Of a stretch of DNA of 64,000 nucleotides, positions 1 to 64,000 are shown one piece after another. The notes below the pieces were generated by a model. The model saw only the letters and a list, made by a program, of their open reading frames with translations. It was not told the DNA's origin and did no database searches. The DNA is from Parvibaculaceae bacterium PLY_AMNH_Bact1 (GTDB lineage Bacteria > Pseudomonadota > Alphaproteobacteria > Parvibaculales > Parvibaculaceae). The translations under genes and the position numbers were made by a program. Numbering within the stretch: the first letter of the stretch is position 1; every line of letters begins with the position of its first letter. The stretch spans positions 1,116,001-1,180,000 of the forward strand of contig CP126168.1 in assembly GCA_032881465.1 (NCBI GenBank), read 5' to 3'.

Positions 1-1398
1 GACGGTAAAAACAGGCGACGTCCGAACGCGAAGCTGTTCGACAAACCACATCTCCCCTATCTCATCATTGCTCTGTTGGTGCTGGCTGGCCTCTATCTCT
101 CATTAAGTGATTGGGGGTTGGACGCCTCCCTTGCCGCGATTGAGGAAGAAGGGCGCATTGTCGTGGTCACGCGCAATTCACCAACCACCTATTATCTCGG
201 GCGCGATGGCACGGAAGAAGGCTTTGAAGTTGATCTTGTACACTCCTTCGCAGCGACCCTGGGGCAGGGAGTTGGTGTTGAGTTTTTGGTGGTTGATACC
301 GTTCCTGAAATTTTCGAGGCAGTCACTGACGGAAGCGCTCATATCGCCGCTGCGGGGCTCACAGTAACGCCGGAACGCAATAAGGCTTATCGCTTCGCAC
401 CCTCCTACGATCGTGTGCGCCAGATCGTTGTCTGCCGAAAAGACGAAGGAGCGCCAAAAAGCGCCGCAGATCTTGTTGGCAGGTCTATAGCGGTGACAGC
501 GGGCAGTTCGCATGTGGCCGCGCTTGAGGCCTTGGCGCGCGACGTCGAAGGCCTGGAATGGACGGCGCTCGAAAGTGGGCCAGAAACACTGATGCGAGGG
601 GTGTGGGAGAGGGAGTACGACTGCACTGTCGCCGATGATCCGGTTTTTAACGTAACCAGGCGCCACTACCCAGAACTGATAAAGGCCTTTTCTCTGACGG
701 ATGAGGAGCCGCTTGCCTGGGTCATTGCACCTGGGGCAGACGAACTGGCAGACGCGGTGGATGCCTGGTTTGCGCGAGAAAGCACAGCGAAAGAACTTGA
801 TCGTCTGACGGCATCCCATTTCGGGTTTTTCCCGAAGTTTGACTATTTGGATATGGTCCGGTTTCGCAAGGACATCAAAGAGGTCTTGCCGGAATATGAG
901 CGCGATTTTCGCACTAGCGCGAGACGCAATGAGCTTCCCTGGATGCTTCTAGCGGCAAAGGCCTATCAGGAGTCGAGGTGGGACCCGGACGCGGTTAGCC
1001 CGACCGGTGTGCGCGGCATTATGATGCTGACGAGGTCGACTGCCGAGCGCGTCGGCGTTTCAGACCGTACAGATGCGCGAGAAAGCATTTGGGGAGGCGC
1101 ACGCTATTTTGCAGATTTGCTGACTCGTGTGCCTGAGGAAGTAGAAGGCGATGACCGATATTGGTTTGCGCTTGCCGCGTACAATATGGGGCTAGGCCAT
1201 GTGTATGACGCACGGGCACTCGCTGAGCGGCGGGGGCTTAATAAAAACATATGGGTTGATGTAAAGAAGGTCCTCAGCCTGCTGTCCGACGAGAAGGTCT
1301 ATCCTTCGCTTAGGTATGGATACGCGCGAGGCTATGAAGCCCGCCGCCATGTGGAGCAGGTGCGCACCTATTGGCACGTCTTGAAAGAACAGCGATAA
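1..1398 (+). CDS. mltF: MltF-like lytic transglycosylase (5' partial)
   Basis: Membrane-bound lytic murein transglycosylase of the MltF type, predicted to cleave peptidoglycan glycan strands in the periplasm. The reading frame is open from base 1, so the true start lies left of the window; the first ATG/TTG-like codon near 76 is inside a membrane segment (PYLIIALLVLAGLYL) and is not a believable start. Order: N-terminal anchor, a periplasmic amino-acid-binding-protein-like domain (from about GRIVVVTRNSPTTYYLG to ASHFGFFP), then an SLT catalytic domain with the family's glutamate in KAYQESRWDP, followed by GVRGIMMLTRSTA and ALAAYNMGLGHV. Visible length is 465 residues, close to the family's usual size, so little is missing. 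It is followed after 43 bases by a ketoacyl synthase on the same strand. The family call is firm; specific substrate is not. Confidence 0.85.
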   Translation, partial: DGKNRRRPNAKLFDKPHLPYLIIALLVLAGLYLSLSDWGLDASLAAIEEEGRIVVVTRNSPTTYYLGRDGTEEGFEVDLVHSFAATLGQGVGVEFLVVDTVPEIFEAVTDGSAHIAAAGLTVTPERNKAYRFAPSYDRVRQIVVCRKDEGAPKSAADLVGRSIAVTAGSSHVAALEALARDVEGLEWTALESGPETLMRGVWEREYDCTVADDPVFNVTRRHYPELIKAFSLTDEEPLAWVIAPGADELADAVDAWFARESTAKELDRLTASHFGFFPKFDYLDMVRFRKDIKEVLPEYERDFRTSARRNELPWMLLAAKAYQESRWDPDAVSPTGVRGIMMLTRSTAERVGVSDRTDARESIWGGARYFADLLTRVPEEVEGDDRYWFALAAYNMGLGHVYDARALAERRGLNKNIWVDVKKVLSLLSDEKVYPSLRYGYARGYEARRHVEQVRTYWHVLKEQR

Positions 1399-1422
1399 AT
1401 CCGACATGTATGAAGCGACAGA

Positions 1423-1432
1423 TCCAATTGGA
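1423..1432. promoter_or_regulatory. CCAATTGG palindrome before fabY-like gene
   Basis: Perfect 10-bp palindrome TCCAATTGGA, ending inside the GGAG ribosome-binding site of the ketoacyl synthase gene at 1442. The same core occurs as a 12-bp palindrome between the TetR gene and its divergent neighbour (5105-5116), which suggests a shared operator. Overlap with the ribosome-binding site could also explain the GGA half by chance. Confidence 0.35.
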
Positions 1433-1441
1433 GAATAACTG

Positions 1442-3382
1442 ATGCGGTTACCAGTCATTGTAAGTATGGGCGGGGTGAATGCCGCAGGCCGGACGTCCGG
1501 GTTTCAAAGCTTTCGCCGGATGGTGATTGATCTTTTGCCTGAAGCCGAACAGCAGCAGACGCTTGCTGCTTTGGCCGTGATGATGGGTCTTGTGACCGCT
1601 GAGGACGATACGCATTTTGTGCCGACTGCAGAGGATGCGCCGCGCGATCCTCTTACCGCTGCGCAGGTTGCCGAGCGCTATCGAAAGCAGGTGTTGAACG
1701 GCACCCTGGTCCGCAGGGTTGAAGAGTCAGTTTTTGATGTTGATGCCTTGCATTGGCAGTCGTCTGCCTCTCTGCGCGCGACGTCGGGAGAAAACGAGGA
1801 GCCTCTGCAGTTTGTCTTGGCGACAGACCAGCTCCCATCACGCCTTCCGGAAGGTTGGACAGTTGAGCCGGGCGATGAAGGCCCCGGCGGCAAGACAGTG
1901 CAGGTAACTGTTGCCGGTGGCCTTGACGTCAAACTGGACAATTTCCGGGATTTTCCCATTAAGGCTGCGGGACAATTGCCAACCGGTTTTGAGATCGCTG
2001 ATCTTTACAATTCTCGCTTTCAGCCCCGTGGTCTTCAAATGGCTTTGTTCGGGGCGACAGACGCTCTGCGCGCCATGGGCATTGAATGGGACATGGTTCT
2101 TGAGAATATCGGACCGGATGAAGTTGGAGTCTATTCCAGCAGTGGCTTCGGTCAGATGGACAAAGAAGGCTATGGGGGAATGCATCAAGCCCGCATGAAG
2201 GGCGAACGGGTCACAACCAAGTCTCTGGTCATGGGCGTCAACTCCATGCCAACCGACTTCATCAATGCCTATGTGCTCGCAAATGTCGGGATTGCGAGCA
2301 GTTCGGTGGCCGCTTGTGCGACATTCCTGTCCAACCTACGCCATGCGGTTTCAGACATCAGATCAGGCAAGGTCAGGGTCGCTATGGTGGGCAACAGCGA
2401 AGCGCCGATTGGCCCGGAACTTATGGACGGGTTTGGGACAATGGGTGCACTGGCAACCGATGCCAACATGATGAAGCTCTATGGCACTGACGAGGTCGAC
2501 CATCGTCGCGCAAGCCGCCCGTTTGGCGAGAATTGTGGATTCACGATCGGTGAGTCGAGCCAATATTTCATCTTGATGGATGATGCGCTTGCAATCGAAT
2601 TGGGGGCACCATGCCTCGGCTCCGTTACCGACGTGTTTGTCGACGCAGATGGCACGAAAAAGTCTATCAGTGCGCCGGGTCCCGGAAATCATATAAGCAT
2701 GGCAAAAGCAGTGGCTGCAGCATCGGCCGTTGCTGGCAAGGAAGCGGTGCAGGAAAAAAGCTTTGTCCTCGCGCATGGGTCAAGCACGCCGCAAAACCGG
2801 GTGTCAGAGTCTCAGATATTTGATCAGGTTGCTGAGGCCTTCAACATCAGCCAGTGGCCCGTGGTTGCGGTCAAAGCATATTTGGGCCACACGATTGCGC
2901 CCGCGAGCGCCGATCAATTGGCCGCGGCACTGGGTAGTTTCAAATACGGCATTCTTCCGGGGATACCGACCATCGACGCAGTGGCAGATGATGTTTATCA
3001 GGAACGCTTGAAGCTTGGGCCAGATCATCTTCAGACGTCGCCAGAAAATCTCGAAGTGGCAATTCTGAATTCGAAAGGCTTCGGCGGAAACAACGCGTCG
3101 GCAGTTGTCCTGTCTCCTGAACGTACTGAAGGGATGCTGCGTAAACGCCATGGTGCCGAGGCGATGACTGCTTACACGAAGAAGCGCGAAACGAGTTTAG
3201 AGGCATCTGACCGTTACCTCAATGCTGCCGACCGGGGTGAGTATGCGCCCATCTATCGGTTTGGTGAGGACATGATCGAAGAAGCCGACATTGAAATCAG
3301 CGAGACCCGTGTGTCGATCAAAGGGTTTGCCAACGACATTTCGCTGCCGACGGAGAACCCTTATCAGGACATGACCGACTAA
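1442..3382 (+). CDS. fabY: FabY-type beta-ketoacyl-ACP synthase
   Basis: Long (646 residue) beta-ketoacyl-ACP synthase, matching in length and N-terminus (PVIVSMGGVNAAGR) the FabY class described in Pseudomonas, which condenses acetyl-CoA with malonyl-ACP to start fatty acid synthesis. Typical FabF/FabB are about 410 residues, so a FabF label would not fit. The thiolase-fold triad is visible: Cys292 in VAACATF, His445 in LAHGSSTPQN and His483 in AYLGHTIAP, with a glycine-rich NSKGFGGNNA near the end. The start has GGAG eight bases upstream. It stands alone on the plus strand between the transglycosylase and a convergent dioxygenase, not in a fab operon. Its operator-like palindrome resembles one near the TetR gene at 5176. 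KAS family is certain; FabY function rather than a secondary-metabolite or hydroxy-fatty-acid role is inferred. Confidence 0.75.
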   Translation: MRLPVIVSMGGVNAAGRTSGFQSFRRMVIDLLPEAEQQQTLAALAVMMGLVTAEDDTHFVPTAEDAPRDPLTAAQVAERYRKQVLNGTLVRRVEESVFDVDALHWQSSASLRATSGENEEPLQFVLATDQLPSRLPEGWTVEPGDEGPGGKTVQVTVAGGLDVKLDNFRDFPIKAAGQLPTGFEIADLYNSRFQPRGLQMALFGATDALRAMGIEWDMVLENIGPDEVGVYSSSGFGQMDKEGYGGMHQARMKGERVTTKSLVMGVNSMPTDFINAYVLANVGIASSSVAACATFLSNLRHAVSDIRSGKVRVAMVGNSEAPIGPELMDGFGTMGALATDANMMKLYGTDEVDHRRASRPFGENCGFTIGESSQYFILMDDALAIELGAPCLGSVTDVFVDADGTKKSISAPGPGNHISMAKAVAAASAVAGKEAVQEKSFVLAHGSSTPQNRVSESQIFDQVAEAFNISQWPVVAVKAYLGHTIAPASADQLAAALGSFKYGILPGIPTIDAVADDVYQERLKLGPDHLQTSPENLEVAILNSKGFGGNNASAVVLSPERTEGMLRKRHGAEAMTAYTKKRETSLEASDRYLNAADRGEYAPIYRFGEDMIEEADIEISETRVSIKGFANDISLPTENPYQDMTD

Positions 3383-3397
3383 TTTTCAGTGGTAAGA

Positions 3398-4423
3398 CTA
3401 TGCTGCGGTGATGATCGGTTCTGTATTGCCGAAACCCTTCATGACGCCAGCGACAATTGGATGAACCTCCGGACGGGAATAAAGGTTGAGCCAGAGCCTC
3501 AATAGGAGGCGTTTCTTTGCTGGGTCAGGATCATCCTGAAATGCTGAGCGCTTGTGCATCAAAGAGAGGTTGTTGACGATCATCAGTTCGCCGGGCCCAA
3601 GACGAAAGTCAAACTTGAGCGTGTCTTGCTCAGCGACCTCTTCAATTATTCTGAGCGCCGCCATATCGCTATCGGAGAACGGACTGTCTGATAGGGAACT
3701 GGCAAGTTCTGCCAGCTTCAAATTCACCCAGGCGGTTATCCGCCCATCTTTTTCAGAGATACTTGGAATGCGCCGCTCCTGAACTTTACCCAGTCGGGTG
3801 TCATTTCCTTCTTTGCGCATGTAAATTGGGAACCCTCGATAGAGGCTCTCTAGATGTTCAGGATGCTTTTCCAGAATATCATTGTAGACGCTCAACAAAC
3901 TAACAATGGAGTTGACGCCGCCAGTAGGGGCCTGCCGCACACAGAAGAGCGCGGAAACCTCGCCGCCGTCGCAATGGAAGCGCAGCTCATCACTACTGGT
4001 ATAGCCACGGTCATTGTCGCCGCGCGGTGCACCAGCAATCTTGTCGGTCACATATCCAATCAGCTCGCCCTTGGCATTTTGCGTGATCACATTGCCGAGC
4101 AGAACGGCGATAATCCAATAGGTCCTGTGCAGCATGTCTAAGTCATAGGCGGAAATGTCGAGACCGGAGATTTTGGCAAAACCAAATCCGTCTTCGATTT
4201 CATTAGATGCGCATTGTAGTTTCGCAGAGAGCTGAGGTGCCTGCACGTCGTCCCGGCTCATCTGCACCCAAACACTCAGGTCGTCTGGCAGGGAGCGTGC
4301 GCACTTTTCGAGCTCGTCGATTTCAGTTGCGCCAAGAACCAGGTTCCAGCCATCGTCTGCGTCCAAGTCTGCCCGCGTCCATGCCCGTTTGCCCAGGACA
4401 GGTTCCCCTAAAACATCACGCAT
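3398..4423 (-). CDS. TauD/TfdA-like Fe(II)/2OG dioxygenase
   Basis: 341-residue protein of the TauD/TfdA superfamily, non-haem iron enzymes that use 2-oxoglutarate and oxygen to hydroxylate small molecules. The iron-binding HxD is in ELRFHCDGGEV, the distal histidine probably in LSLMHKRSAF, and the 2-oxoglutarate-binding arginine in KKRLLLRLWLN. The start is supported by a strong GGGGAGAG ribosome-binding site. It is convergent with fabY and lies downstream of the membrane protein gene at 4491, separated by a 67-base gap that holds a perfect 9-bp-arm inverted repeat, so it probably has its own regulated promoter. The substrate cannot be read from sequence; family members act on taurine, sulfonates, trimethyllysine/butyrobetaine or specialised metabolites. 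Confidence 0.75.
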   Translation of the reverse strand: MRDVLGEPVLGKRAWTRADLDADDGWNLVLGATEIDELEKCARSLPDDLSVWVQMSRDDVQAPQLSAKLQCASNEIEDGFGFAKISGLDISAYDLDMLHRTYWIIAVLLGNVITQNAKGELIGYVTDKIAGAPRGDNDRGYTSSDELRFHCDGGEVSALFCVRQAPTGGVNSIVSLLSVYNDILEKHPEHLESLYRGFPIYMRKEGNDTRLGKVQERRIPSISEKDGRITAWVNLKLAELASSLSDSPFSDSDMAALRIIEEVAEQDTLKFDFRLGPGELMIVNNLSLMHKRSAFQDDPDPAKKRLLLRLWLNLYSRPEVHPIVAGVMKGFGNTEPIITAA

Positions 4424-4454
4424 CTGTCTCTCCCCTGTTTTGCGTCAGCCTATG

Positions 4455-4477
4455 AATTGACACGAAAGGTGTCAATT
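4455..4477. promoter_or_regulatory. Inverted repeat, operator before dioxygenase gene
   Basis: Perfect inverted repeat with 9-bp arms, AATTGACAC and GTGTCAATT, separated by GAAAG. It sits 32 bases before the dioxygenase start and contains a TTGACA that can serve as the -35 box on the minus strand. The arrangement is typical of a repressor operator laid over a promoter. Which regulator binds is unknown; the TetR at 5176 is the nearest candidate. Confidence 0.5.
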
Positions 4478-4490
4478 GGAGTGGTGATTG

Positions 4491-5084
4491 TTAAGGGCGA
4501 TATGGCTCCTCAAGCAGCAAATGAGCGACCAGAAGCTTGAGAAGAAGAAAGCTCGTGAACCAGGGGAGCTCGGAGGATGTGCCCCAGCCATAAATCTCAA
4601 GCAACAGTCCAAGCGCAAACAGGAAGAGGGCGATAGGACGTTGTAGATAGAGCGGGAAAGCGAGAACCAGTGCGGCTGCGCTCAAGAGAAAGGCGGACAG
4701 GGCCAGTCCGTACACCCAGTCGAAGTCGCGAAAGACAATGGCGACCAGCGCTATATGGAAGAGGTGGAGCACAATAAACCCAAGATGGTTGCGCCGGGTC
4801 TGTGTTGCGCGGTGGAACCATCGTTTGGCAGACGATGTGGCATTGGTGACAATCCCGCCGACCATGTCGAACGCCAGGAAACAGAAGAGCAGGAGCTTCC
4901 ACCAGGGCCAGTCTGGAAATACTGTTTGTGCATAGAGATATGCTGCAAGCGTGGCCGCGCCCGGCAGAAGGAGCTGCAGTAGAACTTCTGCCGCAGTGGC
5001 ACCCGGTCCCGCACCCTTGTCAAAAAAACCAGAAATCCCGCGGCGTACTGCAGGGTAGTCCCAGTCGATTATTTTGTCGGTCAT
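4491..5084 (-). CDS. Polytopic membrane protein, unknown function
   Basis: About 197 residues with five to six hydrophobic segments: AEVLLQLLLPGAATLAAYLY, WWKLLLFCFLAFDMVGGIV, FIVLHLFHIALVAIVF, GLALSAFLLSAAALVLAF, IALFLFALGLLLEIYG and FLLLKLLVAHLLL. A conserved-looking polar stretch, GGIVTNATSSAKRWFHR, lies between segments two and three. The start was placed at ATG 5084 (MTDKIIDWDY) rather than 63 bases upstream, because the longer version would run through the palindrome at 5105-5116. The gene is divergent from the TetR regulator at 5176, the usual position of a regulated target. I do not recognise the family and infer no transport or enzymatic role. Confidence 0.7.
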   Translation of the reverse strand: MTDKIIDWDYPAVRRGISGFFDKGAGPGATAAEVLLQLLLPGAATLAAYLYAQTVFPDWPWWKLLLFCFLAFDMVGGIVTNATSSAKRWFHRATQTRRNHLGFIVLHLFHIALVAIVFRDFDWVYGLALSAFLLSAAALVLAFPLYLQRPIALFLFALGLLLEIYGWGTSSELPWFTSFLLLKLLVAHLLLEEPYRP

Positions 5085-5104
5085 GTCGCCCACATATTTA
5101 AAAA

Positions 5105-5116
5105 GTCCAATTGGAC
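5105..5116. promoter_or_regulatory. 12-bp palindrome, likely TetR operator
   Basis: Perfect palindrome GTCCAATTGGAC in the 91-base divergent region between the membrane protein (start 5084) and the TetR gene (start 5176). Position and symmetry fit autoregulation by the TetR protein. The core recurs at 1423-1432 before the fabY-like gene. Confidence 0.5.
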
Positions 5117-5175
5117 GAAAATAAAATATGATACAGGGAAGAGTCAACTCATGAAGGGAAGGACACCAGACACCG

Positions 5176-5736
5176 ATGCCAAAAATTGTGGATCACCAAA
5201 AATACCGGCGTGAGATTGTGGAGAAAGCGACACCGGTTTTCTCTGAACATGGTTTCAGCGGCTTGGGTATGCGCCAGATTGCAAAAGAACTCGGCATCTC
5301 AAAAAGTGCGCTCTATCACTATTTCCCCTCAAAGGAGATACTGTTCGCGGCTTGTACAGAATACGTGGTTGAGCGAGACGGAGAACTATTTTCCGAACCC
5401 TTGCAAGGAGCAACGGTGGAGCAAAAAATATCAGTGCTCATGTCGGTATTCAAAGGGATTGAAGAGGGCTTCCAAGGGGAAGCTTTCCTCCTCTTAGACT
5501 ATATGCGGGGCATGTCGCATCGAGATGTTGCTCGCGATAAGAACATGAAGCTTGCCAACAAGCGGTATCTGGAAATGACGACAGCGATTGTTGGAAAAGA
5601 GGCTGCGCAAAAAGTGCTTGTGTTTCTGTTGGGCGCGCTCTTGCAAAGGCTGCTGAACGGCAGAGGCACGTCTCTTGAGGACATAAAATACTGGCTGCGG
5701 GAGGTCATCTCTGAGCAGCCGCGGGAAACGGAATGA
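5176..5736 (+). CDS. TetR/AcrR family repressor
   Basis: 186-residue TetR-family regulator. The N-terminal helix-turn-helix is clear: GLGMRQIAKELGISKSALYHYF, followed by the usual PSKEILF. The C-terminal ligand-binding half is divergent and gives no clue to the effector. The stop is four bases from the next start (5741), so the two are co-transcribed. The divergent membrane protein and the palindrome between them suggest autoregulation and control of that gene; similar sites near the dioxygenase and fabY-like genes widen the possible regulon. A fatty-acid or lipid-type ligand would fit the fabY link but is speculative. Confidence 0.85.
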   Translation: MPKIVDHQKYRREIVEKATPVFSEHGFSGLGMRQIAKELGISKSALYHYFPSKEILFAACTEYVVERDGELFSEPLQGATVEQKISVLMSVFKGIEEGFQGEAFLLLDYMRGMSHRDVARDKNMKLANKRYLEMTTAIVGKEAAQKVLVFLLGALLQRLLNGRGTSLEDIKYWLREVISEQPRETE

Positions 5737-5740
5737 ACCA

Positions 5741-6775
5741 ATGATTGAGCACCTTCAGGCCATCAACGCCCAGGCTGACCTGCACCACCAATACCTGCTG
5801 GGCCTCGAACTGATGGTCTCAACCAGGGAGGGGCCAGACGTGGTAGGTGAATGGATGTTCAGGCTCTTTCGCCGCCAACACGAAGAGAAATTTCTCTCAA
5901 GTTTCAGAAAGCTGGGGCTGGATGGCCTGCCTGATGCGGTGGCCTGTGCCAAATACCATGTGCTCTCCAATTCCATGGGCGGTGTTGCTGTTGAATTCAT
6001 GCCGGAGTCAGACAGGAAAGCCTGGGTGCGGTTTCGCTATCCCCGCTGGATGTATGACGGGGCCGTTGTCTGCGGTATTCCTGTTGAAGCAAGCCGAGGA
6101 TTTCTGAAAGGCTGGTATGGGCAGAACGGTGTGTCGCTCGGCAACCCGCGTCTGGGATTTGTCTGCGTTTCTGAAGATATGACAGGCCAGTTTGGCTTCT
6201 GTGGATACTTTAAGGAATATGACCACGACCTAAGCGAGGATGAGCGCGTCGCCTTTGCCCCGGATGAACGGCCACCGGCCTATGATGAAGCTGAGCAGCC
6301 AGCGCCACCTGACTCCGAGTGGTCAGAGGAGCGGTTGGCCAAAGCGAACCGCAATTATGCGATTGAGTATATTCGCAATGGGGTGAGGGAACTGGTCGGC
6401 GTCCTCGGTGCTGATCGTGCGTTGGAACTGGGCCAGTTGTCCGCTCGACTGACAGGCCTCCATCACTACAAAAAAATGGCTGCTGCTGTTGGCGTTGAAG
6501 AGGGTGGGCCGGAAAGGGCTGCCAATTTTCTCTCCACCCTGTTTCAAGGAATGGGCGACCATGCGCAGGTTGAAGCGCTTCAGGGTGAAGCCGGATTTGC
6601 TGTTCATCAAACGGGCTTGCGCATCGCGCGCGGCCTCGGCGGTGTGGAGCGGGAACACCTTCTTTCCTGCTGGATTCAAATTTGGAAGGGCGCAGTGAGC
6701 GCTCATAGGACCTTTATGAGCGTGGACATGACGCATTCAGATGACGGCCTGACTTGGTTGATCGCACCAGAATAG
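5741..6775 (+). CDS. Conserved protein of unknown function in TetR operon
   Basis: 344-residue soluble protein with no signal peptide or membrane segment. The first part (about 1-180) is rich in aromatic and charged residues (WVRFRYPRWMYD, GWYGQNGVSLGNPRLGFVC); a proline/acid-rich linker near residue 180-200 (DERPPAYDEAEQPAPPDSEW) leads to a helical second half containing ADRALELGQLSARLTGLHHY. The alternating helical pattern and the GADRALEL-type motif loosely recall the ATC-hydrolase-like family (L-2-amino-thiazoline-4-carboxylate hydrolase), but this is weak. It follows the TetR gene by four bases, so it is probably part of the same response. No function is assigned. Confidence 0.6.
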   Translation: MIEHLQAINAQADLHHQYLLGLELMVSTREGPDVVGEWMFRLFRRQHEEKFLSSFRKLGLDGLPDAVACAKYHVLSNSMGGVAVEFMPESDRKAWVRFRYPRWMYDGAVVCGIPVEASRGFLKGWYGQNGVSLGNPRLGFVCVSEDMTGQFGFCGYFKEYDHDLSEDERVAFAPDERPPAYDEAEQPAPPDSEWSEERLAKANRNYAIEYIRNGVRELVGVLGADRALELGQLSARLTGLHHYKKMAAAVGVEEGGPERAANFLSTLFQGMGDHAQVEALQGEAGFAVHQTGLRIARGLGGVEREHLLSCWIQIWKGAVSAHRTFMSVDMTHSDDGLTWLIAPE

Positions 6776-6806
6776 TTCTCAATGCGCATGACCGTGTTTC
6801 GGGTCT

Positions 6807-7931
6807 CTACGTCGGCATCATTAGGGAGAACTTCTCGAAACCAAAGTCCGCCCCGTTAATGCGCAGCGACAGACCCTGCTTACCCGCATAGTACTTGCGC
6901 GTTGTGATGGGTTTGATGGGGTGCGTCTTCTCGATCATCACCCGCTCACCTGGCGCAAGCATGAGCTTCTTCCACTTGAAGACCTTGCCGACGCGCTCCC
7001 CATTCGCCTTTTTGAAATGGACAAGATAGTCAATCACCAGCGATTGCGGCTTCTTGGAGGTAGAGAGCAGGGTGGTTGAAAACTGAAGAGTGTCACCATA
7101 CCGGACAGTCTTCGTGTCGATGATGATCTTCGGTTCTGCGATCTGAGGAACGCCCAATCCAAATGCCTCAAGCGTTGGCTTATGTCCTTGCTTGATGAGA
7201 GAGCGGCAGGCGTGGCGGACGAGTTTTTCGCGCGCAGGGCTTGCGCCTTTCAGCCATCTCTTCGCGGTCTTTGCAACAAGGTTCGGATGGTCTTTGGCAA
7301 TGTCATTGAGATGGTTGGCGACCGAGCGGCGTACATATTCTTCCGGGTCATCTCGAAGCGCCTCGAGCAGAGGTAGCATAGGCGATGGGTCATGGATGAG
7401 ACGCCGCAGCTGCATGCCCCAGGGAAGACGCGGTCGGGTGCCTTCAGACAAAAGTCGCCGGACATGAAAGTTCGGATGATCAACCCAGCCGCCCATGATC
7501 GCGAGCGCGCGTTCCTGATCCTCAATCAGAAAATAGCGCACATCAAACTCGGAAGAGAAGTGGCCGGTCATGTCTTTTAGAAGCTCAAGTGAGCTTTCGA
7601 AGTCCGCCAGCCCATACTGGCCTACAACCATGCCAAGCGGAAACATGCCCCAACCGGTGATCCCTTCTGCGTCACTCTGTTGGCCCTTCTCGGTCCCGCG
7701 CGGGTGGAGCATGGCACGAATGATTTGCGCGCGTTTTTTTGTCGCAGGGGGCAAGGCTTGATGAAGGTGATCGGCAATCAGCTGCGCCCGTTCTTTCAGC
7801 TCCAGGTTTTCCAGCTCTTTCAGGATGGCCCGTTCAAAACGTTTAGGGTCAAAGCCGGTTATGTGAACCTGCAACTGAGTGCTGATGTGTCGAACAAGGT
7901 CAGCCGAGATTCTGTTCTTAAACGGTTCCAT
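6807..7931 (-). CDS. alkC: AlkC-type DNA alkylation repair glycosylase
   Basis: 374-residue HEAT-repeat DNA glycosylase of the AlkC/AlkD superfamily, which removes N3- and N7-alkylated purines without base flipping. Repeated alpha-hairpins run through residues 1-240, including FHVRRLLSEGTRPRLPWG, EEYVRRSVANHLNDIAKDHP and ARKLVRHACRSL-like repeats. The last 110 residues (from about PKIIIDTKTVRYGDTLQFS to the end) are beta-rich and match the Ig-like domain that distinguishes AlkC from AlkD. The gene is convergent with the TetR-operon protein and divergent from the PAS gene at 8152. No ada or alk operon is adjacent, so it seems to stand alone. A strong family call; lesion preference is taken from the family. 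Confidence 0.8.
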   Translation of the reverse strand: MEPFKNRISADLVRHISTQLQVHITGFDPKRFERAILKELENLELKERAQLIADHLHQALPPATKKRAQIIRAMLHPRGTEKGQQSDAEGITGWGMFPLGMVVGQYGLADFESSLELLKDMTGHFSSEFDVRYFLIEDQERALAIMGGWVDHPNFHVRRLLSEGTRPRLPWGMQLRRLIHDPSPMLPLLEALRDDPEEYVRRSVANHLNDIAKDHPNLVAKTAKRWLKGASPAREKLVRHACRSLIKQGHKPTLEAFGLGVPQIAEPKIIIDTKTVRYGDTLQFSTTLLSTSKKPQSLVIDYLVHFKKANGERVGKVFKWKKLMLAPGERVMIEKTHPIKPITTRKYYAGKQGLSLRINGADFGFEKFSLMMPT

Positions 7932-8151
7932 AGACTTCCGGTGTAGTGGCGATAGGTACTTGGGTGGATCTGTTTAATCAGGGACTGCTGCCAACAGTCT
8001 GTCAGTAGGTTTCAGTTTATCTTTCTTTAAGGTCAGGCGACCTAGGTTCGGGCGTCAAGTTTCAGGTGACTTTTCGATTTTGTTCTAGGGGCAATTTGAA
8101 ATGTCGGTCGGTCCGAAACCGTTGGCGAAGTATCTTTAGTACGGACGGGCA

Positions 8152-8691
8152 ATGCACGATATGTCGGAAAATTTTCTTACAGGAAACGAAGTGTCTTTTG
8201 GCAATGACGAGATCATTGTGAGCAAGACTAATCTGAAGGGTCACATTACCTATTGCAATGATGTCTTTCTGCGAGTGAGCGGGTACACCGAAAAAGAGCT
8301 TCTGGGCCAACCCCATAGCATTATTCGTCATCCAGACATGCCACGGTCTGTCTTCAAACTACTGTGGGACACGCTTGCAGGCGGATCTGAGATTTTTGCC
8401 TACGTCAACAATCGCACAAAGAAGGGCGACAGCTACTGGGTGCTCGCTCATGTAACACCAAGCTGGGATGCTCGCCGAAACATCATCGGATATCACTCCA
8501 ACCGCCGTGTGCCCGATCGCTCTCTCATCGAGCAGACGATTGCGCCTCTCTACGCGAAGCTTTTGGCGGAAGAGAAGAGCCATGCAAACCGTAAAACAGG
8601 TATGCAGGCTGCCTATCAAACTTTGGTTGAAGTTCTGAAAGACGCAGGCATGGAATATGACGAGTTCATTGCCACACTGCGTGCCGCCTAA
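8152..8691 (+). CDS. Aer-type PAS domain sensor protein
   Basis: 179-residue single PAS domain protein. The PAS core is GHITYCNDVFLRVSGYTEKELLG, then HSIIRHPDMPRSVF and YWVLAHVTPSWD, the pattern of the redox/aerotaxis PAS in Aer-like receptors. A helical tail (about 125-179) follows. It has no output domain of its own; the next gene, 31 bases downstream in another frame, is a soluble methyl-accepting protein. In most related organisms PAS and signalling modules are on one polypeptide, so these two probably work as a split receptor. An alternative start is ATG 8161. Cofactor (FAD or haem) is not determined by what is visible. Confidence 0.8.
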   Translation: MHDMSENFLTGNEVSFGNDEIIVSKTNLKGHITYCNDVFLRVSGYTEKELLGQPHSIIRHPDMPRSVFKLLWDTLAGGSEIFAYVNNRTKKGDSYWVLAHVTPSWDARRNIIGYHSNRRVPDRSLIEQTIAPLYAKLLAEEKSHANRKTGMQAAYQTLVEVLKDAGMEYDEFIATLRAA

Positions 8692-8722
8692 AACAAACAA
8701 GACAACCGTAAAGGTCAGTGAG

Positions 8723-9868
8723 ATGAGACGGAATTCAAACCCAAGTGCCAAAGCGTTGGCGGTTTGCGAGGCTGTTGCCGATGGCGACTTTGAACAGCGA
8801 ATTATTGGGATCGACCCACAGGATAAGCACGCAGATCTCTATAACGCGATCAATCGCATGATTGACCGCACCGACGCATACGTCCGGGAGTCAACTGCCT
8901 GTCTGGACTATGTTGCCGAGAGAAAATATTTCAGACGCATTGCCGAAAGAGGCATGGTGGGCGGGTATGCCACGGCGACCAAGTCATTCAACAATGCCTT
9001 GCAGATTATGCAAGACCAGGTTGTTGGTTTCTCTGAAACCGTCAATGAGTTCAAGGCGTCGATGGATAGTGTTGTGAAGACAGTCACCTCAGCCGCCACC
9101 GAGCTTGAAGTGTCGGCAGGCTCAATGCAGCAGACAGCAAAATCCACGAGCGATAAGGCCACCAATGTCACGAACGCTGTTGGAAATGCGTCTGAAAATG
9201 TACAAACAATGGCTTCTGCAGCGACCCAGCTTGCGGTTTCGGTTGAGGAAATCGAAAGGCAGGTCGACCAATCGACGGACGTTGTCACAAGCGCTGCAAG
9301 CCAAGTTGCCAAAACAAGTGAAGAAGCAGAACGCCTTGCCGATGCATCGCAGAAGATCGGCGAGGTGGTTCAGCTGATATCAGACGTAACCGCTCAGACG
9401 AACCTTCTGGCGCTCAACGCAACGATCGAAGCAGCGCGTGCCGGAGAAGCGGGCAAAGGCTTCTCTGTTGTTGCTTCGGAGGTTAAGAGCCTGGCGAGCC
9501 AAACAGCGCAGGCAGCGGAAGAAATTCGCGAGCAGGTAGATGGACTGAGTGATGTGACCAAACTGGTGGTCACGGCGGTCGAAGGTATAGGCACAACAAT
9601 GGGAGCGGTGACGGAAGCTTCAGCCTCGATTTCCTCCGCTGTAAAAGAACAGGAAACGGCAACGACCGAAATTGGTCGAAGTGCAGCGCAGGCGGCGACG
9701 CAAACTGCCGAGGTTAACCTGAACATTAAGCAGGTGGATGAAGGGGTGGAACAGTCCGTCGTCGCTGCAAATGAGGTGTTTGGGGCCGCGCGTGAATTGG
9801 GTGCCCAAGCCCATGTTCTACAAAGCCAGATCGAAGGCTTCCTGACAGAGGTGAAGAAGGTGGTCTAG
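8723..9868 (+). CDS. Soluble methyl-accepting chemotaxis protein
   Basis: 381-residue chemoreceptor signalling protein without any membrane segment. The N-terminal 100 residues (AVCEAVADGDFEQRIIG, YNAINRMIDRTDAYVRES) resemble HAMP-like helices; the rest is a long coiled coil with the conserved hairpin tip TAQTNLLALNATIEAARAG in the middle and methylation-type helices on both sides. No NWETF pentapeptide is present at the C-terminus. The start at ATG 8723 is preferred; the frame opens earlier at 8657 but would overlap the PAS gene. It should form arrays with CheA/CheW and take its input from the preceding PAS protein. Confidence 0.88.
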   Translation: MRRNSNPSAKALAVCEAVADGDFEQRIIGIDPQDKHADLYNAINRMIDRTDAYVRESTACLDYVAERKYFRRIAERGMVGGYATATKSFNNALQIMQDQVVGFSETVNEFKASMDSVVKTVTSAATELEVSAGSMQQTAKSTSDKATNVTNAVGNASENVQTMASAATQLAVSVEEIERQVDQSTDVVTSAASQVAKTSEEAERLADASQKIGEVVQLISDVTAQTNLLALNATIEAARAGEAGKGFSVVASEVKSLASQTAQAAEEIREQVDGLSDVTKLVVTAVEGIGTTMGAVTEASASISSAVKEQETATTEIGRSAAQAATQTAEVNLNIKQVDEGVEQSVVAANEVFGAARELGAQAHVLQSQIEGFLTEVKKVV

Positions 9869-9949
9869 AAAGCAGGCGTGTCGAAGCTCCGTGGGGGCCA
9901 CAGATTTTTGCGAGTCTCATGCCAAAGGTCTCAATATGCGTCCGTTCAC

Positions 9950-10444
9950 CTAGCCAACGCCTGAAGCCACTTTGTCTGACAACGTCTTGAGAAGGGCATC
10001 CAAATCGTCTTTTTGTTTGGCGGACAAACCACTCAACAATCGGTGTTGCGTTTGCACATGTTCCGTGACGGCTTGGTTGATGATGTCGAACCCTTCATCG
10101 GTGAGCCGAATGAGAAAACCCCGCTTGTCATCGGTGTTCTGCACCCGTGTCACCAGACCAGCCTTTACAAGCTGATCGATACGGTTGGTCATTGTCCCTG
10201 AAGTCACCATCGTCAACTCAAGAAGCTCACCCGGCGACAAGCCTTCCGGTTTCCCTGAACGCAGGAGCGTCGCAAGCACATCAAAGCTTGCAGTGTTCAG
10301 GCCAAACGTCTTCCAGGTCTTTTCCATCTCGCTGCGCAGCAGGGTGTTCAGTCGCAAGAGCCGTCCAATCGGTGCCATGGGGCCAACATCAAGGTCAGGC
10401 CTCTGGCTGTTCCACTGAGCAATAACGCGGTCCACATGATCCAT
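9950..10444 (-). CDS. MarR family transcriptional regulator
   Basis: 164-residue winged-helix MarR protein. The DNA-binding core runs through NTASFDVLATLLRSGKPEG, SPGELLELTMVTSGTMTNRI (recognition helix) and the wing VQNTDDKRGFLIRLTDEG. It is divergent from an EamA-type exporter, with only 79 bases between starts, and this gap contains two near-perfect palindromes, so it very likely represses both itself and the EamA/SDR unit. The effector is unknown; MarR proteins usually sense aromatic or oxidising compounds. Confidence 0.9.
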   Translation of the reverse strand: MDHVDRVIAQWNSQRPDLDVGPMAPIGRLLRLNTLLRSEMEKTWKTFGLNTASFDVLATLLRSGKPEGLSPGELLELTMVTSGTMTNRIDQLVKAGLVTRVQNTDDKRGFLIRLTDEGFDIINQAVTEHVQTQHRLLSGLSAKQKDDLDALLKTLSDKVASGVG

Positions 10445-10462
10445 ATCTGAATGATTATCAAA

Positions 10463-10486
10463 ATAAATCTTGACGTCAAGATTTAT
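10463..10486. promoter_or_regulatory. MarR operator 1 (24-bp palindrome)
   Basis: Perfect 24-bp palindrome centred between 10474 and 10475 with core ATCTTGACGTCAAGAT, placed in the divergent MarR/EamA promoter. Each arm contains the ATCTTGA half-site also found in the second palindrome 26 bp away. Confidence 0.8.
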
Positions 10487-10490
10487 CGTA

Positions 10491-10510
10491 TTATCTTGAT
10501 GTCAAGATAA
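10491..10510. promoter_or_regulatory. MarR operator 2 (20-bp palindrome)
   Basis: TTATCTTGAT/GTCAAGATAA, nine paired bases per arm with one central mismatch. Its centre is 26 bp from operator 1, about two and a half helical turns, and it lies just before the exporter's ribosome-binding site (start 10524). Confidence 0.75.
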
Positions 10511-10523
10511 ATGGAGAGGCTGG

Positions 10524-11414
10524 ATGGCAAAACCGATAGACATAGCGCTTACCGCAGTCGCACCGGCGGTGTGGGGAAGTACCTATTTTGTGACGACGGA
10601 GTTCCTGCCAGCAGATCACCCCTTAACGATGGCTGCATTCCGTATTCTGCCAGCTGGGTGTTTGCTGTTGCTCCTCACGCCTCAACTACCGCGGGGCAGG
10701 TGGTGGGGACGGATCTTCCTACTTGGCATTCTCAACTTTACGCTTTTCACGTCATTGCTTTTTGTTGCTGCCTACAGACTTCCAGGAGGTGTGGCAGCAA
10801 CCGTTGGGGCGGTTCAACCCTTGATGGTCGTTTTTCTCGCGGCGTTGGTTCTGGGGTCGTCGATCAAAGTGCCAGCGGTCTTTGCAGCGGTGATGGGAAT
10901 AGCAGGTGTCGGACTTCTGGTCCTCGGCGCAGGAATTGCTCTGGACCCCATTGGATTATTAGCCGGTGTAGGTGGCGCTGCTGCCATGGCAGCAGGCACC
11001 GTCCTGACGCGCAAGTGGCAGCCGGATGTGTCACTGCTAACCTTCACAGCATGGCAAATGACAGCAGGTGGTCTGTGCCTTGTGCCCCTTGCTGTTCTGT
11101 TTGAGCCTATGCTGCCACCTCTTCAGCTGCCTCACATTGTGGGCATCACCTACCTGGCGCTCGTCGGCGGCGCGCTTACCTACCTGCTCTGGTTCAGAGG
11201 CATATCCCGGATTGAGCCAAGTGCTGTGTCTGCTCTCGGTTTTCTGAGCCCAGTGTCTGCCGTGTTGATTGGCTGGGCTTTGTTGGATCAAGCGCTAACC
11301 ATGGCGCAAATCGGCGGTGCGGCCATGGTTCTGGCAGCCGTGTCCCTCGGACAGTTCGTGGGCTTGGCACCCAGGCAAGCCCTTCCATATCAATCAGTAC
11401 GGTCCCCCGTTTAA
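10524..11414 (+). CDS. EamA/DMT superfamily transporter
   Basis: 296-residue ten-helix drug/metabolite transporter with two EamA repeats; the first includes APAVWGSTYFVTTEFLPADHP and the second GLLAGVGGAAAMAAGTVLTRKW to GGALTYLLWFRGISRIEPS. Such proteins export amino acids, metabolites or drugs across the inner membrane. The start at 10524 has a GAGAGG ribosome-binding site. The gene is controlled by the divergent MarR protein through the palindromes at 10463-10510 and is followed 12 bases later by an SDR gene, so export and a reductase are co-induced. The cargo is not identifiable. Confidence 0.85.
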   Translation: MAKPIDIALTAVAPAVWGSTYFVTTEFLPADHPLTMAAFRILPAGCLLLLLTPQLPRGRWWGRIFLLGILNFTLFTSLLFVAAYRLPGGVAATVGAVQPLMVVFLAALVLGSSIKVPAVFAAVMGIAGVGLLVLGAGIALDPIGLLAGVGGAAAMAAGTVLTRKWQPDVSLLTFTAWQMTAGGLCLVPLAVLFEPMLPPLQLPHIVGITYLALVGGALTYLLWFRGISRIEPSAVSALGFLSPVSAVLIGWALLDQALTMAQIGGAAMVLAAVSLGQFVGLAPRQALPYQSVRSPV

Positions 11415-11426
11415 AGGAGAAAATCC

Positions 11427-12068
11427 ATGAAGATAATCGTATTTGGTGCAACTGGTGACGTCGGGTCGCGTGTGGTCAAGGAAGCACTTTCTCGCCAGCA
11501 TGAAGTTACTGCCGTGGTGAGGAATGAAGCGGGACTAAAAAAGCTGCCCAGCGCGGTCGCAAGCATAATCGCCGACGCGAATGATCCCGCTGCGGTCGCA
11601 TCCGCAATGGAAGGGCAGGACCTCGCAATCAGCGCTGTGCGTCCTCCAGCTGGACAAGAAGGGGAGATCGTTGCGCTCACACGGTGCATTCTGGCAGGCG
11701 CTTCACAGGCAAAGGTCCGCGTAATCATTGTTGGTGGTGCGGCGCGACTTCGATTGCCAGGCGGCAGCCCGCATACTGTGTTGTCTGATCCCAACTTCCT
11801 GCCCGAGAATATCGTCCCCATTGCACGCGCCTCGTTTGCGCAATCAGAACTCTGCACAAGCGATACAGAGGCAGACTGGACCTATGCGAGCCCGTCCGCT
11901 CTGCTGCAACCGGGTCAAAGGCATGGTGAATTCAGAATGGGAACTGATACGCTCTTGGTCGACGCCGAGGGGAATTCCGAAATCTCAATGGAGGATTTTG
12001 CGGTTGCGCTGGTCGATGAGGCGCAAAGTGCACGGTTCGTGCGGGCCTCTTTTACCGCCGGCTATTAA
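11427..12068 (+). CDS. NAD(P)-binding oxidoreductase (NmrA/YwnB-like SDR)
   Basis: 213-residue atypical short-chain dehydrogenase. The Rossmann nucleotide site is at the extreme N-terminus, IVFGATGDVGSRVVKEAL, followed by AVVRNEAGLKKLP and the IIVGGAARLRLPGG strand. There is no YxxxK catalytic pair of classical SDRs, which is usual for the NmrA-like NAD(P)H-binding group. AAGGAGA precedes the start. It is the second gene of the MarR-controlled unit and may act as a redox sensor or quinone/flavin reductase; the substrate is unknown. Confidence 0.8.
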   Translation: MKIIVFGATGDVGSRVVKEALSRQHEVTAVVRNEAGLKKLPSAVASIIADANDPAAVASAMEGQDLAISAVRPPAGQEGEIVALTRCILAGASQAKVRVIIVGGAARLRLPGGSPHTVLSDPNFLPENIVPIARASFAQSELCTSDTEADWTYASPSALLQPGQRHGEFRMGTDTLLVDAEGNSEISMEDFAVALVDEAQSARFVRASFTAGY

Positions 12069-12159
12069 TGTTGATGCGGTTGGAGGCCGGGCAGACGGCT
12101 CAGGCCTTAGGCGATAGGCTTCTTGCGGTGAGGCCTGCACTTAAGGCATAGATGGCTTC

Positions 12160-13185
12160 ATGAGCAGCAAGCCAGAGCCCAACCGCCGTTTTTCCGTGGC
12201 GCCAATGATGGAATGGACCGATCGTCACGATCGGTTCTTCCTACGGCTCATCTCGCAGCATGCTCTTCTCTACACCGAGATGGTGACAGCCCCCGCGATC
12301 ATTCATGGGAAACGGGACTATCTGCTGGGCTTTGATGATGCAGAACACCCTGTCGCAGTGCAGTTGGGTGGCAGCGATCAAAGCGAACTGACCGAAGCCG
12401 CACGGATCTCAGAAGACTATGGGTATGAGGAGATCAATCTGAACGTCGGCTGCCCATCGGATCGCGTGCAATCCGGCCGTTTCGGGGCCTGTCTCATGAA
12501 AGAACCGGATCTGGTCGCTGACTGCGTCGCGGCAATGGTATCAGCCGTGAAAGTCCCCGTGACCGTGAAATGCCGGATTGGCGTGGACGATCAGGACCCG
12601 CGAGTGGCATTGCCAACACTTATCGAAAAAGTACGAGACGCCGGGTGTCGCACAGTGATCGTCCATGCCCGCAAGGCCTGGCTGGAAGGTCTATCGCCAA
12701 AGGAAAATCGGACTGTGCCGCCGCTTGATTATGATCTTGTCTACGAGATGAAGCGGGCCTATCCCGACCTGGAAATCTGCATCAATGGCGGTGTGACGAC
12801 TCTCGACGAAACAGAAGAACACTTGGCTCACGTTGATGGCGTGATGATGGGGCGCATGGCTTACGAACGGCCGTATGTATTGGCAGACGTGGATCAGCGA
12901 TTGTTTGAGAGCGTGAACCCCGCGCCAACGCGCCATGAGGTGATTGAGGCTTTTCTGCCTTATATGGCGCGACGTCTCGAAGAAGGCGTGACACTTCACG
13001 CAATGACGCGTCATATATTGGGTCTGTTCCAGGGCATGCCGGGCGCGCGTGCCTGGCGCAGGCACATCAGCGAGAATGCATATAAGAAGGGTGCGGACAT
13101 TTCCGTTGTCACGGAAGCGCTATCCAAAATCCAATCAAAAGCGATAGCAGACCCATCAGGCGATGCTGAACGGGTGGGGGCATAA
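12160..13185 (+). CDS. dusA: tRNA-dihydrouridine(20/20a) synthase DusA
   Basis: 341-residue flavoenzyme that reduces uridine to dihydrouridine in the tRNA D-loop. N-terminal [19 protein letters not shown] and the catalytic cysteine Cys98 in [20 protein letters not shown] are diagnostic of the DusA subgroup rather than DusB or DusC, as is the [18 protein letters not shown] segment near the C-terminus. The following TSUP gene begins three bases after the stop, so the two are co-transcribed. Confidence 0.92.
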
Positions 13186-13188
13186 GGC

Positions 13189-14028
13189 ATGGAATTTATG
13201 GGGCTGGAGCTCGGCGAGCTTATCTTGTTCGCCGGAGCGCTACTCGTGACCGGGGTTGTCGCAGGCATTCTGGCAGGGCTTCTAGGAGTCGGCGGTGGCA
13301 TCGTCATTGTGCCCGTGCTCTTTCATATGTTCACGCTGATTGGGATTGACGAAAGCGTACGGATGCATCTCGCTGTGGGCACCTCCCTTGGCACAATCAT
13401 CCCCACATCCATTCGGTCGGTGCGCGCTCATCATAAAAAGGGGGCTGTTGATGTCGACCTGTTGAAGCTGTGGGCTTTACCCATGCTGATCGGCGTCGCC
13501 ATCGGGACCGTTGTCGCAGCTTACGTGAACGGTGCGGCACTGACAGCCGTCTTTGCCACAGTTGCCCTGCTGGTCGCGTTCAATATGGCCTTCGGTAAAG
13601 AAGAATGGCGTCTGGGTGATGAGCTGCCGGGATCAGCCGGCCAGGGAAGCATCGCGGCCTCAATTGGCGGTGTCTCGGCTATGATGGGCATTGGCGGTGG
13701 CACCTTCGGTGTCACCATCATGACGCTCTTTGGGAAGCCCATTCATCAGGCCGTGGCGACGTCTGCAGGTCTGGGGCTCTTGATCTCGGTGCCGGGCGCT
13801 ATTGGCTTCATGATTTCAGGCCTGGGCGTTGAGGCACGGCCCCCTTTGAGTGTGGGCTATGTCAATCTGATCGGATTGGCGCTCATCGTCCCGGCGACCG
13901 TCCTGGCCGCTCCCTGGGGAGCAAACTTGGCGCATGCCATCAGCCGCAAAGCACTTGCACGCGCCTTCGCATTCTTTCTGCTGCTGACATCGCTCCGGAT
14001 GTTCTATGGGTTGCTGAACGGTGTTTAG
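13189..14028 (+). CDS. TSUP family (TauE/SafE) membrane exporter
   Basis: 279-residue polytopic protein of the sulfite exporter TauE/SafE family. Eight hydrophobic segments are visible, with the twin family repeats GILAGLLGVGGGIVIVPVLF and GGVSAMMGIGGGTFGVTIMT. The second repeat of this family lies about 180 residues after the first, as expected. It may move sulfite, organosulfur anions or other small anions; the neighbouring dusA, with which it is co-transcribed, gives no hint. It is convergent with a thioesterase gene seven bases away. Confidence 0.85.
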   Translation: MEFMGLELGELILFAGALLVTGVVAGILAGLLGVGGGIVIVPVLFHMFTLIGIDESVRMHLAVGTSLGTIIPTSIRSVRAHHKKGAVDVDLLKLWALPMLIGVAIGTVVAAYVNGAALTAVFATVALLVAFNMAFGKEEWRLGDELPGSAGQGSIAASIGGVSAMMGIGGGTFGVTIMTLFGKPIHQAVATSAGLGLLISVPGAIGFMISGLGVEARPPLSVGYVNLIGLALIVPATVLAAPWGANLAHAISRKALARAFAFFLLLTSLRMFYGLLNGV

Positions 14029-14034
14029 AGTGGC

Positions 14035-14457
14035 TCAAGCGCCGCTGATGATCGCCCAGGCACCACTCGCGGTCATGATCAGTTTCTCCTCAGCGAACAG
14101 GTCAGCGCGAACAAAGCAGACCTTGCGACCCTGACGAAGAAGTTTGGCGCGGCCTTCTATCCACACACCAGATTTCGCGGCTGCCAAAAATTCCGTGTTG
14201 AGGGATATGGTAGCACAGGGCGCGCCGTCAATCGCATGAAAAACCAGGCTTCCCATCATGGTGTCAGCGAGCGCAACAGCCATGCCGCCATGGAGCATGC
14301 CATATGGGTTGCAATGATGTGGTTCGGCGCGAAAACCCCAAACGGCTTCACCGTCGGGGACATCGGTTTGGCGAAATATCGGTCCGACATGGGTCTCAAA
14401 AGAAACGCCTCCGTCATTCAAGACGGGCTCGAAACCTTCTGGCGGAAAGTCAGGCAT
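14035..14457 (-). CDS. PaaI-type hotdog thioesterase
   Basis: 140-residue hotdog-fold protein of the PaaI/YdiI acyl-CoA thioesterase group. The signature HCNPYGMLHGGMAVALADTMMG carries the typical HGG loop and central helix with the acidic residue. Such tetramers hydrolyse phenylacetyl-CoA or medium acyl-CoA. It lies six bases after the phosphohexomutase gene (same strand, 14463) and so is probably co-transcribed with it. Two further PaaI-like genes occur in the window (37903 and 46064). Substrate unknown. Confidence 0.82.
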   Translation of the reverse strand: MPDFPPEGFEPVLNDGGVSFETHVGPIFRQTDVPDGEAVWGFRAEPHHCNPYGMLHGGMAVALADTMMGSLVFHAIDGAPCATISLNTEFLAAAKSGVWIEGRAKLLRQGRKVCFVRADLFAEEKLIMTASGAWAIISGA

Positions 14458-14462
14458 GGGCT

Positions 14463-15962
14463 TCAGATCTTCTGATCATATTCGCCGACGTCGGGCTCTT
14501 CCGCGAGAATGGCATCGAGCGCGCCGAACATGGCTTTCTTGTTTTTATCCGACGTTGGGCTTTCCACCACAACGACGAGGCCCGGTTTATTGGACGATGC
14601 TCGGATAAGGCCCCATGTACCGTCTTCCACGGTCACACGAACACCATTCACCGTCACAACGCTCCGAATGGCCTGACCTATCAACTGATCGCCTTTGTCT
14701 GCCATGGCCTGAATGCGTGCGATGATGCGATCCACAACACCGTACTTCTTATCGTCCGGGCAGTGGGGCGACATGGTGGGCGACCCCCAGGTTTTGGGAA
14801 GCGCGCGTTTGAGGTCGGCCATACTTTGGTCCGGTGCGCGGTCCAGCATGCCGCAAATCGCGATCGCAGAAACGAGCCCATCGTCATACCCCCGGCCAAT
14901 GGGCGGGTTGAAGAAATAATGGCCACTCTTTTCAAAGCCCACCAATGCGTCCAGCTCATGCGCGCGACGCTTGATGTAGGAGTGACCTGTTTTCCAATAA
15001 TCCGTCTTGGCCCCATTCTCAATCAGCACCGGATCGGTGAGGAAAAGGCCTGTTGATTTCACATCAACCACAAATTGTGCATTCGGTTGAGTGGTCGACA
15101 AGTCGCGGGCCAGCATCACACCAACCTTGTCGGCGAATATTTCTTCGCCCTCATTGTCAACCACGCCGCAGCGATCGCCGTCACCGTCAAAGGCAAGGCC
15201 CACATCGGCACCCGTCTCCAACACCTTGTCCCGCATGGCATGGAGCATTTCCATGTCTTCCGGGTTCGGATTGTAGCGGGGGAAGGTGTGGTCGAGCTCA
15301 CAATCAAGCGGGATCACCTCAACGCCAATGCCCGCAAGAACAGCCGGTGCAAAGATGCCGGCAGTCCCATTGCCACACGCTGCAACCACTTTCAGTTTGC
15401 GCTTGATCTTGGGGCGATCCACAAGGTCGGCGACATAGCGTTCCCGCATATCATTCACATAGGTGTAGCTGCCGCCGGGGCGTGCCTGATAGGTGCCGTT
15501 CAGAACAATTTCGCGGAGCGCACTCATCTCGTCGGGCCCGAAAGTGAGAGGACGCGCAGCGCCCATTTTCACACCGGTCCACCCGTTTTCATTGTGACTT
15601 GCCGTGACCATAGCAACCGCAGGCACATCGAGCGCGAACTGAGAGAAATAGGCAGTAGGCGAGAGGGCCAGGCCAATGTCGAACACTTCTGCACCGGCAG
15701 CCATCAAGCCATTCATTAGAGCTTGTTGGATTGAACCGGAATAGGACCGGTAATCATGCCCAACAGAGATACGGGGATCGACCTTTAGATCGTGGAGCAA
15801 TGTCCCAAGGCCCATGCCCAGTGCCTGAATGCCCCGCAGATTGATCTCATCTGGAAAGAGCCAGCGGGCGTCATACTCGCGAAACCCCTGAGGGGCGACG
15901 AGCGGAGCCGTTTCAAACTCTTCCGAGTTCGGCGCGATAGAAGGGCTGGGCTTAGGCAACAT
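14463..15962 (-). CDS. manB: Phosphomannomutase/phosphoglucomutase
   Basis: 499-residue alpha-D-phosphohexomutase of the AlgC/ManB type, interconverting hexose 1- and 6-phosphates for polysaccharide and nucleotide-sugar synthesis. The phosphoserine loop is VTASHNENGWTG (Ser122), the metal loop GLAFDGDGDRCGVV, the sugar-binding loop GFEKSGHYFF and the phosphate-binding end PTSDKNKK. The N-terminal 25 residues are an extension without clear homology. ATG 15962 has AAGGA upstream at an acceptable distance. Whether mannose or glucose is preferred cannot be told from motifs. Confidence 0.85.
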   Translation of the reverse strand: MLPKPSPSIAPNSEEFETAPLVAPQGFREYDARWLFPDEINLRGIQALGMGLGTLLHDLKVDPRISVGHDYRSYSGSIQQALMNGLMAAGAEVFDIGLALSPTAYFSQFALDVPAVAMVTASHNENGWTGVKMGAARPLTFGPDEMSALREIVLNGTYQARPGGSYTYVNDMRERYVADLVDRPKIKRKLKVVAACGNGTAGIFAPAVLAGIGVEVIPLDCELDHTFPRYNPNPEDMEMLHAMRDKVLETGADVGLAFDGDGDRCGVVDNEGEEIFADKVGVMLARDLSTTQPNAQFVVDVKSTGLFLTDPVLIENGAKTDYWKTGHSYIKRRAHELDALVGFEKSGHYFFNPPIGRGYDDGLVSAIAICGMLDRAPDQSMADLKRALPKTWGSPTMSPHCPDDKKYGVVDRIIARIQAMADKGDQLIGQAIRSVVTVNGVRVTVEDGTWGLIRASSNKPGLVVVVESPTSDKNKKAMFGALDAILAEEPDVGEYDQKI

Positions 15963-16078
15963 GCGAACTTGTCCTTTGCATTCTGCAATTCCCGCTCAAA
16001 ACGGGAGCGGCGCAGGTCTTATACAGGCATTTGTGTAAAGGGTCTGCGAAATTGAGACCACAATGCTGGACGTCGCGC

Positions 16079-16774
16079 TTATTCCCGCAGCATCAATCTG
16101 TCCCCTGAAAGCTCTACCGCACTCAGTTTGCTGAGAAAGCTCATCCCCAGAAGCGACTGGGAAAGGCCTCCCTGAGAGACAGATGCCCGAACACCTCGCA
16201 CTGAGATGGAGCCGACGGAGACTTCATCAAGTGTGACCAGCGCTGCGTAGGCTGTGCCGTTCGCAGTTTGATAGGGAACGCGATACTCAAGCTCATTCAC
16301 ATCAAGGCCAAGCCGCTGAGCATCAAACGGAGTGAGCGCAACATGGCTCGCGCCAGTATCAACCAGGAAACGCACATGGGTTCCGTCCACATTGGCGTCG
16401 GCAAAAAAATGTCCATTGCCTGCGCCCCCGAGGCTCACTACGCCTGGTTGGGAGCGGACGGCGGGCTTTGCCAAAAGCTGTGTATCAGTAAGTGTGAGGA
16501 CGCTGGTCAGATTGTGCCGATAGCCATAGCCGATCACCAGGGTCAGCGCGATGGCAACCCAGCTCATGGCCTGCCGCAGCGCCAGACCGGCATTCGCCCG
16601 CCAGCCGACGAGCACACTAAGCGCAACTAAGCCAAGCAGGCTGAGACCCGGGAGCAGGCTTGATTGACCCTCCAGCGGTGCGATGAGCCGTGGTTGTGTC
16701 TGCAATGCAGCAAACAGAAAGGCGGTAAGCGTAAGCCCGGCCAGTCCGACCCATGTCCATGTGTTTCTTCGCAT
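16079..16774 (-). CDS. Retropepsin-like clan AA aspartic protease, membrane-anchored
   Basis: About 231 residues in the TIGR02281 group found in alphaproteobacteria. Three membrane segments (WVGLAGLTLTAFLFAAL, LLPGLSLLGLVALSVLVGW, AMSWVAIALTLVIGYGY) are followed by a periplasmic single-lobe retroviral-type protease with the catalytic FLVDTGASHVAL and a C-terminal LLGMSFLSKL. Proteins of this kind act as dimers. The start at ATG 16774 is preferred over a TTG at 16825 since it gives a normal membrane-inserted N-terminus; neither has a strong ribosome-binding site. It is divergent from cobA. Substrate and role are unknown. Confidence 0.78.
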   Translation of the reverse strand: MRRNTWTWVGLAGLTLTAFLFAALQTQPRLIAPLEGQSSLLPGLSLLGLVALSVLVGWRANAGLALRQAMSWVAIALTLVIGYGYRHNLTSVLTLTDTQLLAKPAVRSQPGVVSLGGAGNGHFFADANVDGTHVRFLVDTGASHVALTPFDAQRLGLDVNELEYRVPYQTANGTAYAALVTLDEVSVGSISVRGVRASVSQGGLSQSLLGMSFLSKLSAVELSGDRLMLRE

Positions 16775-16929
16775 GGGCCGATTATGGGCACCGGTCTTTG
16801 CTGGAGAGTGAACAATAAACGGCAAATTCTAAGGGTTTTAAGTTTACCAAAGGGCCGATTTTGGTTGTTTTCCCCCTGAAACCGCCGCATTCATAGATTT
16901 CCGCTTGATAGCGCCTGTTTGGCATCCTA

Positions 16930-16958
16930 TTTACGTGTTTCAAGCGGATAAATATTAG
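16930..16958 (+). promoter_or_regulatory. Candidate sigma70-type promoter for cobA
   Basis: TTTACG and TATTAG separated by 17 bases, 22 bases before the cobA start. Both boxes are only partial matches. No B12-box riboswitch core was found in the 155-base gap. Confidence 0.3.
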
Positions 16959-16980
16959 TTTTACTTTTTAGAAGCGTAAA

Positions 16981-17877
16981 ATGAGCGGAACGGACAAAAT
17001 TGTGCCTCTTGCGGGCGTGCGAGACAAAGCGACATCAAACACAGTCGCGGGTCTTGAGCTGCCCACGTTTCAGTCTGGTTGGGTCTGGCTCGCGGGCGCG
17101 GGGCCAGGCGATCCCGGCCTGCTTACGCTGCATACAGTCAATGCGCTCCAGCAGGCGGATGTGATTGTGCATGATGCCTTGGTGAGCGACGAAATTCTTT
17201 CCCTCGCCTCGCCAGCGACAGAAAAGTTCTATGCAGGCAAGCGCGGCGGCAAGCCCAGTGCAAAGCAGCGAGATATCTCCGCAAAACTCATTGAGCTTGC
17301 ACGGCAAGGTAAGCGGGTGTTGCGCCTTAAAGGCGGAGATCCCTTCGTCTTTGGACGCGGTGGGGAAGAAGCGTTGAGCCTCGTTGAAGCGGGTATTCCC
17401 TTCCGGGTGATCCCGGGCGTCACCGCAGGTATTGGCGGCCTCGCCTATGCGGGCATTCCGGCAACCCATCGCGACACCAACCATGCGGTGACCTTTGTGA
17501 CTGGCCACATGGCAGGCGGCGATGTGCCCGAGAACCTGGATTGGGCGGCAATCGCAAAAGGCTCGCCAGCCATCGTGCTCTATATGGCGCTCTCCCATCT
17601 CGAAGCGATTGTGCAGCTGCTCCTTGAGAATGGCCGTCTCCCCGGCGAGCCCATTGCCTTTGTGCGGAACGCAAGCCTGCCTGATCAGGAAGTGTTGGAA
17701 GCAACGCTCGGTGCGGCTGTTGCTGAAGTCAAACGCACCGGGTTCAAAGGCCCGGCCATTATTGCCATCGGTGAGATTGTTCGGATGCGACAAAGCCTTG
17801 ATTGGCTGGGAGCGCTCAACGGCAAAGTGTTGAAGACAGATCCGCTCGGAACCCGCTCAGTCGAAGATACAGCCTGA
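16981..17877 (+). CDS. cobA: Uroporphyrinogen-III C-methyltransferase
   Basis: 298-residue SAM-dependent methyltransferase that methylates uroporphyrinogen III at C2 and C7 to make precorrin-2, the entry to cobalamin (and sirohaem). Motifs in order: WLAGAGPGDPGLLTLHTV, DALVSDEI, YAGKRGGKPS, RLKGGDPFVFGRGGEE, IPGVTAGIGGLAYAGIPATHR and HMAGGD. It lacks the CysG-type dehydrogenase/ferrochelatase domain, so it is a stand-alone SUMT. It has an unusually long N-terminal lead (about 38 residues) before the fold. It converges on the DUF1289 gene two bases away and lies close to a cobT-like gene. Confidence 0.93.
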   Translation: MSGTDKIVPLAGVRDKATSNTVAGLELPTFQSGWVWLAGAGPGDPGLLTLHTVNALQQADVIVHDALVSDEILSLASPATEKFYAGKRGGKPSAKQRDISAKLIELARQGKRVLRLKGGDPFVFGRGGEEALSLVEAGIPFRVIPGVTAGIGGLAYAGIPATHRDTNHAVTFVTGHMAGGDVPENLDWAAIAKGSPAIVLYMALSHLEAIVQLLLENGRLPGEPIAFVRNASLPDQEVLEATLGAAVAEVKRTGFKGPAIIAIGEIVRMRQSLDWLGALNGKVLKTDPLGTRSVEDTA

Positions 17878-17879
17878 AA

Positions 17880-18074
17880 CTAGTCAGGTGCGACCAGCCC
17901 CACATCTGCAAAACGACCCGCCAGCTCATCCATAATCACATCGCGCTCTTCGTGACTATACTGGCTCCAACCACCGATCTCTTTCAGCGTGCGCCCGCAT
18001 CCACGACAGAAACCCAACCGACCGTCGACGGCGCAGAGCCGCTTACAGGGACTTCTAATGGGGTCGGTGGACAT
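17880..18074 (-). CDS. DUF1289 small cysteine-rich protein
   Basis: 64-residue DUF1289 protein with four conserved cysteines, SPCKRLCAVDG and FCRGCGRTLKEIGGW, likely binding a metal or Fe-S cluster. The start was set at ATG 18074 (MSTDPIRSPCKR), which matches the family length; a longer version from 18131 adds only unrelated basic residues. It is divergent from the cobT-like gene, a neighbourhood seen often for this family in alphaproteobacteria, but its function is not known. Confidence 0.85.
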   Translation of the reverse strand: MSTDPIRSPCKRLCAVDGRLGFCRGCGRTLKEIGGWSQYSHEERDVIMDELAGRFADVGLVAPD

Positions 18075-18184
18075 AGCGCTCACTTTCTTCTCTGATCGGC
18101 GACCATACAAGCCACATCGCGATTTGGCCATCGGTGGCTGAACGCTCTATATAGCCTCACAAAAGTAAAAGTCAGGAGCCTTCT

Positions 18185-19156
18185 ATGGACCGTGCCGCAA
18201 CCGGCCTGCCGTTTGATGACATTCGCCGATTGATTGAGGGGCCGCCGCTTCCCGACAATGAAGCTGCCGACAGCGTGCGTGCCCAGAGCGAGCCTGGGCT
18301 TGGCGAGCTTCAAGAACTGGGTGAATGGTTGGCCGCCTGGCAGGGGCGGCCGAACCCGGCCATTACCCAGCCGTTGGTCGCGGTTTTTGCCGCAAACCAC
18401 AACATTCTCGATCAAGGCGTTGCCGAAGACCCTATGTCAGCGACCCAGGACCGTGTGGAACTGATCGCCGCTGGCGGCGCTGCCGTGTCGCGCGCAGCCC
18501 TTCAGAGTAATGTTGGTTTGAAAGTCTTTGACTTGGCGCTCGATCTGCCAACTCCCGATATCACCCTTGAAGATGCACTGGACGAAGCAGCATGCGCGGC
18601 CACCATGGCATTTGGCATGGAAGCCATCGCTGGGGGGGCGGATCTACTCTGTGTGACCGATATTGGTGTCGGGAATCGCACCGTCGCCGCAGCCGTTGCA
18701 TTGGCACTTTTTGGCGGAGCCGCGGAAGATTGGCTCGTCGGGGAGCCAGCGGACAAAAAGGAGCAGAGCCAAAAACAGGCCGTGGAGAGCGCCGTCTCGC
18801 GCCTTGGAGGCGAAGCCAGCGACCCATTGGAAGTTCTGCGTCGGGTTGGGGGGCGCGAATTTGCCGCAATTGCTGGCGCCATCTTGGCGGCGCGCTATCA
18901 GAAAATCCCTGTCCTCCTGGACGGACCAGTTTCCGTCGCGGCAGCTGCTGTTCTAAGGGCCTTGAACCCGGCGACGATTGCGCATTGTCGCGCAACCCAT
19001 GTTGATGCGGACAGCGGTCATAAACGCCTCTTGACGGAACTGGGGTTAGAGCCACTTCTTGATCTCGGACTGCAGGGCAGCAGTGGGTTAGGCTCTGTTC
19101 TGGCCGTCGATCTGTGCAGATCTGCTGCCATTGCTGTTCAGAAACCGGGCGCTTAG
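18185..19156 (+). CDS. cobT: CobT-like nicotinate-nucleotide-DMB phosphoribosyltransferase, divergent
   Basis: 323-residue protein of the CobT family, which normally activates dimethylbenzimidazole for the lower ligand of cobalamin. Family features are present: FAANHNIL, DRVELIAAGGAAVSR, DIGVGNRTVAAAV, REFAAIAGAIL and PVLLDGPVSVAAAAVLRALNP. However, the two residues used in catalysis by characterised CobT are altered: the Glu before GIGNTT reads Asp (TDIGVGN), and the C-terminal RLGEGSGA, which holds the catalytic base, reads QGSSGLGS with no glutamate. The neighbouring cobA supports a cobalamin context. It could be a weak or altered enzyme, or use a different base. Family membership is sure; standard activity is doubtful. 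Confidence 0.75.
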   Translation: MDRAATGLPFDDIRRLIEGPPLPDNEAADSVRAQSEPGLGELQELGEWLAAWQGRPNPAITQPLVAVFAANHNILDQGVAEDPMSATQDRVELIAAGGAAVSRAALQSNVGLKVFDLALDLPTPDITLEDALDEAACAATMAFGMEAIAGGADLLCVTDIGVGNRTVAAAVALALFGGAAEDWLVGEPADKKEQSQKQAVESAVSRLGGEASDPLEVLRRVGGREFAAIAGAILAARYQKIPVLLDGPVSVAAAAVLRALNPATIAHCRATHVDADSGHKRLLTELGLEPLLDLGLQGSSGLGSVLAVDLCRSAAIAVQKPGA

Positions 19157-19161
19157 TTTCC

Positions 19162-19189
19162 TTGCAGATTGACAGTTTGTCAGTAAAAT
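19162..19189 (+). promoter_or_regulatory. Candidate promoter for acyl-CoA dehydrogenase
   Basis: TTGCAG, 16 bases, TAAAAT followed by CCCG. The TAAARTCCCG string (−10 plus discriminator) recurs before the genes at 24418 and 39112. A small inverted repeat TGACA-GTT-TGTCA (19170-19182) lies between the boxes and could be an operator. Confidence 0.4.
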
Positions 19190-19256
19190 CCCGCCAAACC
19201 TAATCGCCGGAGACCCCCCTTCGGCATTTAGCCAGAATACCCAGGAGGTACTTCCT

Positions 19257-20447
19257 ATGGACATGAGTTTCTCGTCAGAAGACCTGGCGTTTCGCGATGA
19301 AGTGCGCACTTTCATCGAAGAAAACTATCCATGCATTACCAACACACGTTCCCGTGGCGACATGAGCCGAGACGACATGCTCGCCTGGCACAAGATCCTC
19401 GCCAAAAAAGGGTGGGTCGCACCACATTGGCCAGCGGAGCATGGCGGTTCAGGCTGGACCATCACGCAACGGTATATCTGGAATGAAGAATGCGCGCGGG
19501 CTGAAACCACGCCGCTGCTTCCCTTCGGTCTCTCTATGGTCGGACCTGTGATCTACACCTACGGGAATGAAGAGCAGAAAAAACGCTTCCTGCCAGGTAT
19601 CTACAATGGCGAAGACTGGTGGTGTCAGGGCTATTCAGAGCCAGGTGCGGGATCTGACCTTGCTTCACTGAAGACCAAAGCGGTCCGTGAAGGCGATCAC
19701 TACGTCATTAACGGTCAGAAAACCTGGACAACCTTGGCGCAGTTCGCGGACTGGATGTTCTGCCTGGCGCGCACCGATCCCGATGCAAAAATGCAGGAAA
19801 GCATCTCCTTCTTCCTGATCGACATGAAGACACCAGGCATTGAAGTGCGTCCCATCATCACGATGGATGGGGCTCATGAGGTGAATGAGGTTTACCTCGA
19901 CAATGTCAAAGTGCCCGCTGAGAACATGATCGGCGAGGAGAACAAAGGCTGGACCTACGCCAAATTCCTGCTCGGCAATGAGCGCTCTGGGATTGCCGGT
20001 GTGGCCCGCTCGAAAAAGGCCGTTGAACGGCTGAAAAACATCGCGGGCAGTGAACTGCTTGATGGTGAGCCGCTCATCAAGGATGGCGAATTCGGCCGGA
20101 AGATAGCAGAAGTCGAGATCGACCTCTCTGCACTGGAAGTGACTGAATTGCGGACCTTGGCGGCTGAAAGCCGGGGGCAGGGGCCAGGGCCTGAAAGCTC
20201 CATCCTCAAGATCAAGGGGACGGAAATCCAGCAGCGGATTACAGAGCTTGCTCTAGAGGCCGTAGGGAATTACGCGCATGTTTATGCCCCACATGGGAAG
20301 GAAGAGGGCGACAATGCCTTCACACCCGGACCGGAATACTCCATCGGAGTTGCGCAGAACTACCAGAACATGCGGAAAACGTCGATCTATGGCGGATCGA
20401 ACGAAATTCAGCATAACATTATTGCCAAAATGGTGTTGGGCCTCTAA
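19257..20447 (+). CDS. Acyl-CoA dehydrogenase, alpha-type subunit
   Basis: 396-residue FAD acyl-CoA dehydrogenase catalysing the first step of beta-oxidation. N-terminal MDMSFSSEDLAFRDEVRTFI, FAD-binding QGYSEPGAGSDLASL and the C-terminal KTSIYGGSNEIQHNIIAK are present. The usual catalytic Glu of IYEGT is replaced (IYGGS); a glutamate in the helix used by isovaleryl- and long-chain enzymes, LLGNERSGIAGV, is the likely base. The next gene (20551) encodes a shorter dehydrogenase-like chain, an order known from alpha2beta2 enzymes for bulky substrates such as steroid side chains. It is a paralogue of the protein at 24741. Substrate class is an inference. Confidence 0.88.
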   Translation: MDMSFSSEDLAFRDEVRTFIEENYPCITNTRSRGDMSRDDMLAWHKILAKKGWVAPHWPAEHGGSGWTITQRYIWNEECARAETTPLLPFGLSMVGPVIYTYGNEEQKKRFLPGIYNGEDWWCQGYSEPGAGSDLASLKTKAVREGDHYVINGQKTWTTLAQFADWMFCLARTDPDAKMQESISFFLIDMKTPGIEVRPIITMDGAHEVNEVYLDNVKVPAENMIGEENKGWTYAKFLLGNERSGIAGVARSKKAVERLKNIAGSELLDGEPLIKDGEFGRKIAEVEIDLSALEVTELRTLAAESRGQGPGPESSILKIKGTEIQQRITELALEAVGNYAHVYAPHGKEEGDNAFTPGPEYSIGVAQNYQNMRKTSIYGGSNEIQHNIIAKMVLGL

Positions 20448-20550
20448 CACATAGGCCAATGGTCATTAAAAGGGTGCTGTCCGTGGATCTATCTGCGGGC
20501 AGTTACCTCAAAAAAACATAGCAAAGCGACTACCGCAGGGAAGAACCATC

Positions 20551-21681
20551 ATGGACTTTTCATTTACTGAAGAACAAACATTGCTGCGCAACACCGTGCA
20601 GAGCTTCCTTCAGGACAAATATGACTTCGACACACGCCGCAAGATTTCTGCGAGCGCTGATGGATGGAGCAAGGAAATCTGGGGCCAATTCGCTGAACTC
20701 GGCCTTCTGGCAGCTCCTTTCTCTGAAGAACAGGGCGGCCTTGGTGGCGGTCCCATCGAAACCATGATCCTTATGGAAGAATTCGGTCGCAACCTTGTGA
20801 TTGAGCCCTTCATGGAAACAGTCGTGATTTGCGGTGGTTTCCTCCGTGAAGCAGGCACAGCTGCACAGCAGGAAGCGCACGTTCCAGGCATCATTGGTGG
20901 CGAGAATGTTTGGGCATTCGGTTATGCGGAACCACAGGGTCGCTACAATCTGGCAGACCTCGTGACCACAGCGAAAGCCGATGGCGACGGCTATGTCCTC
21001 AACGGATACAAAGCGGTTGTTCTGGGTGCGCCTTGGGCAGACAAGCTCATCATCTCAGCCCGCACGAGCGGTGGTCAGCGCGATACAGACGGTGTCTCGC
21101 TCTTCATCGTTGATAAGTCAGCCGCTGGTGTATCTACCCGCGACTACCCAACAGTTGACGGGCGCCGTGCTTCTGAAATCACACTGGAAAATGTGAAGGT
21201 CGGTGCAGACGCTGTGATCGGCGAAGTTGGCAAAGCACTGCCGCTCATCGAAAAAGTCACAGATCAGGCAATTGCAGCGCTCAGCGCTGAAGCTGCTGGC
21301 GGCATGAAAGAGCTGAACGATGCGACGGTCGAATATTGTAAGACCCGCAAGCAGTTCGGTGTGCCAATTGGCAAGTTCCAGGTACTGCAGCACCGCATGG
21401 TCGACATGTTCATGGCATATGAGCAGTCCGTTTCTATGACCTATATGGTGACCTTGAAGCTGGGTGAGGGCGAAGAAGAACGTCTCAAAGCAGCATCAGG
21501 CGCGAAGGTTCAGATCGGCAAAGCAGGACGTTTTGTTGGTCAGCAGGCTGTTCAGCTGCATGGCGGCATGGGCATGACTGATGAACTCAATGTTGGTCAT
21601 TACTTCAAGCGTTTGACAATGATCGACACCCAGTTCGGCAATGTAGATCATCATCTGACCCGCTATTCGTCAGCTGCATAA
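20551..21681 (+). CDS. Acyl-CoA dehydrogenase-like subunit without catalytic Glu
   Basis: 376-residue acyl-CoA dehydrogenase homologue. The fold markers are clear (FSFTEEQTLLRNTVQSFL, GYAEPQGRYNLADL, CKTRKQFGVPIGKFQVLQHR, QLHGGMGMTDELNVGHYFKR), but the C-terminal catalytic segment IYEGTSQIQ is replaced by MIDTQFGNVDHHL, and the alternative Glu of LERLVLA is DQAIAAL. FAD may be bound between subunits. It probably forms a heteromer with the chain encoded just upstream (103 bases away) and contributes structure rather than catalysis. A rho-independent terminator follows. The pairing is inferred from gene order and residue loss. Confidence 0.82.
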   Translation: MDFSFTEEQTLLRNTVQSFLQDKYDFDTRRKISASADGWSKEIWGQFAELGLLAAPFSEEQGGLGGGPIETMILMEEFGRNLVIEPFMETVVICGGFLREAGTAAQQEAHVPGIIGGENVWAFGYAEPQGRYNLADLVTTAKADGDGYVLNGYKAVVLGAPWADKLIISARTSGGQRDTDGVSLFIVDKSAAGVSTRDYPTVDGRRASEITLENVKVGADAVIGEVGKALPLIEKVTDQAIAALSAEAAGGMKELNDATVEYCKTRKQFGVPIGKFQVLQHRMVDMFMAYEQSVSMTYMVTLKLGEGEEERLKAASGAKVQIGKAGRFVGQQAVQLHGGMGMTDELNVGHYFKRLTMIDTQFGNVDHHLTRYSSAA

Positions 21682-21703
21682 CGCGTCTGACAGGTAGATT
21701 TAG

Positions 21704-21735
21704 AAAGCCGCGGGACCCAGGTCTCGCGGCTTTTT
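21704..21735 (+). terminator. Rho-independent terminator
   Basis: Hairpin AAAGCCGCG…CGCGGCTTT with loop sequence containing GGACCCAGGTCT, followed by a T-run, 23 bases after the acyl-CoA dehydrogenase stop. Confidence 0.88.
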
Positions 21736-21757
21736 CTATGCCCATTCTATGCGGGCT

Positions 21758-23251
21758 TTATGGATAGGCTTTTGATAGCCGGTTGATTGAGTCTGGATTC
21801 GCCGGCAGCACTCGGTCGCGCGGGAAAGCGACACTGGCTCGTGTGCCGACACCCAGCTCGCTCTCAAGAGTGAATAGGCCGCCATGGGCTTCGGCAAGGC
21901 CTTTGACGATACTTAGACCAAGTCCGGTGCCTGAACCTGGGCGGGAAACGCCTTCTTTGCCCTGGCCGAATGTTTCGAGAACCTTTTCTAACTCATCTTC
22001 AGCAATGCCCGGCCCCTCGTCGTGGACACCGATGTAGAAGCCGCCATCAGATTGGTAGTCAGCAACGATATGAACCCGGCTGCCGCTTGGGGCAAATTTC
22101 ACAGCGTTCGTGAGAAGGTTCAGCCATATCTGCCGTACCGCGCGTTTGTCCGCATGCAGATCTGGTAGCGAACGGCTGAACCGTCTTTCTATCTTGATAT
22201 CATTGACGCTAGCCCGAAGATCCAGAAGCTTATGGCAATCGTCAGCGATACCGGACAGGTCGACTCGCTCTTCAAAGATTGAATATTGGCCAGATTCGAT
22301 CTTAGAGAGATCGAGAATGTCGTTGATGAGTGCGAGCAGATGGTGACCGCTTGAGTGTATGTCGCCGGTATATTGAAGATATTTTTCATTCTCCAGCGGT
22401 CCAAAAACTTCTCGGCTGATAATTTCAGAAAACCCGATAATGGCGTTGAGCGGCGTGCGGAGTTCGTGGCTCATATTGGCCAGGAATTGGGATTTTGCGC
22501 GGCTCGCATCCTCTGCATTTGCGCGGGCTTTATCTGAACTCTGTTTTGCCTGGGACAGGGCTTCAATTAACTCGCTCTTTTCAATCGACATCTCGATCAT
22601 TTTTTGCGCAGCACGGTTGATGCGAATTGCATGTCCGGTCATCGACGCGAAAAAGCCGCAATAGGCCAAGGCCATTACCCAGTAGATCGGATCGGGGTGG
22701 CTCAACAGGCTGGCAAGCAAGAAGACCGAATTGATTCCGGCCGCGCCGAAAAAATTGGGGATGTAGGAGGCGTTTACCAGGGTGATTGGCGCAAGCGACA
22801 TGGCAACTACGACCAGTAGGTAGAAGTTGTTCATCAACACACCTTCCGCCCAGAAGAGTGCAATACATGAAGCCCACACAGCACTGTACAAGGTCGATCC
22901 TCCGACCAACCTGATTGCCCAGATTTTATCGTCGCGTTTCGTAAGAACGGTTTGCTCGGTGGCATTCAGGAAAGCGCGAGCGTTTGCCGAGTTGAGAATT
23001 TGTGCTGCAGTTGTTGCGACCGTCCAACCGAGAATTACTGGCCAATCAACCCAAAAGAGAAACGTAGGTGCGAGTACAAAAAGAATCGGGAGGTTCTGCT
23101 TGTAGCTGCTGGCGTGCGAGTGAGCGACTTGGCGCTTGAGCTGCTGGTCAAGCGGAATTCTCCGATCATCAACCGGCCAGCGACTAGCCCAACCGTTCCT
23201 GAATTTGAACATCGTCCCAGAGCCCCCCGGCGCCGCATAACCACAAGACAT
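21758..23251 (-). CDS. Membrane sensor histidine kinase
   Basis: 497-residue histidine kinase. The N-terminal half (about 50-210) holds six hydrophobic segments with no periplasmic domain, such as LPILFVLAPTFLFWVDW and LLVVVAMSLAPITLV; a short coiled coil leads to HisKA with His262 in ANMSHELRTPLNAIIGFSE. The HATPase has QIWLNLLTNAVKF (N box), VHDEGPGIAEDELEKVLETF (G1/F) and GTGLGLSIVKGLAEAHGG (G2). There is no receiver domain and no response regulator beside it, so it is an orphan here. ATG at 23212 (MFKFRNGW) is an equally plausible start. It sits between fatty-acid genes on the opposite strand; stimulus unknown. Confidence 0.88.
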   Translation of the reverse strand: MSCGYAAPGGSGTMFKFRNGWASRWPVDDRRIPLDQQLKRQVAHSHASSYKQNLPILFVLAPTFLFWVDWPVILGWTVATTAAQILNSANARAFLNATEQTVLTKRDDKIWAIRLVGGSTLYSAVWASCIALFWAEGVLMNNFYLLVVVAMSLAPITLVNASYIPNFFGAAGINSVFLLASLLSHPDPIYWVMALAYCGFFASMTGHAIRINRAAQKMIEMSIEKSELIEALSQAKQSSDKARANAEDASRAKSQFLANMSHELRTPLNAIIGFSEIISREVFGPLENEKYLQYTGDIHSSGHHLLALINDILDLSKIESGQYSIFEERVDLSGIADDCHKLLDLRASVNDIKIERRFSRSLPDLHADKRAVRQIWLNLLTNAVKFAPSGSRVHIVADYQSDGGFYIGVHDEGPGIAEDELEKVLETFGQGKEGVSRPGSGTGLGLSIVKGLAEAHGGLFTLESELGVGTRASVAFPRDRVLPANPDSINRLSKAYP

Positions 23252-23459
23252 GTGGCCCTCTCTTCAAGTGCGGGGAGCCTCGGCTAAAAGTGTTAAAAAC
23301 CGCTTCGAAGGCTTGGTTAAAAAACTTTTGTGGTATGCGAAAACCAGTGGAAAACAGCCCATGTTTCGTGCTGATCTGGTGGCCGTGCACACTTAAGTCT
23401 ATAAAATAAAACAACAATTTCCGCGGGAAGCGGACAGAACGCAGGGAACAAAAAGGTCC

Positions 23460-24260
23460 ATGTCAGATCCACTTATTTTCGAAAAGAATGGTCACATCGT
23501 CACACTCACCATCAATCGACCCGAAAGTCGCAATCCTTTAGGTGAGGCAGAGGACGCGGAAAACTTCACGGAAGCAGCTCGGCGTATCAACGAAGACATG
23601 GATGTACGCTGTGTGATCCTGACTGGGGCCGGCTCTGCATTCTCCGCAGGTGGCAATGTTAAGGCCATGCGTGAAAAGGGTGGGGGATTTGGTGGCCCAG
23701 GTGTTCAGATTGCAGATCGTTACCGCAATGGCATTCACCGCATCGTCAAATCGATCTGGAACATGCAGGTCCCGGTGATTGCGGCTGTGAATGGCCCGGC
23801 AATTGGACTTGGCAATGATGTAGCTTGTATGTGCGATACGCGGATCGCATCTGATAAAGCAAAGTTCGGGGTAACCTTCCTCAAAATTGGTCTTGTGCCG
23901 GGCGACGGGGGTGCATGGTTGCTGCCGAAGATTATCGGCATGGCCCGCGCGTCGGAGCTTTTCTTCACTGGCGATGTGATCAGTGCTGAGAAAGCGGAAA
24001 ACTGGGGGTTGGTATCAGAGGTGGTGCCTCATGATGATCTTATGGCGCGGGCAAATGACTTGGCGGAACGCATCTGCGGTCAGTCGCCCAACGTGCTGCG
24101 TATGACCAAGCGCTTGATGAGAGAAGGCATGATGAACTCCTATGACACTGTCATGGAGATGTCAGCCAACATGCAGGCTCTGGCGCATCATACGGACGAC
24201 CATAGAGAGGCGCTTGATGCCTTCTTTGAGAAGAGGGCGCCCACCTTTAAAGGCCAATAG
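23460..24260 (+). CDS. Crotonase / enoyl-CoA hydratase family protein
   Basis: 266-residue crotonase-fold protein. The oxyanion-hole strands are AFSAGGNVKAMREKGGG and NGPAIGLGNDVACMCDTRIA. Of the two catalytic glutamates of rat enoyl-CoA hydratase, the first (PEILLG) is replaced (TFLKIGLVPGDGG), while the one in ASELFFTGDVI is kept, so it may be an isomerase or have a modified activity. It probably acts in the same beta-oxidation route as the neighbouring acyl-CoA dehydrogenases. A terminator follows at 24291. Confidence 0.85.
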   Translation: MSDPLIFEKNGHIVTLTINRPESRNPLGEAEDAENFTEAARRINEDMDVRCVILTGAGSAFSAGGNVKAMREKGGGFGGPGVQIADRYRNGIHRIVKSIWNMQVPVIAAVNGPAIGLGNDVACMCDTRIASDKAKFGVTFLKIGLVPGDGGAWLLPKIIGMARASELFFTGDVISAEKAENWGLVSEVVPHDDLMARANDLAERICGQSPNVLRMTKRLMREGMMNSYDTVMEMSANMQALAHHTDDHREALDAFFEKRAPTFKGQ

Positions 24261-24290
24261 AAAAATACGTAGGGAAACCGGGGTGTTTCG

Positions 24291-24323
24291 AGGCGGTGCT
24301 GAACATATCTGCACCGCCTTTTT
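24291..24323 (+). terminator. Rho-independent terminator
   Basis: Perfect 9-bp stem AGGCGGTGC/GCACCGCCT with an 11-base loop and five Ts, about 30 bases after the crotonase stop. Confidence 0.9.
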
Positions 24324-24347
24324 GCCCGTTTTTGCAGAGGCTTTTCG

Positions 24348-24376
24348 TTGCTGAATGGCCCCTCAGCCATTAAAGT
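24348..24376 (+). promoter_or_regulatory. Candidate promoter for ABM-fold gene
   Basis: TTGCTG, 17 bases, TAAAGT followed by CCCG, 41 bases before the start at 24418 and just after the crotonase terminator, so a new transcript is expected here. Confidence 0.45.
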
Positions 24377-24417
24377 CCCGTCAAATTCAAAATTCACAAT
24401 ATTCAGGGAGAAATTCC

Positions 24418-24714
24418 ATGGGCGCGATTGGCGTTGTAGCGACATTGAAAGTGCAGGCAGGCAAGGAAGCTGATTTCGAAGCAACCTTCAAAGATCTGCG
24501 TGACAAAGTTCAGTCCAATGAGGATGGCAATCTTCAATATGACCTCACCCGGTCAAAAGCAGATGCACAGACCTATGTCATCATGGAGAAATACGCGTCC
24601 CAGGAAGCGCTCGAAGCGCACGGGCAGACGGAATATTTCAAGGCAGCTGGCCCTGCACTTGGTGCTGTTCTCGCCGGCGCGCCGGACATTCAGTATCTCG
24701 ACATTCTAGACTAA
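24418..24714 (+). CDS. ABM-domain (antibiotic biosynthesis monooxygenase-like) protein
   Basis: 98-residue dimeric alpha/beta barrel protein. VVATLKVQAGKEADFEATFKDL, NLQYDLTRSKADAQTYVIMEKYAS and QTEYFKAAGPALGAVLAG are the normal ABM pattern. The start at 24418 has AGGGAG upstream. The family includes small quinone-forming or haem-degrading oxygenases and regulators of uncertain role; it has the size of YgiN-like proteins. It is 26 bases before an acyl-CoA dehydrogenase gene, with which it is likely co-transcribed, and may act as an accessory protein. No catalytic residues can be identified with confidence. Confidence 0.82.
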   Translation: MGAIGVVATLKVQAGKEADFEATFKDLRDKVQSNEDGNLQYDLTRSKADAQTYVIMEKYASQEALEAHGQTEYFKAAGPALGAVLAGAPDIQYLDILD

Positions 24715-24740
24715 TCAGTCGAGCTCAGTAGGAGACATTC

Positions 24741-25949
24741 ATGGACCTCTCTTTTAGTCCAGAAGACGAAGCCTTCCGCAAGGAAGTGCGTGACTTCATC
24801 GCAGAACACTACACAGACGATATTCGTGATCAGGTGTCGCGGTCGAAGAACGGATATATCGACAAGCATTTGCATGTGAAATGGCAGAAGTCGCTCGCTA
24901 AGAAAGGTTGGGCAACACCCAACTGGCCGGTCGAGCATGGCGGCCCAGACTTCACGGCAACTCAGAAATATATCTTCGATGTAGAAATGAGTGGGGCTCA
25001 TGTGCCGCACACAGTTCCTTTCGGCATCACCATGGTGGCGCCGGTCATCATGAAGTTTGGTACCGAAGAGCAGAAGAAGAAGTTCCTGCCCGACATTCAG
25101 GAAACGAATGTCTGGTGGTGCCAGGGTTATTCTGAGCCAGGTTCTGGCTCTGACCTTGCATCCCTGCAGATGAAAGCCGAAAACAAAGGCGATCACTATG
25201 TGCTGAACGGCTCCAAGATCTGGACGTCCGTTGCACAGCATGCAGATTGGATTTTCTGTCTTGTGCGGACATCCAACGAAGGCAAGCGCCAGGAAGGTAT
25301 TTCCTTCGTGCTGGTCCCAATGGATTCTCCAGGCGTGAAAGTCGAACCCATCGTCTGTCTTGATGGCTCACCGGCACCGCACCAGGAAGTGAACCAGGTC
25401 TTCTTCGATGATGTGAAGATTCCGATTGAGAATCGTATCGGTGAAGAAAACAAAGGTTGGACCTACGCCAAGTACCTGCTCGAGTTTGAGCGCGGCAATG
25501 CTTATTCGCCGGGTCTCTATCACTCGCTTCAGAACATCCGTAAGATTGCAGCGGACACCGACATTGACGGTGGCAAGCTGATCGATCAGCCGGAATTCAA
25601 AGCCAAGGTCTCCGACATTGAAAACCAGGTTCGCGCCATGGAATTCACAGAGTTGCGGATTTTCTCTGCGCTTTCAACTGGCGGCAATGTCGGTCCTGAA
25701 AGCTCGCTCTTGAAATGCCGCGGTACAGAGCTGCAGCAGGCATGCACAGAGCTGGCTCTTGAAGCTGTTGGTTCTTATGCACAGCCTTATGTCGAGGACA
25801 CACTGATCCAGTCCAATGAACCGGATGTGGGGCCGTCTTACGCAAAGGTAATTGCGCCCTATTATTTCTCGGTTCGCAAAACGTCGATCTTTGCGGGCTC
25901 GAATGAAGTACAGCGCAACATCATGGCGAAAGCGGTGCTGGGCCTCTAA
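24741..25949 (+). CDS. Acyl-CoA dehydrogenase, alpha-type (paralogue of 19257)
   Basis: 402-residue acyl-CoA dehydrogenase, closely similar over its whole length to the gene at 19257 (MDLSFSPEDEAFRKEVRDFI, WWCQGYSEPGSGSDLASL, NRIGEENKGWTYAKYLL). As there, the canonical IYEG glutamate is missing (SIFAGSNEVQRN) and a glutamate in the alternative position LLEFERGNAY is likely used. No beta-type partner is adjacent, so it may pair with the chain encoded at 20551 or act as a homo-oligomer. A terminator follows directly. Confidence 0.87.
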   Translation: MDLSFSPEDEAFRKEVRDFIAEHYTDDIRDQVSRSKNGYIDKHLHVKWQKSLAKKGWATPNWPVEHGGPDFTATQKYIFDVEMSGAHVPHTVPFGITMVAPVIMKFGTEEQKKKFLPDIQETNVWWCQGYSEPGSGSDLASLQMKAENKGDHYVLNGSKIWTSVAQHADWIFCLVRTSNEGKRQEGISFVLVPMDSPGVKVEPIVCLDGSPAPHQEVNQVFFDDVKIPIENRIGEENKGWTYAKYLLEFERGNAYSPGLYHSLQNIRKIAADTDIDGGKLIDQPEFKAKVSDIENQVRAMEFTELRIFSALSTGGNVGPESSLLKCRGTELQQACTELALEAVGSYAQPYVEDTLIQSNEPDVGPSYAKVIAPYYFSVRKTSIFAGSNEVQRNIMAKAVLGL

Positions 25950-25975
25950 GCCACTCCACAATCGCTGAAATGCTT

Positions 25976-26010
25976 AAGGGAGTGGATTTCGATCCGCTCC
26001 CTTTTCTTTT
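25976..26010 (+). terminator. Rho-independent terminator
   Basis: Stem AAGGGAGTGGAT / ATCCGCTCCCTT (one wobble) with a TTCG tetraloop and a T-rich tail, 27 bases after the acyl-CoA dehydrogenase stop. Confidence 0.9.
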
Positions 26011-26020
26011 GAGAGGCCGC

Positions 26021-26503
26021 ATGTCCGTACACGATGTGAATATTCGAAAAGCTGATGAGGCAGACATTCAGGAACTAGCTCGAGTCTGGAACGAGAGTTG
26101 GCATGCGGGACATGCACATCTGGACCCCGTAGCCGCCAGGTTCCGTGATCTACCCTATTTTGAAGCCCGCATCGGCTCCGGCTTGGAGCGCATGATTGTT
26201 GCAGAGGAAGACGGGAAGATTGTCGGCTTTTCAGGGTGGGAGGGTGATGGCATTGGGCAGGTGTTCATAGCCCCCAGCCATTTTGGAAAAAACGTCGCGC
26301 CGCGGTTGCTGGCCACAGTCGAGGCAATCTTAAAGGCGGAGGGACGTGAGCGTATCTGGTTGCACTGCGCTGTGGGAAACGACCGCGCGCGCCGGTTCTA
26401 CGAAAAACATGGATGGCACGTCGTGAAGGAGTTCGACGATGAGATTGGAACTCATGACGGCCCAAGGCCAATGCGCTCCTGGCATATGGAAAAAGAAGTG
26501 TGA
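26021..26503 (+). CDS. GNAT acetyltransferase (tandem copy A)
   Basis: 160-residue GNAT-fold N-acetyltransferase. NIRKADEADIQELARVWNESW starts the fold; GQVFIAPSHFGKNVAPRLLATVE is the acetyl-CoA-binding beta4-alpha3 region; WLHCAVGNDRARRFYEKHGW is the C-terminal signature. The start at 26021 has GAGAGG upstream; earlier in-frame starts fall inside the terminator. Twelve bases later comes a paralogue of identical length. Small-molecule (drug, amine) substrates are typical of this group; specific target unknown. Confidence 0.88.
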   Translation: MSVHDVNIRKADEADIQELARVWNESWHAGHAHLDPVAARFRDLPYFEARIGSGLERMIVAEEDGKIVGFSGWEGDGIGQVFIAPSHFGKNVAPRLLATVEAILKAEGRERIWLHCAVGNDRARRFYEKHGWHVVKEFDDEIGTHDGPRPMRSWHMEKEV

Positions 26504-26515
26504 GCAGGGCCATTC

Positions 26516-26998
26516 ATGACTGTGGATGACCCGAATATTCGTAAAGCAGAAGAGGCAGACTTTCTCGCGATTGCCCGTGTCTGGCATGCCAGTTGGCATG
26601 TTAGTGAAGGACTTCTTTGCCCCGCCGCTGCGCAAGGGCGGAACCTCGCTTGGTTTGAGGGGCGGGCGGGAACAAATGCTACGCGCATGTTTGTCGCCCA
26701 GATTCAGGGCGAAATTGTTGGCTTCGTCGGATGGGAAGAAGATGGCATCGACCAGCTGTTCGTACTCCCAGACTATTTTGGCTGTGGCATCGCACAGCGC
26801 CTTTTGAACGTTGCGGAAGATGTTCTTAGATCGGAAGGACATCTGAAAATCTGGTTGCATTGCGTCAAAGGGAACGACCGGGCGAGTAGGTTTTATGAGA
26901 AACAAGGCTGGCGGGTGGTTCATGAGTTTGACGCGGAGATGAAGACCAATACAGCCCCTGTCCTCGCTCGTGCATTGCATATGGAGAAAGATCTCTAG
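26516..26998 (+). CDS. GNAT acetyltransferase (tandem copy B)
   Basis: 160-residue GNAT protein, paralogue of the preceding gene: both have NIRKA(D/E)EAD, a GIxQ(V/L)F strand and WLHC…GNDRASRFYEKQGW. The acetyl-CoA loop is YFGCGIAQRLLNVAE. Sequence has drifted well beyond a recent copy, most in the middle region, so substrate may differ. The two genes are 12 bases apart and form an operon. Confidence 0.88.
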   Translation: MTVDDPNIRKAEEADFLAIARVWHASWHVSEGLLCPAAAQGRNLAWFEGRAGTNATRMFVAQIQGEIVGFVGWEEDGIDQLFVLPDYFGCGIAQRLLNVAEDVLRSEGHLKIWLHCVKGNDRASRFYEKQGWRVVHEFDAEMKTNTAPVLARALHMEKDL

Positions 26999-27130
26999 CT
27001 CCCAGTCATTGGCGTGGTGGTTCAAAACCGAACATTTGCGGCAAACACATTCTACGTAATTGAACAGTTAAATGTGCTTCAATGAGGAAAATTGATCGCG
27101 TCAGCGGCAGGGAAAACTGGGAGAAATCAC

Positions 27131-28003
27131 ATGAGCTTTGCACATCCGGAATATCTGATCTCACCACAGGCGCTGGCGGACAAGCTGGGCAATGACAATC
27201 TGCGTCTGTTTGACGTGTCATTTTATCTCAAGCCCAACCCGAAAGGCGGGATGATCCCCACATCCGGGCAGGCGGTGTACGATCAGGAACATATTCCAGG
27301 CGCAGCATTCCTCAATCAATATGACCAACTGACCGACAAGAACAGCCCGGTCGGTTTCACGCGGCTTCCTGATGATGAACTCATACAGGCTTTTGCGGAT
27401 GCCGGGATAAACCAGGACAGCGATGTTGTCTTCTACTCAACCAGCATGACCATGTGGTCGACCCGTGCTTGGTGGTTGCTGAACTATTGTGGGCACAAGC
27501 AGGCAGCCATTCTTGATGGCGGCTTGAAAGCATGGAGAAACGCTGGCCACGACCTGTCGACTGAACCAGCAAACTATGCAGCCGCTGAGTGGACATCAGC
27601 TGCTCTCCCTCAGCATTTTGTCGACAAAAACGATGTGGTGTCGGCCATCGACAATGCGGGTGTCTGCACCGTGAATGCGCTCTCGCCTGAAGTCTATGCG
27701 GGGACCGGCGATCATCATTACGGGCGCCGTGGACACATCCCAAACAGCATCAATGTGTTTTACGGCACACTGCTGGAGGACGAAAAGTTCCGATCACCTC
27801 AGGACATCAAACAATCGCTCACCGATGCAGGATTGTTAGATGACCGGCCTGTGATTGCCTATTGTGGCGGCGGCATCTCAGCAACCATTGATGCGTTCGC
27901 CTGTCTGATGTCAGGCAAGAGGAATGTGGCCGTCTATGATGGTTCAATGGGAGAGTGGGTAAAAGATGCATCGCTTCCGCTGGTTGAGGGCAGCGCGCCG
28001 TAA
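27131..28003 (+). CDS. sseA: Two-domain rhodanese / mercaptopyruvate sulfurtransferase
   Basis: 290-residue sulfurtransferase with tandem rhodanese domains. The N-terminal domain (about 8-140) is inactive; the C-terminal one has the catalytic Cys245 in AYCGGGISATID. Domain linker and RGHIPNSINVFYG are typical. The six-residue active loop CGGGIS differs from the CGSGVT of classical 3-mercaptopyruvate enzymes, so thiosulfate could also be the donor. The start at 27131 has GGGAGAA upstream. It converges on an ABC transporter gene. Role likely cysteine sulfur metabolism or cyanide detoxification. Confidence 0.82.
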   Translation: MSFAHPEYLISPQALADKLGNDNLRLFDVSFYLKPNPKGGMIPTSGQAVYDQEHIPGAAFLNQYDQLTDKNSPVGFTRLPDDELIQAFADAGINQDSDVVFYSTSMTMWSTRAWWLLNYCGHKQAAILDGGLKAWRNAGHDLSTEPANYAAAEWTSAALPQHFVDKNDVVSAIDNAGVCTVNALSPEVYAGTGDHHYGRRGHIPNSINVFYGTLLEDEKFRSPQDIKQSLTDAGLLDDRPVIAYCGGGISATIDAFACLMSGKRNVAVYDGSMGEWVKDASLPLVEGSAP

Positions 28004-28026
28004 CTCCTTTGGCAGAGTGGCGGCCA

Positions 28027-29964
28027 TCAGCTTTCTCTCTGGTTTGCACTCTGGAACAGCCGCTTGATGGGTTTGAGAAGGGCCGGCCGTTTGATCTCGC
28101 GTTTTCCGTAGGCCTGCGTAATCCGATCAAACACGATGGCGAGCGCCACAATGGCGATGCCTGCAGTGAGGCCCTGTCCCACATCAAGCCGCTGAATACC
28201 GAGAAGCACCTGTTCGCCAAGTCCCCGCGCACCAATCATGGAAGCGATCACCACCATGGAGAGCGCCATCATAATGGTTTGGTTGATGCCCGCCATTATG
28301 TTGGGGAGCGCTAAAGGCATTTCGATATCGATGAGTTGTTGCCAGCGTTCAGCGCCCAGGTCAGCGGCCACCTCCGTAAAGGCGTCCGCCACCAGACGGA
28401 TACCAAGATCTGTCAAACGGATGAGCGGCGGTGTCGCATAGATGACCGTGGCAAACACCGCAGGCACCTTCCCCAGTCCAAAGAGCATCAGTGCCGGGAT
28501 GAGATAGACAAAGCTTGGCAGCGTCTGCATGGCATCGAGCACCGGCAGGGAGAAGCGCCTGACGCGAGGGAGTTTGGCAAGCATCACCCCAAAAGGAATA
28601 CCTATCACGAGGGCGAGCAGCACGGAGACAGTGGTGAGCGCCAGTGTCTGCATAGCGAGATCCCACAGGCCTAAAACGCCAACGGAGAAAAGCGCGAGGG
28701 CGAAGCCGACGGGTGCCCAGAGGCTGCCCGTCGCGTGCCATCCAACGACCGCAGCGATAACAAGCACCAGCCACCAGGGCAGAGCTTGCAACCCATCCTC
28801 CATGAGAAGAATGAGTTTCAAGACCTGATTGCCTGCCGCTTCAAAGAGGCCGCCATAACTGGCCACAAATTCTTCGATCCACTCATTGACCCAGGCGGAG
28901 ATAGGAAAACGCCATTCCTGCGGGAAGGAGGAGGCTTCTTCTTCGCTGTGGACACCGACAATGCGCGCTGCAATCTCAGGAGAGACCCACTCCCGCCAAA
29001 CGTCAGGGCGTGTGTCCAGGAAGTTCCGGGCAGCGTCCCGTGTGGTGGCTTCCTTATTGGCATTGAGGAAGGCAAGTGCCTCACTCGCCATGGCGGATGT
29101 GGTTTGATATCGTTTGAGGAACGCGATTACCTCAGGAGCCTCGGCTGCGAATTTTGTGTTCACCCCGATGGAGACTTCCGTCGTGGGGTAGGCGGTGGGC
29201 GGCGCATTGTCCGGATCGTCACTGAACGCCTTCCACGATTCTCTTGAATAGGGGGGCTCTTCCAGCATCACCATGTCATAGCTACCAAGCACCCATGTGG
29301 GACCCCAATGATAGGCCACGATGGGTTTGCCCCGCGTATAGGCCGACGCAATGGCAGCGGCAAGCGAAGACGCGGCACCTGGGCGGAAGTTCGTGAAGGT
29401 CTCATCGAGTCCGTAGGCACGCAGCTTCGCGCTGTTTAAGAGCTCGCACTGCCACCCAAGAATACAATTGTAGAAACGACCTTTGCTGGGTTCTTCCGGG
29501 TCGGTGAAGAGAGACGCGTAGCGCGGCAGGTCATAGACAGATTTGAGCTCAGGGGCCGCCGCTTCAATGCCCCTTTCTGGGTCTCCTTCCACCAGATAGC
29601 GCGGCACATACCAGCCCTGCACGGCGTCCGGGAAATTGATGCCGAGATCAATCACATCGCCGCGCGCAAGAGCGGCTGTCCAGGGTTCCACCAGATTGTC
29701 CCGCCAGACTTCCATCAGCACATCAATGTCACCGCGTCCAAGGCCCGTCACCAGGGGCAGCGTGGAGCCCGGAATGGCATCGGTCTCACAGCCATAGCCT
29801 TCTTCAAGGATGATCCGCGCCACCTCATTGTGAAAGGCGGCGGAATCCCAGTCGAGCCCCCCAAACATGATCGGGCGATCAATGTCGCAGCTCTCGGCAT
29901 GGGCTGAGGGTGTGAGCCAGAAGAGGCTGACAAAGAGAAGGCTAAAAAGTCGGAGAAAAGAGAT
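28027..29964 (-). CDS. Betaine-type ABC transporter: fused binding protein and permease
   Basis: Fusion of a ProX/OpuAC-like substrate-binding domain (about 25-345) and a ProW/OpuAB-like permease (about 370-645). Binding-domain features include FGGLDWDSAAFHNEVARI and ILGWQCELLNSAKL; the permease has multiple membrane segments and an EAA-type loop EVAADLGAERWQQLIDIEMP. The first ATG (29868) lies inside the mature binding domain. In the same frame upstream a complete signal peptide is encoded, ending LFWLTPSAHA before ESCD, with a basic n-region (SFLRLF); the only plausible start is ATC at 29964, 33 bases after a good promoter. No in-frame ATG, GTG or TTG exists before the signal. No ATPase gene is adjacent, so the complex must borrow one. 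Ligand (glycine betaine, choline or proline) is inferred. Confidence 0.8.
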   Translation of the reverse strand: MSFLRLFSLLFVSLFWLTPSAHAESCDIDRPIMFGGLDWDSAAFHNEVARIILEEGYGCETDAIPGSTLPLVTGLGRGDIDVLMEVWRDNLVEPWTAALARGDVIDLGINFPDAVQGWYVPRYLVEGDPERGIEAAAPELKSVYDLPRYASLFTDPEEPSKGRFYNCILGWQCELLNSAKLRAYGLDETFTNFRPGAASSLAAAIASAYTRGKPIVAYHWGPTWVLGSYDMVMLEEPPYSRESWKAFSDDPDNAPPTAYPTTEVSIGVNTKFAAEAPEVIAFLKRYQTTSAMASEALAFLNANKEATTRDAARNFLDTRPDVWREWVSPEIAARIVGVHSEEEASSFPQEWRFPISAWVNEWIEEFVASYGGLFEAAGNQVLKLILLMEDGLQALPWWLVLVIAAVVGWHATGSLWAPVGFALALFSVGVLGLWDLAMQTLALTTVSVLLALVIGIPFGVMLAKLPRVRRFSLPVLDAMQTLPSFVYLIPALMLFGLGKVPAVFATVIYATPPLIRLTDLGIRLVADAFTEVAADLGAERWQQLIDIEMPLALPNIMAGINQTIMMALSMVVIASMIGARGLGEQVLLGIQRLDVGQGLTAGIAIVALAIVFDRITQAYGKREIKRPALLKPIKRLFQSANQRES

Positions 29965-29996
29965 GGGAACCTACAGAGGTTGTGGAAAGTATCCCG

Positions 29997-30024
29997 ATTG
30001 TAGAGGCCCCGCAGATGCGGTCAA
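29997..30024 (-). promoter_or_regulatory. Sigma70-type promoter of the fused ABC gene
   Basis: On the minus strand, TTGACC and TACAAT are separated by 16 bases, each with five of six consensus matches. Transcription would start near 29990, leaving a leader of about 25 bases before ATC 29964, with AGG five bases before that codon. Confidence 0.6.
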
Positions 30025-30121
30025 ACCGGCGCAAAAATCAGCAGGTGCCTCCCATTGGCCAGATCAGTCAGACTGGGCGATAGACAGCAAATGCAGCAGC
30101 GCGGCGATTCTGCCAAATGCG

Positions 30122-31870
30122 CTAATATCCAATCGCCGTGTCGTCCAGCCCACGCGTATCGTCAGGCGCACCGATGAGCGTGCCGTCTTCTTCGACAGTG
30201 ATAACTTCAAGGCGCCCGAGTTCCCAGTCAAAAAACGGATAGATAACCGGGGTGTGTCCTCGAATGACCAAACCCAAAAGGGTGAAGAGATCCGGATTGC
30301 CCTGTTCCATCAGAATGACGTCAGGCAGCCACTGCGCGTGCGACTTCCGCGCATCGACTGCCTGCTGCGCGCTCATGCTAAAGTCGATGACGTTCAGAAT
30401 GGACTGGAACACGGAGGTGATGATGGTGGAGCCTCCGGGTGATCCCACAACCATGAAGAGATTGCCGTCTTTCTCGATAATGGTTGGTGTCATGGAAGAC
30501 AGCATGCGCTTTTCAGGCTGGATCGCATTTTCTTCTGCGCCCACCAGACCGAACTGGTTCGGGTGACCTGGCTTGATGGAAAAATCATCCATCTCGTTGT
30601 TGAGGAAAAAGCCGGCACCCTTCACCACGAGTTTAGAGCCGAACATGCCGTTGAGTGTTGTCGTGACGGACACCGCATTGCCTTGGGCATCGACGATGGA
30701 ATAGTGGGTGGTCTCAACACTTTCGATCACCTCCACCGTGCCGGGCTTCACATCTTCACTGGGCGTAGCGCTGCCCATATCGATGGTTGCCATGCGCGCG
30801 CTCACGAATTCCTCACCGGTGAGGCGGGGAATATCGATCTCCACAAAATCCGGATCACCAAGATAGGTCGCGCGGTCCGCATAGACGCGGCGTGCGAGCT
30901 CCGTCATCAGATGGATATGGTCTGTTGAATTGTGGCCCATGGCAGCCACGTCATGAGCCTCAATCCCTTTGAGCAGCTGAACAAGCGCGATGCCACCGGA
31001 AGAGGGCGGCGGCATGGAAATGATCCGATGACCGCGATAGGCGCCGATAATGGGATCGCGCCAAACGGAACGATAGTTGGATAGATCATCCTGGGTGATG
31101 AGACCGCCTCCGGCCTGCATCTCTTCAACGATCAGGTCGGCGGTGGCGCCTTCATAAAAGCCAGCGCGGCCTTCGTCGCGAATGCGCGTGAGTGTGGCAG
31201 CGAGATCCTGATAAGAAATTGTTTCACCGGCTTCCCATGGGGTGTCTTTAAGAGCTGCAGGCGTAAATCGGTTGACCTTCGCGAAACTGCCGCGGAAACG
31301 ATTGAGGGAAGCAGCGCCCTTAGATGTCAGGACATAGCCCTCGCGGGCCAGGGTGATCGCCGGTTGCACTAGCTCCGCAAAGGGCAGGGATCCGAAACGC
31401 GCATGAACCTCCACCATGCCGTCAACGGTGCCGGGAACGCCAACTGCAAGTGGACCGGTAAGGCTGAGGCCCGGAACAACATTGCCCTCTTCGTCCAGGT
31501 ACATGTCTCGATGAGCGGATTTGGGTGCCCGTTCGCGATAGTCCAGCGTGCCCGTCGTGCCATCTGCCTGCCGGTAGACCAAAAAGCCGCCGCCGCCAAT
31601 ATTGCCCGCCTGCGGGTAAACAACTGCCAGGGCGAACTGAACCGCGACTGCGGCGTCAAACGCATTGCCGCCTTGCTTCAGAGTATCAATACCCACCTGG
31701 CTTGCCAGTGCATGTGCGCTCACAACCATGCCGTTTTGCCCGCGGACCTCGCCCTCGCGGTCAAACACCGCCGCGCGTTTGTTCCAATAGAAATCCTGAT
31801 GGACGAATAGGACGCCAACGATCAGAACCCCCAGCAAGGCGAGAAGGGAAAGGCCAATTTTCTTCAGCAC
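30122..31870 (-). CDS. ggt: Gamma-glutamyltransferase
   Basis: About 582 residues; a periplasmic or membrane-anchored N-terminal-nucleophile hydrolase that cleaves gamma-glutamyl bonds of glutathione. An N-terminal anchor (LSLLALLGVLIVGVLFV) precedes GQNGMVVSAHALASQVGIDTL. Autocleavage should occur before the nucleophile threonine of ESVETTHYSIVDAQGNAVSV. Other signatures are PPPSSGGIALVQLL and SSMTPTIIEKDGNLFMVVGSPGG. The GTG start at 31870 is an estimate: the frame runs open to a TTG at 31987, but that lies inside the terminator of the next gene. The ABC transporter gene follows on the same strand with its own promoter. Confidence 0.88.
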   Translation of the reverse strand: MLKKIGLSLLALLGVLIVGVLFVHQDFYWNKRAAVFDREGEVRGQNGMVVSAHALASQVGIDTLKQGGNAFDAAVAVQFALAVVYPQAGNIGGGGFLVYRQADGTTGTLDYRERAPKSAHRDMYLDEEGNVVPGLSLTGPLAVGVPGTVDGMVEVHARFGSLPFAELVQPAITLAREGYVLTSKGAASLNRFRGSFAKVNRFTPAALKDTPWEAGETISYQDLAATLTRIRDEGRAGFYEGATADLIVEEMQAGGGLITQDDLSNYRSVWRDPIIGAYRGHRIISMPPPSSGGIALVQLLKGIEAHDVAAMGHNSTDHIHLMTELARRVYADRATYLGDPDFVEIDIPRLTGEEFVSARMATIDMGSATPSEDVKPGTVEVIESVETTHYSIVDAQGNAVSVTTTLNGMFGSKLVVKGAGFFLNNEMDDFSIKPGHPNQFGLVGAEENAIQPEKRMLSSMTPTIIEKDGNLFMVVGSPGGSTIITSVFQSILNVIDFSMSAQQAVDARKSHAQWLPDVILMEQGNPDLFTLLGLVIRGHTPVIYPFFDWELGRLEVITVEEDGTLIGAPDDTRGLDDTAIGY

Positions 31871-31970
31871 AGGGTAGGTCCAGTTCTTTGTGGTCTTTTG
31901 GATTCTGACTATGAAACGAGACTGACAGGGAGACAAGCGAGCTGAGACAAGCGGGTGCTTTGTGACGCAC

Positions 31971-31998
31971 AAAAAAGGGGAGCACAAGGCTCCCCTTT
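31971..31998 (-). terminator. Rho-independent terminator for SDR gene
   Basis: Perfect 10-bp stem AAAGGGGAGC/GCTCCCCTTT with a five-base loop; read on the minus strand it is followed by a run of Ts and ends the SDR gene at 32022. Confidence 0.9.
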
Positions 31999-32021
31999 AA
32001 ACGCAGATAAAAGTGTGCAGC

Positions 32022-32924
32022 TTACTTGCCGGATGCTTTTTCGAAGAACTTGCCAGTCTGCTCACCGCCCATGAAGAAGGCTTTGGCGTTCGACATGTCA
32101 GCGATCTTGTCGAAATTCTCAGCAACGTCTTCAGCTGTGAGACCGTCGCGTCCGAGATACATGCCATCAGATTCCATGATCTTCGCGACAGAGAAGACGC
32201 CAGCGCCTGCGCACATGATTGTGCCGGTAGGCGCGTCTTCAGAAACGAGATACATCGCAGCAGGTGTCACGCTTTCAGGTGTGAGCATCTGTTCTGCTTC
32301 AGGCGGCATCAGGTTTTCTGTCATCCGTGTGTAGGCAACTGGGGCCAGCGCATTGCAGCGGATATTGTCTTTCTGACCTTCAAGCTTCAGCGTGTTGATG
32401 AAACCAACAACGCCGAGCTTGCCAGCACCATAGTTGGTCTGACCGAAGTTACCATAGAGACCGGAAGAAGAAGATGTGACCATGATGCGGCCATAGCCCT
32501 GTTCCTTCATGATTGGGAACACAGCTTTGGTTGGTTTCACGGTGCCGAAAAGGTGAACGTCGATCACCATCTGGAAATCGCCCATCTCCATCTTCACGAA
32601 GCTTTTGTCGCGCAGGATGCCAGCATTGTTGATCAGGATGTCAATCCGGCCGAACTCGTCCATGGTCTGAGAGACCATGTTGGCAACGCCTGCATCGTCA
32701 GTAACCGAAGAACCGTTGGCGATGGCTTCTCCACCAGCTGCTTTGATTTCTGCAACCACAGCGTCAGCAGCGGCTGATGATCCGTCAGACCCGTCGACGG
32801 AACCGCCCAGATCGTTCACCACAACCTTTGCGCCGCGTTTGGCAAGATCCAAAGCGTGTGACCGGCCAAGGCCCCCGCCTGCACCGGTAACGATGGCTAC
32901 TTTGCCTTCAAAGCTAATGCTCAT
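32022..32924 (-). CDS. SDR, (3R)-hydroxyacyl-CoA dehydrogenase-like
   Basis: 300-residue classical short-chain dehydrogenase resembling the dehydrogenase domain of peroxisomal multifunctional enzyme 2. The NAD site TGAGGGLGRSHALDLAKRGA is followed by VVNDLGGSVDG (Asp selects NAD+), NNAGILRDKSF and the catalytic SSSSGLYGNFGQTNYGAGK (Ser, Tyr, Lys). A C-terminal tail of about 60 residues, rich in charged residues, extends beyond the fold. It likely oxidises 3-hydroxyacyl-CoA in beta-oxidation, consistent with the acyl-CoA genes around. Transcribed alone, ending at a strong terminator. Confidence 0.85.
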   Translation of the reverse strand: MSISFEGKVAIVTGAGGGLGRSHALDLAKRGAKVVVNDLGGSVDGSDGSSAAADAVVAEIKAAGGEAIANGSSVTDDAGVANMVSQTMDEFGRIDILINNAGILRDKSFVKMEMGDFQMVIDVHLFGTVKPTKAVFPIMKEQGYGRIMVTSSSSGLYGNFGQTNYGAGKLGVVGFINTLKLEGQKDNIRCNALAPVAYTRMTENLMPPEAEQMLTPESVTPAAMYLVSEDAPTGTIMCAGAGVFSVAKIMESDGMYLGRDGLTAEDVAENFDKIADMSNAKAFFMGGEQTGKFFEKASGK

Positions 32925-33105
32925 GTCTGACTGTCTCCTTGTGAGGTATTTTCTTGTGGAAATGCGAGCGGCGCGTCCGTCCCGGACAAAAGCCCCTCCG
33001 CCCGCAGATTTACGGGAAATTTGGCGCTCTTTGTGCCCGAGCGGGCCTCAGGGGTCAAGCGACGGGAATAGAGGGTAAAAAGGGAGAGTTTTCAAGGCTT
33101 TGTGG

Positions 33106-33133
33106 TTGCCGTGCGGGGCTTGGCCCGTAAGAT
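33106..33133 (+). promoter_or_regulatory. Candidate promoter for CNT transporter
   Basis: TTGCCG, 16 bases, TAAGAT, 33 bases before the start codon at 33167. Both boxes are four-of-six matches. Confidence 0.35.
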
Positions 33134-33166
33134 GCCGGGGTTTGTGTGTCGGTTCCAGGGGGCTTC

Positions 33167-34426
33167 ATGACGATTTATATGGCGCAGAGCGCCTTGGGAC
33201 TGCTTGCGCTTACAGCGCTTGCCTGGGGTATTAGCGAAGACCGTTCCAGATTCTCCTGGCATTTGATCGCCACAGGTCTCGGTCTACAGGTTCTTGTCGC
33301 GCTCGTCCTCATAAAGATACCACTCGCCCGAGAGGCGTTGATTGCGCTCAATGGTGTTGTGGACACACTGATGGCCGCAACCAATGAAGGCACGGCTTTT
33401 GTCTTTGGCTATCTGGGCGGCGGCGACGCCCCGTTTGATGTCTCCAATCCACAAAATGCGTTCGTGCTGGGTTTCCAGGCATTGCCGCTGGTCCTGGTTG
33501 TGTCCGCCCTGTCAGCGCTGCTCTGGTACTGGCGGATACTGCCCTGGGTTACTAAAGGTTTCGCGCTAGTGCTGCAGCGCTCCTTCAATCTCGGCGGGGC
33601 TGTGGGGTTTGGCACCGCTGCCAATGTGTTTCTGGGCATGGTGGAGTCCCCACTGCTCATACGGCCCTACATGGCTCGTCTCAAACGCTCTGAGCTGTTC
33701 ATCCTGATGACAGTCGGGCTTGCAACGGTCGCAGGCACAGTGATCGTACTCTACGCTTTTGTGCTCTCGTCAATCCTTGAAGGGGCCATGGGGCAGATCC
33801 TCACCGCTTCGCTTATCTCTCTGCCAGCCGCCGTGCTGGTCGCCAAACTCATGGTTCCCGGTGCTGCCGATGAAGAACCAACAGACGGTGAAGTAAGCGC
33901 AGAAGACTTGGGCTATCAAAGCAGCATGGACGCGGTGACCCGGGGCACGCTGGATGGGCTCGGCCTTTTCCTCAATATCCTCGCGATGCTGCTTGTGCTC
34001 GTTGCGCTCGTCGCACTCGCCAATATCTTGTTGGGACTCTTTCCCAATGTGGGCGATGAACAGCTCACCCTGCAACGCATTTTCGGCTGGCTTTTTGCGC
34101 CGCTCGTTTGGCTTATGGGCGTGCCGTGGGACGAAGCCGCGGTTGCCGGTCAACTCATGGGCACTAAGACCATCCTCAATGAATTCCTGGCTTATGTGAG
34201 CTTGACCCAGACCCCCGTTGAAGACTTGTCCGAGCGCTCCCGCCTGATCATGGTCTATGGCCTTTGCGGGTTCGCCAATCTAGGCTCTGTCGGCATTATG
34301 ATTGGGGGGCTGTCGGCCATTGTGCCGGAACGTCGGCAGGAAATTACATCGCTGGCCATGAAAGCATTGGTGGGGGGTACGCTTGCTGCCGCCATGACAG
34401 GCGCCACCATCGGAATGATCTCGTAA
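33167..34426 (+). CDS. CNT family nucleoside transporter
   Basis: 419-residue concentrative nucleoside transporter (NupC type), a sodium- or proton-driven inner-membrane symporter. About ten hydrophobic segments; the core signatures are GTAANVFLGMVESPLLIRPY, GTKTILNEFLAYVSL and GLCGFANLGSVGIMIGGLSA. The start at ATG 33167 has CAGGGGG upstream; a longer version adds only seven residues. A GST gene begins 20 bases downstream on the same strand. Pyrimidine versus purine preference cannot be told. Confidence 0.9.
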   Translation: MTIYMAQSALGLLALTALAWGISEDRSRFSWHLIATGLGLQVLVALVLIKIPLAREALIALNGVVDTLMAATNEGTAFVFGYLGGGDAPFDVSNPQNAFVLGFQALPLVLVVSALSALLWYWRILPWVTKGFALVLQRSFNLGGAVGFGTAANVFLGMVESPLLIRPYMARLKRSELFILMTVGLATVAGTVIVLYAFVLSSILEGAMGQILTASLISLPAAVLVAKLMVPGAADEEPTDGEVSAEDLGYQSSMDAVTRGTLDGLGLFLNILAMLLVLVALVALANILLGLFPNVGDEQLTLQRIFGWLFAPLVWLMGVPWDEAAVAGQLMGTKTILNEFLAYVSLTQTPVEDLSERSRLIMVYGLCGFANLGSVGIMIGGLSAIVPERRQEITSLAMKALVGGTLAAAMTGATIGMIS

Positions 34427-34445
34427 ACCCAAGAAGGAAACACTC

Positions 34446-35054
34446 ATGAAACTCTATGACGATACACGTGCGCCCAATCCGCGGCGTGTCCGCATTTACC
34501 TCGCAGAGAAGGGCATCGATGTACCGCTGGAGCAAACACCAGTCATGGAGCGAGCAAACCGCACTGAAGAGTTCAAGGAGAAGAATGCACTTCAGCAAAT
34601 TCCGGTTCTGGAGTTGGACGATGGGACATGCATCGCAGAGAGCCTCGCAATCTGTCGCTATTTTGAAGCCGCTCATCCGGACAACCCGCTGTTCGGGTCA
34701 ACACCGCTGGAGCAAGCGCAAGTGGAAATGTGGAACCGTCGCATCGAGTTTCAACTGCTTGCCACGGTGGGAGCGTATTGGCGTCACTGCCACCCGCTAA
34801 CAGCTGCGCTCGGCGGACAGATCAAGGAGGCAGGCGAAGCAGGAAAAAAACGCGCGGAGTTCATTTTGAACTGGCTGAATGAAGAACTTGCAGGACGCGA
34901 CTATTTTGCAGGTGATGGCTTCACAGTGGCGGATATCACAGCGCTCTGTGTCATCGACTTTGCCACCTTTGTCGGTATTCCAATCCCAGACGACGCAGCA
35001 AATCTCAAAGCCTGGCACGAGCGCCTGTCATCGCGTCCGAGCGCCGCTGCTTAA
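34446..35054 (+). CDS. Glutathione S-transferase
   Basis: 202-residue soluble GST. The thioredoxin-like N-terminal domain starts KLYDDTRAPNPRRVRIYLAEKG and has the glutathione-binding cis-proline QIPVLELDDGTCIAES; the helical C-terminal domain includes FTVADITALCVIDFATF. The first catalytic position is not an obvious Ser, Tyr or Cys, so the class is uncertain. AGAAGGA precedes the start. It probably shares a transcript with the nucleoside transporter, without a functional link I can see. Confidence 0.88.
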   Translation: MKLYDDTRAPNPRRVRIYLAEKGIDVPLEQTPVMERANRTEEFKEKNALQQIPVLELDDGTCIAESLAICRYFEAAHPDNPLFGSTPLEQAQVEMWNRRIEFQLLATVGAYWRHCHPLTAALGGQIKEAGEAGKKRAEFILNWLNEELAGRDYFAGDGFTVADITALCVIDFATFVGIPIPDDAANLKAWHERLSSRPSAAA

Positions 35055-35356
35055 TCTTGTGTGAAAAGGGAAAATGAGAGGGGCGAAGGCGGTGGCCGGG
35101 GGTACATTCAGACACCGCCTTGCCCCCTCAGGACCCAACCAGATAACGCATGACAATCTAGCCGGGGCATTCAGGCCGCTGTTCCCAGCGGTTGATGCGA
35201 AAATGACAAGATTTACCTGAACGGTTCCTGAACTAGATGAACAGCTTCCTGTCAGGGAAAAATCGCCAGATTTTTGGCTGGTTTTGGGGGTTTTTGGCGA
35301 GTCGTAAGCGTGTGTTACTGTCTCGCCGCGCAATTTGAGGGTCCAGGGGAAGTGCA
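35055..35356. other. 302-base gap between GST and symporter genes
   Basis: No coding potential seen. It contains a hairpin with perfect 9-bp arms, AAGGCGGTG (35086-35094) and CACCGCCTT (35113-35121), without a T-run, possibly a weak or factor-assisted terminator of the GST unit. The right end holds the candidate promoter of the symporter. The rest shows T-rich tracts only. Confidence 0.6.
35294..35321 (+). promoter_or_regulatory. Candidate promoter for GPH-type symporter
   Basis: TTGGCG, 16 bases, TACTGT, with the start codon 35 bases further at 35357. Confidence 0.35.
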
Positions 35357-36838
35357 ATGTCGGCAAAAAATCAGGCAGAGGAATCAGGAAGCATGGCGGA
35401 AGATCATGTCCCTCTGGGGCGTCTGATTGCCTACGCGCAAATGACTCTGCCGCTCGCCGTGATAGGCCTTCCGATCGCCATCTACATCCCGGCATTTTAT
35501 AGCGGCACGCTTGGCCTCAATCTGGCAGCGGTTGGCGTGGTCCTGATGCTTGCCCGTTTTTCAGACGTCATTACAGACCCGCTAATCGGACGCATGAGCG
35601 ACCGGACTCGCGGCAGATTTGGTCGCCGTCGCCCGTGGATTGCGTTGGGACTGCCGATCATGGCGCTTTCCGCATTTATGTTGTTCGTGCCTAGTGAGCC
35701 GGTTTCGCTTGGATACTTGTTCCTTTGGATCTCAGCGATTTATCTCGGCTTCACATTGATCACCATCCCCTATGGTGCCTGGGGTGCTGAACTTTCGACG
35801 GATTATCGCGAACGCAGTCGCATTACCGGCGCGAGGGAGGTCTTTCTATTGATTGGTCTGATCTCGGCAATCCTCATACCTGTGGTGTGGGCTATTGTGT
35901 CCGGTGCCGAGACGCAGAACTCAGAACTAAACTCAGTTTCCAAGGAAGCCATGGCGTCCCTCGGATGGATGGTGATCCTGCTGTTGCCGCTCTGCGCTTT
36001 GATCTTGTTCTGGAAAATTCGCGAGCCTGCACCCCAGACGACACAGACGATCTCTTTGGCCGATGGTCTCAAAGCCATCATGCGCAATGGTCCCTTCCGC
36101 CGTGTCCTCATCTCCACAATGGTGAGCGCATTGGCTGGGTCATTGAACGCAGCGGTCGCAATCCTCTTTTATGATCATGTGTTGAAACTGGGAGAAGCGG
36201 GGTTTGTGCTCATCCTGGTGCTCTTCGGCACTGCCGCCCTTGGCTCTCCTTTCTGGGTTTCACTGGGTAATAAGATGGGAAAACACCGCGCACTGTGTGT
36301 TGCCGTGTTCCTATCCATGCTTGCCTTTAGCTCTGTGCCGTTGGTGGTTTACTTCATCGTCCCCGTGTCGCCGGACTTCACCTTTGTCGCCATGTGCCTG
36401 ATTACATCGGTGCAGGGCTTTGCCTTTGGCGCCGGGGCGATTTTGGGCGCCTCAATGCTCGCCGATGTGGTGGATTTGGACATGATGCGCTCAGGCGAAC
36501 ACCGCACGGGCCTCCTCTTTGCGTTTTTGGGATTTGCACGAAAGTTCTTTGAAGCCGCGGGCGTCGGTATTGCGTTACCGCTCATCGCGTTCCTGGGCTT
36601 TGATCCGCAGGCAGAAGCGCAAACCGCCAGTGGGACCCTTGGTATTGTCATCGTCTATTGCTTGCTGCCACTCGGTCTTTGGACCATCTCTGCTCTGGTA
36701 ATCTGGAACTTCCCCATCACGGCAGAACGCCTCACACGCATCAGAGAGGCTTACGCCCGCCGGGCGGTGCGGCGCGGAGACGCCGAACAGGGATCTGTCA
36801 TTCCTGGTGTAACCGTGCAGCCGCTTCCTGCGGACTAG
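35357..36838 (+). CDS. GPH-type MFS symporter
   Basis: 493-residue major facilitator protein of the glycoside-pentoside-hexuronide:cation symporter group, with twelve hydrophobic segments. The group's markers are DVITDPLIGRMSDRTRGRFGRRRPWI after segment two, YGAWGAELSTDYRERSRITGAREVF, and MLADVVDLDMMRSGEHRTG. AGGGGA lies before the start. The neighbours are not sugar genes, so the cargo may be a different glycoside or organic acid. It converges on a luciferase-like gene with a 4-bp overlap of the stop regions (36835-36838). Confidence 0.87.
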   Translation: MSAKNQAEESGSMAEDHVPLGRLIAYAQMTLPLAVIGLPIAIYIPAFYSGTLGLNLAAVGVVLMLARFSDVITDPLIGRMSDRTRGRFGRRRPWIALGLPIMALSAFMLFVPSEPVSLGYLFLWISAIYLGFTLITIPYGAWGAELSTDYRERSRITGAREVFLLIGLISAILIPVVWAIVSGAETQNSELNSVSKEAMASLGWMVILLLPLCALILFWKIREPAPQTTQTISLADGLKAIMRNGPFRRVLISTMVSALAGSLNAAVAILFYDHVLKLGEAGFVLILVLFGTAALGSPFWVSLGNKMGKHRALCVAVFLSMLAFSSVPLVVYFIVPVSPDFTFVAMCLITSVQGFAFGAGAILGASMLADVVDLDMMRSGEHRTGLLFAFLGFARKFFEAAGVGIALPLIAFLGFDPQAEAQTASGTLGIVIVYCLLPLGLWTISALVIWNFPITAERLTRIREAYARRAVRRGDAEQGSVIPGVTVQPLPAD

Positions 36839-37875
36839 GCGGCGGCTTTTAGATCAAAAGCCTGCGCAAGCAACTCATATGACCGCTTCCGCGCCTCATG
36901 ATCTGGCGTAATTGTCAGGATGACAAAATCATCAACGCCATATTCGGTCCCCATCTGCAGAAGCCGTCCGCGCACCTGTTCTGGTGTGCCGGTGATGCTG
37001 CGTTGCTTTACGCTCTGGAGCATTTGTGCTTCGTCCGGACGGAGAGGGAAAGCGAGCGCGTCATCTAACGACTTGAACGGTCCAGCCTTGTTTTGCAACA
37101 AATGGAGTACCCAGAGATTACGGGAAGCGGATTGACGCTCGGCTTCTTCCTCCGTATCGGCGACCATAACGGAGATGCCAATGGATCCGCGAGGTTGAGA
37201 GGAGATCCGGGACGGACGGAAGCTCTTACGATAGATCTCAAGAGGCGAAGCCCCAGCATCTTGATTGATGAAATGTGCAAAACAATAGGGCATGCCGAAC
37301 TGGGCGGCATAAGCGGCGCCATCGGAACTTGATCCCAACATCCACATATCAGGCATGCCAGGCCCGCGCGGAACTGCGTGAATGCCCTGATAGGGATGAT
37401 CGGTTGGTAGGCCACCTGTGTCTCCCTGGAGGCCTTGAGCATCTTCCAGGAACTGCTGCAGCAACTGGACCTGCTGAGGAAATACATCGATCCCGTAGGC
37501 CTGCGGTCCAGGTTGAAGCGCTCGACTTGTCTTCTGATCGGAACCCGGTGCGCGTCCAAGTCCAAGATCAATCCTGTCTGGATACAGTGTGTGCAGCACC
37601 CGGAAAACTTCAGCGACTTTCAGCGGGCTGTAGTGAGGCAGCATGACACCGCCAGACCCAACACGAATAGAATTTGTTGCCGCAGCAATAGCGCCGATCA
37701 TGATTTCTGGAGCAGAGCCAGCGAAAGAAGAACCACTATGGTGCTCAGCGACCCAATAACGTTGATACCCAGCAGCTTCGCATGTACGCGCAAGATCAAT
37801 CGTCTCCTGCAGCGCCTGAGCGCCGGTGCCACCGTCACGGATGGGAGATTGATCGAGAGCACTGAGTGTTACCAT
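36835..37875 (-). CDS. LLM-class flavin-dependent oxidoreductase
   Basis: About 346 residues; luciferase-like (TIM-barrel, F420- or FMN-using) monooxygenase family. SALDQSPIRDGGTGAQALQETI, YWVAEHHSGSSFAGSAPEIMIG, GSGGVMLPHYSPLKVAEVFR, DLGLGRAPGSD and WMLGSSSDGAAYAAQFG are the standard signatures of the single-component group (MsnO8-like). ATG 37875 is preferred over ATG 37884 because AGGA is placed properly for it. Substrate unknown; many such proteins in bacteria remain uncharacterised. Confidence 0.88.
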   Translation of the reverse strand: MVTLSALDQSPIRDGGTGAQALQETIDLARTCEAAGYQRYWVAEHHSGSSFAGSAPEIMIGAIAAATNSIRVGSGGVMLPHYSPLKVAEVFRVLHTLYPDRIDLGLGRAPGSDQKTSRALQPGPQAYGIDVFPQQVQLLQQFLEDAQGLQGDTGGLPTDHPYQGIHAVPRGPGMPDMWMLGSSSDGAAYAAQFGMPYCFAHFINQDAGASPLEIYRKSFRPSRISSQPRGSIGISVMVADTEEEAERQSASRNLWVLHLLQNKAGPFKSLDDALAFPLRPDEAQMLQSVKQRSITGTPEQVRGRLLQMGTEYGVDDFVILTITPDHEARKRSYELLAQAFDLKAAA

Positions 37876-37902
37876 GAGACACATCCTACCATGTGTTTGG
37901 GG

Positions 37903-38319
37903 CTATTTCCGGATGCGTTTGATTACACCGCTAAAGTTCAAAAGCGTGTCATCGCCGCAGATTACCTGACCCCGGACAAACACCATGGAGCGCGTATTAC
38001 GAACCACTTCGCCCGTTGCCTCAATCAGGTTGCCTGCCCCGACAGCGGAGATGAACTCTGAATTGAAGGAGACGGTCACGCCCGGCCCATCCAGCACATC
38101 GCCGGCAAGGGCGAACAGCGCGTAATCGGCAAATGTCATTAGCGACCCACCATGCAGGAAGCCGCCGCCATTGCAGTGATGGGGCAGGGCTTCAAATGCA
38201 CATTTGATGGAACCGTCTTCCATCTTCTTGAAAAAATAGGGACCCGCATAATCCTCAAACGGGTCTGTCCCGCCTTCCCAGGCCTGATATCCCTCAAGTC
38301 GTCCGGTTGGTGCGTTCAT
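37903..38319 (-). CDS. PaaI-type hotdog thioesterase
   Basis: 138-residue hotdog protein with HHCNGGGFLHGGSLMTFADYALF, the loop and helix of PaaI-type thioesterases, and a preceding FEDYAGPYFFKKMEDG. It lies 27 bases upstream of the luciferase-like gene on the same strand, so the two may be co-transcribed. Closest in pattern to the PaaI thioesterase at 14035, but clearly divergent. Acyl-CoA substrate unknown. Confidence 0.82.
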   Translation of the reverse strand: MNAPTGRLEGYQAWEGGTDPFEDYAGPYFFKKMEDGSIKCAFEALPHHCNGGGFLHGGSLMTFADYALFALAGDVLDGPGVTVSFNSEFISAVGAGNLIEATGEVVRNTRSMVFVRGQVICGDDTLLNFSGVIKRIRK

Positions 38320-38482
38320 GATCTGACATCCTTCTTTTTGTTGTTTTGTCTCAGTTCGTGCGCTGAAAAGCCACCAAAATGGCCGCTTTTTGCCCCAGAA
38401 ATGGCTGTCTTGGCCTCTATTTAGGTCTTCCTTAGGAGAATTCCAACACTATCTAACGATCAACAGGTACAGGACTGTTTGT

Positions 38483-39025
38483 ATGGGTAAGTTCGAGCAA
38501 GTGACATTGGATAGTATTTTGAGTCCTGCCGCTGCGGAAACCGCCCGGCAGCTGGGAAGTCACCGACTTGCATCCGTTTCTCCTGATAGCCTGGAGGCAG
38601 TCTCGCTTCGTGACCTTGCTGATTTTTGGAACAAAGCGCGCGACGGCATGCCGTTGCCGTCTGCCGGAGCGCTTGATCCGGTGAAAATTCCAAAGCACCT
38701 GTCGCAGTCCTTCCTGATCAGCGTCGACCACGATCCGCTATCTTTCGAATTTCGTATTATCGGCGAGGACCCAACAGAGGCTTTTGGCGTGAACGTGGCG
38801 GGGATGACGGTCACTGATATTGAATTCAATGGGCTTCCCGCGGGAAAGATGATGCATGAATCTTACGCATGGATTGTCGATCAACGGCAGCCGGTCGCTT
38901 TTAGTGGCCCAAATGAAACCCTGCAGGCAGGGTATAAGCGTCAGGAAATCATCTATCTGCCGTTCTCCAACGGTAGTTGTCAGGTCAGCCGCATTTTGGG
39001 GGCCTCAATCTATTACCGAACCTGA
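38483..39025 (+). CDS. PAS_5-type domain protein
   Basis: 180-residue protein matching the alphaproteobacterial PAS_5 pattern: LRDLADFWNKARDGMPLPS, LDPVKIPKHLSQSFLISVDHD, FEFRIIGEDPTEAFGVNVAGMTVTDI and a final RQEIIYLPFSNGSCQVSRILG. No output domain, so it may be a stand-alone sensor or adaptor. The start at ATG 38483 gives a domain of normal size; upstream codons add unrelated residues. It is monocistronic by appearance. Function not known. Confidence 0.75.
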   Translation: MGKFEQVTLDSILSPAAAETARQLGSHRLASVSPDSLEAVSLRDLADFWNKARDGMPLPSAGALDPVKIPKHLSQSFLISVDHDPLSFEFRIIGEDPTEAFGVNVAGMTVTDIEFNGLPAGKMMHESYAWIVDQRQPVAFSGPNETLQAGYKRQEIIYLPFSNGSCQVSRILGASIYYRT

Positions 39026-39045
39026 GCAACTCGCGGGTCCGTGTT

Positions 39046-39075
39046 TTGACGCCTGCTAGCTCCATGGCCTAAAGT
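39046..39075 (+). promoter_or_regulatory. Candidate promoter for acyl-CoA dehydrogenase
   Basis: TTGACG, 18 bases, TAAAGT followed by CCCG, 36 bases before the start at 39112. The TAAAGTCCCG string is identical to the one at 24371-24380. Confidence 0.45.
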
Positions 39076-39111
39076 CCCGCAACTTTTGCACAAAGACTTA
39101 GCGGGGAACGT

Positions 39112-40266
39112 ATGGCCCTTGATCTCGAAACACGCGATCAACTTTTGTCCACAATTCGACGGTTTGTAGAGGAACGACTCCAACCTCTAGAGGCACAAGT
39201 TTCTGAGAATGATGAAGTGCCTGAAGAGATTGTTCAGGAAATGCGCGATCTGGGGCTCTTCGGCATTTCTATTCCAACCGAATATGGTGGGCTTGGCCTC
39301 ACCATGGAGGAAGAGTGTCTGCTTCTGTTCGAACTGGGACGAACATCGCCTGCCTTTCGCTCGGTCATCGGGACAAATGTCGGTATTGGCTCCCAGGGCA
39401 TCGTCATGCATGGTCGCCAGGATCAAAAAGAAGAATGGCTTCCGAAACTTGCGACAGGTGAGGCTATTGCAAGTTTTGCTTTGACTGAGCCAGAGGCTGG
39501 GTCAGATGCGGCGTCCCTTCGGACAACTGCAATCCGCGACGGTGATCATTACATCGTGAATGGCACAAAGCGCTATATCACCAATGCCGCAAAAGCGAGC
39601 ATGTTCACGTTGATGGCCCGCACTGATCCAGATACGCCTGGCGCGAAAGGTGTCTCGGCATTTGTTTGTCCCGCCGACGCACCCGGTATTTCGCTCGGCA
39701 AATCAGAGAAGAAGATGGGCCAACAGGGCGCACATATCTGCGATGTGATTTTCGACAATGCCCGGATCCCCGCGAGCTGCCTGCTTGGAGAAGAAGAAGG
39801 CAAAGGCTTTGTCACCGCCATGCAGGTGCTTGAACGCGGACGTTTGCATATTTCCGCTGTCTGTGTCGGAGTTGCGGAACGGCTCATCGAAGATGCGACT
39901 AATTATGCGGCAGAGCGGAAACAGTTCGGGCAGCCCATCGGCAATCACCAGCTGGTGCAGGCTATGCTTGCGGACTGCAAGACAGAAGCCTACGCCTCAC
40001 GCTGTATGGTGATGGATGCCTCCAAGCGTCGTGATGCTGGGGAAGATGTCGGAACCGAGTCGTCCTGCTGCAAATACTTCGCCTCAGAGATGGTCGGTCG
40101 GGTGGCCGACAAGGCTGTGCAGATTTTCGGCGGTGCGGGCTATGTTGCCGACTATGGCGTTGAGCGTTTCTACCGCGATGTTCGCATCTTCCGGATCTAT
40201 GAAGGCACAAGCCAGATCCAGCAGATGATTATTGGCCGCAACATGGTCCGCGAAGCATCTAAGTAG
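39112..40266 (+). CDS. Acyl-CoA dehydrogenase, canonical
   Basis: 384-residue acyl-CoA dehydrogenase with all usual features: FGISIPTEYGGLGLTMEEE, ASFALTEPEAGSDAASL, RKQFGQPIGNHQLVQAML, QIFGGAGYVADYGVERFYRD and the catalytic glutamate in FRIYEGTSQIQQMIIG. Unlike the two alpha-type chains in the window it keeps the standard catalytic Glu and so should be a normal homotetramer for short or medium acyl-CoA. A UDG-like gene begins 12 bases later. Confidence 0.92.
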   Translation: MALDLETRDQLLSTIRRFVEERLQPLEAQVSENDEVPEEIVQEMRDLGLFGISIPTEYGGLGLTMEEECLLLFELGRTSPAFRSVIGTNVGIGSQGIVMHGRQDQKEEWLPKLATGEAIASFALTEPEAGSDAASLRTTAIRDGDHYIVNGTKRYITNAAKASMFTLMARTDPDTPGAKGVSAFVCPADAPGISLGKSEKKMGQQGAHICDVIFDNARIPASCLLGEEEGKGFVTAMQVLERGRLHISAVCVGVAERLIEDATNYAAERKQFGQPIGNHQLVQAMLADCKTEAYASRCMVMDASKRRDAGEDVGTESSCCKYFASEMVGRVADKAVQIFGGAGYVADYGVERFYRDVRIFRIYEGTSQIQQMIIGRNMVREASK

Positions 40267-40278
40267 GGGACACACGTC

Positions 40279-40893
40279 GTGAGCGCCAGGGCTCTCAATT
40301 CACTCGTCAAAGACATTCGAAAATGTCGCGTGTGTTACGAGGAGGGAGGCAAAAAGCCGCTTCCCCATGAGCCCCGGCCCGTCCTGCAGGTGTCCGCTAA
40401 GGCACGCATTTGCATCGTGGGCCAAGCGCCAGGCACACGGGTCCATGCGTCTGGCGTGCCCTTTGACGATCCCAGCGGGGACAGGCTGCGCGATTGGCTC
40501 GGGATGGACCGAGACACATTCTATGATGCGGCCAAGCTTGCCATCGTGCCAATGGGGTTCTGCTTTCCGGGCCTTGATACAAAAGGTGGCGATCTGCCAC
40601 CGCGAAAAGAATGTGCACCCCTCTGGCGGGAGAAGCTCTTCGAGGCATTGCCGAACATGGAGCTGACCCTGGTGATCGGTCAATACGCGCAGGCCTATCA
40701 TCTCGGCAAAACCAAGAAGAAAAACCTGACGGAAACGGTGGAGCATTGGCGTGATTACATGCCAACACACCTGCCACTCCCACACCCATCCTGGCGGAAC
40801 AATGTCTGGTTGAAGAAGAACCCTTGGTTTGAAACAGATCTGCTGCCGGTTCTGCAAAAAGAAGTCAAAAGACTTCTTAAGAAGAGCGTGTGA
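40279..40893 (+). CDS. Uracil-DNA glycosylase superfamily protein
   Basis: 204-residue protein of the uracil-DNA glycosylase superfamily, YqfB/‘LA1624-like’ single-domain type. The first motif is VGQAPGTRVHASGVPFDDPSGDRL and the second LPLPHPSWRNN; an N-terminal CxxC pair (KCRVCYEEG) is not followed by the four-cysteine Fe-S set of family 4, so it lacks a cluster. Start is GTG with AGGGGA upstream. In motif one, polar residues that fix the catalytic water in family 1 are not obvious. It is between an acyl-CoA dehydrogenase and a lipoprotein; the link looks incidental. Activity on uracil is not shown by sequence. Confidence 0.75.
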   Translation: MSARALNSLVKDIRKCRVCYEEGGKKPLPHEPRPVLQVSAKARICIVGQAPGTRVHASGVPFDDPSGDRLRDWLGMDRDTFYDAAKLAIVPMGFCFPGLDTKGGDLPPRKECAPLWREKLFEALPNMELTLVIGQYAQAYHLGKTKKKNLTETVEHWRDYMPTHLPLPHPSWRNNVWLKKNPWFETDLLPVLQKEVKRLLKKSV

Positions 40894-40897
40894 ACGC

Positions 40898-41824
40898 ATG
40901 AGGCTCTGGGTCGCTGCTATCCTTTTTTTGGTCGGATGCGCACCGCAGACGCTTACCGTTGGAACACCGGTTCGTCAGGCAGCACTCACTTCTGACAGCC
41001 TCATCATGGACGATGCCGCGCGCCTGCCCCTCCAGGCGTGGCGGGCCGAGAAGCCGCGGGCGATTATTCTTGGCGTGCACGGTTTCAATGACTACTCCCG
41101 CGCCTTTGAGATGCCGGGTCCCTGGTTCGCTGAGCGGGGCGTTACTTTCTATGCTTATGATCAGAGGGGCTTTGGCAGAGGACCGGCCCACGGAAAATGG
41201 GCGGGTGCGGATGTGCTGACCCAAGACCTTCGAACAGCAGTCAATCTTCTAAAGGAACGCCATTCCCATACGCCCCTCTTTGTGCTCGGCACAAGCATGG
41301 GCGGCGCAGTGACACTTGCCGCTATTGGTGAAGGCGGACTTCAGGTTGACGGGATCGTGCTGGTAGCACCCGCTGTTTGGGGCTGGTCCACCCTGAACCC
41401 GCTCTACCGCAGCACACTCTGGCTGGCCGCACACACAGCGCCGGCCTACACACTGACTGGAGAGGGGTTGGAGCGATGGCCTTCTGACAATATCGATATG
41501 CTGCGAGCGCTCTCTCGCGATCCTTTGGTGATCAAAGAGACCCGTATCGATGCCATATACGGATTGGTGGGGTTGATGGAAAAAGCATATCTCTCGATCG
41601 AACACATCAAACCCCAAGCCTTGCTCCTTTATGGCGACAAAGACGAAATTGTTCCCCGCGGCCCTGTCGATGATATCCGCGAGCGTTTCCGCAATGCTCT
41701 AACGACCAGGGACTATCCGGAAGGGTGGCACATGCTCCTGCGGGATCTGCAGCGGGAAGTAGTCTGGGAAGATATAAATACTTGGATTGGAGAAGTTGAA
41801 ACAGTTCCGGCCGCCACCTATTGA
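40898..41824 (+). CDS. Lipoprotein alpha/beta hydrolase
   Basis: 308-residue hydrolase resembling monoacylglycerol lipases. A lipoprotein signal (AAILFLVGC, Cys in the lipobox) is directly after the start, so it is probably anchored to the outer or inner membrane. Fold markers: ILGVHGFNDYSRAF, the nucleophile elbow LGTSMGGAV, the acid YGDKDEIVP and the histidine GWHMLLRD. The start at 40898, four bases after the UDG-like gene's stop, is chosen because it begins the signal sequence. The preceding UDG-like gene is co-transcribed. The stop overlaps the convergent patatin-like gene. Substrate unproven. Confidence 0.85.
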   Translation: MRLWVAAILFLVGCAPQTLTVGTPVRQAALTSDSLIMDDAARLPLQAWRAEKPRAIILGVHGFNDYSRAFEMPGPWFAERGVTFYAYDQRGFGRGPAHGKWAGADVLTQDLRTAVNLLKERHSHTPLFVLGTSMGGAVTLAAIGEGGLQVDGIVLVAPAVWGWSTLNPLYRSTLWLAAHTAPAYTLTGEGLERWPSDNIDMLRALSRDPLVIKETRIDAIYGLVGLMEKAYLSIEHIKPQALLLYGDKDEIVPRGPVDDIRERFRNALTTRDYPEGWHMLLRDLQREVVWEDINTWIGEVETVPAATY

Positions 41825-44259
41825 GTGTCCGTTGCCACTCCAGCGAGCAGTGCATCTGTCCGTTCAGCGAGGTTGTGAAGTAGTGCGGAGCTTTTTGTTA
41901 GATGCTCTGCTTCATTCTTTAGAATGGACCTGAAGAGGCGGCTTTTGACCGCCTCTTCATTGATGGAAATCGTTTGCAATCCGGATAAAGCGGCGTCGAC
42001 CACAAAGTCGACTAGGCGTTCAGCAGCGTGCAAGCGTCCCCAAACGTAATCATGCTCCCGCGCTTCACGGCTGAAAAAAGCACCAAAGTGCCCGAGCTCC
42101 CGTCCCCTGAGTGCCGTGCGTGTCTCAGCGGTTTCTAGCGCGGTACAATCCTGCGGGCTGATGCGAGCAACGAGCACAGTGTCGACATCGTCAAGCGGCT
42201 GCCATCTAAGAAGCGGGAAGGTCAGCACATCAAAGAACGGGAAGCTCAGATAAGCGAGGATCAATTCTTTGCGGGTTTCGTCTGGCAGGAAATTCACGAT
42301 CATGATCGAGAATTCATCATCCAGCAGTGTATCCACTTCAACAAGCGAAAGAGCCTCGCGCATTTCCGTCAGCAGAGGCGCCAGTTCTTCCGGTGACGCC
42401 TTGCCGTCTGTATTCGCCAGCAGCTTTCCGGCTTTCTCGTGAATCTCAGATTTAAAGAAAGAACAAGCATCTCGTCGCTGTAGCCGTTCCAGTGCCCGGT
42501 AGAGAACGCCCTTGAACTCGTCCAGACCATGACTGTCGAGAGGTGTGTCCGACTGATCTGATATTGCGTAGAGTTCGTTAAGGCGGCGGATCACAAATCT
42601 CAATCGGCGTTGGCGAAAGCCCACATCAAACCGCCGAAGAAAGGTCACCCAGCGCGCATTGCTTGGCGAGAACTCGTCGGTCCGGTCGCCCGTCTCAAAC
42701 TCAACCGGAAAAATACCCTCTGCGCGCGCCCAATCCTCGACGGATCTTGCAAGGGCCGCGCGGGCACTTGGTTGGGCGACCTGCGGGGCAAGGTCTGCCA
42801 GCATGTCAGATATCCAGCTTAGAACTGACAGCACCTTCGTTTGAATATACCCGTCATAGGCATAACCCGCGTCGCGGGCCGCATGACCATTCGCCGTTTG
42901 GCGCAGCTGGGCCAGTTGATGGGGCGTCGGGTGGAGCGGAACGCCATCGGGTAGAATACCAGTGATCGCGCGCTGAATATGCGGACGGGTTGCTTTGAGG
43001 ACTTCCTGATAGAGGTGTACCTGCTGGCTGATCTCGTTGATCTCAGCAAGCTCATCGCGCACCGGTTCGTTGCGCGGAATATCGGAAAGAGAGGCCCGCA
43101 ACGTCTGGAAAAATCCTGGCAGCGCGCCGCCGCGCTCAATAGCACCGCTTTCCGGGTCCGGGTCGATATAGATCACCCGCCGGTCCACCTCACGGTAGGC
43201 AGGACGATCAGATAGAACGGACACCGCTTCAGCGAAGGGTTTGTTGTTGAGAACGCTGCCATCAATGAAGGAACTGGTCAGCGGGTTGTGCCCGATATCG
43301 ATCATCGATTTGAAACTTCGAGCGATAAAGCGATCCCGCGTCAGCCATTCCTCACCACGATTGGTCAGAACGCGATTTATCTCAGTGATCTGAGCGGGTG
43401 GAAAAGCACCTGGGAACGAAGAAGTCGCCCGCGCGGCGAAAACAAGACCGGGGATGTGGCTTGCGTCAAACTGGCTTTGCACGTCGCCATCGGAATGCTG
43501 CAGATAGTCAAACCTCAAGACATGACGATGTTCACGCTCCGACACGATGGGGGGATCATGCAGCGGAATGGTTTGCTCGTAGCCATAAAAGTCAGTGACA
43601 CTCACAAACAGGTTGAGTTCTTGTCCCGTTGGCAGAAGGCTCGCCCGACGTGACCGAGGTTCTCCCATAGCATGACATGCATCGAGCAACATGTCGGTCA
43701 TCAGGAAGCCGGAGAAGGGGGGCTCAAACCATCTTGACCGCATGAAGGTGGAGAGCTTTTCGCGCATTTCCAGCTCAGGCGCGATCTTCTTCAGCCATCG
43801 ATCATTAATGTCCCAGAAGAGGGGACGCAGGAAGGCCTTGCTCCATTTCCCCGCAATGGTTTCCGGGTCCATCAGTGCGGTGATGTCAGCCTTTTCGAGC
43901 CACATATGCCGATGGGCGTCGAGCGGCAGATCGTGAGCGAGGGCCCGGGCAAGCATGACGCCATTAATGCCGCCTGCCGACGCGCCAGCGATCACATCAA
44001 CAAACACCCGGAGATCAAGTTCCTGTCCGATTTCCTGCAGGAGTTCGAAATAGACACTCTCCGTATCTGTCTCACGCTCTGGATCGTTATTGACGTTGAG
44101 GTAGGTTTCATCGGCCCGGTCTGCGGGATCACTAATCTGGTGATAAAGCGCTGAGGCGCGAATGAGCTTTTGGAACTCTTTCGTCACGCCATGCATGTAA
44201 ACAGCCAGCGACACGCCGCCGTAGCACACCAGGGCCAATCTGAGTTCTTTTTCCTTCAT
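41818..44259 (-). CDS. Large patatin-like phospholipase family protein
   Basis: 813-residue patatin-related protein (TIGR03607 type). The N-terminal catalytic domain has the oxyanion loop CYGGVSLAVYMHG, the nucleophile Ser94 in GASAGG and the dyad aspartate Asp333 in IDGSVLNNKP. Thereafter a long helical region (about 400-813) contains no known catalytic motif. No signal peptide. It is convergent with the lipoprotein hydrolase gene (7-base overlap of the 3' ends). A lipase or phospholipase role inside the cell is likely; the large C-terminal part is typical for this rare alphaproteobacterial/actinobacterial subgroup. Confidence 0.82.
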   Translation of the reverse strand: MKEKELRLALVCYGGVSLAVYMHGVTKEFQKLIRASALYHQISDPADRADETYLNVNNDPERETDTESVYFELLQEIGQELDLRVFVDVIAGASAGGINGVMLARALAHDLPLDAHRHMWLEKADITALMDPETIAGKWSKAFLRPLFWDINDRWLKKIAPELEMREKLSTFMRSRWFEPPFSGFLMTDMLLDACHAMGEPRSRRASLLPTGQELNLFVSVTDFYGYEQTIPLHDPPIVSEREHRHVLRFDYLQHSDGDVQSQFDASHIPGLVFAARATSSFPGAFPPAQITEINRVLTNRGEEWLTRDRFIARSFKSMIDIGHNPLTSSFIDGSVLNNKPFAEAVSVLSDRPAYREVDRRVIYIDPDPESGAIERGGALPGFFQTLRASLSDIPRNEPVRDELAEINEISQQVHLYQEVLKATRPHIQRAITGILPDGVPLHPTPHQLAQLRQTANGHAARDAGYAYDGYIQTKVLSVLSWISDMLADLAPQVAQPSARAALARSVEDWARAEGIFPVEFETGDRTDEFSPSNARWVTFLRRFDVGFRQRRLRFVIRRLNELYAISDQSDTPLDSHGLDEFKGVLYRALERLQRRDACSFFKSEIHEKAGKLLANTDGKASPEELAPLLTEMREALSLVEVDTLLDDEFSIMIVNFLPDETRKELILAYLSFPFFDVLTFPLLRWQPLDDVDTVLVARISPQDCTALETAETRTALRGRELGHFGAFFSREAREHDYVWGRLHAAERLVDFVVDAALSGLQTISINEEAVKSRLFRSILKNEAEHLTKSSALLHNLAERTDALLAGVATDTQ

Positions 44260-44389
44260 GACCCTTTATCGGTCCAGACTCTTTAAAGTTGAAACCAGAC
44301 TATCTCTTTTTCACCGCCGACGCACGGTTGCGGCAAAACTGCACCATCAAAATTCAGCGACGGATCGTCGAATGGCATCCACAATCTGG

Positions 44390-44971
44390 TTACCTCAGCG
44401 TGTGCAAGATGCCTTGGAAAACATCAAGATAGCTCTTGGCGGCTTTTTCAAAATCCTTCTGAGCCGCGCAGTCTATCGCTGCGGCTTGAATGCCCCCTAA
44501 TAGGACTCTCGACAATGGTCCCAACGGTTGCTGTCTTATCGCTCCCGCGTCCATCGCATCCTTGAGTGCTTGTGTGACAAGCCCCCCAAAGTGCTGAGCA
44601 TCTAGCCGTTGCCAGTCTGCGTGTCCCAGAACAACCGGCCCATCCAGCAACAAGACCCGCGACACATGTGCCGGTGCACACAAATCAAAAAAGCGCTTCA
44701 TGGAGAGCATCAGCGTTTCAAGAGTGTCACGACCAGGTTCGATGTCGCTGATCATTGCAGCAACCACTTCCGACGAGACCTGTTCGAAGACGGCTTCAAA
44801 AATCTCGTTTTTGTTTTTGAAGTGGTGATAGACCGCGCCCTTTGCCACGCCGGCCTTGGCTGCGATGTCGTCGATTTTGGTTGCGTCAAACCCGGGGGCT
44901 CCAAAGAGCTGCTGGGCCGCATTGATGATCGCAGCGCGGGTGGCGGTACGTCTTTCTTCCTGGGTGGCCAA
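44390..44971 (-). CDS. TetR family repressor
   Basis: 193-residue TetR protein. AIINAAQQLFGAPGFDATKI, the HTH DDIAAKAGVAKGAVYHHFKNK and NEIFEAVFEQV begin the fold; the rest is ligand-binding and divergent. The start is TTG 44971, because AAGGGGG is six bases upstream of it; a longer TTG version at 44989 would place this site in the coding region and overlap the first operator. Divergent from the NTF2-like gene, with two matching palindromes between them, so it should control itself and that gene. Confidence 0.85.
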   Translation of the reverse strand: MATQEERRTATRAAIINAAQQLFGAPGFDATKIDDIAAKAGVAKGAVYHHFKNKNEIFEAVFEQVSSEVVAAMISDIEPGRDTLETLMLSMKRFFDLCAPAHVSRVLLLDGPVVLGHADWQRLDAQHFGGLVTQALKDAMDAGAIRQQPLGPLSRVLLGGIQAAAIDCAAQKDFEKAAKSYLDVFQGILHTLR

Positions 44972-44982
44972 TGGCGTCCCCC

Positions 44983-45011
44983 TTGACAAACCGACCTTGG
45001 GTCGGTTAAAT
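44983..45011 (+). promoter_or_regulatory. Promoter of NTF2-like gene overlapping TetR operator
   Basis: Consensus TTGACA at 44983-44988 and TTAAAT at 45006-45011, 17 bases apart. The first operator fills the spacer, so repressor binding should block transcription. Confidence 0.5.
44989..45007. promoter_or_regulatory. TetR operator 1
   Basis: Perfect inverted repeat AACCGACC-TTG-GGTCGGTT with 8-bp arms. Confidence 0.75.
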
Positions 45012-45020
45012 GAACAAATA

Positions 45021-45035
45021 CCGACCTCGGGTCGG
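45021..45035. promoter_or_regulatory. TetR operator 2
   Basis: CCGACC-TCG-GGTCGG, the same 6-bp core as operator 1, with centre 30 bp from it (about three helical turns). A third half-site CAGTCGG is at 45051. Confidence 0.7.
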
Positions 45036-45086
45036 AATGATGCAGACTTTCAGTCGGTTCTAGTTCTATCAAAAGGAAACATCAAG

Positions 45087-45530
45087 ATGACCGTTGCAAC
45101 ACTATCAAAGCATCCCCAATCAGATAGCGATCTGACGGACCGTTGTCGGCAAACTGCAGCTCAACTGGTTGAAGCATTTGCAGTTCAGGACATAGACAAA
45201 ATTATGAGCCTGTTTGCCGATACATCGACCTATTGTGATGTTGCTGGGGAGGGACCCCGCGGCGATGAATATGTCGGCAAAGACGAAATTCGAAAAGCGT
45301 TCCTCCAGGGCTTTGAACAGCTTGGCGACCACACCTATGAGGCCTTGTCAGTCGTGGCTGACGGGACAACAGCTTTTGCAAGTTGGGTCCTGATCCTTGG
45401 TCGAGCAGACGATCCTTCAGCTCTTCGGTTTGACGGCGCAGACCATTTCGAGATGAACGACGATGCTCTGGTCGTCCTGAAGAAAGGGTGGGTCAAAGGT
45501 CAATCTCTGCTTTTGGCTCAGGCATCTTGA
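45087..45530 (+). CDS. SnoaL/NTF2-like protein
   Basis: 147-residue NTF2-fold protein: LTDRCRQTAAQLVEAFAVQDIDKIMSLFADTSTYCDV followed by KDEIRKAFLQGFEQLGDHTYEAL and FASWVLILGRADDP. These cone-shaped proteins are isomerases, hydratases or non-catalytic binders. The start at 45087 is after AAAGGA; the frame is open to 44856 but that would run through the TetR promoter. Controlled by the divergent TetR; it may be co-transcribed with the membrane protein 80 bases downstream. Specific function unknown. Confidence 0.75.
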   Translation: MTVATLSKHPQSDSDLTDRCRQTAAQLVEAFAVQDIDKIMSLFADTSTYCDVAGEGPRGDEYVGKDEIRKAFLQGFEQLGDHTYEALSVVADGTTAFASWVLILGRADDPSALRFDGADHFEMNDDALVVLKKGWVKGQSLLLAQAS

Positions 45531-45609
45531 GGCCCAAATCATGAATGGTTGAAAGTGCCTCGCGCGGGAAAATTTGCGCGGGGTGCAGATGTTAGAAGGA
45601 TGGAAACCA

Positions 45610-46041
45610 ATGACTCTCACGATTTCACCCACGGGACTGGAACTTGTCTTCTCCGGAGCACTACTTTTCTTGATTGGGCTAGTCCAAGGCGTAGCAATCC
45701 CGAAATTCACTAACTCTCGCATGGCCCTATCAGCACACTTGTCGGCAGTACAATCGGGAATGGCGTTGATGATATTTGGCATCATATGGGGGCTGGTGGC
45801 ATTGCCGGCCTTTTGGCACACGCCGGTCAAGCTCGCTCTGATACTGAGTGTTTATCTGATCTGGCTCGGCATCACAGTGTCAGCAGTAACAGGAGCCAGC
45901 AAAGCGCTGCCGATCGCAGGTGAAGGCTACACAGGGAGCAAGATCAGCGAACACCTTGTGACAGCAATTGAAGGTGCTGGCGTCTTCCTGTCGCTTGCAT
46001 CAGGTGTTGCGATAGTTGTCGGTCTGGTCCTCGCGTTTTAG
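45610..46041 (+). CDS. HabA/HabB-like (hydroxylaminobenzene mutase) membrane protein
   Basis: 143-residue integral membrane protein with four hydrophobic segments. GALLFLIGLVQGVAIPKFTNSRMALSAHLSAVQSGMALM and the following IWGLVALP strongly recall hydroxylaminobenzene mutases HabA/HabB, which rearrange hydroxylaminobenzene to 2-aminophenol in nitrobenzene degraders. The C-terminal SEHLVTAIEGAGVFLSL is also compatible. AGAAGGA lies nine bases before ATG 45610; ATG 45589 is an alternative. Many such proteins in non-degraders are of unknown role, so the enzymatic call is tentative. Proximity to the TetR suggests inducible expression. Confidence 0.6.
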   Translation: MTLTISPTGLELVFSGALLFLIGLVQGVAIPKFTNSRMALSAHLSAVQSGMALMIFGIIWGLVALPAFWHTPVKLALILSVYLIWLGITVSAVTGASKALPIAGEGYTGSKISEHLVTAIEGAGVFLSLASGVAIVVGLVLAF

Positions 46042-46063
46042 GTCACCTGTTTGAGATGGAAGT

Positions 46064-46477
46064 CTACGACTCCATCGGGACAAGCCGCACCGTCGACATG
46101 CCTTTCGCAATGACGGTGCCGTCTGGGGTGGTCAGACGCCCTTCGACAAAGGCCGTCTTTCGCCCGAGCCGCTCAATCCATGCTTCGGCGTGGACGAGAC
46201 CAGGATGCGCTGCTGCATAGAAGGCGATTTTTATGTCGAGCGACAGAGGGAGCAGTTTTGCCTCTGTCTTTGCGATCAGCGCTTGCGCCATGGCGGCATC
46301 GATCCAGCCGGTGACGAACCCGCCCTGCACGATGTTACCCGAGTGGCATTGAGAGGGCTTGGCTTCAAACTCCAGAGCAACGCGTCCCTCATCAGCATCA
46401 ACGGAAAGGGTGCGAACCAGGCCCATTGTCTCCATCAGCGTGTTCTTTTCCGGAGCATTTGTTTCTGTGTCAGTCAT
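46064..46477 (-). CDS. PaaI-type hotdog thioesterase
   Basis: 137-residue hotdog protein. FEAKPSQCHSGNIVQGGFVTGWIDAAMAQALI has the pattern of the PaaI group, but with QGG in place of HGG in the active loop. ATG 46477 is chosen over an earlier frame-open start at 46519 by its GGGAAC spacing and because it gives a family-length protein. Convergent with the HabA/B-like gene. Substrate unknown. Confidence 0.78.
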   Translation of the reverse strand: MTDTETNAPEKNTLMETMGLVRTLSVDADEGRVALEFEAKPSQCHSGNIVQGGFVTGWIDAAMAQALIAKTEAKLLPLSLDIKIAFYAAAHPGLVHAEAWIERLGRKTAFVEGRLTTPDGTVIAKGMSTVRLVPMES

Positions 46478-46610
46478 GAAGTTCCCAGTACGACTTGAGG
46501 TGAATATGGATGGCCGCAAGAATGCAGAAACGGTCCCTTAGCGCAACCGTGATTGGCGTCGGTCCTGAAATTGGTCAGAATATCGGCATAACAATCAGGA
46601 AGGTGGTCTC

Positions 46611-47801
46611 ATGGCGGGTGCTTTGGACGGAGTGAGAATCGTAGATCTGACGACAATGATATCGGGTCCTATTGCGACCATGATGCTTGCGGACCAGGGC
46701 GCTGATGTCATCAAGGTGGAACCTAAGACCGGGGATCTGGTGCGAGTTCTGGGGCCTGCGAAGGGAGACCGTACGGCGACGTTCCTTGCAGCCAATCGAA
46801 ACAAGCGCTCTCTGGTCTTGGATTTGAAAAGCGCTGAGGGGCTTGAGGCTTTGAAGAAGCTTGTCAGCACTGCAGATGTGGTGGTCCAGAATTTCAGGCC
46901 AGGTGCAGCAGAGCGCATGGGGATCGGCGAAGCAGATCTACGCAAAGAACAACCGAACCTCATCTATGTGTCTATCTCGGGATTCGGGGAAACCGGGCCC
47001 TATGCCAAAAAACGCGTCTACGATCCGGTAATCCAGGCACTATCTGGATTGGCGGCGATCCAAGCAGATCGTGACACGGGCCGCCCGCGCATGATCCGCA
47101 CCATCATTCCTGACAAGCTCACTGCAGTAACGGCTGCTCAGGCGATTACCGCCGCTCTTTTTGCGCGTGAGCGTTCAGGTGAAGGGCAACACATCAAGCT
47201 ATCTATGTTGGATGCCATGATTGCCTTTCTCTGGGCAGAAGGGCTGGTGGCCCTTACCTTTCCAGGTGGAGAGAAGCACGCGGCCCGCGCACAACTATCT
47301 CAGGATCTGATCTACAAAACGCAGGATGGCTACATCACCGTTGGTGCAGTCTCGGATGATGAATGGAAGGGCCTGTGTGCCGCGCTAGAGCAGCCTCAAT
47401 GGTTGGAGGATGAGCGTTTCAATACGCCAAGCGGACGGGTGGTGAACGCACCAGCTCGTCTTGCGCTAACGCAGGAAGTCCTGCAACACAAGACCAGCGC
47501 GGAGTGGTTGAGCGTACTTGACGCGAACCAGGTTCCCTGTGCCCCGATCCTGAACCGAACAACATTGCTGGATCATCCGCAGATTGAGGCCAACGACATT
47601 ATCAGGGATCATCAGGAAGAGGATCTGGGCTCTTTTCGCTTGCCACGTCCCGCAGCGCGGTTTAGCGAGACGCAAGCGGAAATCCAGCGTCAAGCACCGC
47701 ATCTCGGGGAGCACACGGAGCAACTGCTCACGGAATTGGGATATGATCAGGAAGCCGTGGCCGACTTCGTGACGGCGGCTGGTCTGGCCTCCCATGGTTA
47801 A
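46611..47801 (+). CDS. CaiB/BaiF class III CoA-transferase
   Basis: 396-residue family III acyl-CoA transferase. GVRIVDLTTMISGPIATMMLADQGADVIKVE, NRNKRSLVLDL, NFRPGAAERMGI, YVSISGFGETGPY and the catalytic aspartate in IKLSMLDAMIAFLW are all present. Forms interlocked dimers and transfers CoA between carboxylic acids, or acts as a racemase in some members. GGAAGG precedes the start. It stands alone; the cargo may be a branched or aromatic acid in keeping with the catabolic setting. Confidence 0.9.
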   Translation: MAGALDGVRIVDLTTMISGPIATMMLADQGADVIKVEPKTGDLVRVLGPAKGDRTATFLAANRNKRSLVLDLKSAEGLEALKKLVSTADVVVQNFRPGAAERMGIGEADLRKEQPNLIYVSISGFGETGPYAKKRVYDPVIQALSGLAAIQADRDTGRPRMIRTIIPDKLTAVTAAQAITAALFARERSGEGQHIKLSMLDAMIAFLWAEGLVALTFPGGEKHAARAQLSQDLIYKTQDGYITVGAVSDDEWKGLCAALEQPQWLEDERFNTPSGRVVNAPARLALTQEVLQHKTSAEWLSVLDANQVPCAPILNRTTLLDHPQIEANDIIRDHQEEDLGSFRLPRPAARFSETQAEIQRQAPHLGEHTEQLLTELGYDQEAVADFVTAAGLASHG

Positions 47802-47883
47802 CCATAAGTTACGTTTTTCAGCGAGCATTCCATTCTCGTGGTAATTTCACCATCTGGGGAATGGGTGCCGCCGTGTAGGAGCA

Positions 47884-48630
47884 GTGCCTGAGTTGAGTTT
47901 GGGGGCTGGTGATTTGTTTCCAGCAGTGCTGAGTAGGATTTTTCTGATCTTTCTAGCGATCATGGTTTTGGTCGCCTTTCTGCTTCAATGGGAGCAGCAG
48001 TTACGGCTGAAATTCCTCGGCATCTCAGTTGATTCCGATACGCTTTCCTTTGAAGTTGCGAACTACGGAACCTCCTATGTCGGGAAAACCGACTATGTGG
48101 GCAGCATTGCGTTTTTGTCGCCGGATCAGAAATCCGTCTCGCTCTTTAAAGGGGCGATAGATCTCATCCCGCCTTCGCGGTCTGTAACTGCTTCTCTCGG
48201 TTTTGATGCGCCGATCGTCCCACCTACAATGGCGCCGACGGAAACCTCGGTCACTCAGCTGTGCCTCTACACGCGGGGCCGTCTCTATTTCGACACCCAT
48301 TTCCACAAGGTCTACTTTCGTCACCGTACAAGCGAAACCCCAAGCCGCATCGTCGAGCAATTGCCTGATCTGGAGATTGCTGAATACAAGCACGTCTTTT
48401 TTGGGCGTCCGCCCTGTACCTTTGTAGGGTCAGGCAACTATTTCTCCTATGAGATCAATGCAGCCAACATTGAATGCAAATCGATTGGCGAGGTGAATGA
48501 GACTGTCTGCCATACGGAAGGCGTCGTGAAGTCGACCTTGGAAGGCATTTTCGATCCGGTCCAGACGTCTGTGGATTTCAACTTCCCAGACCGTCAAACA
48601 GTTCGCCCCCAGTCGCTTCTCAGGAACTAG
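47884..48630 (+). CDS. Single-pass membrane protein, unknown function
   Basis: 248-residue protein beginning with GTG (47884; GGAG lies five bases before). An N-terminal hydrophobic segment, SRIFLIFLAIMVLVAFLL, leaves about 210 residues on the far side of the membrane. These are beta-rich (SFEVANYGTSYVGKTDYVGS, RSVTASLGFDAPIVPP) with four cysteines in the second half. I recognise no family. Flanked by a CoA-transferase and an SMP-30-type gene, each probably transcribed separately. Confidence 0.6.
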   Translation: MPELSLGAGDLFPAVLSRIFLIFLAIMVLVAFLLQWEQQLRLKFLGISVDSDTLSFEVANYGTSYVGKTDYVGSIAFLSPDQKSVSLFKGAIDLIPPSRSVTASLGFDAPIVPPTMAPTETSVTQLCLYTRGRLYFDTHFHKVYFRHRTSETPSRIVEQLPDLEIAEYKHVFFGRPPCTFVGSGNYFSYEINAANIECKSIGEVNETVCHTEGVVKSTLEGIFDPVQTSVDFNFPDRQTVRPQSLLRN

Positions 48631-48765
48631 GATAGCGCAGGAACTTTTTTGCCAATTGAGCCGTCCAACTTCCGGCAGGCATTGAGTTCGTCGGGAGGCG
48701 GGCGCGATAGTGCGTTTTGGTGATAGAATATCCGTTGGATCTATTTGCCAGGATTGGGTTTGGAA

Positions 48766-49644
48766 ATGCGCGATGTAGCCGTTGTTCAATATCATGACCA
48801 TGTCTGCGGTTGGGGAGAAGGTCTCTGCTGGGATGCTGATACTGGTCGGCTTTACTTCGCAGATTGCGCGCGAAACGTGGTTGGTGTCACGACCCTGAAT
48901 GCGCCAAACAACGTCAAACTGATTGAAACACCATCGATGCCGACAAAAGTTCTTTTGTGTGGACGTCCTGATGCAGTCCTGGTGGTGCTGGACGATGGCA
49001 TTTACGAGATTGTGGATGACATATGCAGCTCCGCGGCGGTGATCCCTAAGCCCGCGGGCGCGTCTGCTCGGTTCAACGACGCAACGGTAGACCCTGAAGG
49101 ACGAATTGTAACCGGAAACCTCGGGCTTACGCCAAACACAGACGGAGCCTTTTGGGGTTGGGAAAAGCAGGATGGGTGGCGCCAGTTAGCGACCGCCAAA
49201 GGCAATGCAAATGGGCCGTGCTTCTCAGAGGATGGGCGCACAATGTTTTTTGCTGACACACCAACAGGAAACATCCATGCGTATGAATACGACCCAGCTG
49301 CGGGGCAAGCATCCAGGGAGGTGGTTTTTGCAAATACGTTTGCACTCAACGGCGCTCCTGATGGAGCGGCACTTGATCACGAGGGAGGGCTCTGGTCTGC
49401 CGTTTATGGAGCAGGAGTAATTGCGCGCTACACACCTGATGGCAGCTTAGACACCACAATTTCCCTTCCTGTCCGCAACCCTACAGATGTTATTTTTGCA
49501 GGGCCTGATTTAAACCGCCTTATCGTCACATCTTCCATGGAACAGCCAGATCCAAACGGAAAGACCACGGCGCTCGCTGGCGCGACGTTTGAGGTAAAGG
49601 GAATTGGAATGTCCGGCCTTCCTATCCCCAGTGTTGCGCTATGA
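48766..49644 (+). CDS. SMP-30/gluconolactonase-like lactonase
   Basis: 292-residue six-bladed propeller of the SMP-30/regucalcin/gluconolactonase family, metal-dependent hydrolases of sugar lactones. Metal ligands are recognisable: Glu in CGWGEGLCWD, Asn in ARFNDATVDPEG and Asn/Asp positions in NGPCFSEDGRTMFFADT and LNGAPDGAALDHEGGLW. ATG 48766 is preferred to a TTG 21 bases earlier. Substrate could be a sugar acid lactone or another ester; no sugar operon is near. Confidence 0.82.
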   Translation: MRDVAVVQYHDHVCGWGEGLCWDADTGRLYFADCARNVVGVTTLNAPNNVKLIETPSMPTKVLLCGRPDAVLVVLDDGIYEIVDDICSSAAVIPKPAGASARFNDATVDPEGRIVTGNLGLTPNTDGAFWGWEKQDGWRQLATAKGNANGPCFSEDGRTMFFADTPTGNIHAYEYDPAAGQASREVVFANTFALNGAPDGAALDHEGGLWSAVYGAGVIARYTPDGSLDTTISLPVRNPTDVIFAGPDLNRLIVTSSMEQPDPNGKTTALAGATFEVKGIGMSGLPIPSVAL

Positions 49645-49718
49645 TTAGGGCAGAGATCGCTCGGTGTTTAGAGTCGGTTTTGTCTATCGAGATAGGCTCT
49701 GGCCAGAGAGGCGGATAA

Positions 49719-50894
49719 ATGGCGGAAAAAGCAAGCGGCATAGGTGCCCTGACAACACTGGCGAGGTTCGCGGTCCCGCGCCTCGGGCGGTATCTCATGA
49801 GCGGGAATGCTGTCGTTCAAAGTGCGTCCCTTAAAAGTCAGCTGACACCGCTCATGGCGAGTGGAGAAAATGAGCTGGTGTCGGACGCATCATTTCATGC
49901 GCTGCCAGCTGAAGGCGGCGCATGGACGGACACGGGTGTCACGGTGGCAGCTGGCGAAGAAGTCACTCTGCTGGCGCAGGGTGTATTCTGGATGTCCAAA
50001 CCGCTGGACATAAGACTGCCGCCAAGCGCTGCATTGTGGGCGCGGATAGGGAGCGGCAGTGTTTTCAAAGTAACGTCCAATGCCGCCACAGTCGTGGCGA
50101 AGGAGTCTGGTCGCCTCTCCCTGATAGCAGCGGGCCCGGGCGTCTGGGAAAACCGGCAAGGCGAATTTTTAGGAGGTGAAACGCCCGTCGGTCCGCAGGG
50201 TGAGCTTGATGTCGCTGTCCTGAAGTTTCAGGGGAATGCCGCTAACGCACTGCAGAGTTTGGCTGCAAAGGCAGAAAAGCCTCTGGTTGATCTGCTGAAA
50301 GAGGGTGCTGACCACATCACGGATGCAGCGACGCCACCCGAAAACTGGCGCTACCTCTGGCGGCTAGGTGAGGGCGAGTTGTATCGGCCGGCCGCAGAGC
50401 AGGAGGACACCTGTATTCACTGCACCACCCATGAAGATGTTGGTATTCTACAGATTCCGGCTGAGCGACCGCTAACAGATACGCTCACCCTCAATTGGGA
50501 TTGGATCGCCCACCAACTGCCCTCGACGTTGCCTGAGGACATCGAACCAACCCACGATTATCTCTCCATCGCGGTTGAGTTCGACAATGGTCTGGACCTG
50601 ACCTACATGTGGTCGGCGGCACTGCCAGAAGATACGATTTTTCAGTGCCCTCTCGCCTGGTGGGATGAGCGGGAAACCCACTGGGTTATCCGGACGAAAA
50701 AGGACATCGGAAAGTGGCTTTCCGAAGAACGGTCGATCCGAAAAGACTATGAGCGAGCTATTGGGGGTGATGTTCCGGCAAAGGTCGTGCAGGTCTGGCT
50801 CATCGCCAATTCTTTGTTCCAGCGAGGCACGGGAAAATGCGACTACCGGGCAATACGGCTGGTGGATGGCGAGGAGACCCTAACCCTCTGCTGA
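49719..50894 (+). CDS. DUF3047-like protein with lectin-like N-terminal domain
   Basis: 391-residue protein. The central segment (about 68-160; WTDTGVTVAAGEEVTLLAQGVFWM, LWARIGSGSVFKVTSNAATVVAK) is beta-rich and has the feel of a PA-IL/LecA-like jelly roll. The C-terminal 170 residues (LTLNWDWIAHQLPSTLPED, DYLSIAVEFDNGLDLTYMWSAALPED, KWLSEERSIRKDYERAIGG, VWLIANSLFQRGTGKCDYRAI) resemble DUF3047, found in putative extracytoplasmic proteins. No clear signal peptide. The combination is unusual. Function unknown; domain calls are from pattern recognition only. Confidence 0.6.
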   Translation: MAEKASGIGALTTLARFAVPRLGRYLMSGNAVVQSASLKSQLTPLMASGENELVSDASFHALPAEGGAWTDTGVTVAAGEEVTLLAQGVFWMSKPLDIRLPPSAALWARIGSGSVFKVTSNAATVVAKESGRLSLIAAGPGVWENRQGEFLGGETPVGPQGELDVAVLKFQGNAANALQSLAAKAEKPLVDLLKEGADHITDAATPPENWRYLWRLGEGELYRPAAEQEDTCIHCTTHEDVGILQIPAERPLTDTLTLNWDWIAHQLPSTLPEDIEPTHDYLSIAVEFDNGLDLTYMWSAALPEDTIFQCPLAWWDERETHWVIRTKKDIGKWLSEERSIRKDYERAIGGDVPAKVVQVWLIANSLFQRGTGKCDYRAIRLVDGEETLTLC

Positions 50895-50945
50895 CCCCGG
50901 TTCTGACGGCAGTTCGTCGTGAGAGTGTCCTGGCGGTGTTGGCGC

Positions 50946-51626
50946 CTAAAAGTGCTCTGGTCGCAGTGTTTTTAGCGCGTGCGGCAAGGCGTCATAATGG
51001 TCGATTAGATGGTCAGCGCCGAGGTCCGGAGCAGGGATGTCTGTATAGCCGAACGTTACGCAGATCGACGGAATTGAAGCGGCCTCAGCTGCTCTGATAT
51101 CCGGACTGCTATCGCCGACCATCACGGTACCGCCAACATCTCCGCCAAGGCGGGAAACAGCCTCCGTCAGATGAAGGGGGTCGGGTTTCCTGACATCAAG
51201 AGTGTCGCCGCCGATTACAACCGGGAAGTAGTGGGCAATTTCCAGTGTGTTGAGCAATTGATGGGTCAGGCGCTCTGCCTTGTTGGTGCAGATGCCGAGA
51301 CTGATTTCACGCGCGCGGAGCGCCTCAAGCTGATCTAGAACGCCAGGAAAGAGCACTGTGTGGTCGGCAATATGGTCCCCATAATAGTCGAGGAACTCCT
51401 CGAATAATCCGTCCAGCTGATTTTCGTCGGCAGGCGCGCCAGTCGCTTCAAATGCCTTCTCCATGATTTTTCGGGCACCTGCGCCGACCATGGAACGCAT
51501 CTGCGTATCGGGGACGGGCACGCGCCCATGGCGCTCCAGCAGCACATTCATCGTGTGACAAAGGTCGAGCGCTGTGTCGGCGAGAGTGCCGTCAAGATCG
51601 AATAGAACAACTGGGCTGGAGCGCAT
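50946..51626 (-). CDS. gph: Phosphoglycolate phosphatase-like HAD hydrolase
   Basis: 226-residue HAD-superfamily phosphatase. Motif I VLFDLDGTLADTALDL, motif II CTNKA, motif III KPDP and motif IV VGDSSPDIRAAEAAS are intact; the cap domain is of the Gph/YqaB type. It dephosphorylates 2-phosphoglycolate from oxidative DNA repair or oxygenase activity. TAA directly precedes the ATG. Convergent with the DUF3047-like gene. Confidence 0.88.
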   Translation of the reverse strand: MRSSPVVLFDLDGTLADTALDLCHTMNVLLERHGRVPVPDTQMRSMVGAGARKIMEKAFEATGAPADENQLDGLFEEFLDYYGDHIADHTVLFPGVLDQLEALRAREISLGICTNKAERLTHQLLNTLEIAHYFPVVIGGDTLDVRKPDPLHLTEAVSRLGGDVGGTVMVGDSSPDIRAAEAASIPSICVTFGYTDIPAPDLGADHLIDHYDALPHALKTLRPEHF

Positions 51627-51929
51627 TTAGGTCAAACCAATTTAAGAGAAGAAGAAAGGACGCCTTGTGGATAAGTCATAAAGAGATTCACTTTCAACCA
51701 CTTATTCCTGAAACTGGATTCAAAAGCTGATCAACGTGCATCGCCTTTGGTGTGGCTCATCAGCGAGCCAAAAACGCGTAACCTTAGCGCTTTTTTGGCT
51801 GCGATTGAACGCGATGCACCTGGACGACAGCTGATAGATTGGATGAGGATAAGTCATCCGGAGGATTCATCTGTTGACTCTAAATCTGAACCCGTTGACT
51901 CAATCTCTGAAGAAAAACGCCTAGAGAGT
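51627..51929. other. 303-base gap with DnaA-box-like site and short repeats
   Basis: Low coding potential. A perfect DnaA-box sequence (TGTGGATAA, 51666-51674) lies in an 11-base direct repeat GGATAAGTCAT (51669-51679 and 51847-51857). GTTGACTC is repeated at 51873 and 51894, 21 bases apart, and GGATGA/TCATCC form a small inverted repeat (51841-51859). The short plus-strand open frame across the gap has no good start and continues antisense into the DUF2817 gene, so it was not called. Confidence 0.45.
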
Positions 51930-53066
51930 CTAATCCGCTGCGTCAGCACCACGCCATTCAGCAAGCCCAGCGAGTGTCTGCGCATAGGTGGTTCGCGCAT
52001 TACCGATAACCGTCTCTCGGAAGCTCTCCCGGTCTGGCGCATAGTCTTCCCGAATTTCAGCGAGGTAAGAGGTGGCTTCAGGTGCATCCAACCCGCCTTC
52101 AAACCGAAGCCACCGCTCGAGCATGGAAACACGAAGAGCTTCGGCTGCATTGGACTTGGGACTTGAAGAGCGGAATTCCACCACAGCGCCTGCGAAGGTC
52201 GCATGGTTGGACAGTGCCTCTTCGATCCCCCAAAAAAGGATTCCGTGCCGGGTAGGGCGTTTAGAGCCCCAAAGTTGGTCGACATGTTCAGAACTAAGAG
52301 CGTCAGCGCCCCACCAATGTTTGGCCTGTGCAAGTCCGGAGCTGCCCGGTGGGGAAAAACAGAGAAATATGAGCTCACCGTCCCCTACCGGACCTGTGTG
52401 CCAGTCGATAAAAGCAACCTGGCGAGTCTGCGCTAACTCCGTCTGCACGACTTTCTGCAGGGTCGTGGTCGACCACTCCAGAGACATCCCCCCAAAGTGA
52501 AATCCGTCCGGGTGCGTGTATTGGCCGCGACTGATCGCATCTTCAATAGACCAAAGGCCATGTTTGGCAATCAGACGAGCCCCTTCATTTAAAAGGCGCC
52601 TGATCGCTTTTTCGTCGATCCGTTTGGGACAGAGCAAAGGGTGGATCTGCTCATAAAGTGGGTTTTCTGGATGAGGGGCATCATGATCCAGCCAGTTCCG
52701 GTTGAGGTCGACATTATTTTCGGTGCCTCTCAGGCACCAGGCAAAGCCAAACGGGTTGACTGCATGGACCATGAGGACCGCCACCCCTGGAGATAGGGAA
52801 GCGGGGCCGCCCCCCTGGATCCAATCCAGTTGGGCAGCAGATCCAGCAAATCCTTCCGCACCGTGGGTCCCGCACGTGTTGAGCAGGACTGCGCTCGCAT
52901 CTCTAGGGCCAAACCAGGCCGTGTCCATTGTAAGGGTTTCACCGGAGGGTCCTGTTGCATTCGGGTTGACATATTGCTGCACGTCTCCACCAGCCGCCTG
53001 AACAGCCTCCACGAAGCGATCTCGGGCGATGGTATAAGTGTCGGAAAATGCAGCTGTCTTAGTCAT
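51930..53066 (-). CDS. DUF2817 zinc peptidase-like protein
   Basis: 378-residue member of the DUF2817 group, related to M14 zinc carboxypeptidases. The metal-binding HGAEG (CGTHGAEGFAGSAAQL) and the second His in FIDWHTGPVGDGE, with LRGTENNVDLNRNW between, are the visible ligands. Cytoplasmic by lack of signal. Related to succinylglutamate desuccinylase-like enzymes; the substrate is not known. Confidence 0.82.
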   Translation of the reverse strand: MTKTAAFSDTYTIARDRFVEAVQAAGGDVQQYVNPNATGPSGETLTMDTAWFGPRDASAVLLNTCGTHGAEGFAGSAAQLDWIQGGGPASLSPGVAVLMVHAVNPFGFAWCLRGTENNVDLNRNWLDHDAPHPENPLYEQIHPLLCPKRIDEKAIRRLLNEGARLIAKHGLWSIEDAISRGQYTHPDGFHFGGMSLEWSTTTLQKVVQTELAQTRQVAFIDWHTGPVGDGELIFLCFSPPGSSGLAQAKHWWGADALSSEHVDQLWGSKRPTRHGILFWGIEEALSNHATFAGAVVEFRSSSPKSNAAEALRVSMLERWLRFEGGLDAPEATSYLAEIREDYAPDRESFRETVIGNARTTYAQTLAGLAEWRGADAAD

Positions 53067-53242
53067 TGAGGCTCATGGTCGTCCCCTTGGGTGCCCATGT
53101 CGATTGGTTTGTGTCGAATATTTTGTGTCGCTCAAGGCTACGTATGGAGACTGGCCCTTGATGCACCCGCACCAGAATGCGCAAGATGGTGCCAATAGGG
53201 ACCAGCAATGGCCCGCTGAAATGACCAAGAGGACTAGGCGAC

Positions 53243-54691
53243 ATGAACCTTCGCGACCCCAATCTCCTGCGCACGCTCTGCTACATTAATGGGAGCTGGA
53301 CTGGAGAGGACGCTGCAAAGACGGCTGTGACCAACCCGGCAACGGGCGAAGTGATCGCAGAAGTGCCTGTTCTGGGCAAAGCTGAGACAGAGAAAGCCAT
53401 TGACGCGGCCTATAACGCGGGGTCGGCCTGGGCGGCATGCACGGCGAAAGAACGGAGCGCCATCTTGCGGCGATGGTTCGATTTGATGATTGAGAACGCC
53501 GACGATCTGGCGGTGATCCTCACAAGCGAGCAGGGCAAGCCGTTGACTGAAGCTAAAGGTGAGATCACCTACGCGGCATCTTTCCTCGAATTCTATGCCG
53601 AAGAGGCCAAGCGCATTCACGGTAGTATTGTTCCCGCCCCCTCAGATGATCGCCAGATTGTAGTTCTGAAGCAGCCGGTGGGGGTCGTGGCATCCATCAC
53701 ACCCTGGAATTTCCCCGCTGCCATGATCACCCGCAAAGTCGGACCTGCACTTGCAGCCGGTTGCACGGTGGTCGCAAAACCAGCGACGCAAACCCCCCTA
53801 TCTGCTTTCGCCATGGCGGAACTGGCTGAAAGGGCGGGCGTTCCTAAAGGGGTTTTCTCGGTCCTGACCGGCAAGTCCGGCGAGATTGGCGGCGAGCTCA
53901 CGTCAAATCCCAAGGTGAGAAAGCTTACCTTCACCGGCTCAACGGAAGTCGGTCGCCTGTTGATGGAGCAGGGGGCGTCTACTATCAAAAAAATGTCAAT
54001 GGAATTGGGTGGCAATGCCCCCTTCATTGTCTTTGATGACGCTGATGTTGATGCTGCCGTGGAAGGCGGACTTGCCGCCAAATACCGTAATACAGGTCAG
54101 ACCTGCATCTGCACGAACCGGTTTTTGGTGCATACCAGTGTCTACGACCAGTTTGTTGAGAAACTCGCCGCCAAAGCAGCGGACCTAAAGGTGGGTAGTG
54201 GCCTGGAAGAGGGGGTGGGCCAGGGACCGCTTATTGATATGGCTGGTGTGGAGAAGGTGGAGGAGCATGTCTCCGATGCGCTGGAGAAAGGCGCGCAGCT
54301 GCTAACGGGCGGCAAACGGCATTCCCTGGGTGGGACATTTTATGAGCCGACGGTTCTGGTGAATGTCACCCCGGATATGAAAATTGCCAGTGAAGAGACA
54401 TTTGGCCCGGTTGCCCCGGTCTTCCGTTTCGAAACGGAGGAAGAAGCCATTAAATTGGCGAATGACACGCCTTTTGGTCTTGCGGCCTATTTCTATGCCC
54501 GCGATATTGGCCGCTGCTGGCGAGTCGCCGCTGCCCTTGAATATGGGCTGGTGGGTGTGAATGCAGGGATCATCTCCACGGAGGTGGCTCCCTTCGGTGG
54601 ATGGAAGGAATCAGGTGTCGGGCGCGAAGGCGGCCAGTGGGGCATTGAGGAGTTCCTTGAGATCAAATATGTAGCGATGGCCGGTCTCTGA
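53243..54691 (+). CDS. gabD: NAD(P)-dependent succinate-semialdehyde dehydrogenase
   Basis: 482-residue aldehyde dehydrogenase of the succinate-semialdehyde type, converting succinic semialdehyde to succinate. NPATGEVIAEVPV, TPWNFPAAMITRKVGPALAAG, FTGSTEVGRLL, catalytic Glu254 in MELGGNAPFIVFDDAD and the nucleophile Cys288 in NTGQTCICTNRFLV are present; PFGGWKESGVGREGG near the end is typical of GabD. No gabT is near. The gene stands before rpiA on the same strand, 28 bases apart. Confidence 0.9.
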   Translation: MNLRDPNLLRTLCYINGSWTGEDAAKTAVTNPATGEVIAEVPVLGKAETEKAIDAAYNAGSAWAACTAKERSAILRRWFDLMIENADDLAVILTSEQGKPLTEAKGEITYAASFLEFYAEEAKRIHGSIVPAPSDDRQIVVLKQPVGVVASITPWNFPAAMITRKVGPALAAGCTVVAKPATQTPLSAFAMAELAERAGVPKGVFSVLTGKSGEIGGELTSNPKVRKLTFTGSTEVGRLLMEQGASTIKKMSMELGGNAPFIVFDDADVDAAVEGGLAAKYRNTGQTCICTNRFLVHTSVYDQFVEKLAAKAADLKVGSGLEEGVGQGPLIDMAGVEKVEEHVSDALEKGAQLLTGGKRHSLGGTFYEPTVLVNVTPDMKIASEETFGPVAPVFRFETEEEAIKLANDTPFGLAAYFYARDIGRCWRVAAALEYGLVGVNAGIISTEVAPFGGWKESGVGREGGQWGIEEFLEIKYVAMAGL

Positions 54692-54719
54692 TCTGCCTCG
54701 CAGGAGAGGCGAAGACAGG

Positions 54720-55418
54720 ATGAGCGCAGACGACCAGAAGAAACGATCAGCCGAACGCGCGCTCGATTTTGTTGAAGACGGCATGAAGCTCGGCCTTGGG
54801 ACGGGCTCTACGGCTGAGCACCTTGTGAGGCTCTTGGGAGAAAAGGTCGCAAACGGGCTCAATGTTGTCTGCGTGCCCACATCGGACCGCACTGCGGCGT
54901 TGGCAGAGGAACTGAATATTCCCCTTACCACGCTTTCTGACACGCCACACCTCGATGTCACCATTGATGGCGCGGACGAATTCGATGCGCAGTTGCGGCT
55001 GGTGAAAGGTGGAGGTGGGGCCTTGTTGCGGGAGAAGATTGTGGCAACCGCGTCGGACTGCATGATTGTAATCACCGATGCCTCAAAGCAGGTCGAGACG
55101 CTGGGCGCGTTTCCCTTCCCTATTGAGGTCATTCCGTTCGGGTGTCGAACCACGGAGGAGAAGATCAAGCGTGTCGCCGCAGAATTCGGCTGTATCGGAC
55201 CGATTGTCCGTCGGGCTGATGAATATGGTGAGCCGTTTCTCACCGACAGTGAGAATTTCATCTATGACTGCCAATTTGGCGCAATTCCTGATCCTGACGG
55301 GCTAGCGCAAGCGTTGAACCTGATCCCAGGTGTCGTCGATAACGGATTTTTTATCGGGATTGCGAATGTCGCTATTGTTGGAACCGATGACGGCACACAT
55401 CTGGTAGAGCCGAAATAG
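54720..55418 (+). CDS. rpiA: Ribose-5-phosphate isomerase A
   Basis: 232-residue RpiA, interconverting ribose 5-phosphate and ribulose 5-phosphate in the pentose phosphate pathway. LGLGTGSTAEHLVRLLGE, PTSDRTAALAEELNIPL, DVTIDGADEFDAQLRLVKGGGGALLREKI and KQVETLGAFPFPIEVIPFG are intact, including the acidic and lysine residues of the active site. The rpiA-gor order that follows is common in alphaproteobacteria. Start has AGACAGG close by. Confidence 0.94.
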   Translation: MSADDQKKRSAERALDFVEDGMKLGLGTGSTAEHLVRLLGEKVANGLNVVCVPTSDRTAALAEELNIPLTTLSDTPHLDVTIDGADEFDAQLRLVKGGGGALLREKIVATASDCMIVITDASKQVETLGAFPFPIEVIPFGCRTTEEKIKRVAAEFGCIGPIVRRADEYGEPFLTDSENFIYDCQFGAIPDPDGLAQALNLIPGVVDNGFFIGIANVAIVGTDDGTHLVEPK

Positions 55419-55476
55419 GGTACCTCCGCATCTGAGCGATCCGGAAAAACAAACAAGAGCGTGAAGGGACTGCGCC

Positions 55477-56868
55477 ATGGCTGAGACTAATTTTGATTAT
55501 GATCTTTTCGTGATCGGCGCTGGGTCGGGTGGTGTCAGAGCGGCTCGCATGTCGGCGTCACATGGAGCAAAGGTCGCCGTCGCCGAAGAATATCGTGTTG
55601 GTGGCACCTGCGTCATTCGCGGCTGCGTTCCCAAAAAGCTCTTTGTCTATGCAAGTCAGTTCCATGAAGAGTTTGAAGACGCTGCGGGTTTTGGCTGGAC
55701 CGTGCCCAAGGCGACGTTTGATTGGACGACATTGCGCGACAATAAAGACAAAGAGATTGATCGGCTCAATCAGATTTACATCCGCAACCTCAACAATTCA
55801 GGCGTTGAAATCATCGACAGCCGGGCGGTCCTGAAAGACGCTCATACGGTCCACCTGGTGGGTGAGGACCGGGATGTAACCGCCGACAAGATTCTGATTG
55901 CGACCGGGGCCACCGCAAATGTGGATGGCGGGCTTAAGGGCGCTGAGCATGCGATCACCTCCAACGAAGCCTTTCATCTGGAGGCCTTGCCAGAGAAAGT
56001 GATTGTCACCGGTGGAGGATATATTGCGGTTGAGTTTGCCGGCATTTTCAATGGTCTCGGCATTGAGACAACACTGCTTTATCGCGGTGAAGAGATTCTG
56101 CGTGGCTTTGACGATGACCTGCGGTCGACACTCCATGAAGAGATGGAGAAAAAGGGCATTCGGGTCATCACGGAAACCGTATTCACAGAAATTGAGAAGT
56201 CAGGCGACGGCTACATAGCCCATTTGAGCACTGGCGAGGTTTTGGATACAGGGCTTGTCATGTTTGCTATTGGTCGGGACCCGAACACCACAGGTTTGGG
56301 TCTTGAAGAAGTTGGCATTGAAATGGGCCGCAAGGGGGAGATCCTTGTCGACAAATATTCGCGTACGAATGTCGAGAACATCTACGCTGTAGGTGATGTT
56401 ACCGACCGCGCAAACCTGACCCCTATCGCAATTCGCGAAGGGGCCGCCTTTGCGGAGACAGTGTTCAATAACAACCCGCAGGCCGTCGATCACGCCATCA
56501 TTCCAACAGCCGTCTTCTCACAGCCTGAGATCGGTACTGTCGGGCTCACAGAAGAGCAGGCCCGTGCTGAATATTCCGACATTGATATCTATAAGTCGAA
56601 ATTCAGAGCCATGAAGCACACTCTGTCTGGTCGCGATGAGCAGACAATGATGAAAATTATTGTCGATGCAGCAACAGACAAGGTCGTGGGCTGTCACGTA
56701 ATCGGGCCGCACTCAGGTGAGATGATCCAGGCCATTGGCATCGCCGTCACCATGGGGGCGACGAAGGCGCAGTTTGATATGACCGTCGCTGTGCACCCGA
56801 CAGCTGCGGAGGAACTGGTCACCATGAAAGAGAAATGGGTCGCGCCGGAGCTGAAGGCAGCGGACTAA
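55477..56868 (+). CDS. gor: Glutathione-disulfide reductase
   Basis: 463-residue flavoprotein disulfide reductase using NADPH to keep glutathione reduced. FVIGAGSGGVRAARMSASHG (FAD), redox cysteines Cys45/Cys50 in VGGTCVIRGCVPKK, IVTGGGYIAVEFAGIFNG (NADPH; followed by arginine LYRGE for 2'-phosphate), YAVGDVTDRANLTPIA and the active-site histidine in AVHPTAAEELVTMKE. Ends with a 4-bp shared stop region with the convergent TetR gene. Shares a strand and neighbourhood with rpiA (NADPH supply). Confidence 0.94.
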   Translation: MAETNFDYDLFVIGAGSGGVRAARMSASHGAKVAVAEEYRVGGTCVIRGCVPKKLFVYASQFHEEFEDAAGFGWTVPKATFDWTTLRDNKDKEIDRLNQIYIRNLNNSGVEIIDSRAVLKDAHTVHLVGEDRDVTADKILIATGATANVDGGLKGAEHAITSNEAFHLEALPEKVIVTGGGYIAVEFAGIFNGLGIETTLLYRGEEILRGFDDDLRSTLHEEMEKKGIRVITETVFTEIEKSGDGYIAHLSTGEVLDTGLVMFAIGRDPNTTGLGLEEVGIEMGRKGEILVDKYSRTNVENIYAVGDVTDRANLTPIAIREGAAFAETVFNNNPQAVDHAIIPTAVFSQPEIGTVGLTEEQARAEYSDIDIYKSKFRAMKHTLSGRDEQTMMKIIVDAATDKVVGCHVIGPHSGEMIQAIGIAVTMGATKAQFDMTVAVHPTAAEELVTMKEKWVAPELKAAD

Positions 56869-57467
56869 GCGCCCGACCGCAAGCCGCGCAGGACGTCCCT
56901 GAGCAGTCCTTGAGCAAATGCAGCGTCAAGGGGCAGGTGGCCGATCAGAACGCGATAGAAGAGCGGGCCATAAATCATGTCGAGTGCAATCTCGATATCC
57001 GCATCCACGCGAACTTCCCCGGCGACAATCGCGCGGGTCAAAAGGTCATGTCCTTCGACGCGGCTTTTCAGGATGACCTGATTGCGGAACCCTTTAGCAA
57101 TTTCACTATCTTGTTCGGCCGCCGCCAGCATGAGCCGCACCTGACCGCCGCGTTTGGTTGCGAATTTGTCGACCACTTTCAAGAGCTGGCGCTCTAGGTC
57201 TGCCAGGGGAGAGGCGGTTTCCCGGACATTCGTTTGTGCTGTGTCCGCCTCCATGAGAGTGGCCATGGCGAGCGCCTGGGCATTGGGCCAGGACCGGTAG
57301 ATGGTGGGTTTCCCGACCTTTGCCCGTGCGGCAACCGCTTCCATCGTCACGGCTGAGATGCCGCCTTCTTCCAGAAGGCCCGCTGCTGCATCCAGGATCG
57401 CTCGACGCGCGGCCTCACTGCGAGGTCGTCCGCGTTTTGGTTTTTCGCTCTTGACTCTGTCAATCAT
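56865..57467 (-). CDS. TetR family repressor
   Basis: 200-residue TetR-like regulator. A basic lead (KSEKPKRGRPRSEAARRAIL) is followed by GISAVTMEAVAARAKVGKPTIYRSWPNAQAL, the HTH with the YR(S/H)W signature of the AcrR/C-terminal TetR_C_11-type group. The start was set at ATG 57467; the open frame extends further but would cover the divergent VOC gene. Operator-like ACGTACGT lies in the 51-base gap to that gene. Confidence 0.85.
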   Translation of the reverse strand: MIDRVKSEKPKRGRPRSEAARRAILDAAAGLLEEGGISAVTMEAVAARAKVGKPTIYRSWPNAQALAMATLMEADTAQTNVRETASPLADLERQLLKVVDKFATKRGGQVRLMLAAAEQDSEIAKGFRNQVILKSRVEGHDLLTRAIVAGEVRVDADIEIALDMIYGPLFYRVLIGHLPLDAAFAQGLLRDVLRGLRSGA

Positions 57468-57475
57468 TATGAAAC

Positions 57476-57483
57476 ACGTACGT
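57476..57483. promoter_or_regulatory. ACGTACGT palindrome, candidate TetR operator
   Basis: Eight-base palindrome, followed by a further ACGT (57485-57488), between the divergent TetR and VOC starts. Short, so the operator's real limits are uncertain. Confidence 0.4.
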
Positions 57484-57518
57484 AACGTAAATAAATAGTT
57501 CCGGCAAGGAGAATGATC

Positions 57519-57971
57519 ATGACCAATGTCATCGCCCACGGTCTGATGCCTTACATCGCCGTCCGAGATGGGGCAGCAGCGATTGATTTCTATACACGCG
57601 CCTTTGGGGCAGTGGAAAAATATCGCCTGGAGGATCCGGCAGACGGTCGGATTGGTCATGCTGAACTGACACTGGGTGGATCGACCTTGATGCTGTCAGA
57701 CGAATATCCGGATTTTGGCGCCATTTCGCCAGAAAGCCTCGGCGGATCGCCGGTGAAATTGCACATCTATGTGGATGATGTGGACAGCGTTTTTGCCGGT
57801 GCAATTGAGGCTGGCGGTGTTGAGCTCCGCCCGGTGAAAGACCAGTTCTTTGGCGATAGAAGCGGCATGTTGCAGGACCCGTTTGGCCATACCTGGTTTG
57901 TGGCCACCCAGACCGAGGACGTATCGCCAGCCGAAATGCAGAAGCGCTGGGCGGACGGGATGGCTGGCTAG
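57519..57971 (+). CDS. VOC/PhnB-like glyoxalase-fold protein
   Basis: 150-residue VOC-superfamily protein of the PhnB/YdfO type: GLMPYIAVRDGAAAIDFYTRAFGAVEKYRLEDP, GHAELTLGGSTLMLSDEYP, VKLHIYVDDVDSVFAGAIEAG and DRSGMLQDPFGHTWFVAT. The ATG at 57519 is chosen because AAGGAG (57506-57511) is seven bases before it and only one base from the earlier ATG at 57513. Divergent from the TetR at 57467, which probably controls it. Metal-dependent enzymatic role unknown. Confidence 0.85.
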   Translation: MTNVIAHGLMPYIAVRDGAAAIDFYTRAFGAVEKYRLEDPADGRIGHAELTLGGSTLMLSDEYPDFGAISPESLGGSPVKLHIYVDDVDSVFAGAIEAGGVELRPVKDQFFGDRSGMLQDPFGHTWFVATQTEDVSPAEMQKRWADGMAG

Positions 57972-58112
57972 AGCGTTTCCAAGAAAGTACCAAATCTGAC
58001 TTGGCCGGTTTTCTGTCCGGAAACGCGCCAAATGAGGACAACGTCATCTGGTCACAGACCGGTGACAGAGATTGAAACAGCGAAAGGGACTAACCATCTC
58101 AAGCACTTAGCC

Positions 58113-58141
58113 TTTTCATTGGAACTGATTGGGCCTATAAC
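58113..58141 (+). promoter_or_regulatory. Candidate promoter for DAHP synthase
   Basis: TTTTCA, 17 bases, TATAAC; a leader of about 100 bases precedes the start at 58249. No leader peptide or attenuator stem was recognised. Confidence 0.4.
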
Positions 58142-58248
58142 ATCCCGCCTTCCGGGCACACCCTCCCGAAATCCATGATTTGTGTGGAATGGGTAAGCTG
58201 GTGTGTTAGAAGGTTCGCGAATAAGTGCTTTATTACAAGAGGTTAGCC

Positions 58249-59649
58249 ATGCCAGACGGCAGCGCATCGAAAAATTGGTCCCCTTCGAGCTGGAGAGAGA
58301 AGCCTGTTCTCCAGGTTCCGACCTATCCAGATGCAGATGTGGTGTCAGACGTAGAGGCGACACTTGCGAAATCTCCACCGCTCGTCTTTGCAGGCGAAGC
58401 CCGCAACCTAAAGAAGGATTTGGCCGAAGTCTGTGAAGGCCGCGCCTTCCTTTTGCAGGGCGGTGACTGCGCTGAAAGCTTCGCTGAGTTCCATCCGGAT
58501 AATATTCGCGACACTTTCCGCGTGCTTTTGCAGATGGCAGTGGTGCTCACCTATGCGGCAGCTGTGCCCGTTGTGAAGGTTGGCCGCATCGCCGGTCAGT
58601 TTGCCAAGCCGCGCTCGTCAGACAATGAGACGATCGGCGATGTAACGCTGCCAAGTTACCGTGGTGATATCATCAACGGTATTGAGTTCACGGAAGAAGC
58701 CCGTGTGCCCGATCCGCGGCGCCAGTTGCAGGCCTACAGCCAGTCCGCAGCGGCTCTCAATCTGATCCGTGCATTTGCAACTGGTGGCTACGCTGATCTC
58801 GACTATGTCCACCGCTGGACGCTCGGTTTTGTGGGCGAAGGCGAGGGCAAAAAGCGGTACGAAGATGTCGCGCAACGCATTACCGAAGCGCTCGATTTCA
58901 TGCGTGCTTGTGGCATTGATGCCGATACCGTACCCCAGCTGCAGACAACGTCATTCTACACAAGTCACGAAGCGCTTCTGCTGGGTTACGAGCAGGCAAT
59001 GACACGCGTCGACTCGACATCAGGCGATTGGTACGACACGTCAGCGCACATGCTTTGGATCGGAGACCGGACCCGTCAGGCCGATCACGCCCATGTGGAG
59101 TTCTGCCGTGGTGTTAAAAACCCGATTGGCATGAAGTGCGGCCCATCTATGGAGTCGGACGATCTGTTGCGCCTGATTGATGCACTGAACCCGGACAATG
59201 AGGCTGGTCGTCTGACCCTCATTTGCCGCTTCGGCGCGGAGAATGTTGAGAAACATCTCCCGACGCTTATTCAGGCCGTTGAGAAAGAAGGTCGTAAGGT
59301 TGTTTGGTCGTGCGATCCGATGCATGGCAACACGATCAAAGCGTCAACCGGATACAAGACCCGTCCGGTCGACAGGGTGTTGGCCGAAGTGCAGCAGTTC
59401 ATGAGCGTGCATCGTGATCTTGGAACCCATGCTGGTGGCGTCCATTTCGAGATGACCGGTCAGAATGTGACCGAATGTCTGGGTGGGGCTCAGGCCATTG
59501 GTGAAGAAGATCTGTCAGATCGCTACCACACCCATTGCGATCCGCGTCTCAATGCCAGTCAGTCCTTGGAGCTGGCCTTCCTGATTTCCGAAGGCCTGAA
59601 GAAGGAACGCGACAGCCGGATGCCGGACAACAATGTCGTTTCGATTTGA
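58249..59649 (+). CDS. aroG: Class II DAHP synthase
   Basis: 466-residue class II 3-deoxy-7-phosphoheptulonate synthase, the first step of the shikimate pathway. It begins [20 protein letters not shown], then [57 protein letters not shown]-like [23 protein letters not shown] and [18 protein letters not shown]. The ATG at 58249 follows AAGAGG at six bases; the frame opens at 58225. Class II enzymes have no class I-type feedback domain. Followed by a strong terminator. Confidence 0.93.
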
Positions 59650-59667
59650 TCCCAAATGATCTAGTTG

Positions 59668-59706
59668 AAAAGGGTGGGCTCAGTTCAGACTGGGTCCGCC
59701 CTTTTT
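59668..59706. terminator. Bidirectional rho-independent terminator
   Basis: A 16-bp stem with three G-T wobbles (AAAAGGGTGGGCTCAG / CTGGGTCCGCCCTTTT), six-base loop, T-run on one side and A-run on the other. It lies between the DAHP synthase stop and the convergent methyltransferase stop (59708). Confidence 0.92.
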
Positions 59707-59707
59707 G

Positions 59708-60730
59708 TTAGCAGCAGCTGTTGCTGTCGTTTTCCTCGCCAAAGATCACGAAGTGATCGGCATAAGCGCCACTGCGAAGGCGATTGGCGTCTGTGCCTCT
59801 GACTTTTATCCGTTCGCCACGCTCATAGGTCAGGCCGATTTCGTCTGTCACCCGCTCCCATGGCCCGGTATAGATGACTTCGATTTCTTCATCCGTCATC
59901 GCCGTGTCCGATGGTTTATGTGCCACATAGGTCGCTGATCGATACTCAATATCTTCAACAACCTGCCAGGGCGTCTGTTCAAGCTTGTCGAGCCTCACAC
60001 CGGCAAATCCTGCCTGCGAGAGAGCATCTGCAAAGCCCTTTTCTGTAAGCGCGCCGCTGATGCAGCCACTCCAGAGTTCTGGATCGTTTTTGAGATGTTC
60101 AGGTGAATCCTTGTCAGAAACAATATCCGAGATGGCGATGCGACCGCCCGGTTTCAGGACACGAAAGATCTCCTGAAACAGATGAGGTTTCTCATCGTCT
60201 GACACCAGATTGAGCACACAGTTGGAAATCACGACATCGATGCTGTCGTTGGTAATGAGGGGGTGCGTTTGCCGACTCTTGGCAAGATGCGCCTCAAGGT
60301 CTTTATAGTCAGCAGCAGATTTTGCTGGGCGCGCACTAAGCCAGGAATCCAGAGCATCAAGGTCAGTCATTAGGTCTTGAATGCGACCATGACGAAACTC
60401 GATATTGTCATACCCGAGCTGTTCCACAACGGTGGGTTGTGCACTCCGGGAAAGCTCAAGCATGTCATCATTCATGTCGACACCGATGACTTTGCCCTCA
60501 GGCCCCACAATCTGCGCGGCAATGAAACAGATCTTGCCGCCGCCGGCGCCAAGGTCCAGGACCGTTTCACCAGACCGCACATAAGTTGACGGATCTCCAC
60601 AGCCATAGTCTCTGTCCAGGACTTCCTGTGGGATGATCTTCAGATATTTCGGATCATAGTCGACGGGGCAACAGAGAGCTTCCTCCCGTTCGAATGCCGC
60701 TGCCGAGTATCGTTCTGTCACTGATTGCAC
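59708..60730 (-). CDS. arsM: ArsM-like SAM-dependent methyltransferase
   Basis: About 340 residues. Rossmann methyltransferase with VLDLGAGGGKICFIAAQIVG and IGVDMNDDMLELSR; cysteines in the positions typical of arsenite methyltransferases: YGCGDP (Cys44), SNCVLNLV (Cys171) and SGCISGAL (Cys223). A further CC pair lies near the N-terminus (ALCCPVDY) and the protein ends SCC. A helical insertion before motif IV and a C-terminal domain of about 90 residues add to the common core. GTG 60730 is chosen (AGGG eight bases before) over TTG 60760. No ars operon is near. Arsenite methylation is likely; use of another thiophilic substrate is possible. Confidence 0.75.
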   Translation of the reverse strand: MQSVTERYSAAAFEREEALCCPVDYDPKYLKIIPQEVLDRDYGCGDPSTYVRSGETVLDLGAGGGKICFIAAQIVGPEGKVIGVDMNDDMLELSRSAQPTVVEQLGYDNIEFRHGRIQDLMTDLDALDSWLSARPAKSAADYKDLEAHLAKSRQTHPLITNDSIDVVISNCVLNLVSDDEKPHLFQEIFRVLKPGGRIAISDIVSDKDSPEHLKNDPELWSGCISGALTEKGFADALSQAGFAGVRLDKLEQTPWQVVEDIEYRSATYVAHKPSDTAMTDEEIEVIYTGPWERVTDEIGLTYERGERIKVRGTDANRLRSGAYADHFVIFGEENDSNSCC

Positions 60731-60820
60731 GGTCGCACCCTCATGTCGTGAATGTTCCAAGATTTTTTCACAGACATGAGAAGAGTGGTACTGAACGAAA
60801 TTGAATTTTTCGTGAGGAAC

Positions 60821-61834
60821 CTAGCTCACTTTGACAAGGCGCCGTCCGAAGTTTTCCCCTTCAAAGAGGCCTGCAAAAGCAGCTGGTGCGGTCTCAAGGC
60901 CCTCGCTGATATCTTCGGTATAGATCAGCTTACCTTGCATAATCCATCCCCCCATTTCGGCTTGGGCATCGCGGAACTGCTTGAAATAGTCAAACACGAC
61001 AAGCCCTTCCATACGCAACCGATGGGTGATGAAACGCAGCGTGTTGCGAATGCCCCGAGGTTCCGCTTTGTTATATTCTGACACCGCGCCAGAGATGATG
61101 ATACGCGCACGTTCATTGGTGTTGGCGATGGCCGCGTCCAGCATCTCACCACCCACATTGTCGAAGTAAATGTCGACACCGTCAGGGCAGGCGCCTTTGA
61201 TCGCGTCTTCCAGGTTCGCCACTTCTTTATAGTTGATGCAGGCATCAAACCCGAGTTCGCCGGTGACATAGGCGCACTTCTCTTTCGAGCCTGCAATACC
61301 GACGGTGCGGCATCCCTTCATCTTCGCGATCTGTCCGGCGGTCGCACCAACCGGTCCGGCGGCGGAGGAAATCAGAACGGTTTCGCCTTCCTTCGGTTTA
61401 CCCAGGTCCTGGAGACCGAAATAGGAGGTAAGGCCTGGAATGCCAAGCACGCCAATGGCCGCAGTGACCCGAAGCGGCCCCTGAAACATGGAAGCGTCAA
61501 GCTTGGCAAGACCCCGGCCGTTCGAAAGGGCATGGGACTGCCAGCCGAAACCACCGGTAACCAGGTCGCCGACAGCGAACTTCTCATTGTTGGACTGGAC
61601 GACTTCACCAACCATGGCGCCCTCAATGACCTCGCCTACCTGCAGCGCTGCCGCATAACTGTCTGCGGAGAGACGAGACCGCATGCCAGGATCAATGGAG
61701 ATGTATTTGGCCTGGATCAAAAGCTCGTGCTCACCGGGATCAGCAAGTTCGACCTCCTCCAACCGAAAGTTTTCAGGAGCGGGTTTACCCTCAGGTCGGG
61801 ATGCAAGCACCCAGCGGCGGTTGGTCGTCGGCAC
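60821..61834 (-). CDS. Zinc-independent MDR oxidoreductase (CurA-like), copy A
   Basis: 337-residue medium-chain dehydrogenase/reductase without zinc ligands, of the leukotriene B4 dehydrogenase/curcumin reductase (CurA) type, reducing activated C=C bonds with NADPH. RRWVLASRPEGKPAPENFRLEE, PGLTSYFGLQDLGKPKEGETVLISSAAGPVGATAGQIAKMKG and DIYFDNVGGEMLDA are visible. GTG 61834 has GGAGG nine bases before it. It follows copy B on the same strand, separated by a terminator, so the two are probably independent transcripts or the terminator attenuates the unit. Confidence 0.85.
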   Translation of the reverse strand: MPTTNRRWVLASRPEGKPAPENFRLEEVELADPGEHELLIQAKYISIDPGMRSRLSADSYAAALQVGEVIEGAMVGEVVQSNNEKFAVGDLVTGGFGWQSHALSNGRGLAKLDASMFQGPLRVTAAIGVLGIPGLTSYFGLQDLGKPKEGETVLISSAAGPVGATAGQIAKMKGCRTVGIAGSKEKCAYVTGELGFDACINYKEVANLEDAIKGACPDGVDIYFDNVGGEMLDAAIANTNERARIIISGAVSEYNKAEPRGIRNTLRFITHRLRMEGLVVFDYFKQFRDAQAEMGGWIMQGKLIYTEDISEGLETAPAAFAGLFEGENFGRRLVKVS

Positions 61835-61848
61835 GGTCGTGATCCTCC

Positions 61849-61879
61849 AAAAGACAACCCGGCAGCACTTGCCGCCGGG
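61849..61879 (-). terminator. Rho-independent terminator between MDR genes
   Basis: Minus-strand stem CCCGGCGGC/GCTGCCGGG (nine pairs, one wobble), loop AAGT, then TTGTCTTTT. It sits 42 bases after the stop of copy B and about 15 bases before the start of copy A. Confidence 0.75.
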
Positions 61880-61920
61880 CCACAAATTTTAGCAATGCGA
61901 ATGGCGAAAAGCCAGCCGAC

Positions 61921-62946
61921 TTATGCAGACGGGTCGTCGCTGATCTTCACCAGCATCTTCCCGAAATTGGCACCTGAGAAGAGGTTGAGGAATGCCTTTG
62001 GCGCATTTGCAATGCCTTCTTCCACTGTCTGCTCGGTTTTCATCTTGCCACTGCTGATGAGCTTGGCCATCTCCGCATAAAAATCCGGAATAATATCGAG
62101 ATGGTTCGATACGATGAAGCCTTCCAGCTTCAAGCTCTTGCCGACAATCTGAATGAGGTTATTGGGGCCTGGGCGGGGCTCTTTGTCATTATACTGTTCG
62201 ATCATGCCACAAAGCGCGGCGCGACCGTGCGGGTTCATATAGTTGATCGCTGCCTGCAGATGGGCGCCACCCACATTTTCAAAATAGACATCAATGCCTT
62301 TGGGGAAGGCATCGCGAACGGCTGCGTCCAGATCACCACAGGTCTTGTAGTTGATGGCTTTGTCGATCCCGGCCACTTCTTCAAGCCATTTGCACTTGTC
62401 ATCGGACCCGGCGGAACCCACAACATAGCAGCCATGAGCTTTGGCAAGCTGACAGACAACGGCACCGACAGCGCCGGAGGCTGCTGAGACGAAGACATTC
62501 TCGCCATCTTTAAGACCAGCGACTTTGAAAAGGCCGGCATAAGCTGTCATGCCAGGCATGCCGAGCGTGCCGAGGTTCGCTTCAATCGGTCCCATGGCAG
62601 GGTCGATCTTGTTCACCATGGTACCGTCGGTCACATAGAACTCCCGCCAGCCATTCATGGAATTGACGTAGTCGCCAACTGCGAAATCCTTATTGTTGGA
62701 CTCGATGACTTTCCCGATGCAGCCCCCGTCCATGGTTTCACCAATCTGGAAAGGCGGTACATAGCTCTCCCGATCCATCATACGTCCGCGCATATAGGGG
62801 TCGACCGACATCCAGAGGTTCTGCACAAGGAACTCGCCATTGCCAGGTGACGCGACTGGTACCTCGACGACCTGGAAGTCGCTGTCTTTAGGTTCGCCGT
62901 CGGGCCGTGCGGCAAGCTGCACCTCTTTGCTGATCATGTTTGACAT
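61921..62946 (-). CDS. Zinc-independent MDR oxidoreductase (CurA-like), copy B
   Basis: 341-residue paralogue of the preceding protein: VQLAARPDGEPKDSDFQVVE, YMRGRMMDRESYVPPF, GMTAYAGLFKVAGLKDGENVFVSAASGAVGAVVCQLAKAHG, DVYFENVGGAHLQAAIN. The same NADPH-binding AxGAVG motif and no zinc-binding cysteine cluster. AGGAG lies six bases before the ATG. Arrangement as a divergent tandem duplicate suggests different substrates. Confidence 0.86.
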   Translation of the reverse strand: MSNMISKEVQLAARPDGEPKDSDFQVVEVPVASPGNGEFLVQNLWMSVDPYMRGRMMDRESYVPPFQIGETMDGGCIGKVIESNNKDFAVGDYVNSMNGWREFYVTDGTMVNKIDPAMGPIEANLGTLGMPGMTAYAGLFKVAGLKDGENVFVSAASGAVGAVVCQLAKAHGCYVVGSAGSDDKCKWLEEVAGIDKAINYKTCGDLDAAVRDAFPKGIDVYFENVGGAHLQAAINYMNPHGRAALCGMIEQYNDKEPRPGPNNLIQIVGKSLKLEGFIVSNHLDIIPDFYAEMAKLISSGKMKTEQTVEEGIANAPKAFLNLFSGANFGKMLVKISDDPSA

Positions 62947-62983
62947 ATCTGTCTCCTGTTAGAGTTGTGGTTGATTGGATGGT

Positions 62984-64000
62984 TCAGTTTCTTGGATCTG
63001 TGTCCCAGGGGATGACGTCTGCGGTCTCGACCATCCATGTAAGGATATGGTCTTTCATTTCCCTGATCTTGTCTTTGTGCGTTGGGTCATTGATGAGATT
63101 GCATTCCTCTAAAGGATCGTTTGTCCGGTCGTAAATCTCATCACTCTCATACAATCGATAAATGTAGGTCCAATCCTGGCTGCGCACGGAGATGGCTTTA
63201 CCAGCGAGGGTTGGGTCTTCCTGCTGCAGTCCCGCTTTGAGATCATAGGGGAAATCGGCCTGTTCTACGAGATCAGCTTCGCCTTGCGTGTAGCCACCCT
63301 CGGAAAAAGCGAGCTCGCGGTGTGGCGTGGTTGGATCAGCAAGAACCGGCTTTAGGCTTTTCCCGAAATGCGTGTGGTTTGCGTCGATGCCCGCATAGTC
63401 GAGCAGGGTGGGGAGCAGGTCGACCATCTCCACCATCGTCTCCGCGGTGCCGCCTTGAGCAACCCCCGGTCCACCGATAATGAGAGGGTTACGTACGAGA
63501 CAATCATCCAGCCCGCTGGTCCATTTTTCCACCTGATCAAAGTCGCCCGCATATTCGCCATGGTCAGTGAAGAAGAGCGTCATCGTGTCGTTGGCCTGAC
63601 CACTGGACTTAAGGGCATCCATCAACCGTCCGAATTGTGCGTCGATGCGCGAAATCATGCCGTAATATGTGGCGACGATCTCGTTCCATTCGTCTTCACT
63701 AAGACGATCACGACCGTGAGCGTCTTTGAGCGTTTGCATGAAACGGGGTTTGGACGAGAGGTCTGCCTGCGCGCGCCGTGGCATGTCGGAGCGATTATGA
63801 AGGCTGAAAAAAGGCTCTTCCACTTCAAAAGGTAGGTGCGGAAAAATCTGCGCAACGAACAGGACCCACGGGCCGTCTGGCGCGTCTTCCAGCCATTGAA
63901 TGGCGGTCTGCAGATTGGCTTCGTCAAGATCAAGAAACGGTCCGTCACCGGTTCCATCCTTGCCCTTGCGCTCTCCATGATAAAAGGCCCGCGCCAAAGC
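62984..64000 (-). CDS. Sulfatase (C-terminal part; 5' end outside window)
   Basis: Alkaline-phosphatase-superfamily sulfatase; the frame is open to the right edge, so at least 338 residues are seen, and the N-terminal part with the formylglycine-forming Cys/Ser motif lies outside. Visible are QIFPHLPFEVEEPFFSLH, the metal-binding FFTDHGEYAGD, LIIGGPG, EMVDLLPTLLDYAGID and DWTYIYRLYESDEIYDRTNDPLEECNL, all typical for type I sulfatases. Choline-sulfatase, alkyl sulfatase or polysaccharide sulfatase cannot be distinguished from this half. It ends 37 bases before the MDR gene start. Confidence 0.85.
   Translation of the reverse strand, partial: ALARAFYHGERKGKDGTGDGPFLDLDEANLQTAIQWLEDAPDGPWVLFVAQIFPHLPFEVEEPFFSLHNRSDMPRRAQADLSSKPRFMQTLKDAHGRDRLSEDEWNEIVATYYGMISRIDAQFGRLMDALKSSGQANDTMTLFFTDHGEYAGDFDQVEKWTSGLDDCLVRNPLIIGGPGVAQGGTAETMVEMVDLLPTLLDYAGIDANHTHFGKSLKPVLADPTTPHRELAFSEGGYTQGEADLVEQADFPYDLKAGLQQEDPTLAGKAISVRSQDWTYIYRLYESDEIYDRTNDPLEECNLINDPTHKDKIREMKDHILTWMVETADVIPWDTDPRN

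Follow-up and report, generated by a model that had tools for sequence, protein, structure and literature searches.

A conserved AUC codon very likely starts the gene of a fused, betaine-type transporter protein

A gene for a fused transporter protein on the minus strand of the window (the whole 64,000-nucleotide stretch of DNA analyzed) very likely begins at a real, conserved AUC start codon. The first-pass annotation had read a signal peptide ahead of the first ATG of this gene and had left two options for the ATC that precedes it: a genuine non-AUG start, or an ATG with one base wrongly sequenced. We confirmed by sequence check that ATG 29868 is the first ATG of the frame, that the 32 codons from the ATC to this ATG contain no ATG, GTG, or TTG, and that a TAG closes the frame upstream (29973..29971). 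After this TAG, the ATC is the only near-cognate start for the signal peptide. From the TAG, the frame reads V P I S F L R L F S L L F V S L F W L T P S A H A E S C D I D R P I M F G G, and the product made from the ATC would be (M)SFLRLFSLLFVSLFWLTPSAHA followed, after the cleavage site, by ESCD. The features of the locus are listed in Table 1.

Table 1. Features of the transporter gene and its upstream region, in window coordinates
Feature	Position	Strand	Basis or remark
ATC start codon	29962..29964	-	Invariant in five congeners; no canonical in-frame start before the mature domain
Signal peptide, 23 residues, cleavage motif AHA/E	29896..29964	-	Translation, codon-position variation, hydropathy
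First in-frame ATG, codon 33, internal Met	29866..29868	-	ATT in G001; no Shine-Dalgarno sequence; inside the OpuAC domain
Fusion of OpuAC substrate-binding domain and BPD_transp_1 permease, whole gene	28027..29964	-	645 codons plus stop
-35 hexamer TTGACC	30019..30024	-	TTGACC or TTGACG in five ATC species, with identical 16-nt spacing
-10 hexamer TACAAT	29997..30002	-	Invariant in five ATC species
Predicted 5' leader, ~26 nt	29965..29990	-	Transcription start inferred ~7 nt after the -10
Weak Shine-Dalgarno AGG, 5 nt before ATC	29970..29972	-	AGG in all five ATC species
Dyad AACCT-CTGT-AGGTT over the Shine-Dalgarno sequence	29968..29981	-	Core CCT-N4-AGG in all five species

The minus-strand open frame that contains the gene spans 647 codons (29970..28027). 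Based on Pfam matches, the encoded protein joins a betaine-type binding protein (OpuAC, PF04069, 1e-52, residues 31 to 317) to a ProW-type permease (BPD_transp_1, PF00528, 1e-25, residues 455 to 622). The permease is nearest to the choline/ProW permeases in NCBIfam, with scores under the curated cut-offs, and the fusion product is the sole OpuAC protein in the genome of the window (G000; 3.74 Mb, one contig). The ProU/OpuA betaine importers (ProX-ProW-ProV) likewise combine an OpuAC binding domain with a ProW-like permease, and the OpuAC domain, the BPD_transp_1 permease, and a signal peptide are all present here. Unlike in those importers, the binding domain in the window protein is fused ahead of the permease.

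The description of the upstream stretch as a clean signal peptide held up in translation, in hydropathy (best 11-residue value, 2.3), and in a coding-type pattern of variation among five species. Variable columns in signal-peptide codons 2 to 24 number 12/3/19 by codon position in these species. The changes are mostly at third positions or compatible with a signal peptide, and those between the closest species pairs are mainly synonymous. By this pattern, the signal peptide is under coding selection. Besides the ATC, only one signal-peptide codon, TGG, is invariant across the five species. Invariance of the ATC alone is weak evidence for a start, because ATC is also the sole codon in 5 of the gene's 31 all-Ile columns.

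Comparison of homologous upstream regions in relatives had been proposed along with the first-pass annotation, and we made it across seven genomes of the genus (G000 to G006, that of the window included). The ATC is conserved in five of the seven: G000, G002 and G003 (each 95% identical to G000), G001 (93%), and G004 (88%). The preceding codon is CCC or CCA and the following codon is TCT or TCC, while the ATC is constant; its surroundings differ among species (for example, CCCATCTCT and CCAATCTCC). None of the five has an in-frame ATG, GTG, or TTG ahead of codon 33. At the equivalent place G005 and G006 (74%) have ATG, and other genera also start at ATG, or at TTG in G008 and G012. In a maximum-likelihood tree, the five ATC species form one clade with support of 100/100, with G005 and G006 as sisters. 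The simplest history would be a single ATG-to-ATC change before the five species separated, retained since; descent of all five ATC species from one event is a point against the AUC reading. A frame that begins upstream of all canonical starts, at a codon one base away from AUG, and a start codon kept across species, as expected of a near-cognate start, are thus both found here.

Several other readings of the locus were weighed against an AUC start. A sequencing error hiding a true ATG would make MSFLRLF an ordinary beginning, and the nearest sister species do carry ATG. However, five congeneric genomes, assembled independently and with differing flanks, all carry the ATC; it is not credible that each assembly contains the same error, so that this option is excluded for practical purposes, and the other option of the first-pass annotation, a real non-AUG start, is supported. 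A start at ATG 29868, with the upstream stretch untranslated and the protein lacking a signal peptide, would use the first canonical codon and is what a gene caller limited to ATG, GTG, and TTG would choose. We consider it very improbable. This ATG is replaced by ATT in G001 (L004), where the first in-frame canonical start is a GTG at codon 48, and in G000 it has no Shine-Dalgarno sequence (+0.3 kcal/mol). Starting there would truncate the OpuAC domain, whose match begins at residue 31, and the stretch ahead of this ATG evolves like a coding signal peptide. Furthermore, an importer could make no use of a binding domain that stayed in the cytoplasm.

Translation might instead enter from an upstream start or another frame, by stop readthrough or frameshifting, and the frame is indeed open further upstream in G001 and G004. 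However, it is shut just upstream by TAG in G000 and G002 and by TAA in G003. Counted from the first T of TACAAT, the ATC lies 38 nt away in three species but 39 nt away in two, and this 1-nt difference indicates that the leader is not coding and excludes an upstream extension. The five ATC species share no canonical start, whatever the frame, from the -10 to codon 24; G000 has just an out-of-frame TTG and an out-of-frame ATG, both well within the signal peptide. The gene upstream encodes a gamma-glutamyltranspeptidase in G000 and is a different gene in G004, which makes translational coupling to it unlikely. Entry from upstream is therefore highly doubtful. A gene that has lost its start and is decaying would account for a weak Shine-Dalgarno sequence together with a non-AUG start, and would agree with the lack of any ProV-type ATPase found in the genome. 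Yet the frame is intact in all five ATC congeners, the promoter is invariant, and variable columns in the mature binding domain number 33/17/224 at codon positions 1/2/3 among the five species, pointing to strong purifying selection. Decay is very unlikely on this evidence.

For the AUC start, the surrounding signals were found as the first-pass annotation had placed them: TTGACC (30024..30019), a 16-nt spacer, TACAAT (30002..29997), the A of the ATC (29964) 33 positions beyond the last T of TACAAT, and AGG (29972..29970) 5 nt before the ATC. Pairing with the anti-Shine-Dalgarno sequence is calculated at -2.4 to -3.3 kcal/mol in the ATC species, whereas infC in G000 reaches -10.7; this weakness tells against the AUC reading. 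The role of the dyad that overlaps the AGG is unproven, because its fold is no stronger than that of shuffles and its motif frequency is at chance. As a leader hairpin hiding the Shine-Dalgarno sequence, it was rejected: the 5-bp stem in G000 is not stronger than those of shuffled sequences (z ~0), and G002 and G004 have lost its outer pairs. As a regulon operator it was likewise rejected, with 3 palindromic sites in the genome versus 4 for a control pattern. In G001, the dyad is a perfect palindrome, AACCTGCGCAGGTT, covering the Shine-Dalgarno sequence. In many of the loci from other genera of the family (L010 to L022), only a few bases separate a TATAGT-like -10 from the gene's ATG, as in L015 (CCCTATAGTTCAACCATG). 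The mRNAs of those loci may therefore be leaderless or nearly so, versus the 26-nt leader predicted in the window.

Taken together, the comparisons strongly indicate initiation at the AUC itself. Transcription from the gene's own TTGACC/TACAAT promoter would give an mRNA with a leader of ~26 nt, on which the AUC would be read by the ordinary fMet initiator tRNA (CAU). Two initiator-like tRNAs were found by pattern, both with anticodon CAT; thus, decoding of the AUC would involve a mismatch at the third position, and nothing exotic is needed. An initiator tRNA with a GAU anticodon was considered and rejected, as the initiator-like tRNAs recovered in two pattern searches all had CAT. The N-terminal signal peptide would then export the binding domain, tethered to the permease.

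The likely outcome would be a transporter made at a low, IF3-sensitive level. IF3 disfavors weak third-position pairs in vitro (PMC10158994), and the conserved cvfC1 (AUU) and ccpN (AUA) starts of S. aureus yield, in poor medium, ~10% of what AUG gives (PMC13009471); from these data we infer, for the window gene, low yield and control by IF3. By analogy with known near-cognate starts (PMC13009471), and given the weak Shine-Dalgarno sequence, it is plausible that the AUC limits expression. A further reading, in which the AUC is a selected, IF3-responsive throttle, draws on the lineage-fixed codon and the weak, dyad-overlapped Shine-Dalgarno sequence on an exported fusion without a dedicated ATPase; we offer it tentatively, as the less probable case.

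To our knowledge, only a handful of bacterial genes are known to have natural near-cognate starts, in most cases AUU or AUA behind a strong Shine-Dalgarno sequence, and the window gene adds to this small set without being a new kind of system. The closest comparison within the genome is infC, which encodes IF3. Its AUU/AUA start, autoregulated by IF3, is likewise near-cognate by the third base only and conserved among relatives. In this genus, infC (G000:C1:347605-348147, L113) starts at ATA, with a TAG shutting the frame just upstream, and the ATA start also occurs in congeners and other class members. It differs from the window gene in encoding a translation factor rather than a transporter, in using AUU/AUA rather than AUC, and in having a strong Shine-Dalgarno sequence, TAGGAGGG, where that of the window gene is weak. 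The AUU start of E. coli pcnB is described as experimentally proven (Binns and Masters 2002, cited in PMC13009471); going by that citation, pcnB is likewise a single chromosomal gene apparently held low by a near-cognate start, although the codon is AUU instead of AUC and the gene is a different one. In S. aureus, ribosome profiling has proven the AUU/AUA sites, whose Shine-Dalgarno sequences are extended (PMC13009471). The cvfC1 and ccpN starts resemble that of the window gene in being conserved inside a genus-level clade but differ in their extended Shine-Dalgarno sequences, and the window start is known from sequence. The window gene has no such strong or extended sequence and, being weak beside infC in this respect, is not placed in the infC/S. 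aureus sub-type. Its weak pairing and the overlapping dyad both set it apart from a plain repeat of those cases. A literature search that covered few subscription papers found no clear precedent for a bacterial AUC start.

A conserved AUC with a weak Shine-Dalgarno sequence, next to an ATG form in sister species, offers a natural experiment on why such starts persist. The weak Shine-Dalgarno sequence may itself reduce output further, or some other feature may assist it. If the throttle reading were true, a near-cognate start would control a membrane transporter without the strong Shine-Dalgarno sequence of the other conserved cases. For annotation, gene callers that allow only ATG, GTG, and TTG would remove the signal peptide and put the protein in the wrong compartment.

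No ABC ATPase is encoded within 4 kb of the window gene or of five loci of the family (L031 to L034 and L108), and a search for ProV-type ATPases gave no TIGR01186 match above the cut-off in G000 to G006. Unlike ProU/OpuA-type importers, then, the window gene has no dedicated ProV/OpuAA ATPase alongside it or above the cut-off in the genus; the best-scoring ATPase candidate in G000 is PotA-like. By reading of the sequence, the permease retains an EAA-like loop, DLGAERWQQLIDIEMPLALP, and is therefore likely to remain functional with an ATPase whose gene lies elsewhere. The same fusion occurs in unrelated bacteria (Desulfoscipio, Roseibium, and Rhizobium) and in the alphaproteobacterial locus L065, and there an ABC ATPase lies directly downstream (L035, L036, L039, L041, and L065).

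We also surveyed 800 kb of G000 against the matching stretches of G002 and G003, covering 661 non-overlapping conserved genes, for frames that stay open ahead of all canonical starts in each of the three species. The window gene had the only long upstream stretch with a third-position coding signature (34 codons; substitutions 2/2/12), which, as the sole such case among 661 genes, places its signal above chance. The other cases listed were two 10-codon stretches, one of them wholly within a neighboring gene. As a positive control, infC was recovered by conservation, with 29 fully conserved upstream codons, too conserved to give a third-position signal; the survey is thus able to see a near-cognate start. 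Apart from infC, no other convincing non-canonical start was found in the 800 kb. High-identity stretches such as those at 1067088, 1282762, and 515760 were rejected, as they lack the coding third-position pattern and resemble conserved leaders or overlap with neighbors. From the first survey, a frame of ~1,180 codons at G000:C1:1331576-1335115, in which 19 conserved codons precede the first canonical start (substitutions 3/4/8; GCRLIYPATLSSENEAVTE), is a weak second candidate.
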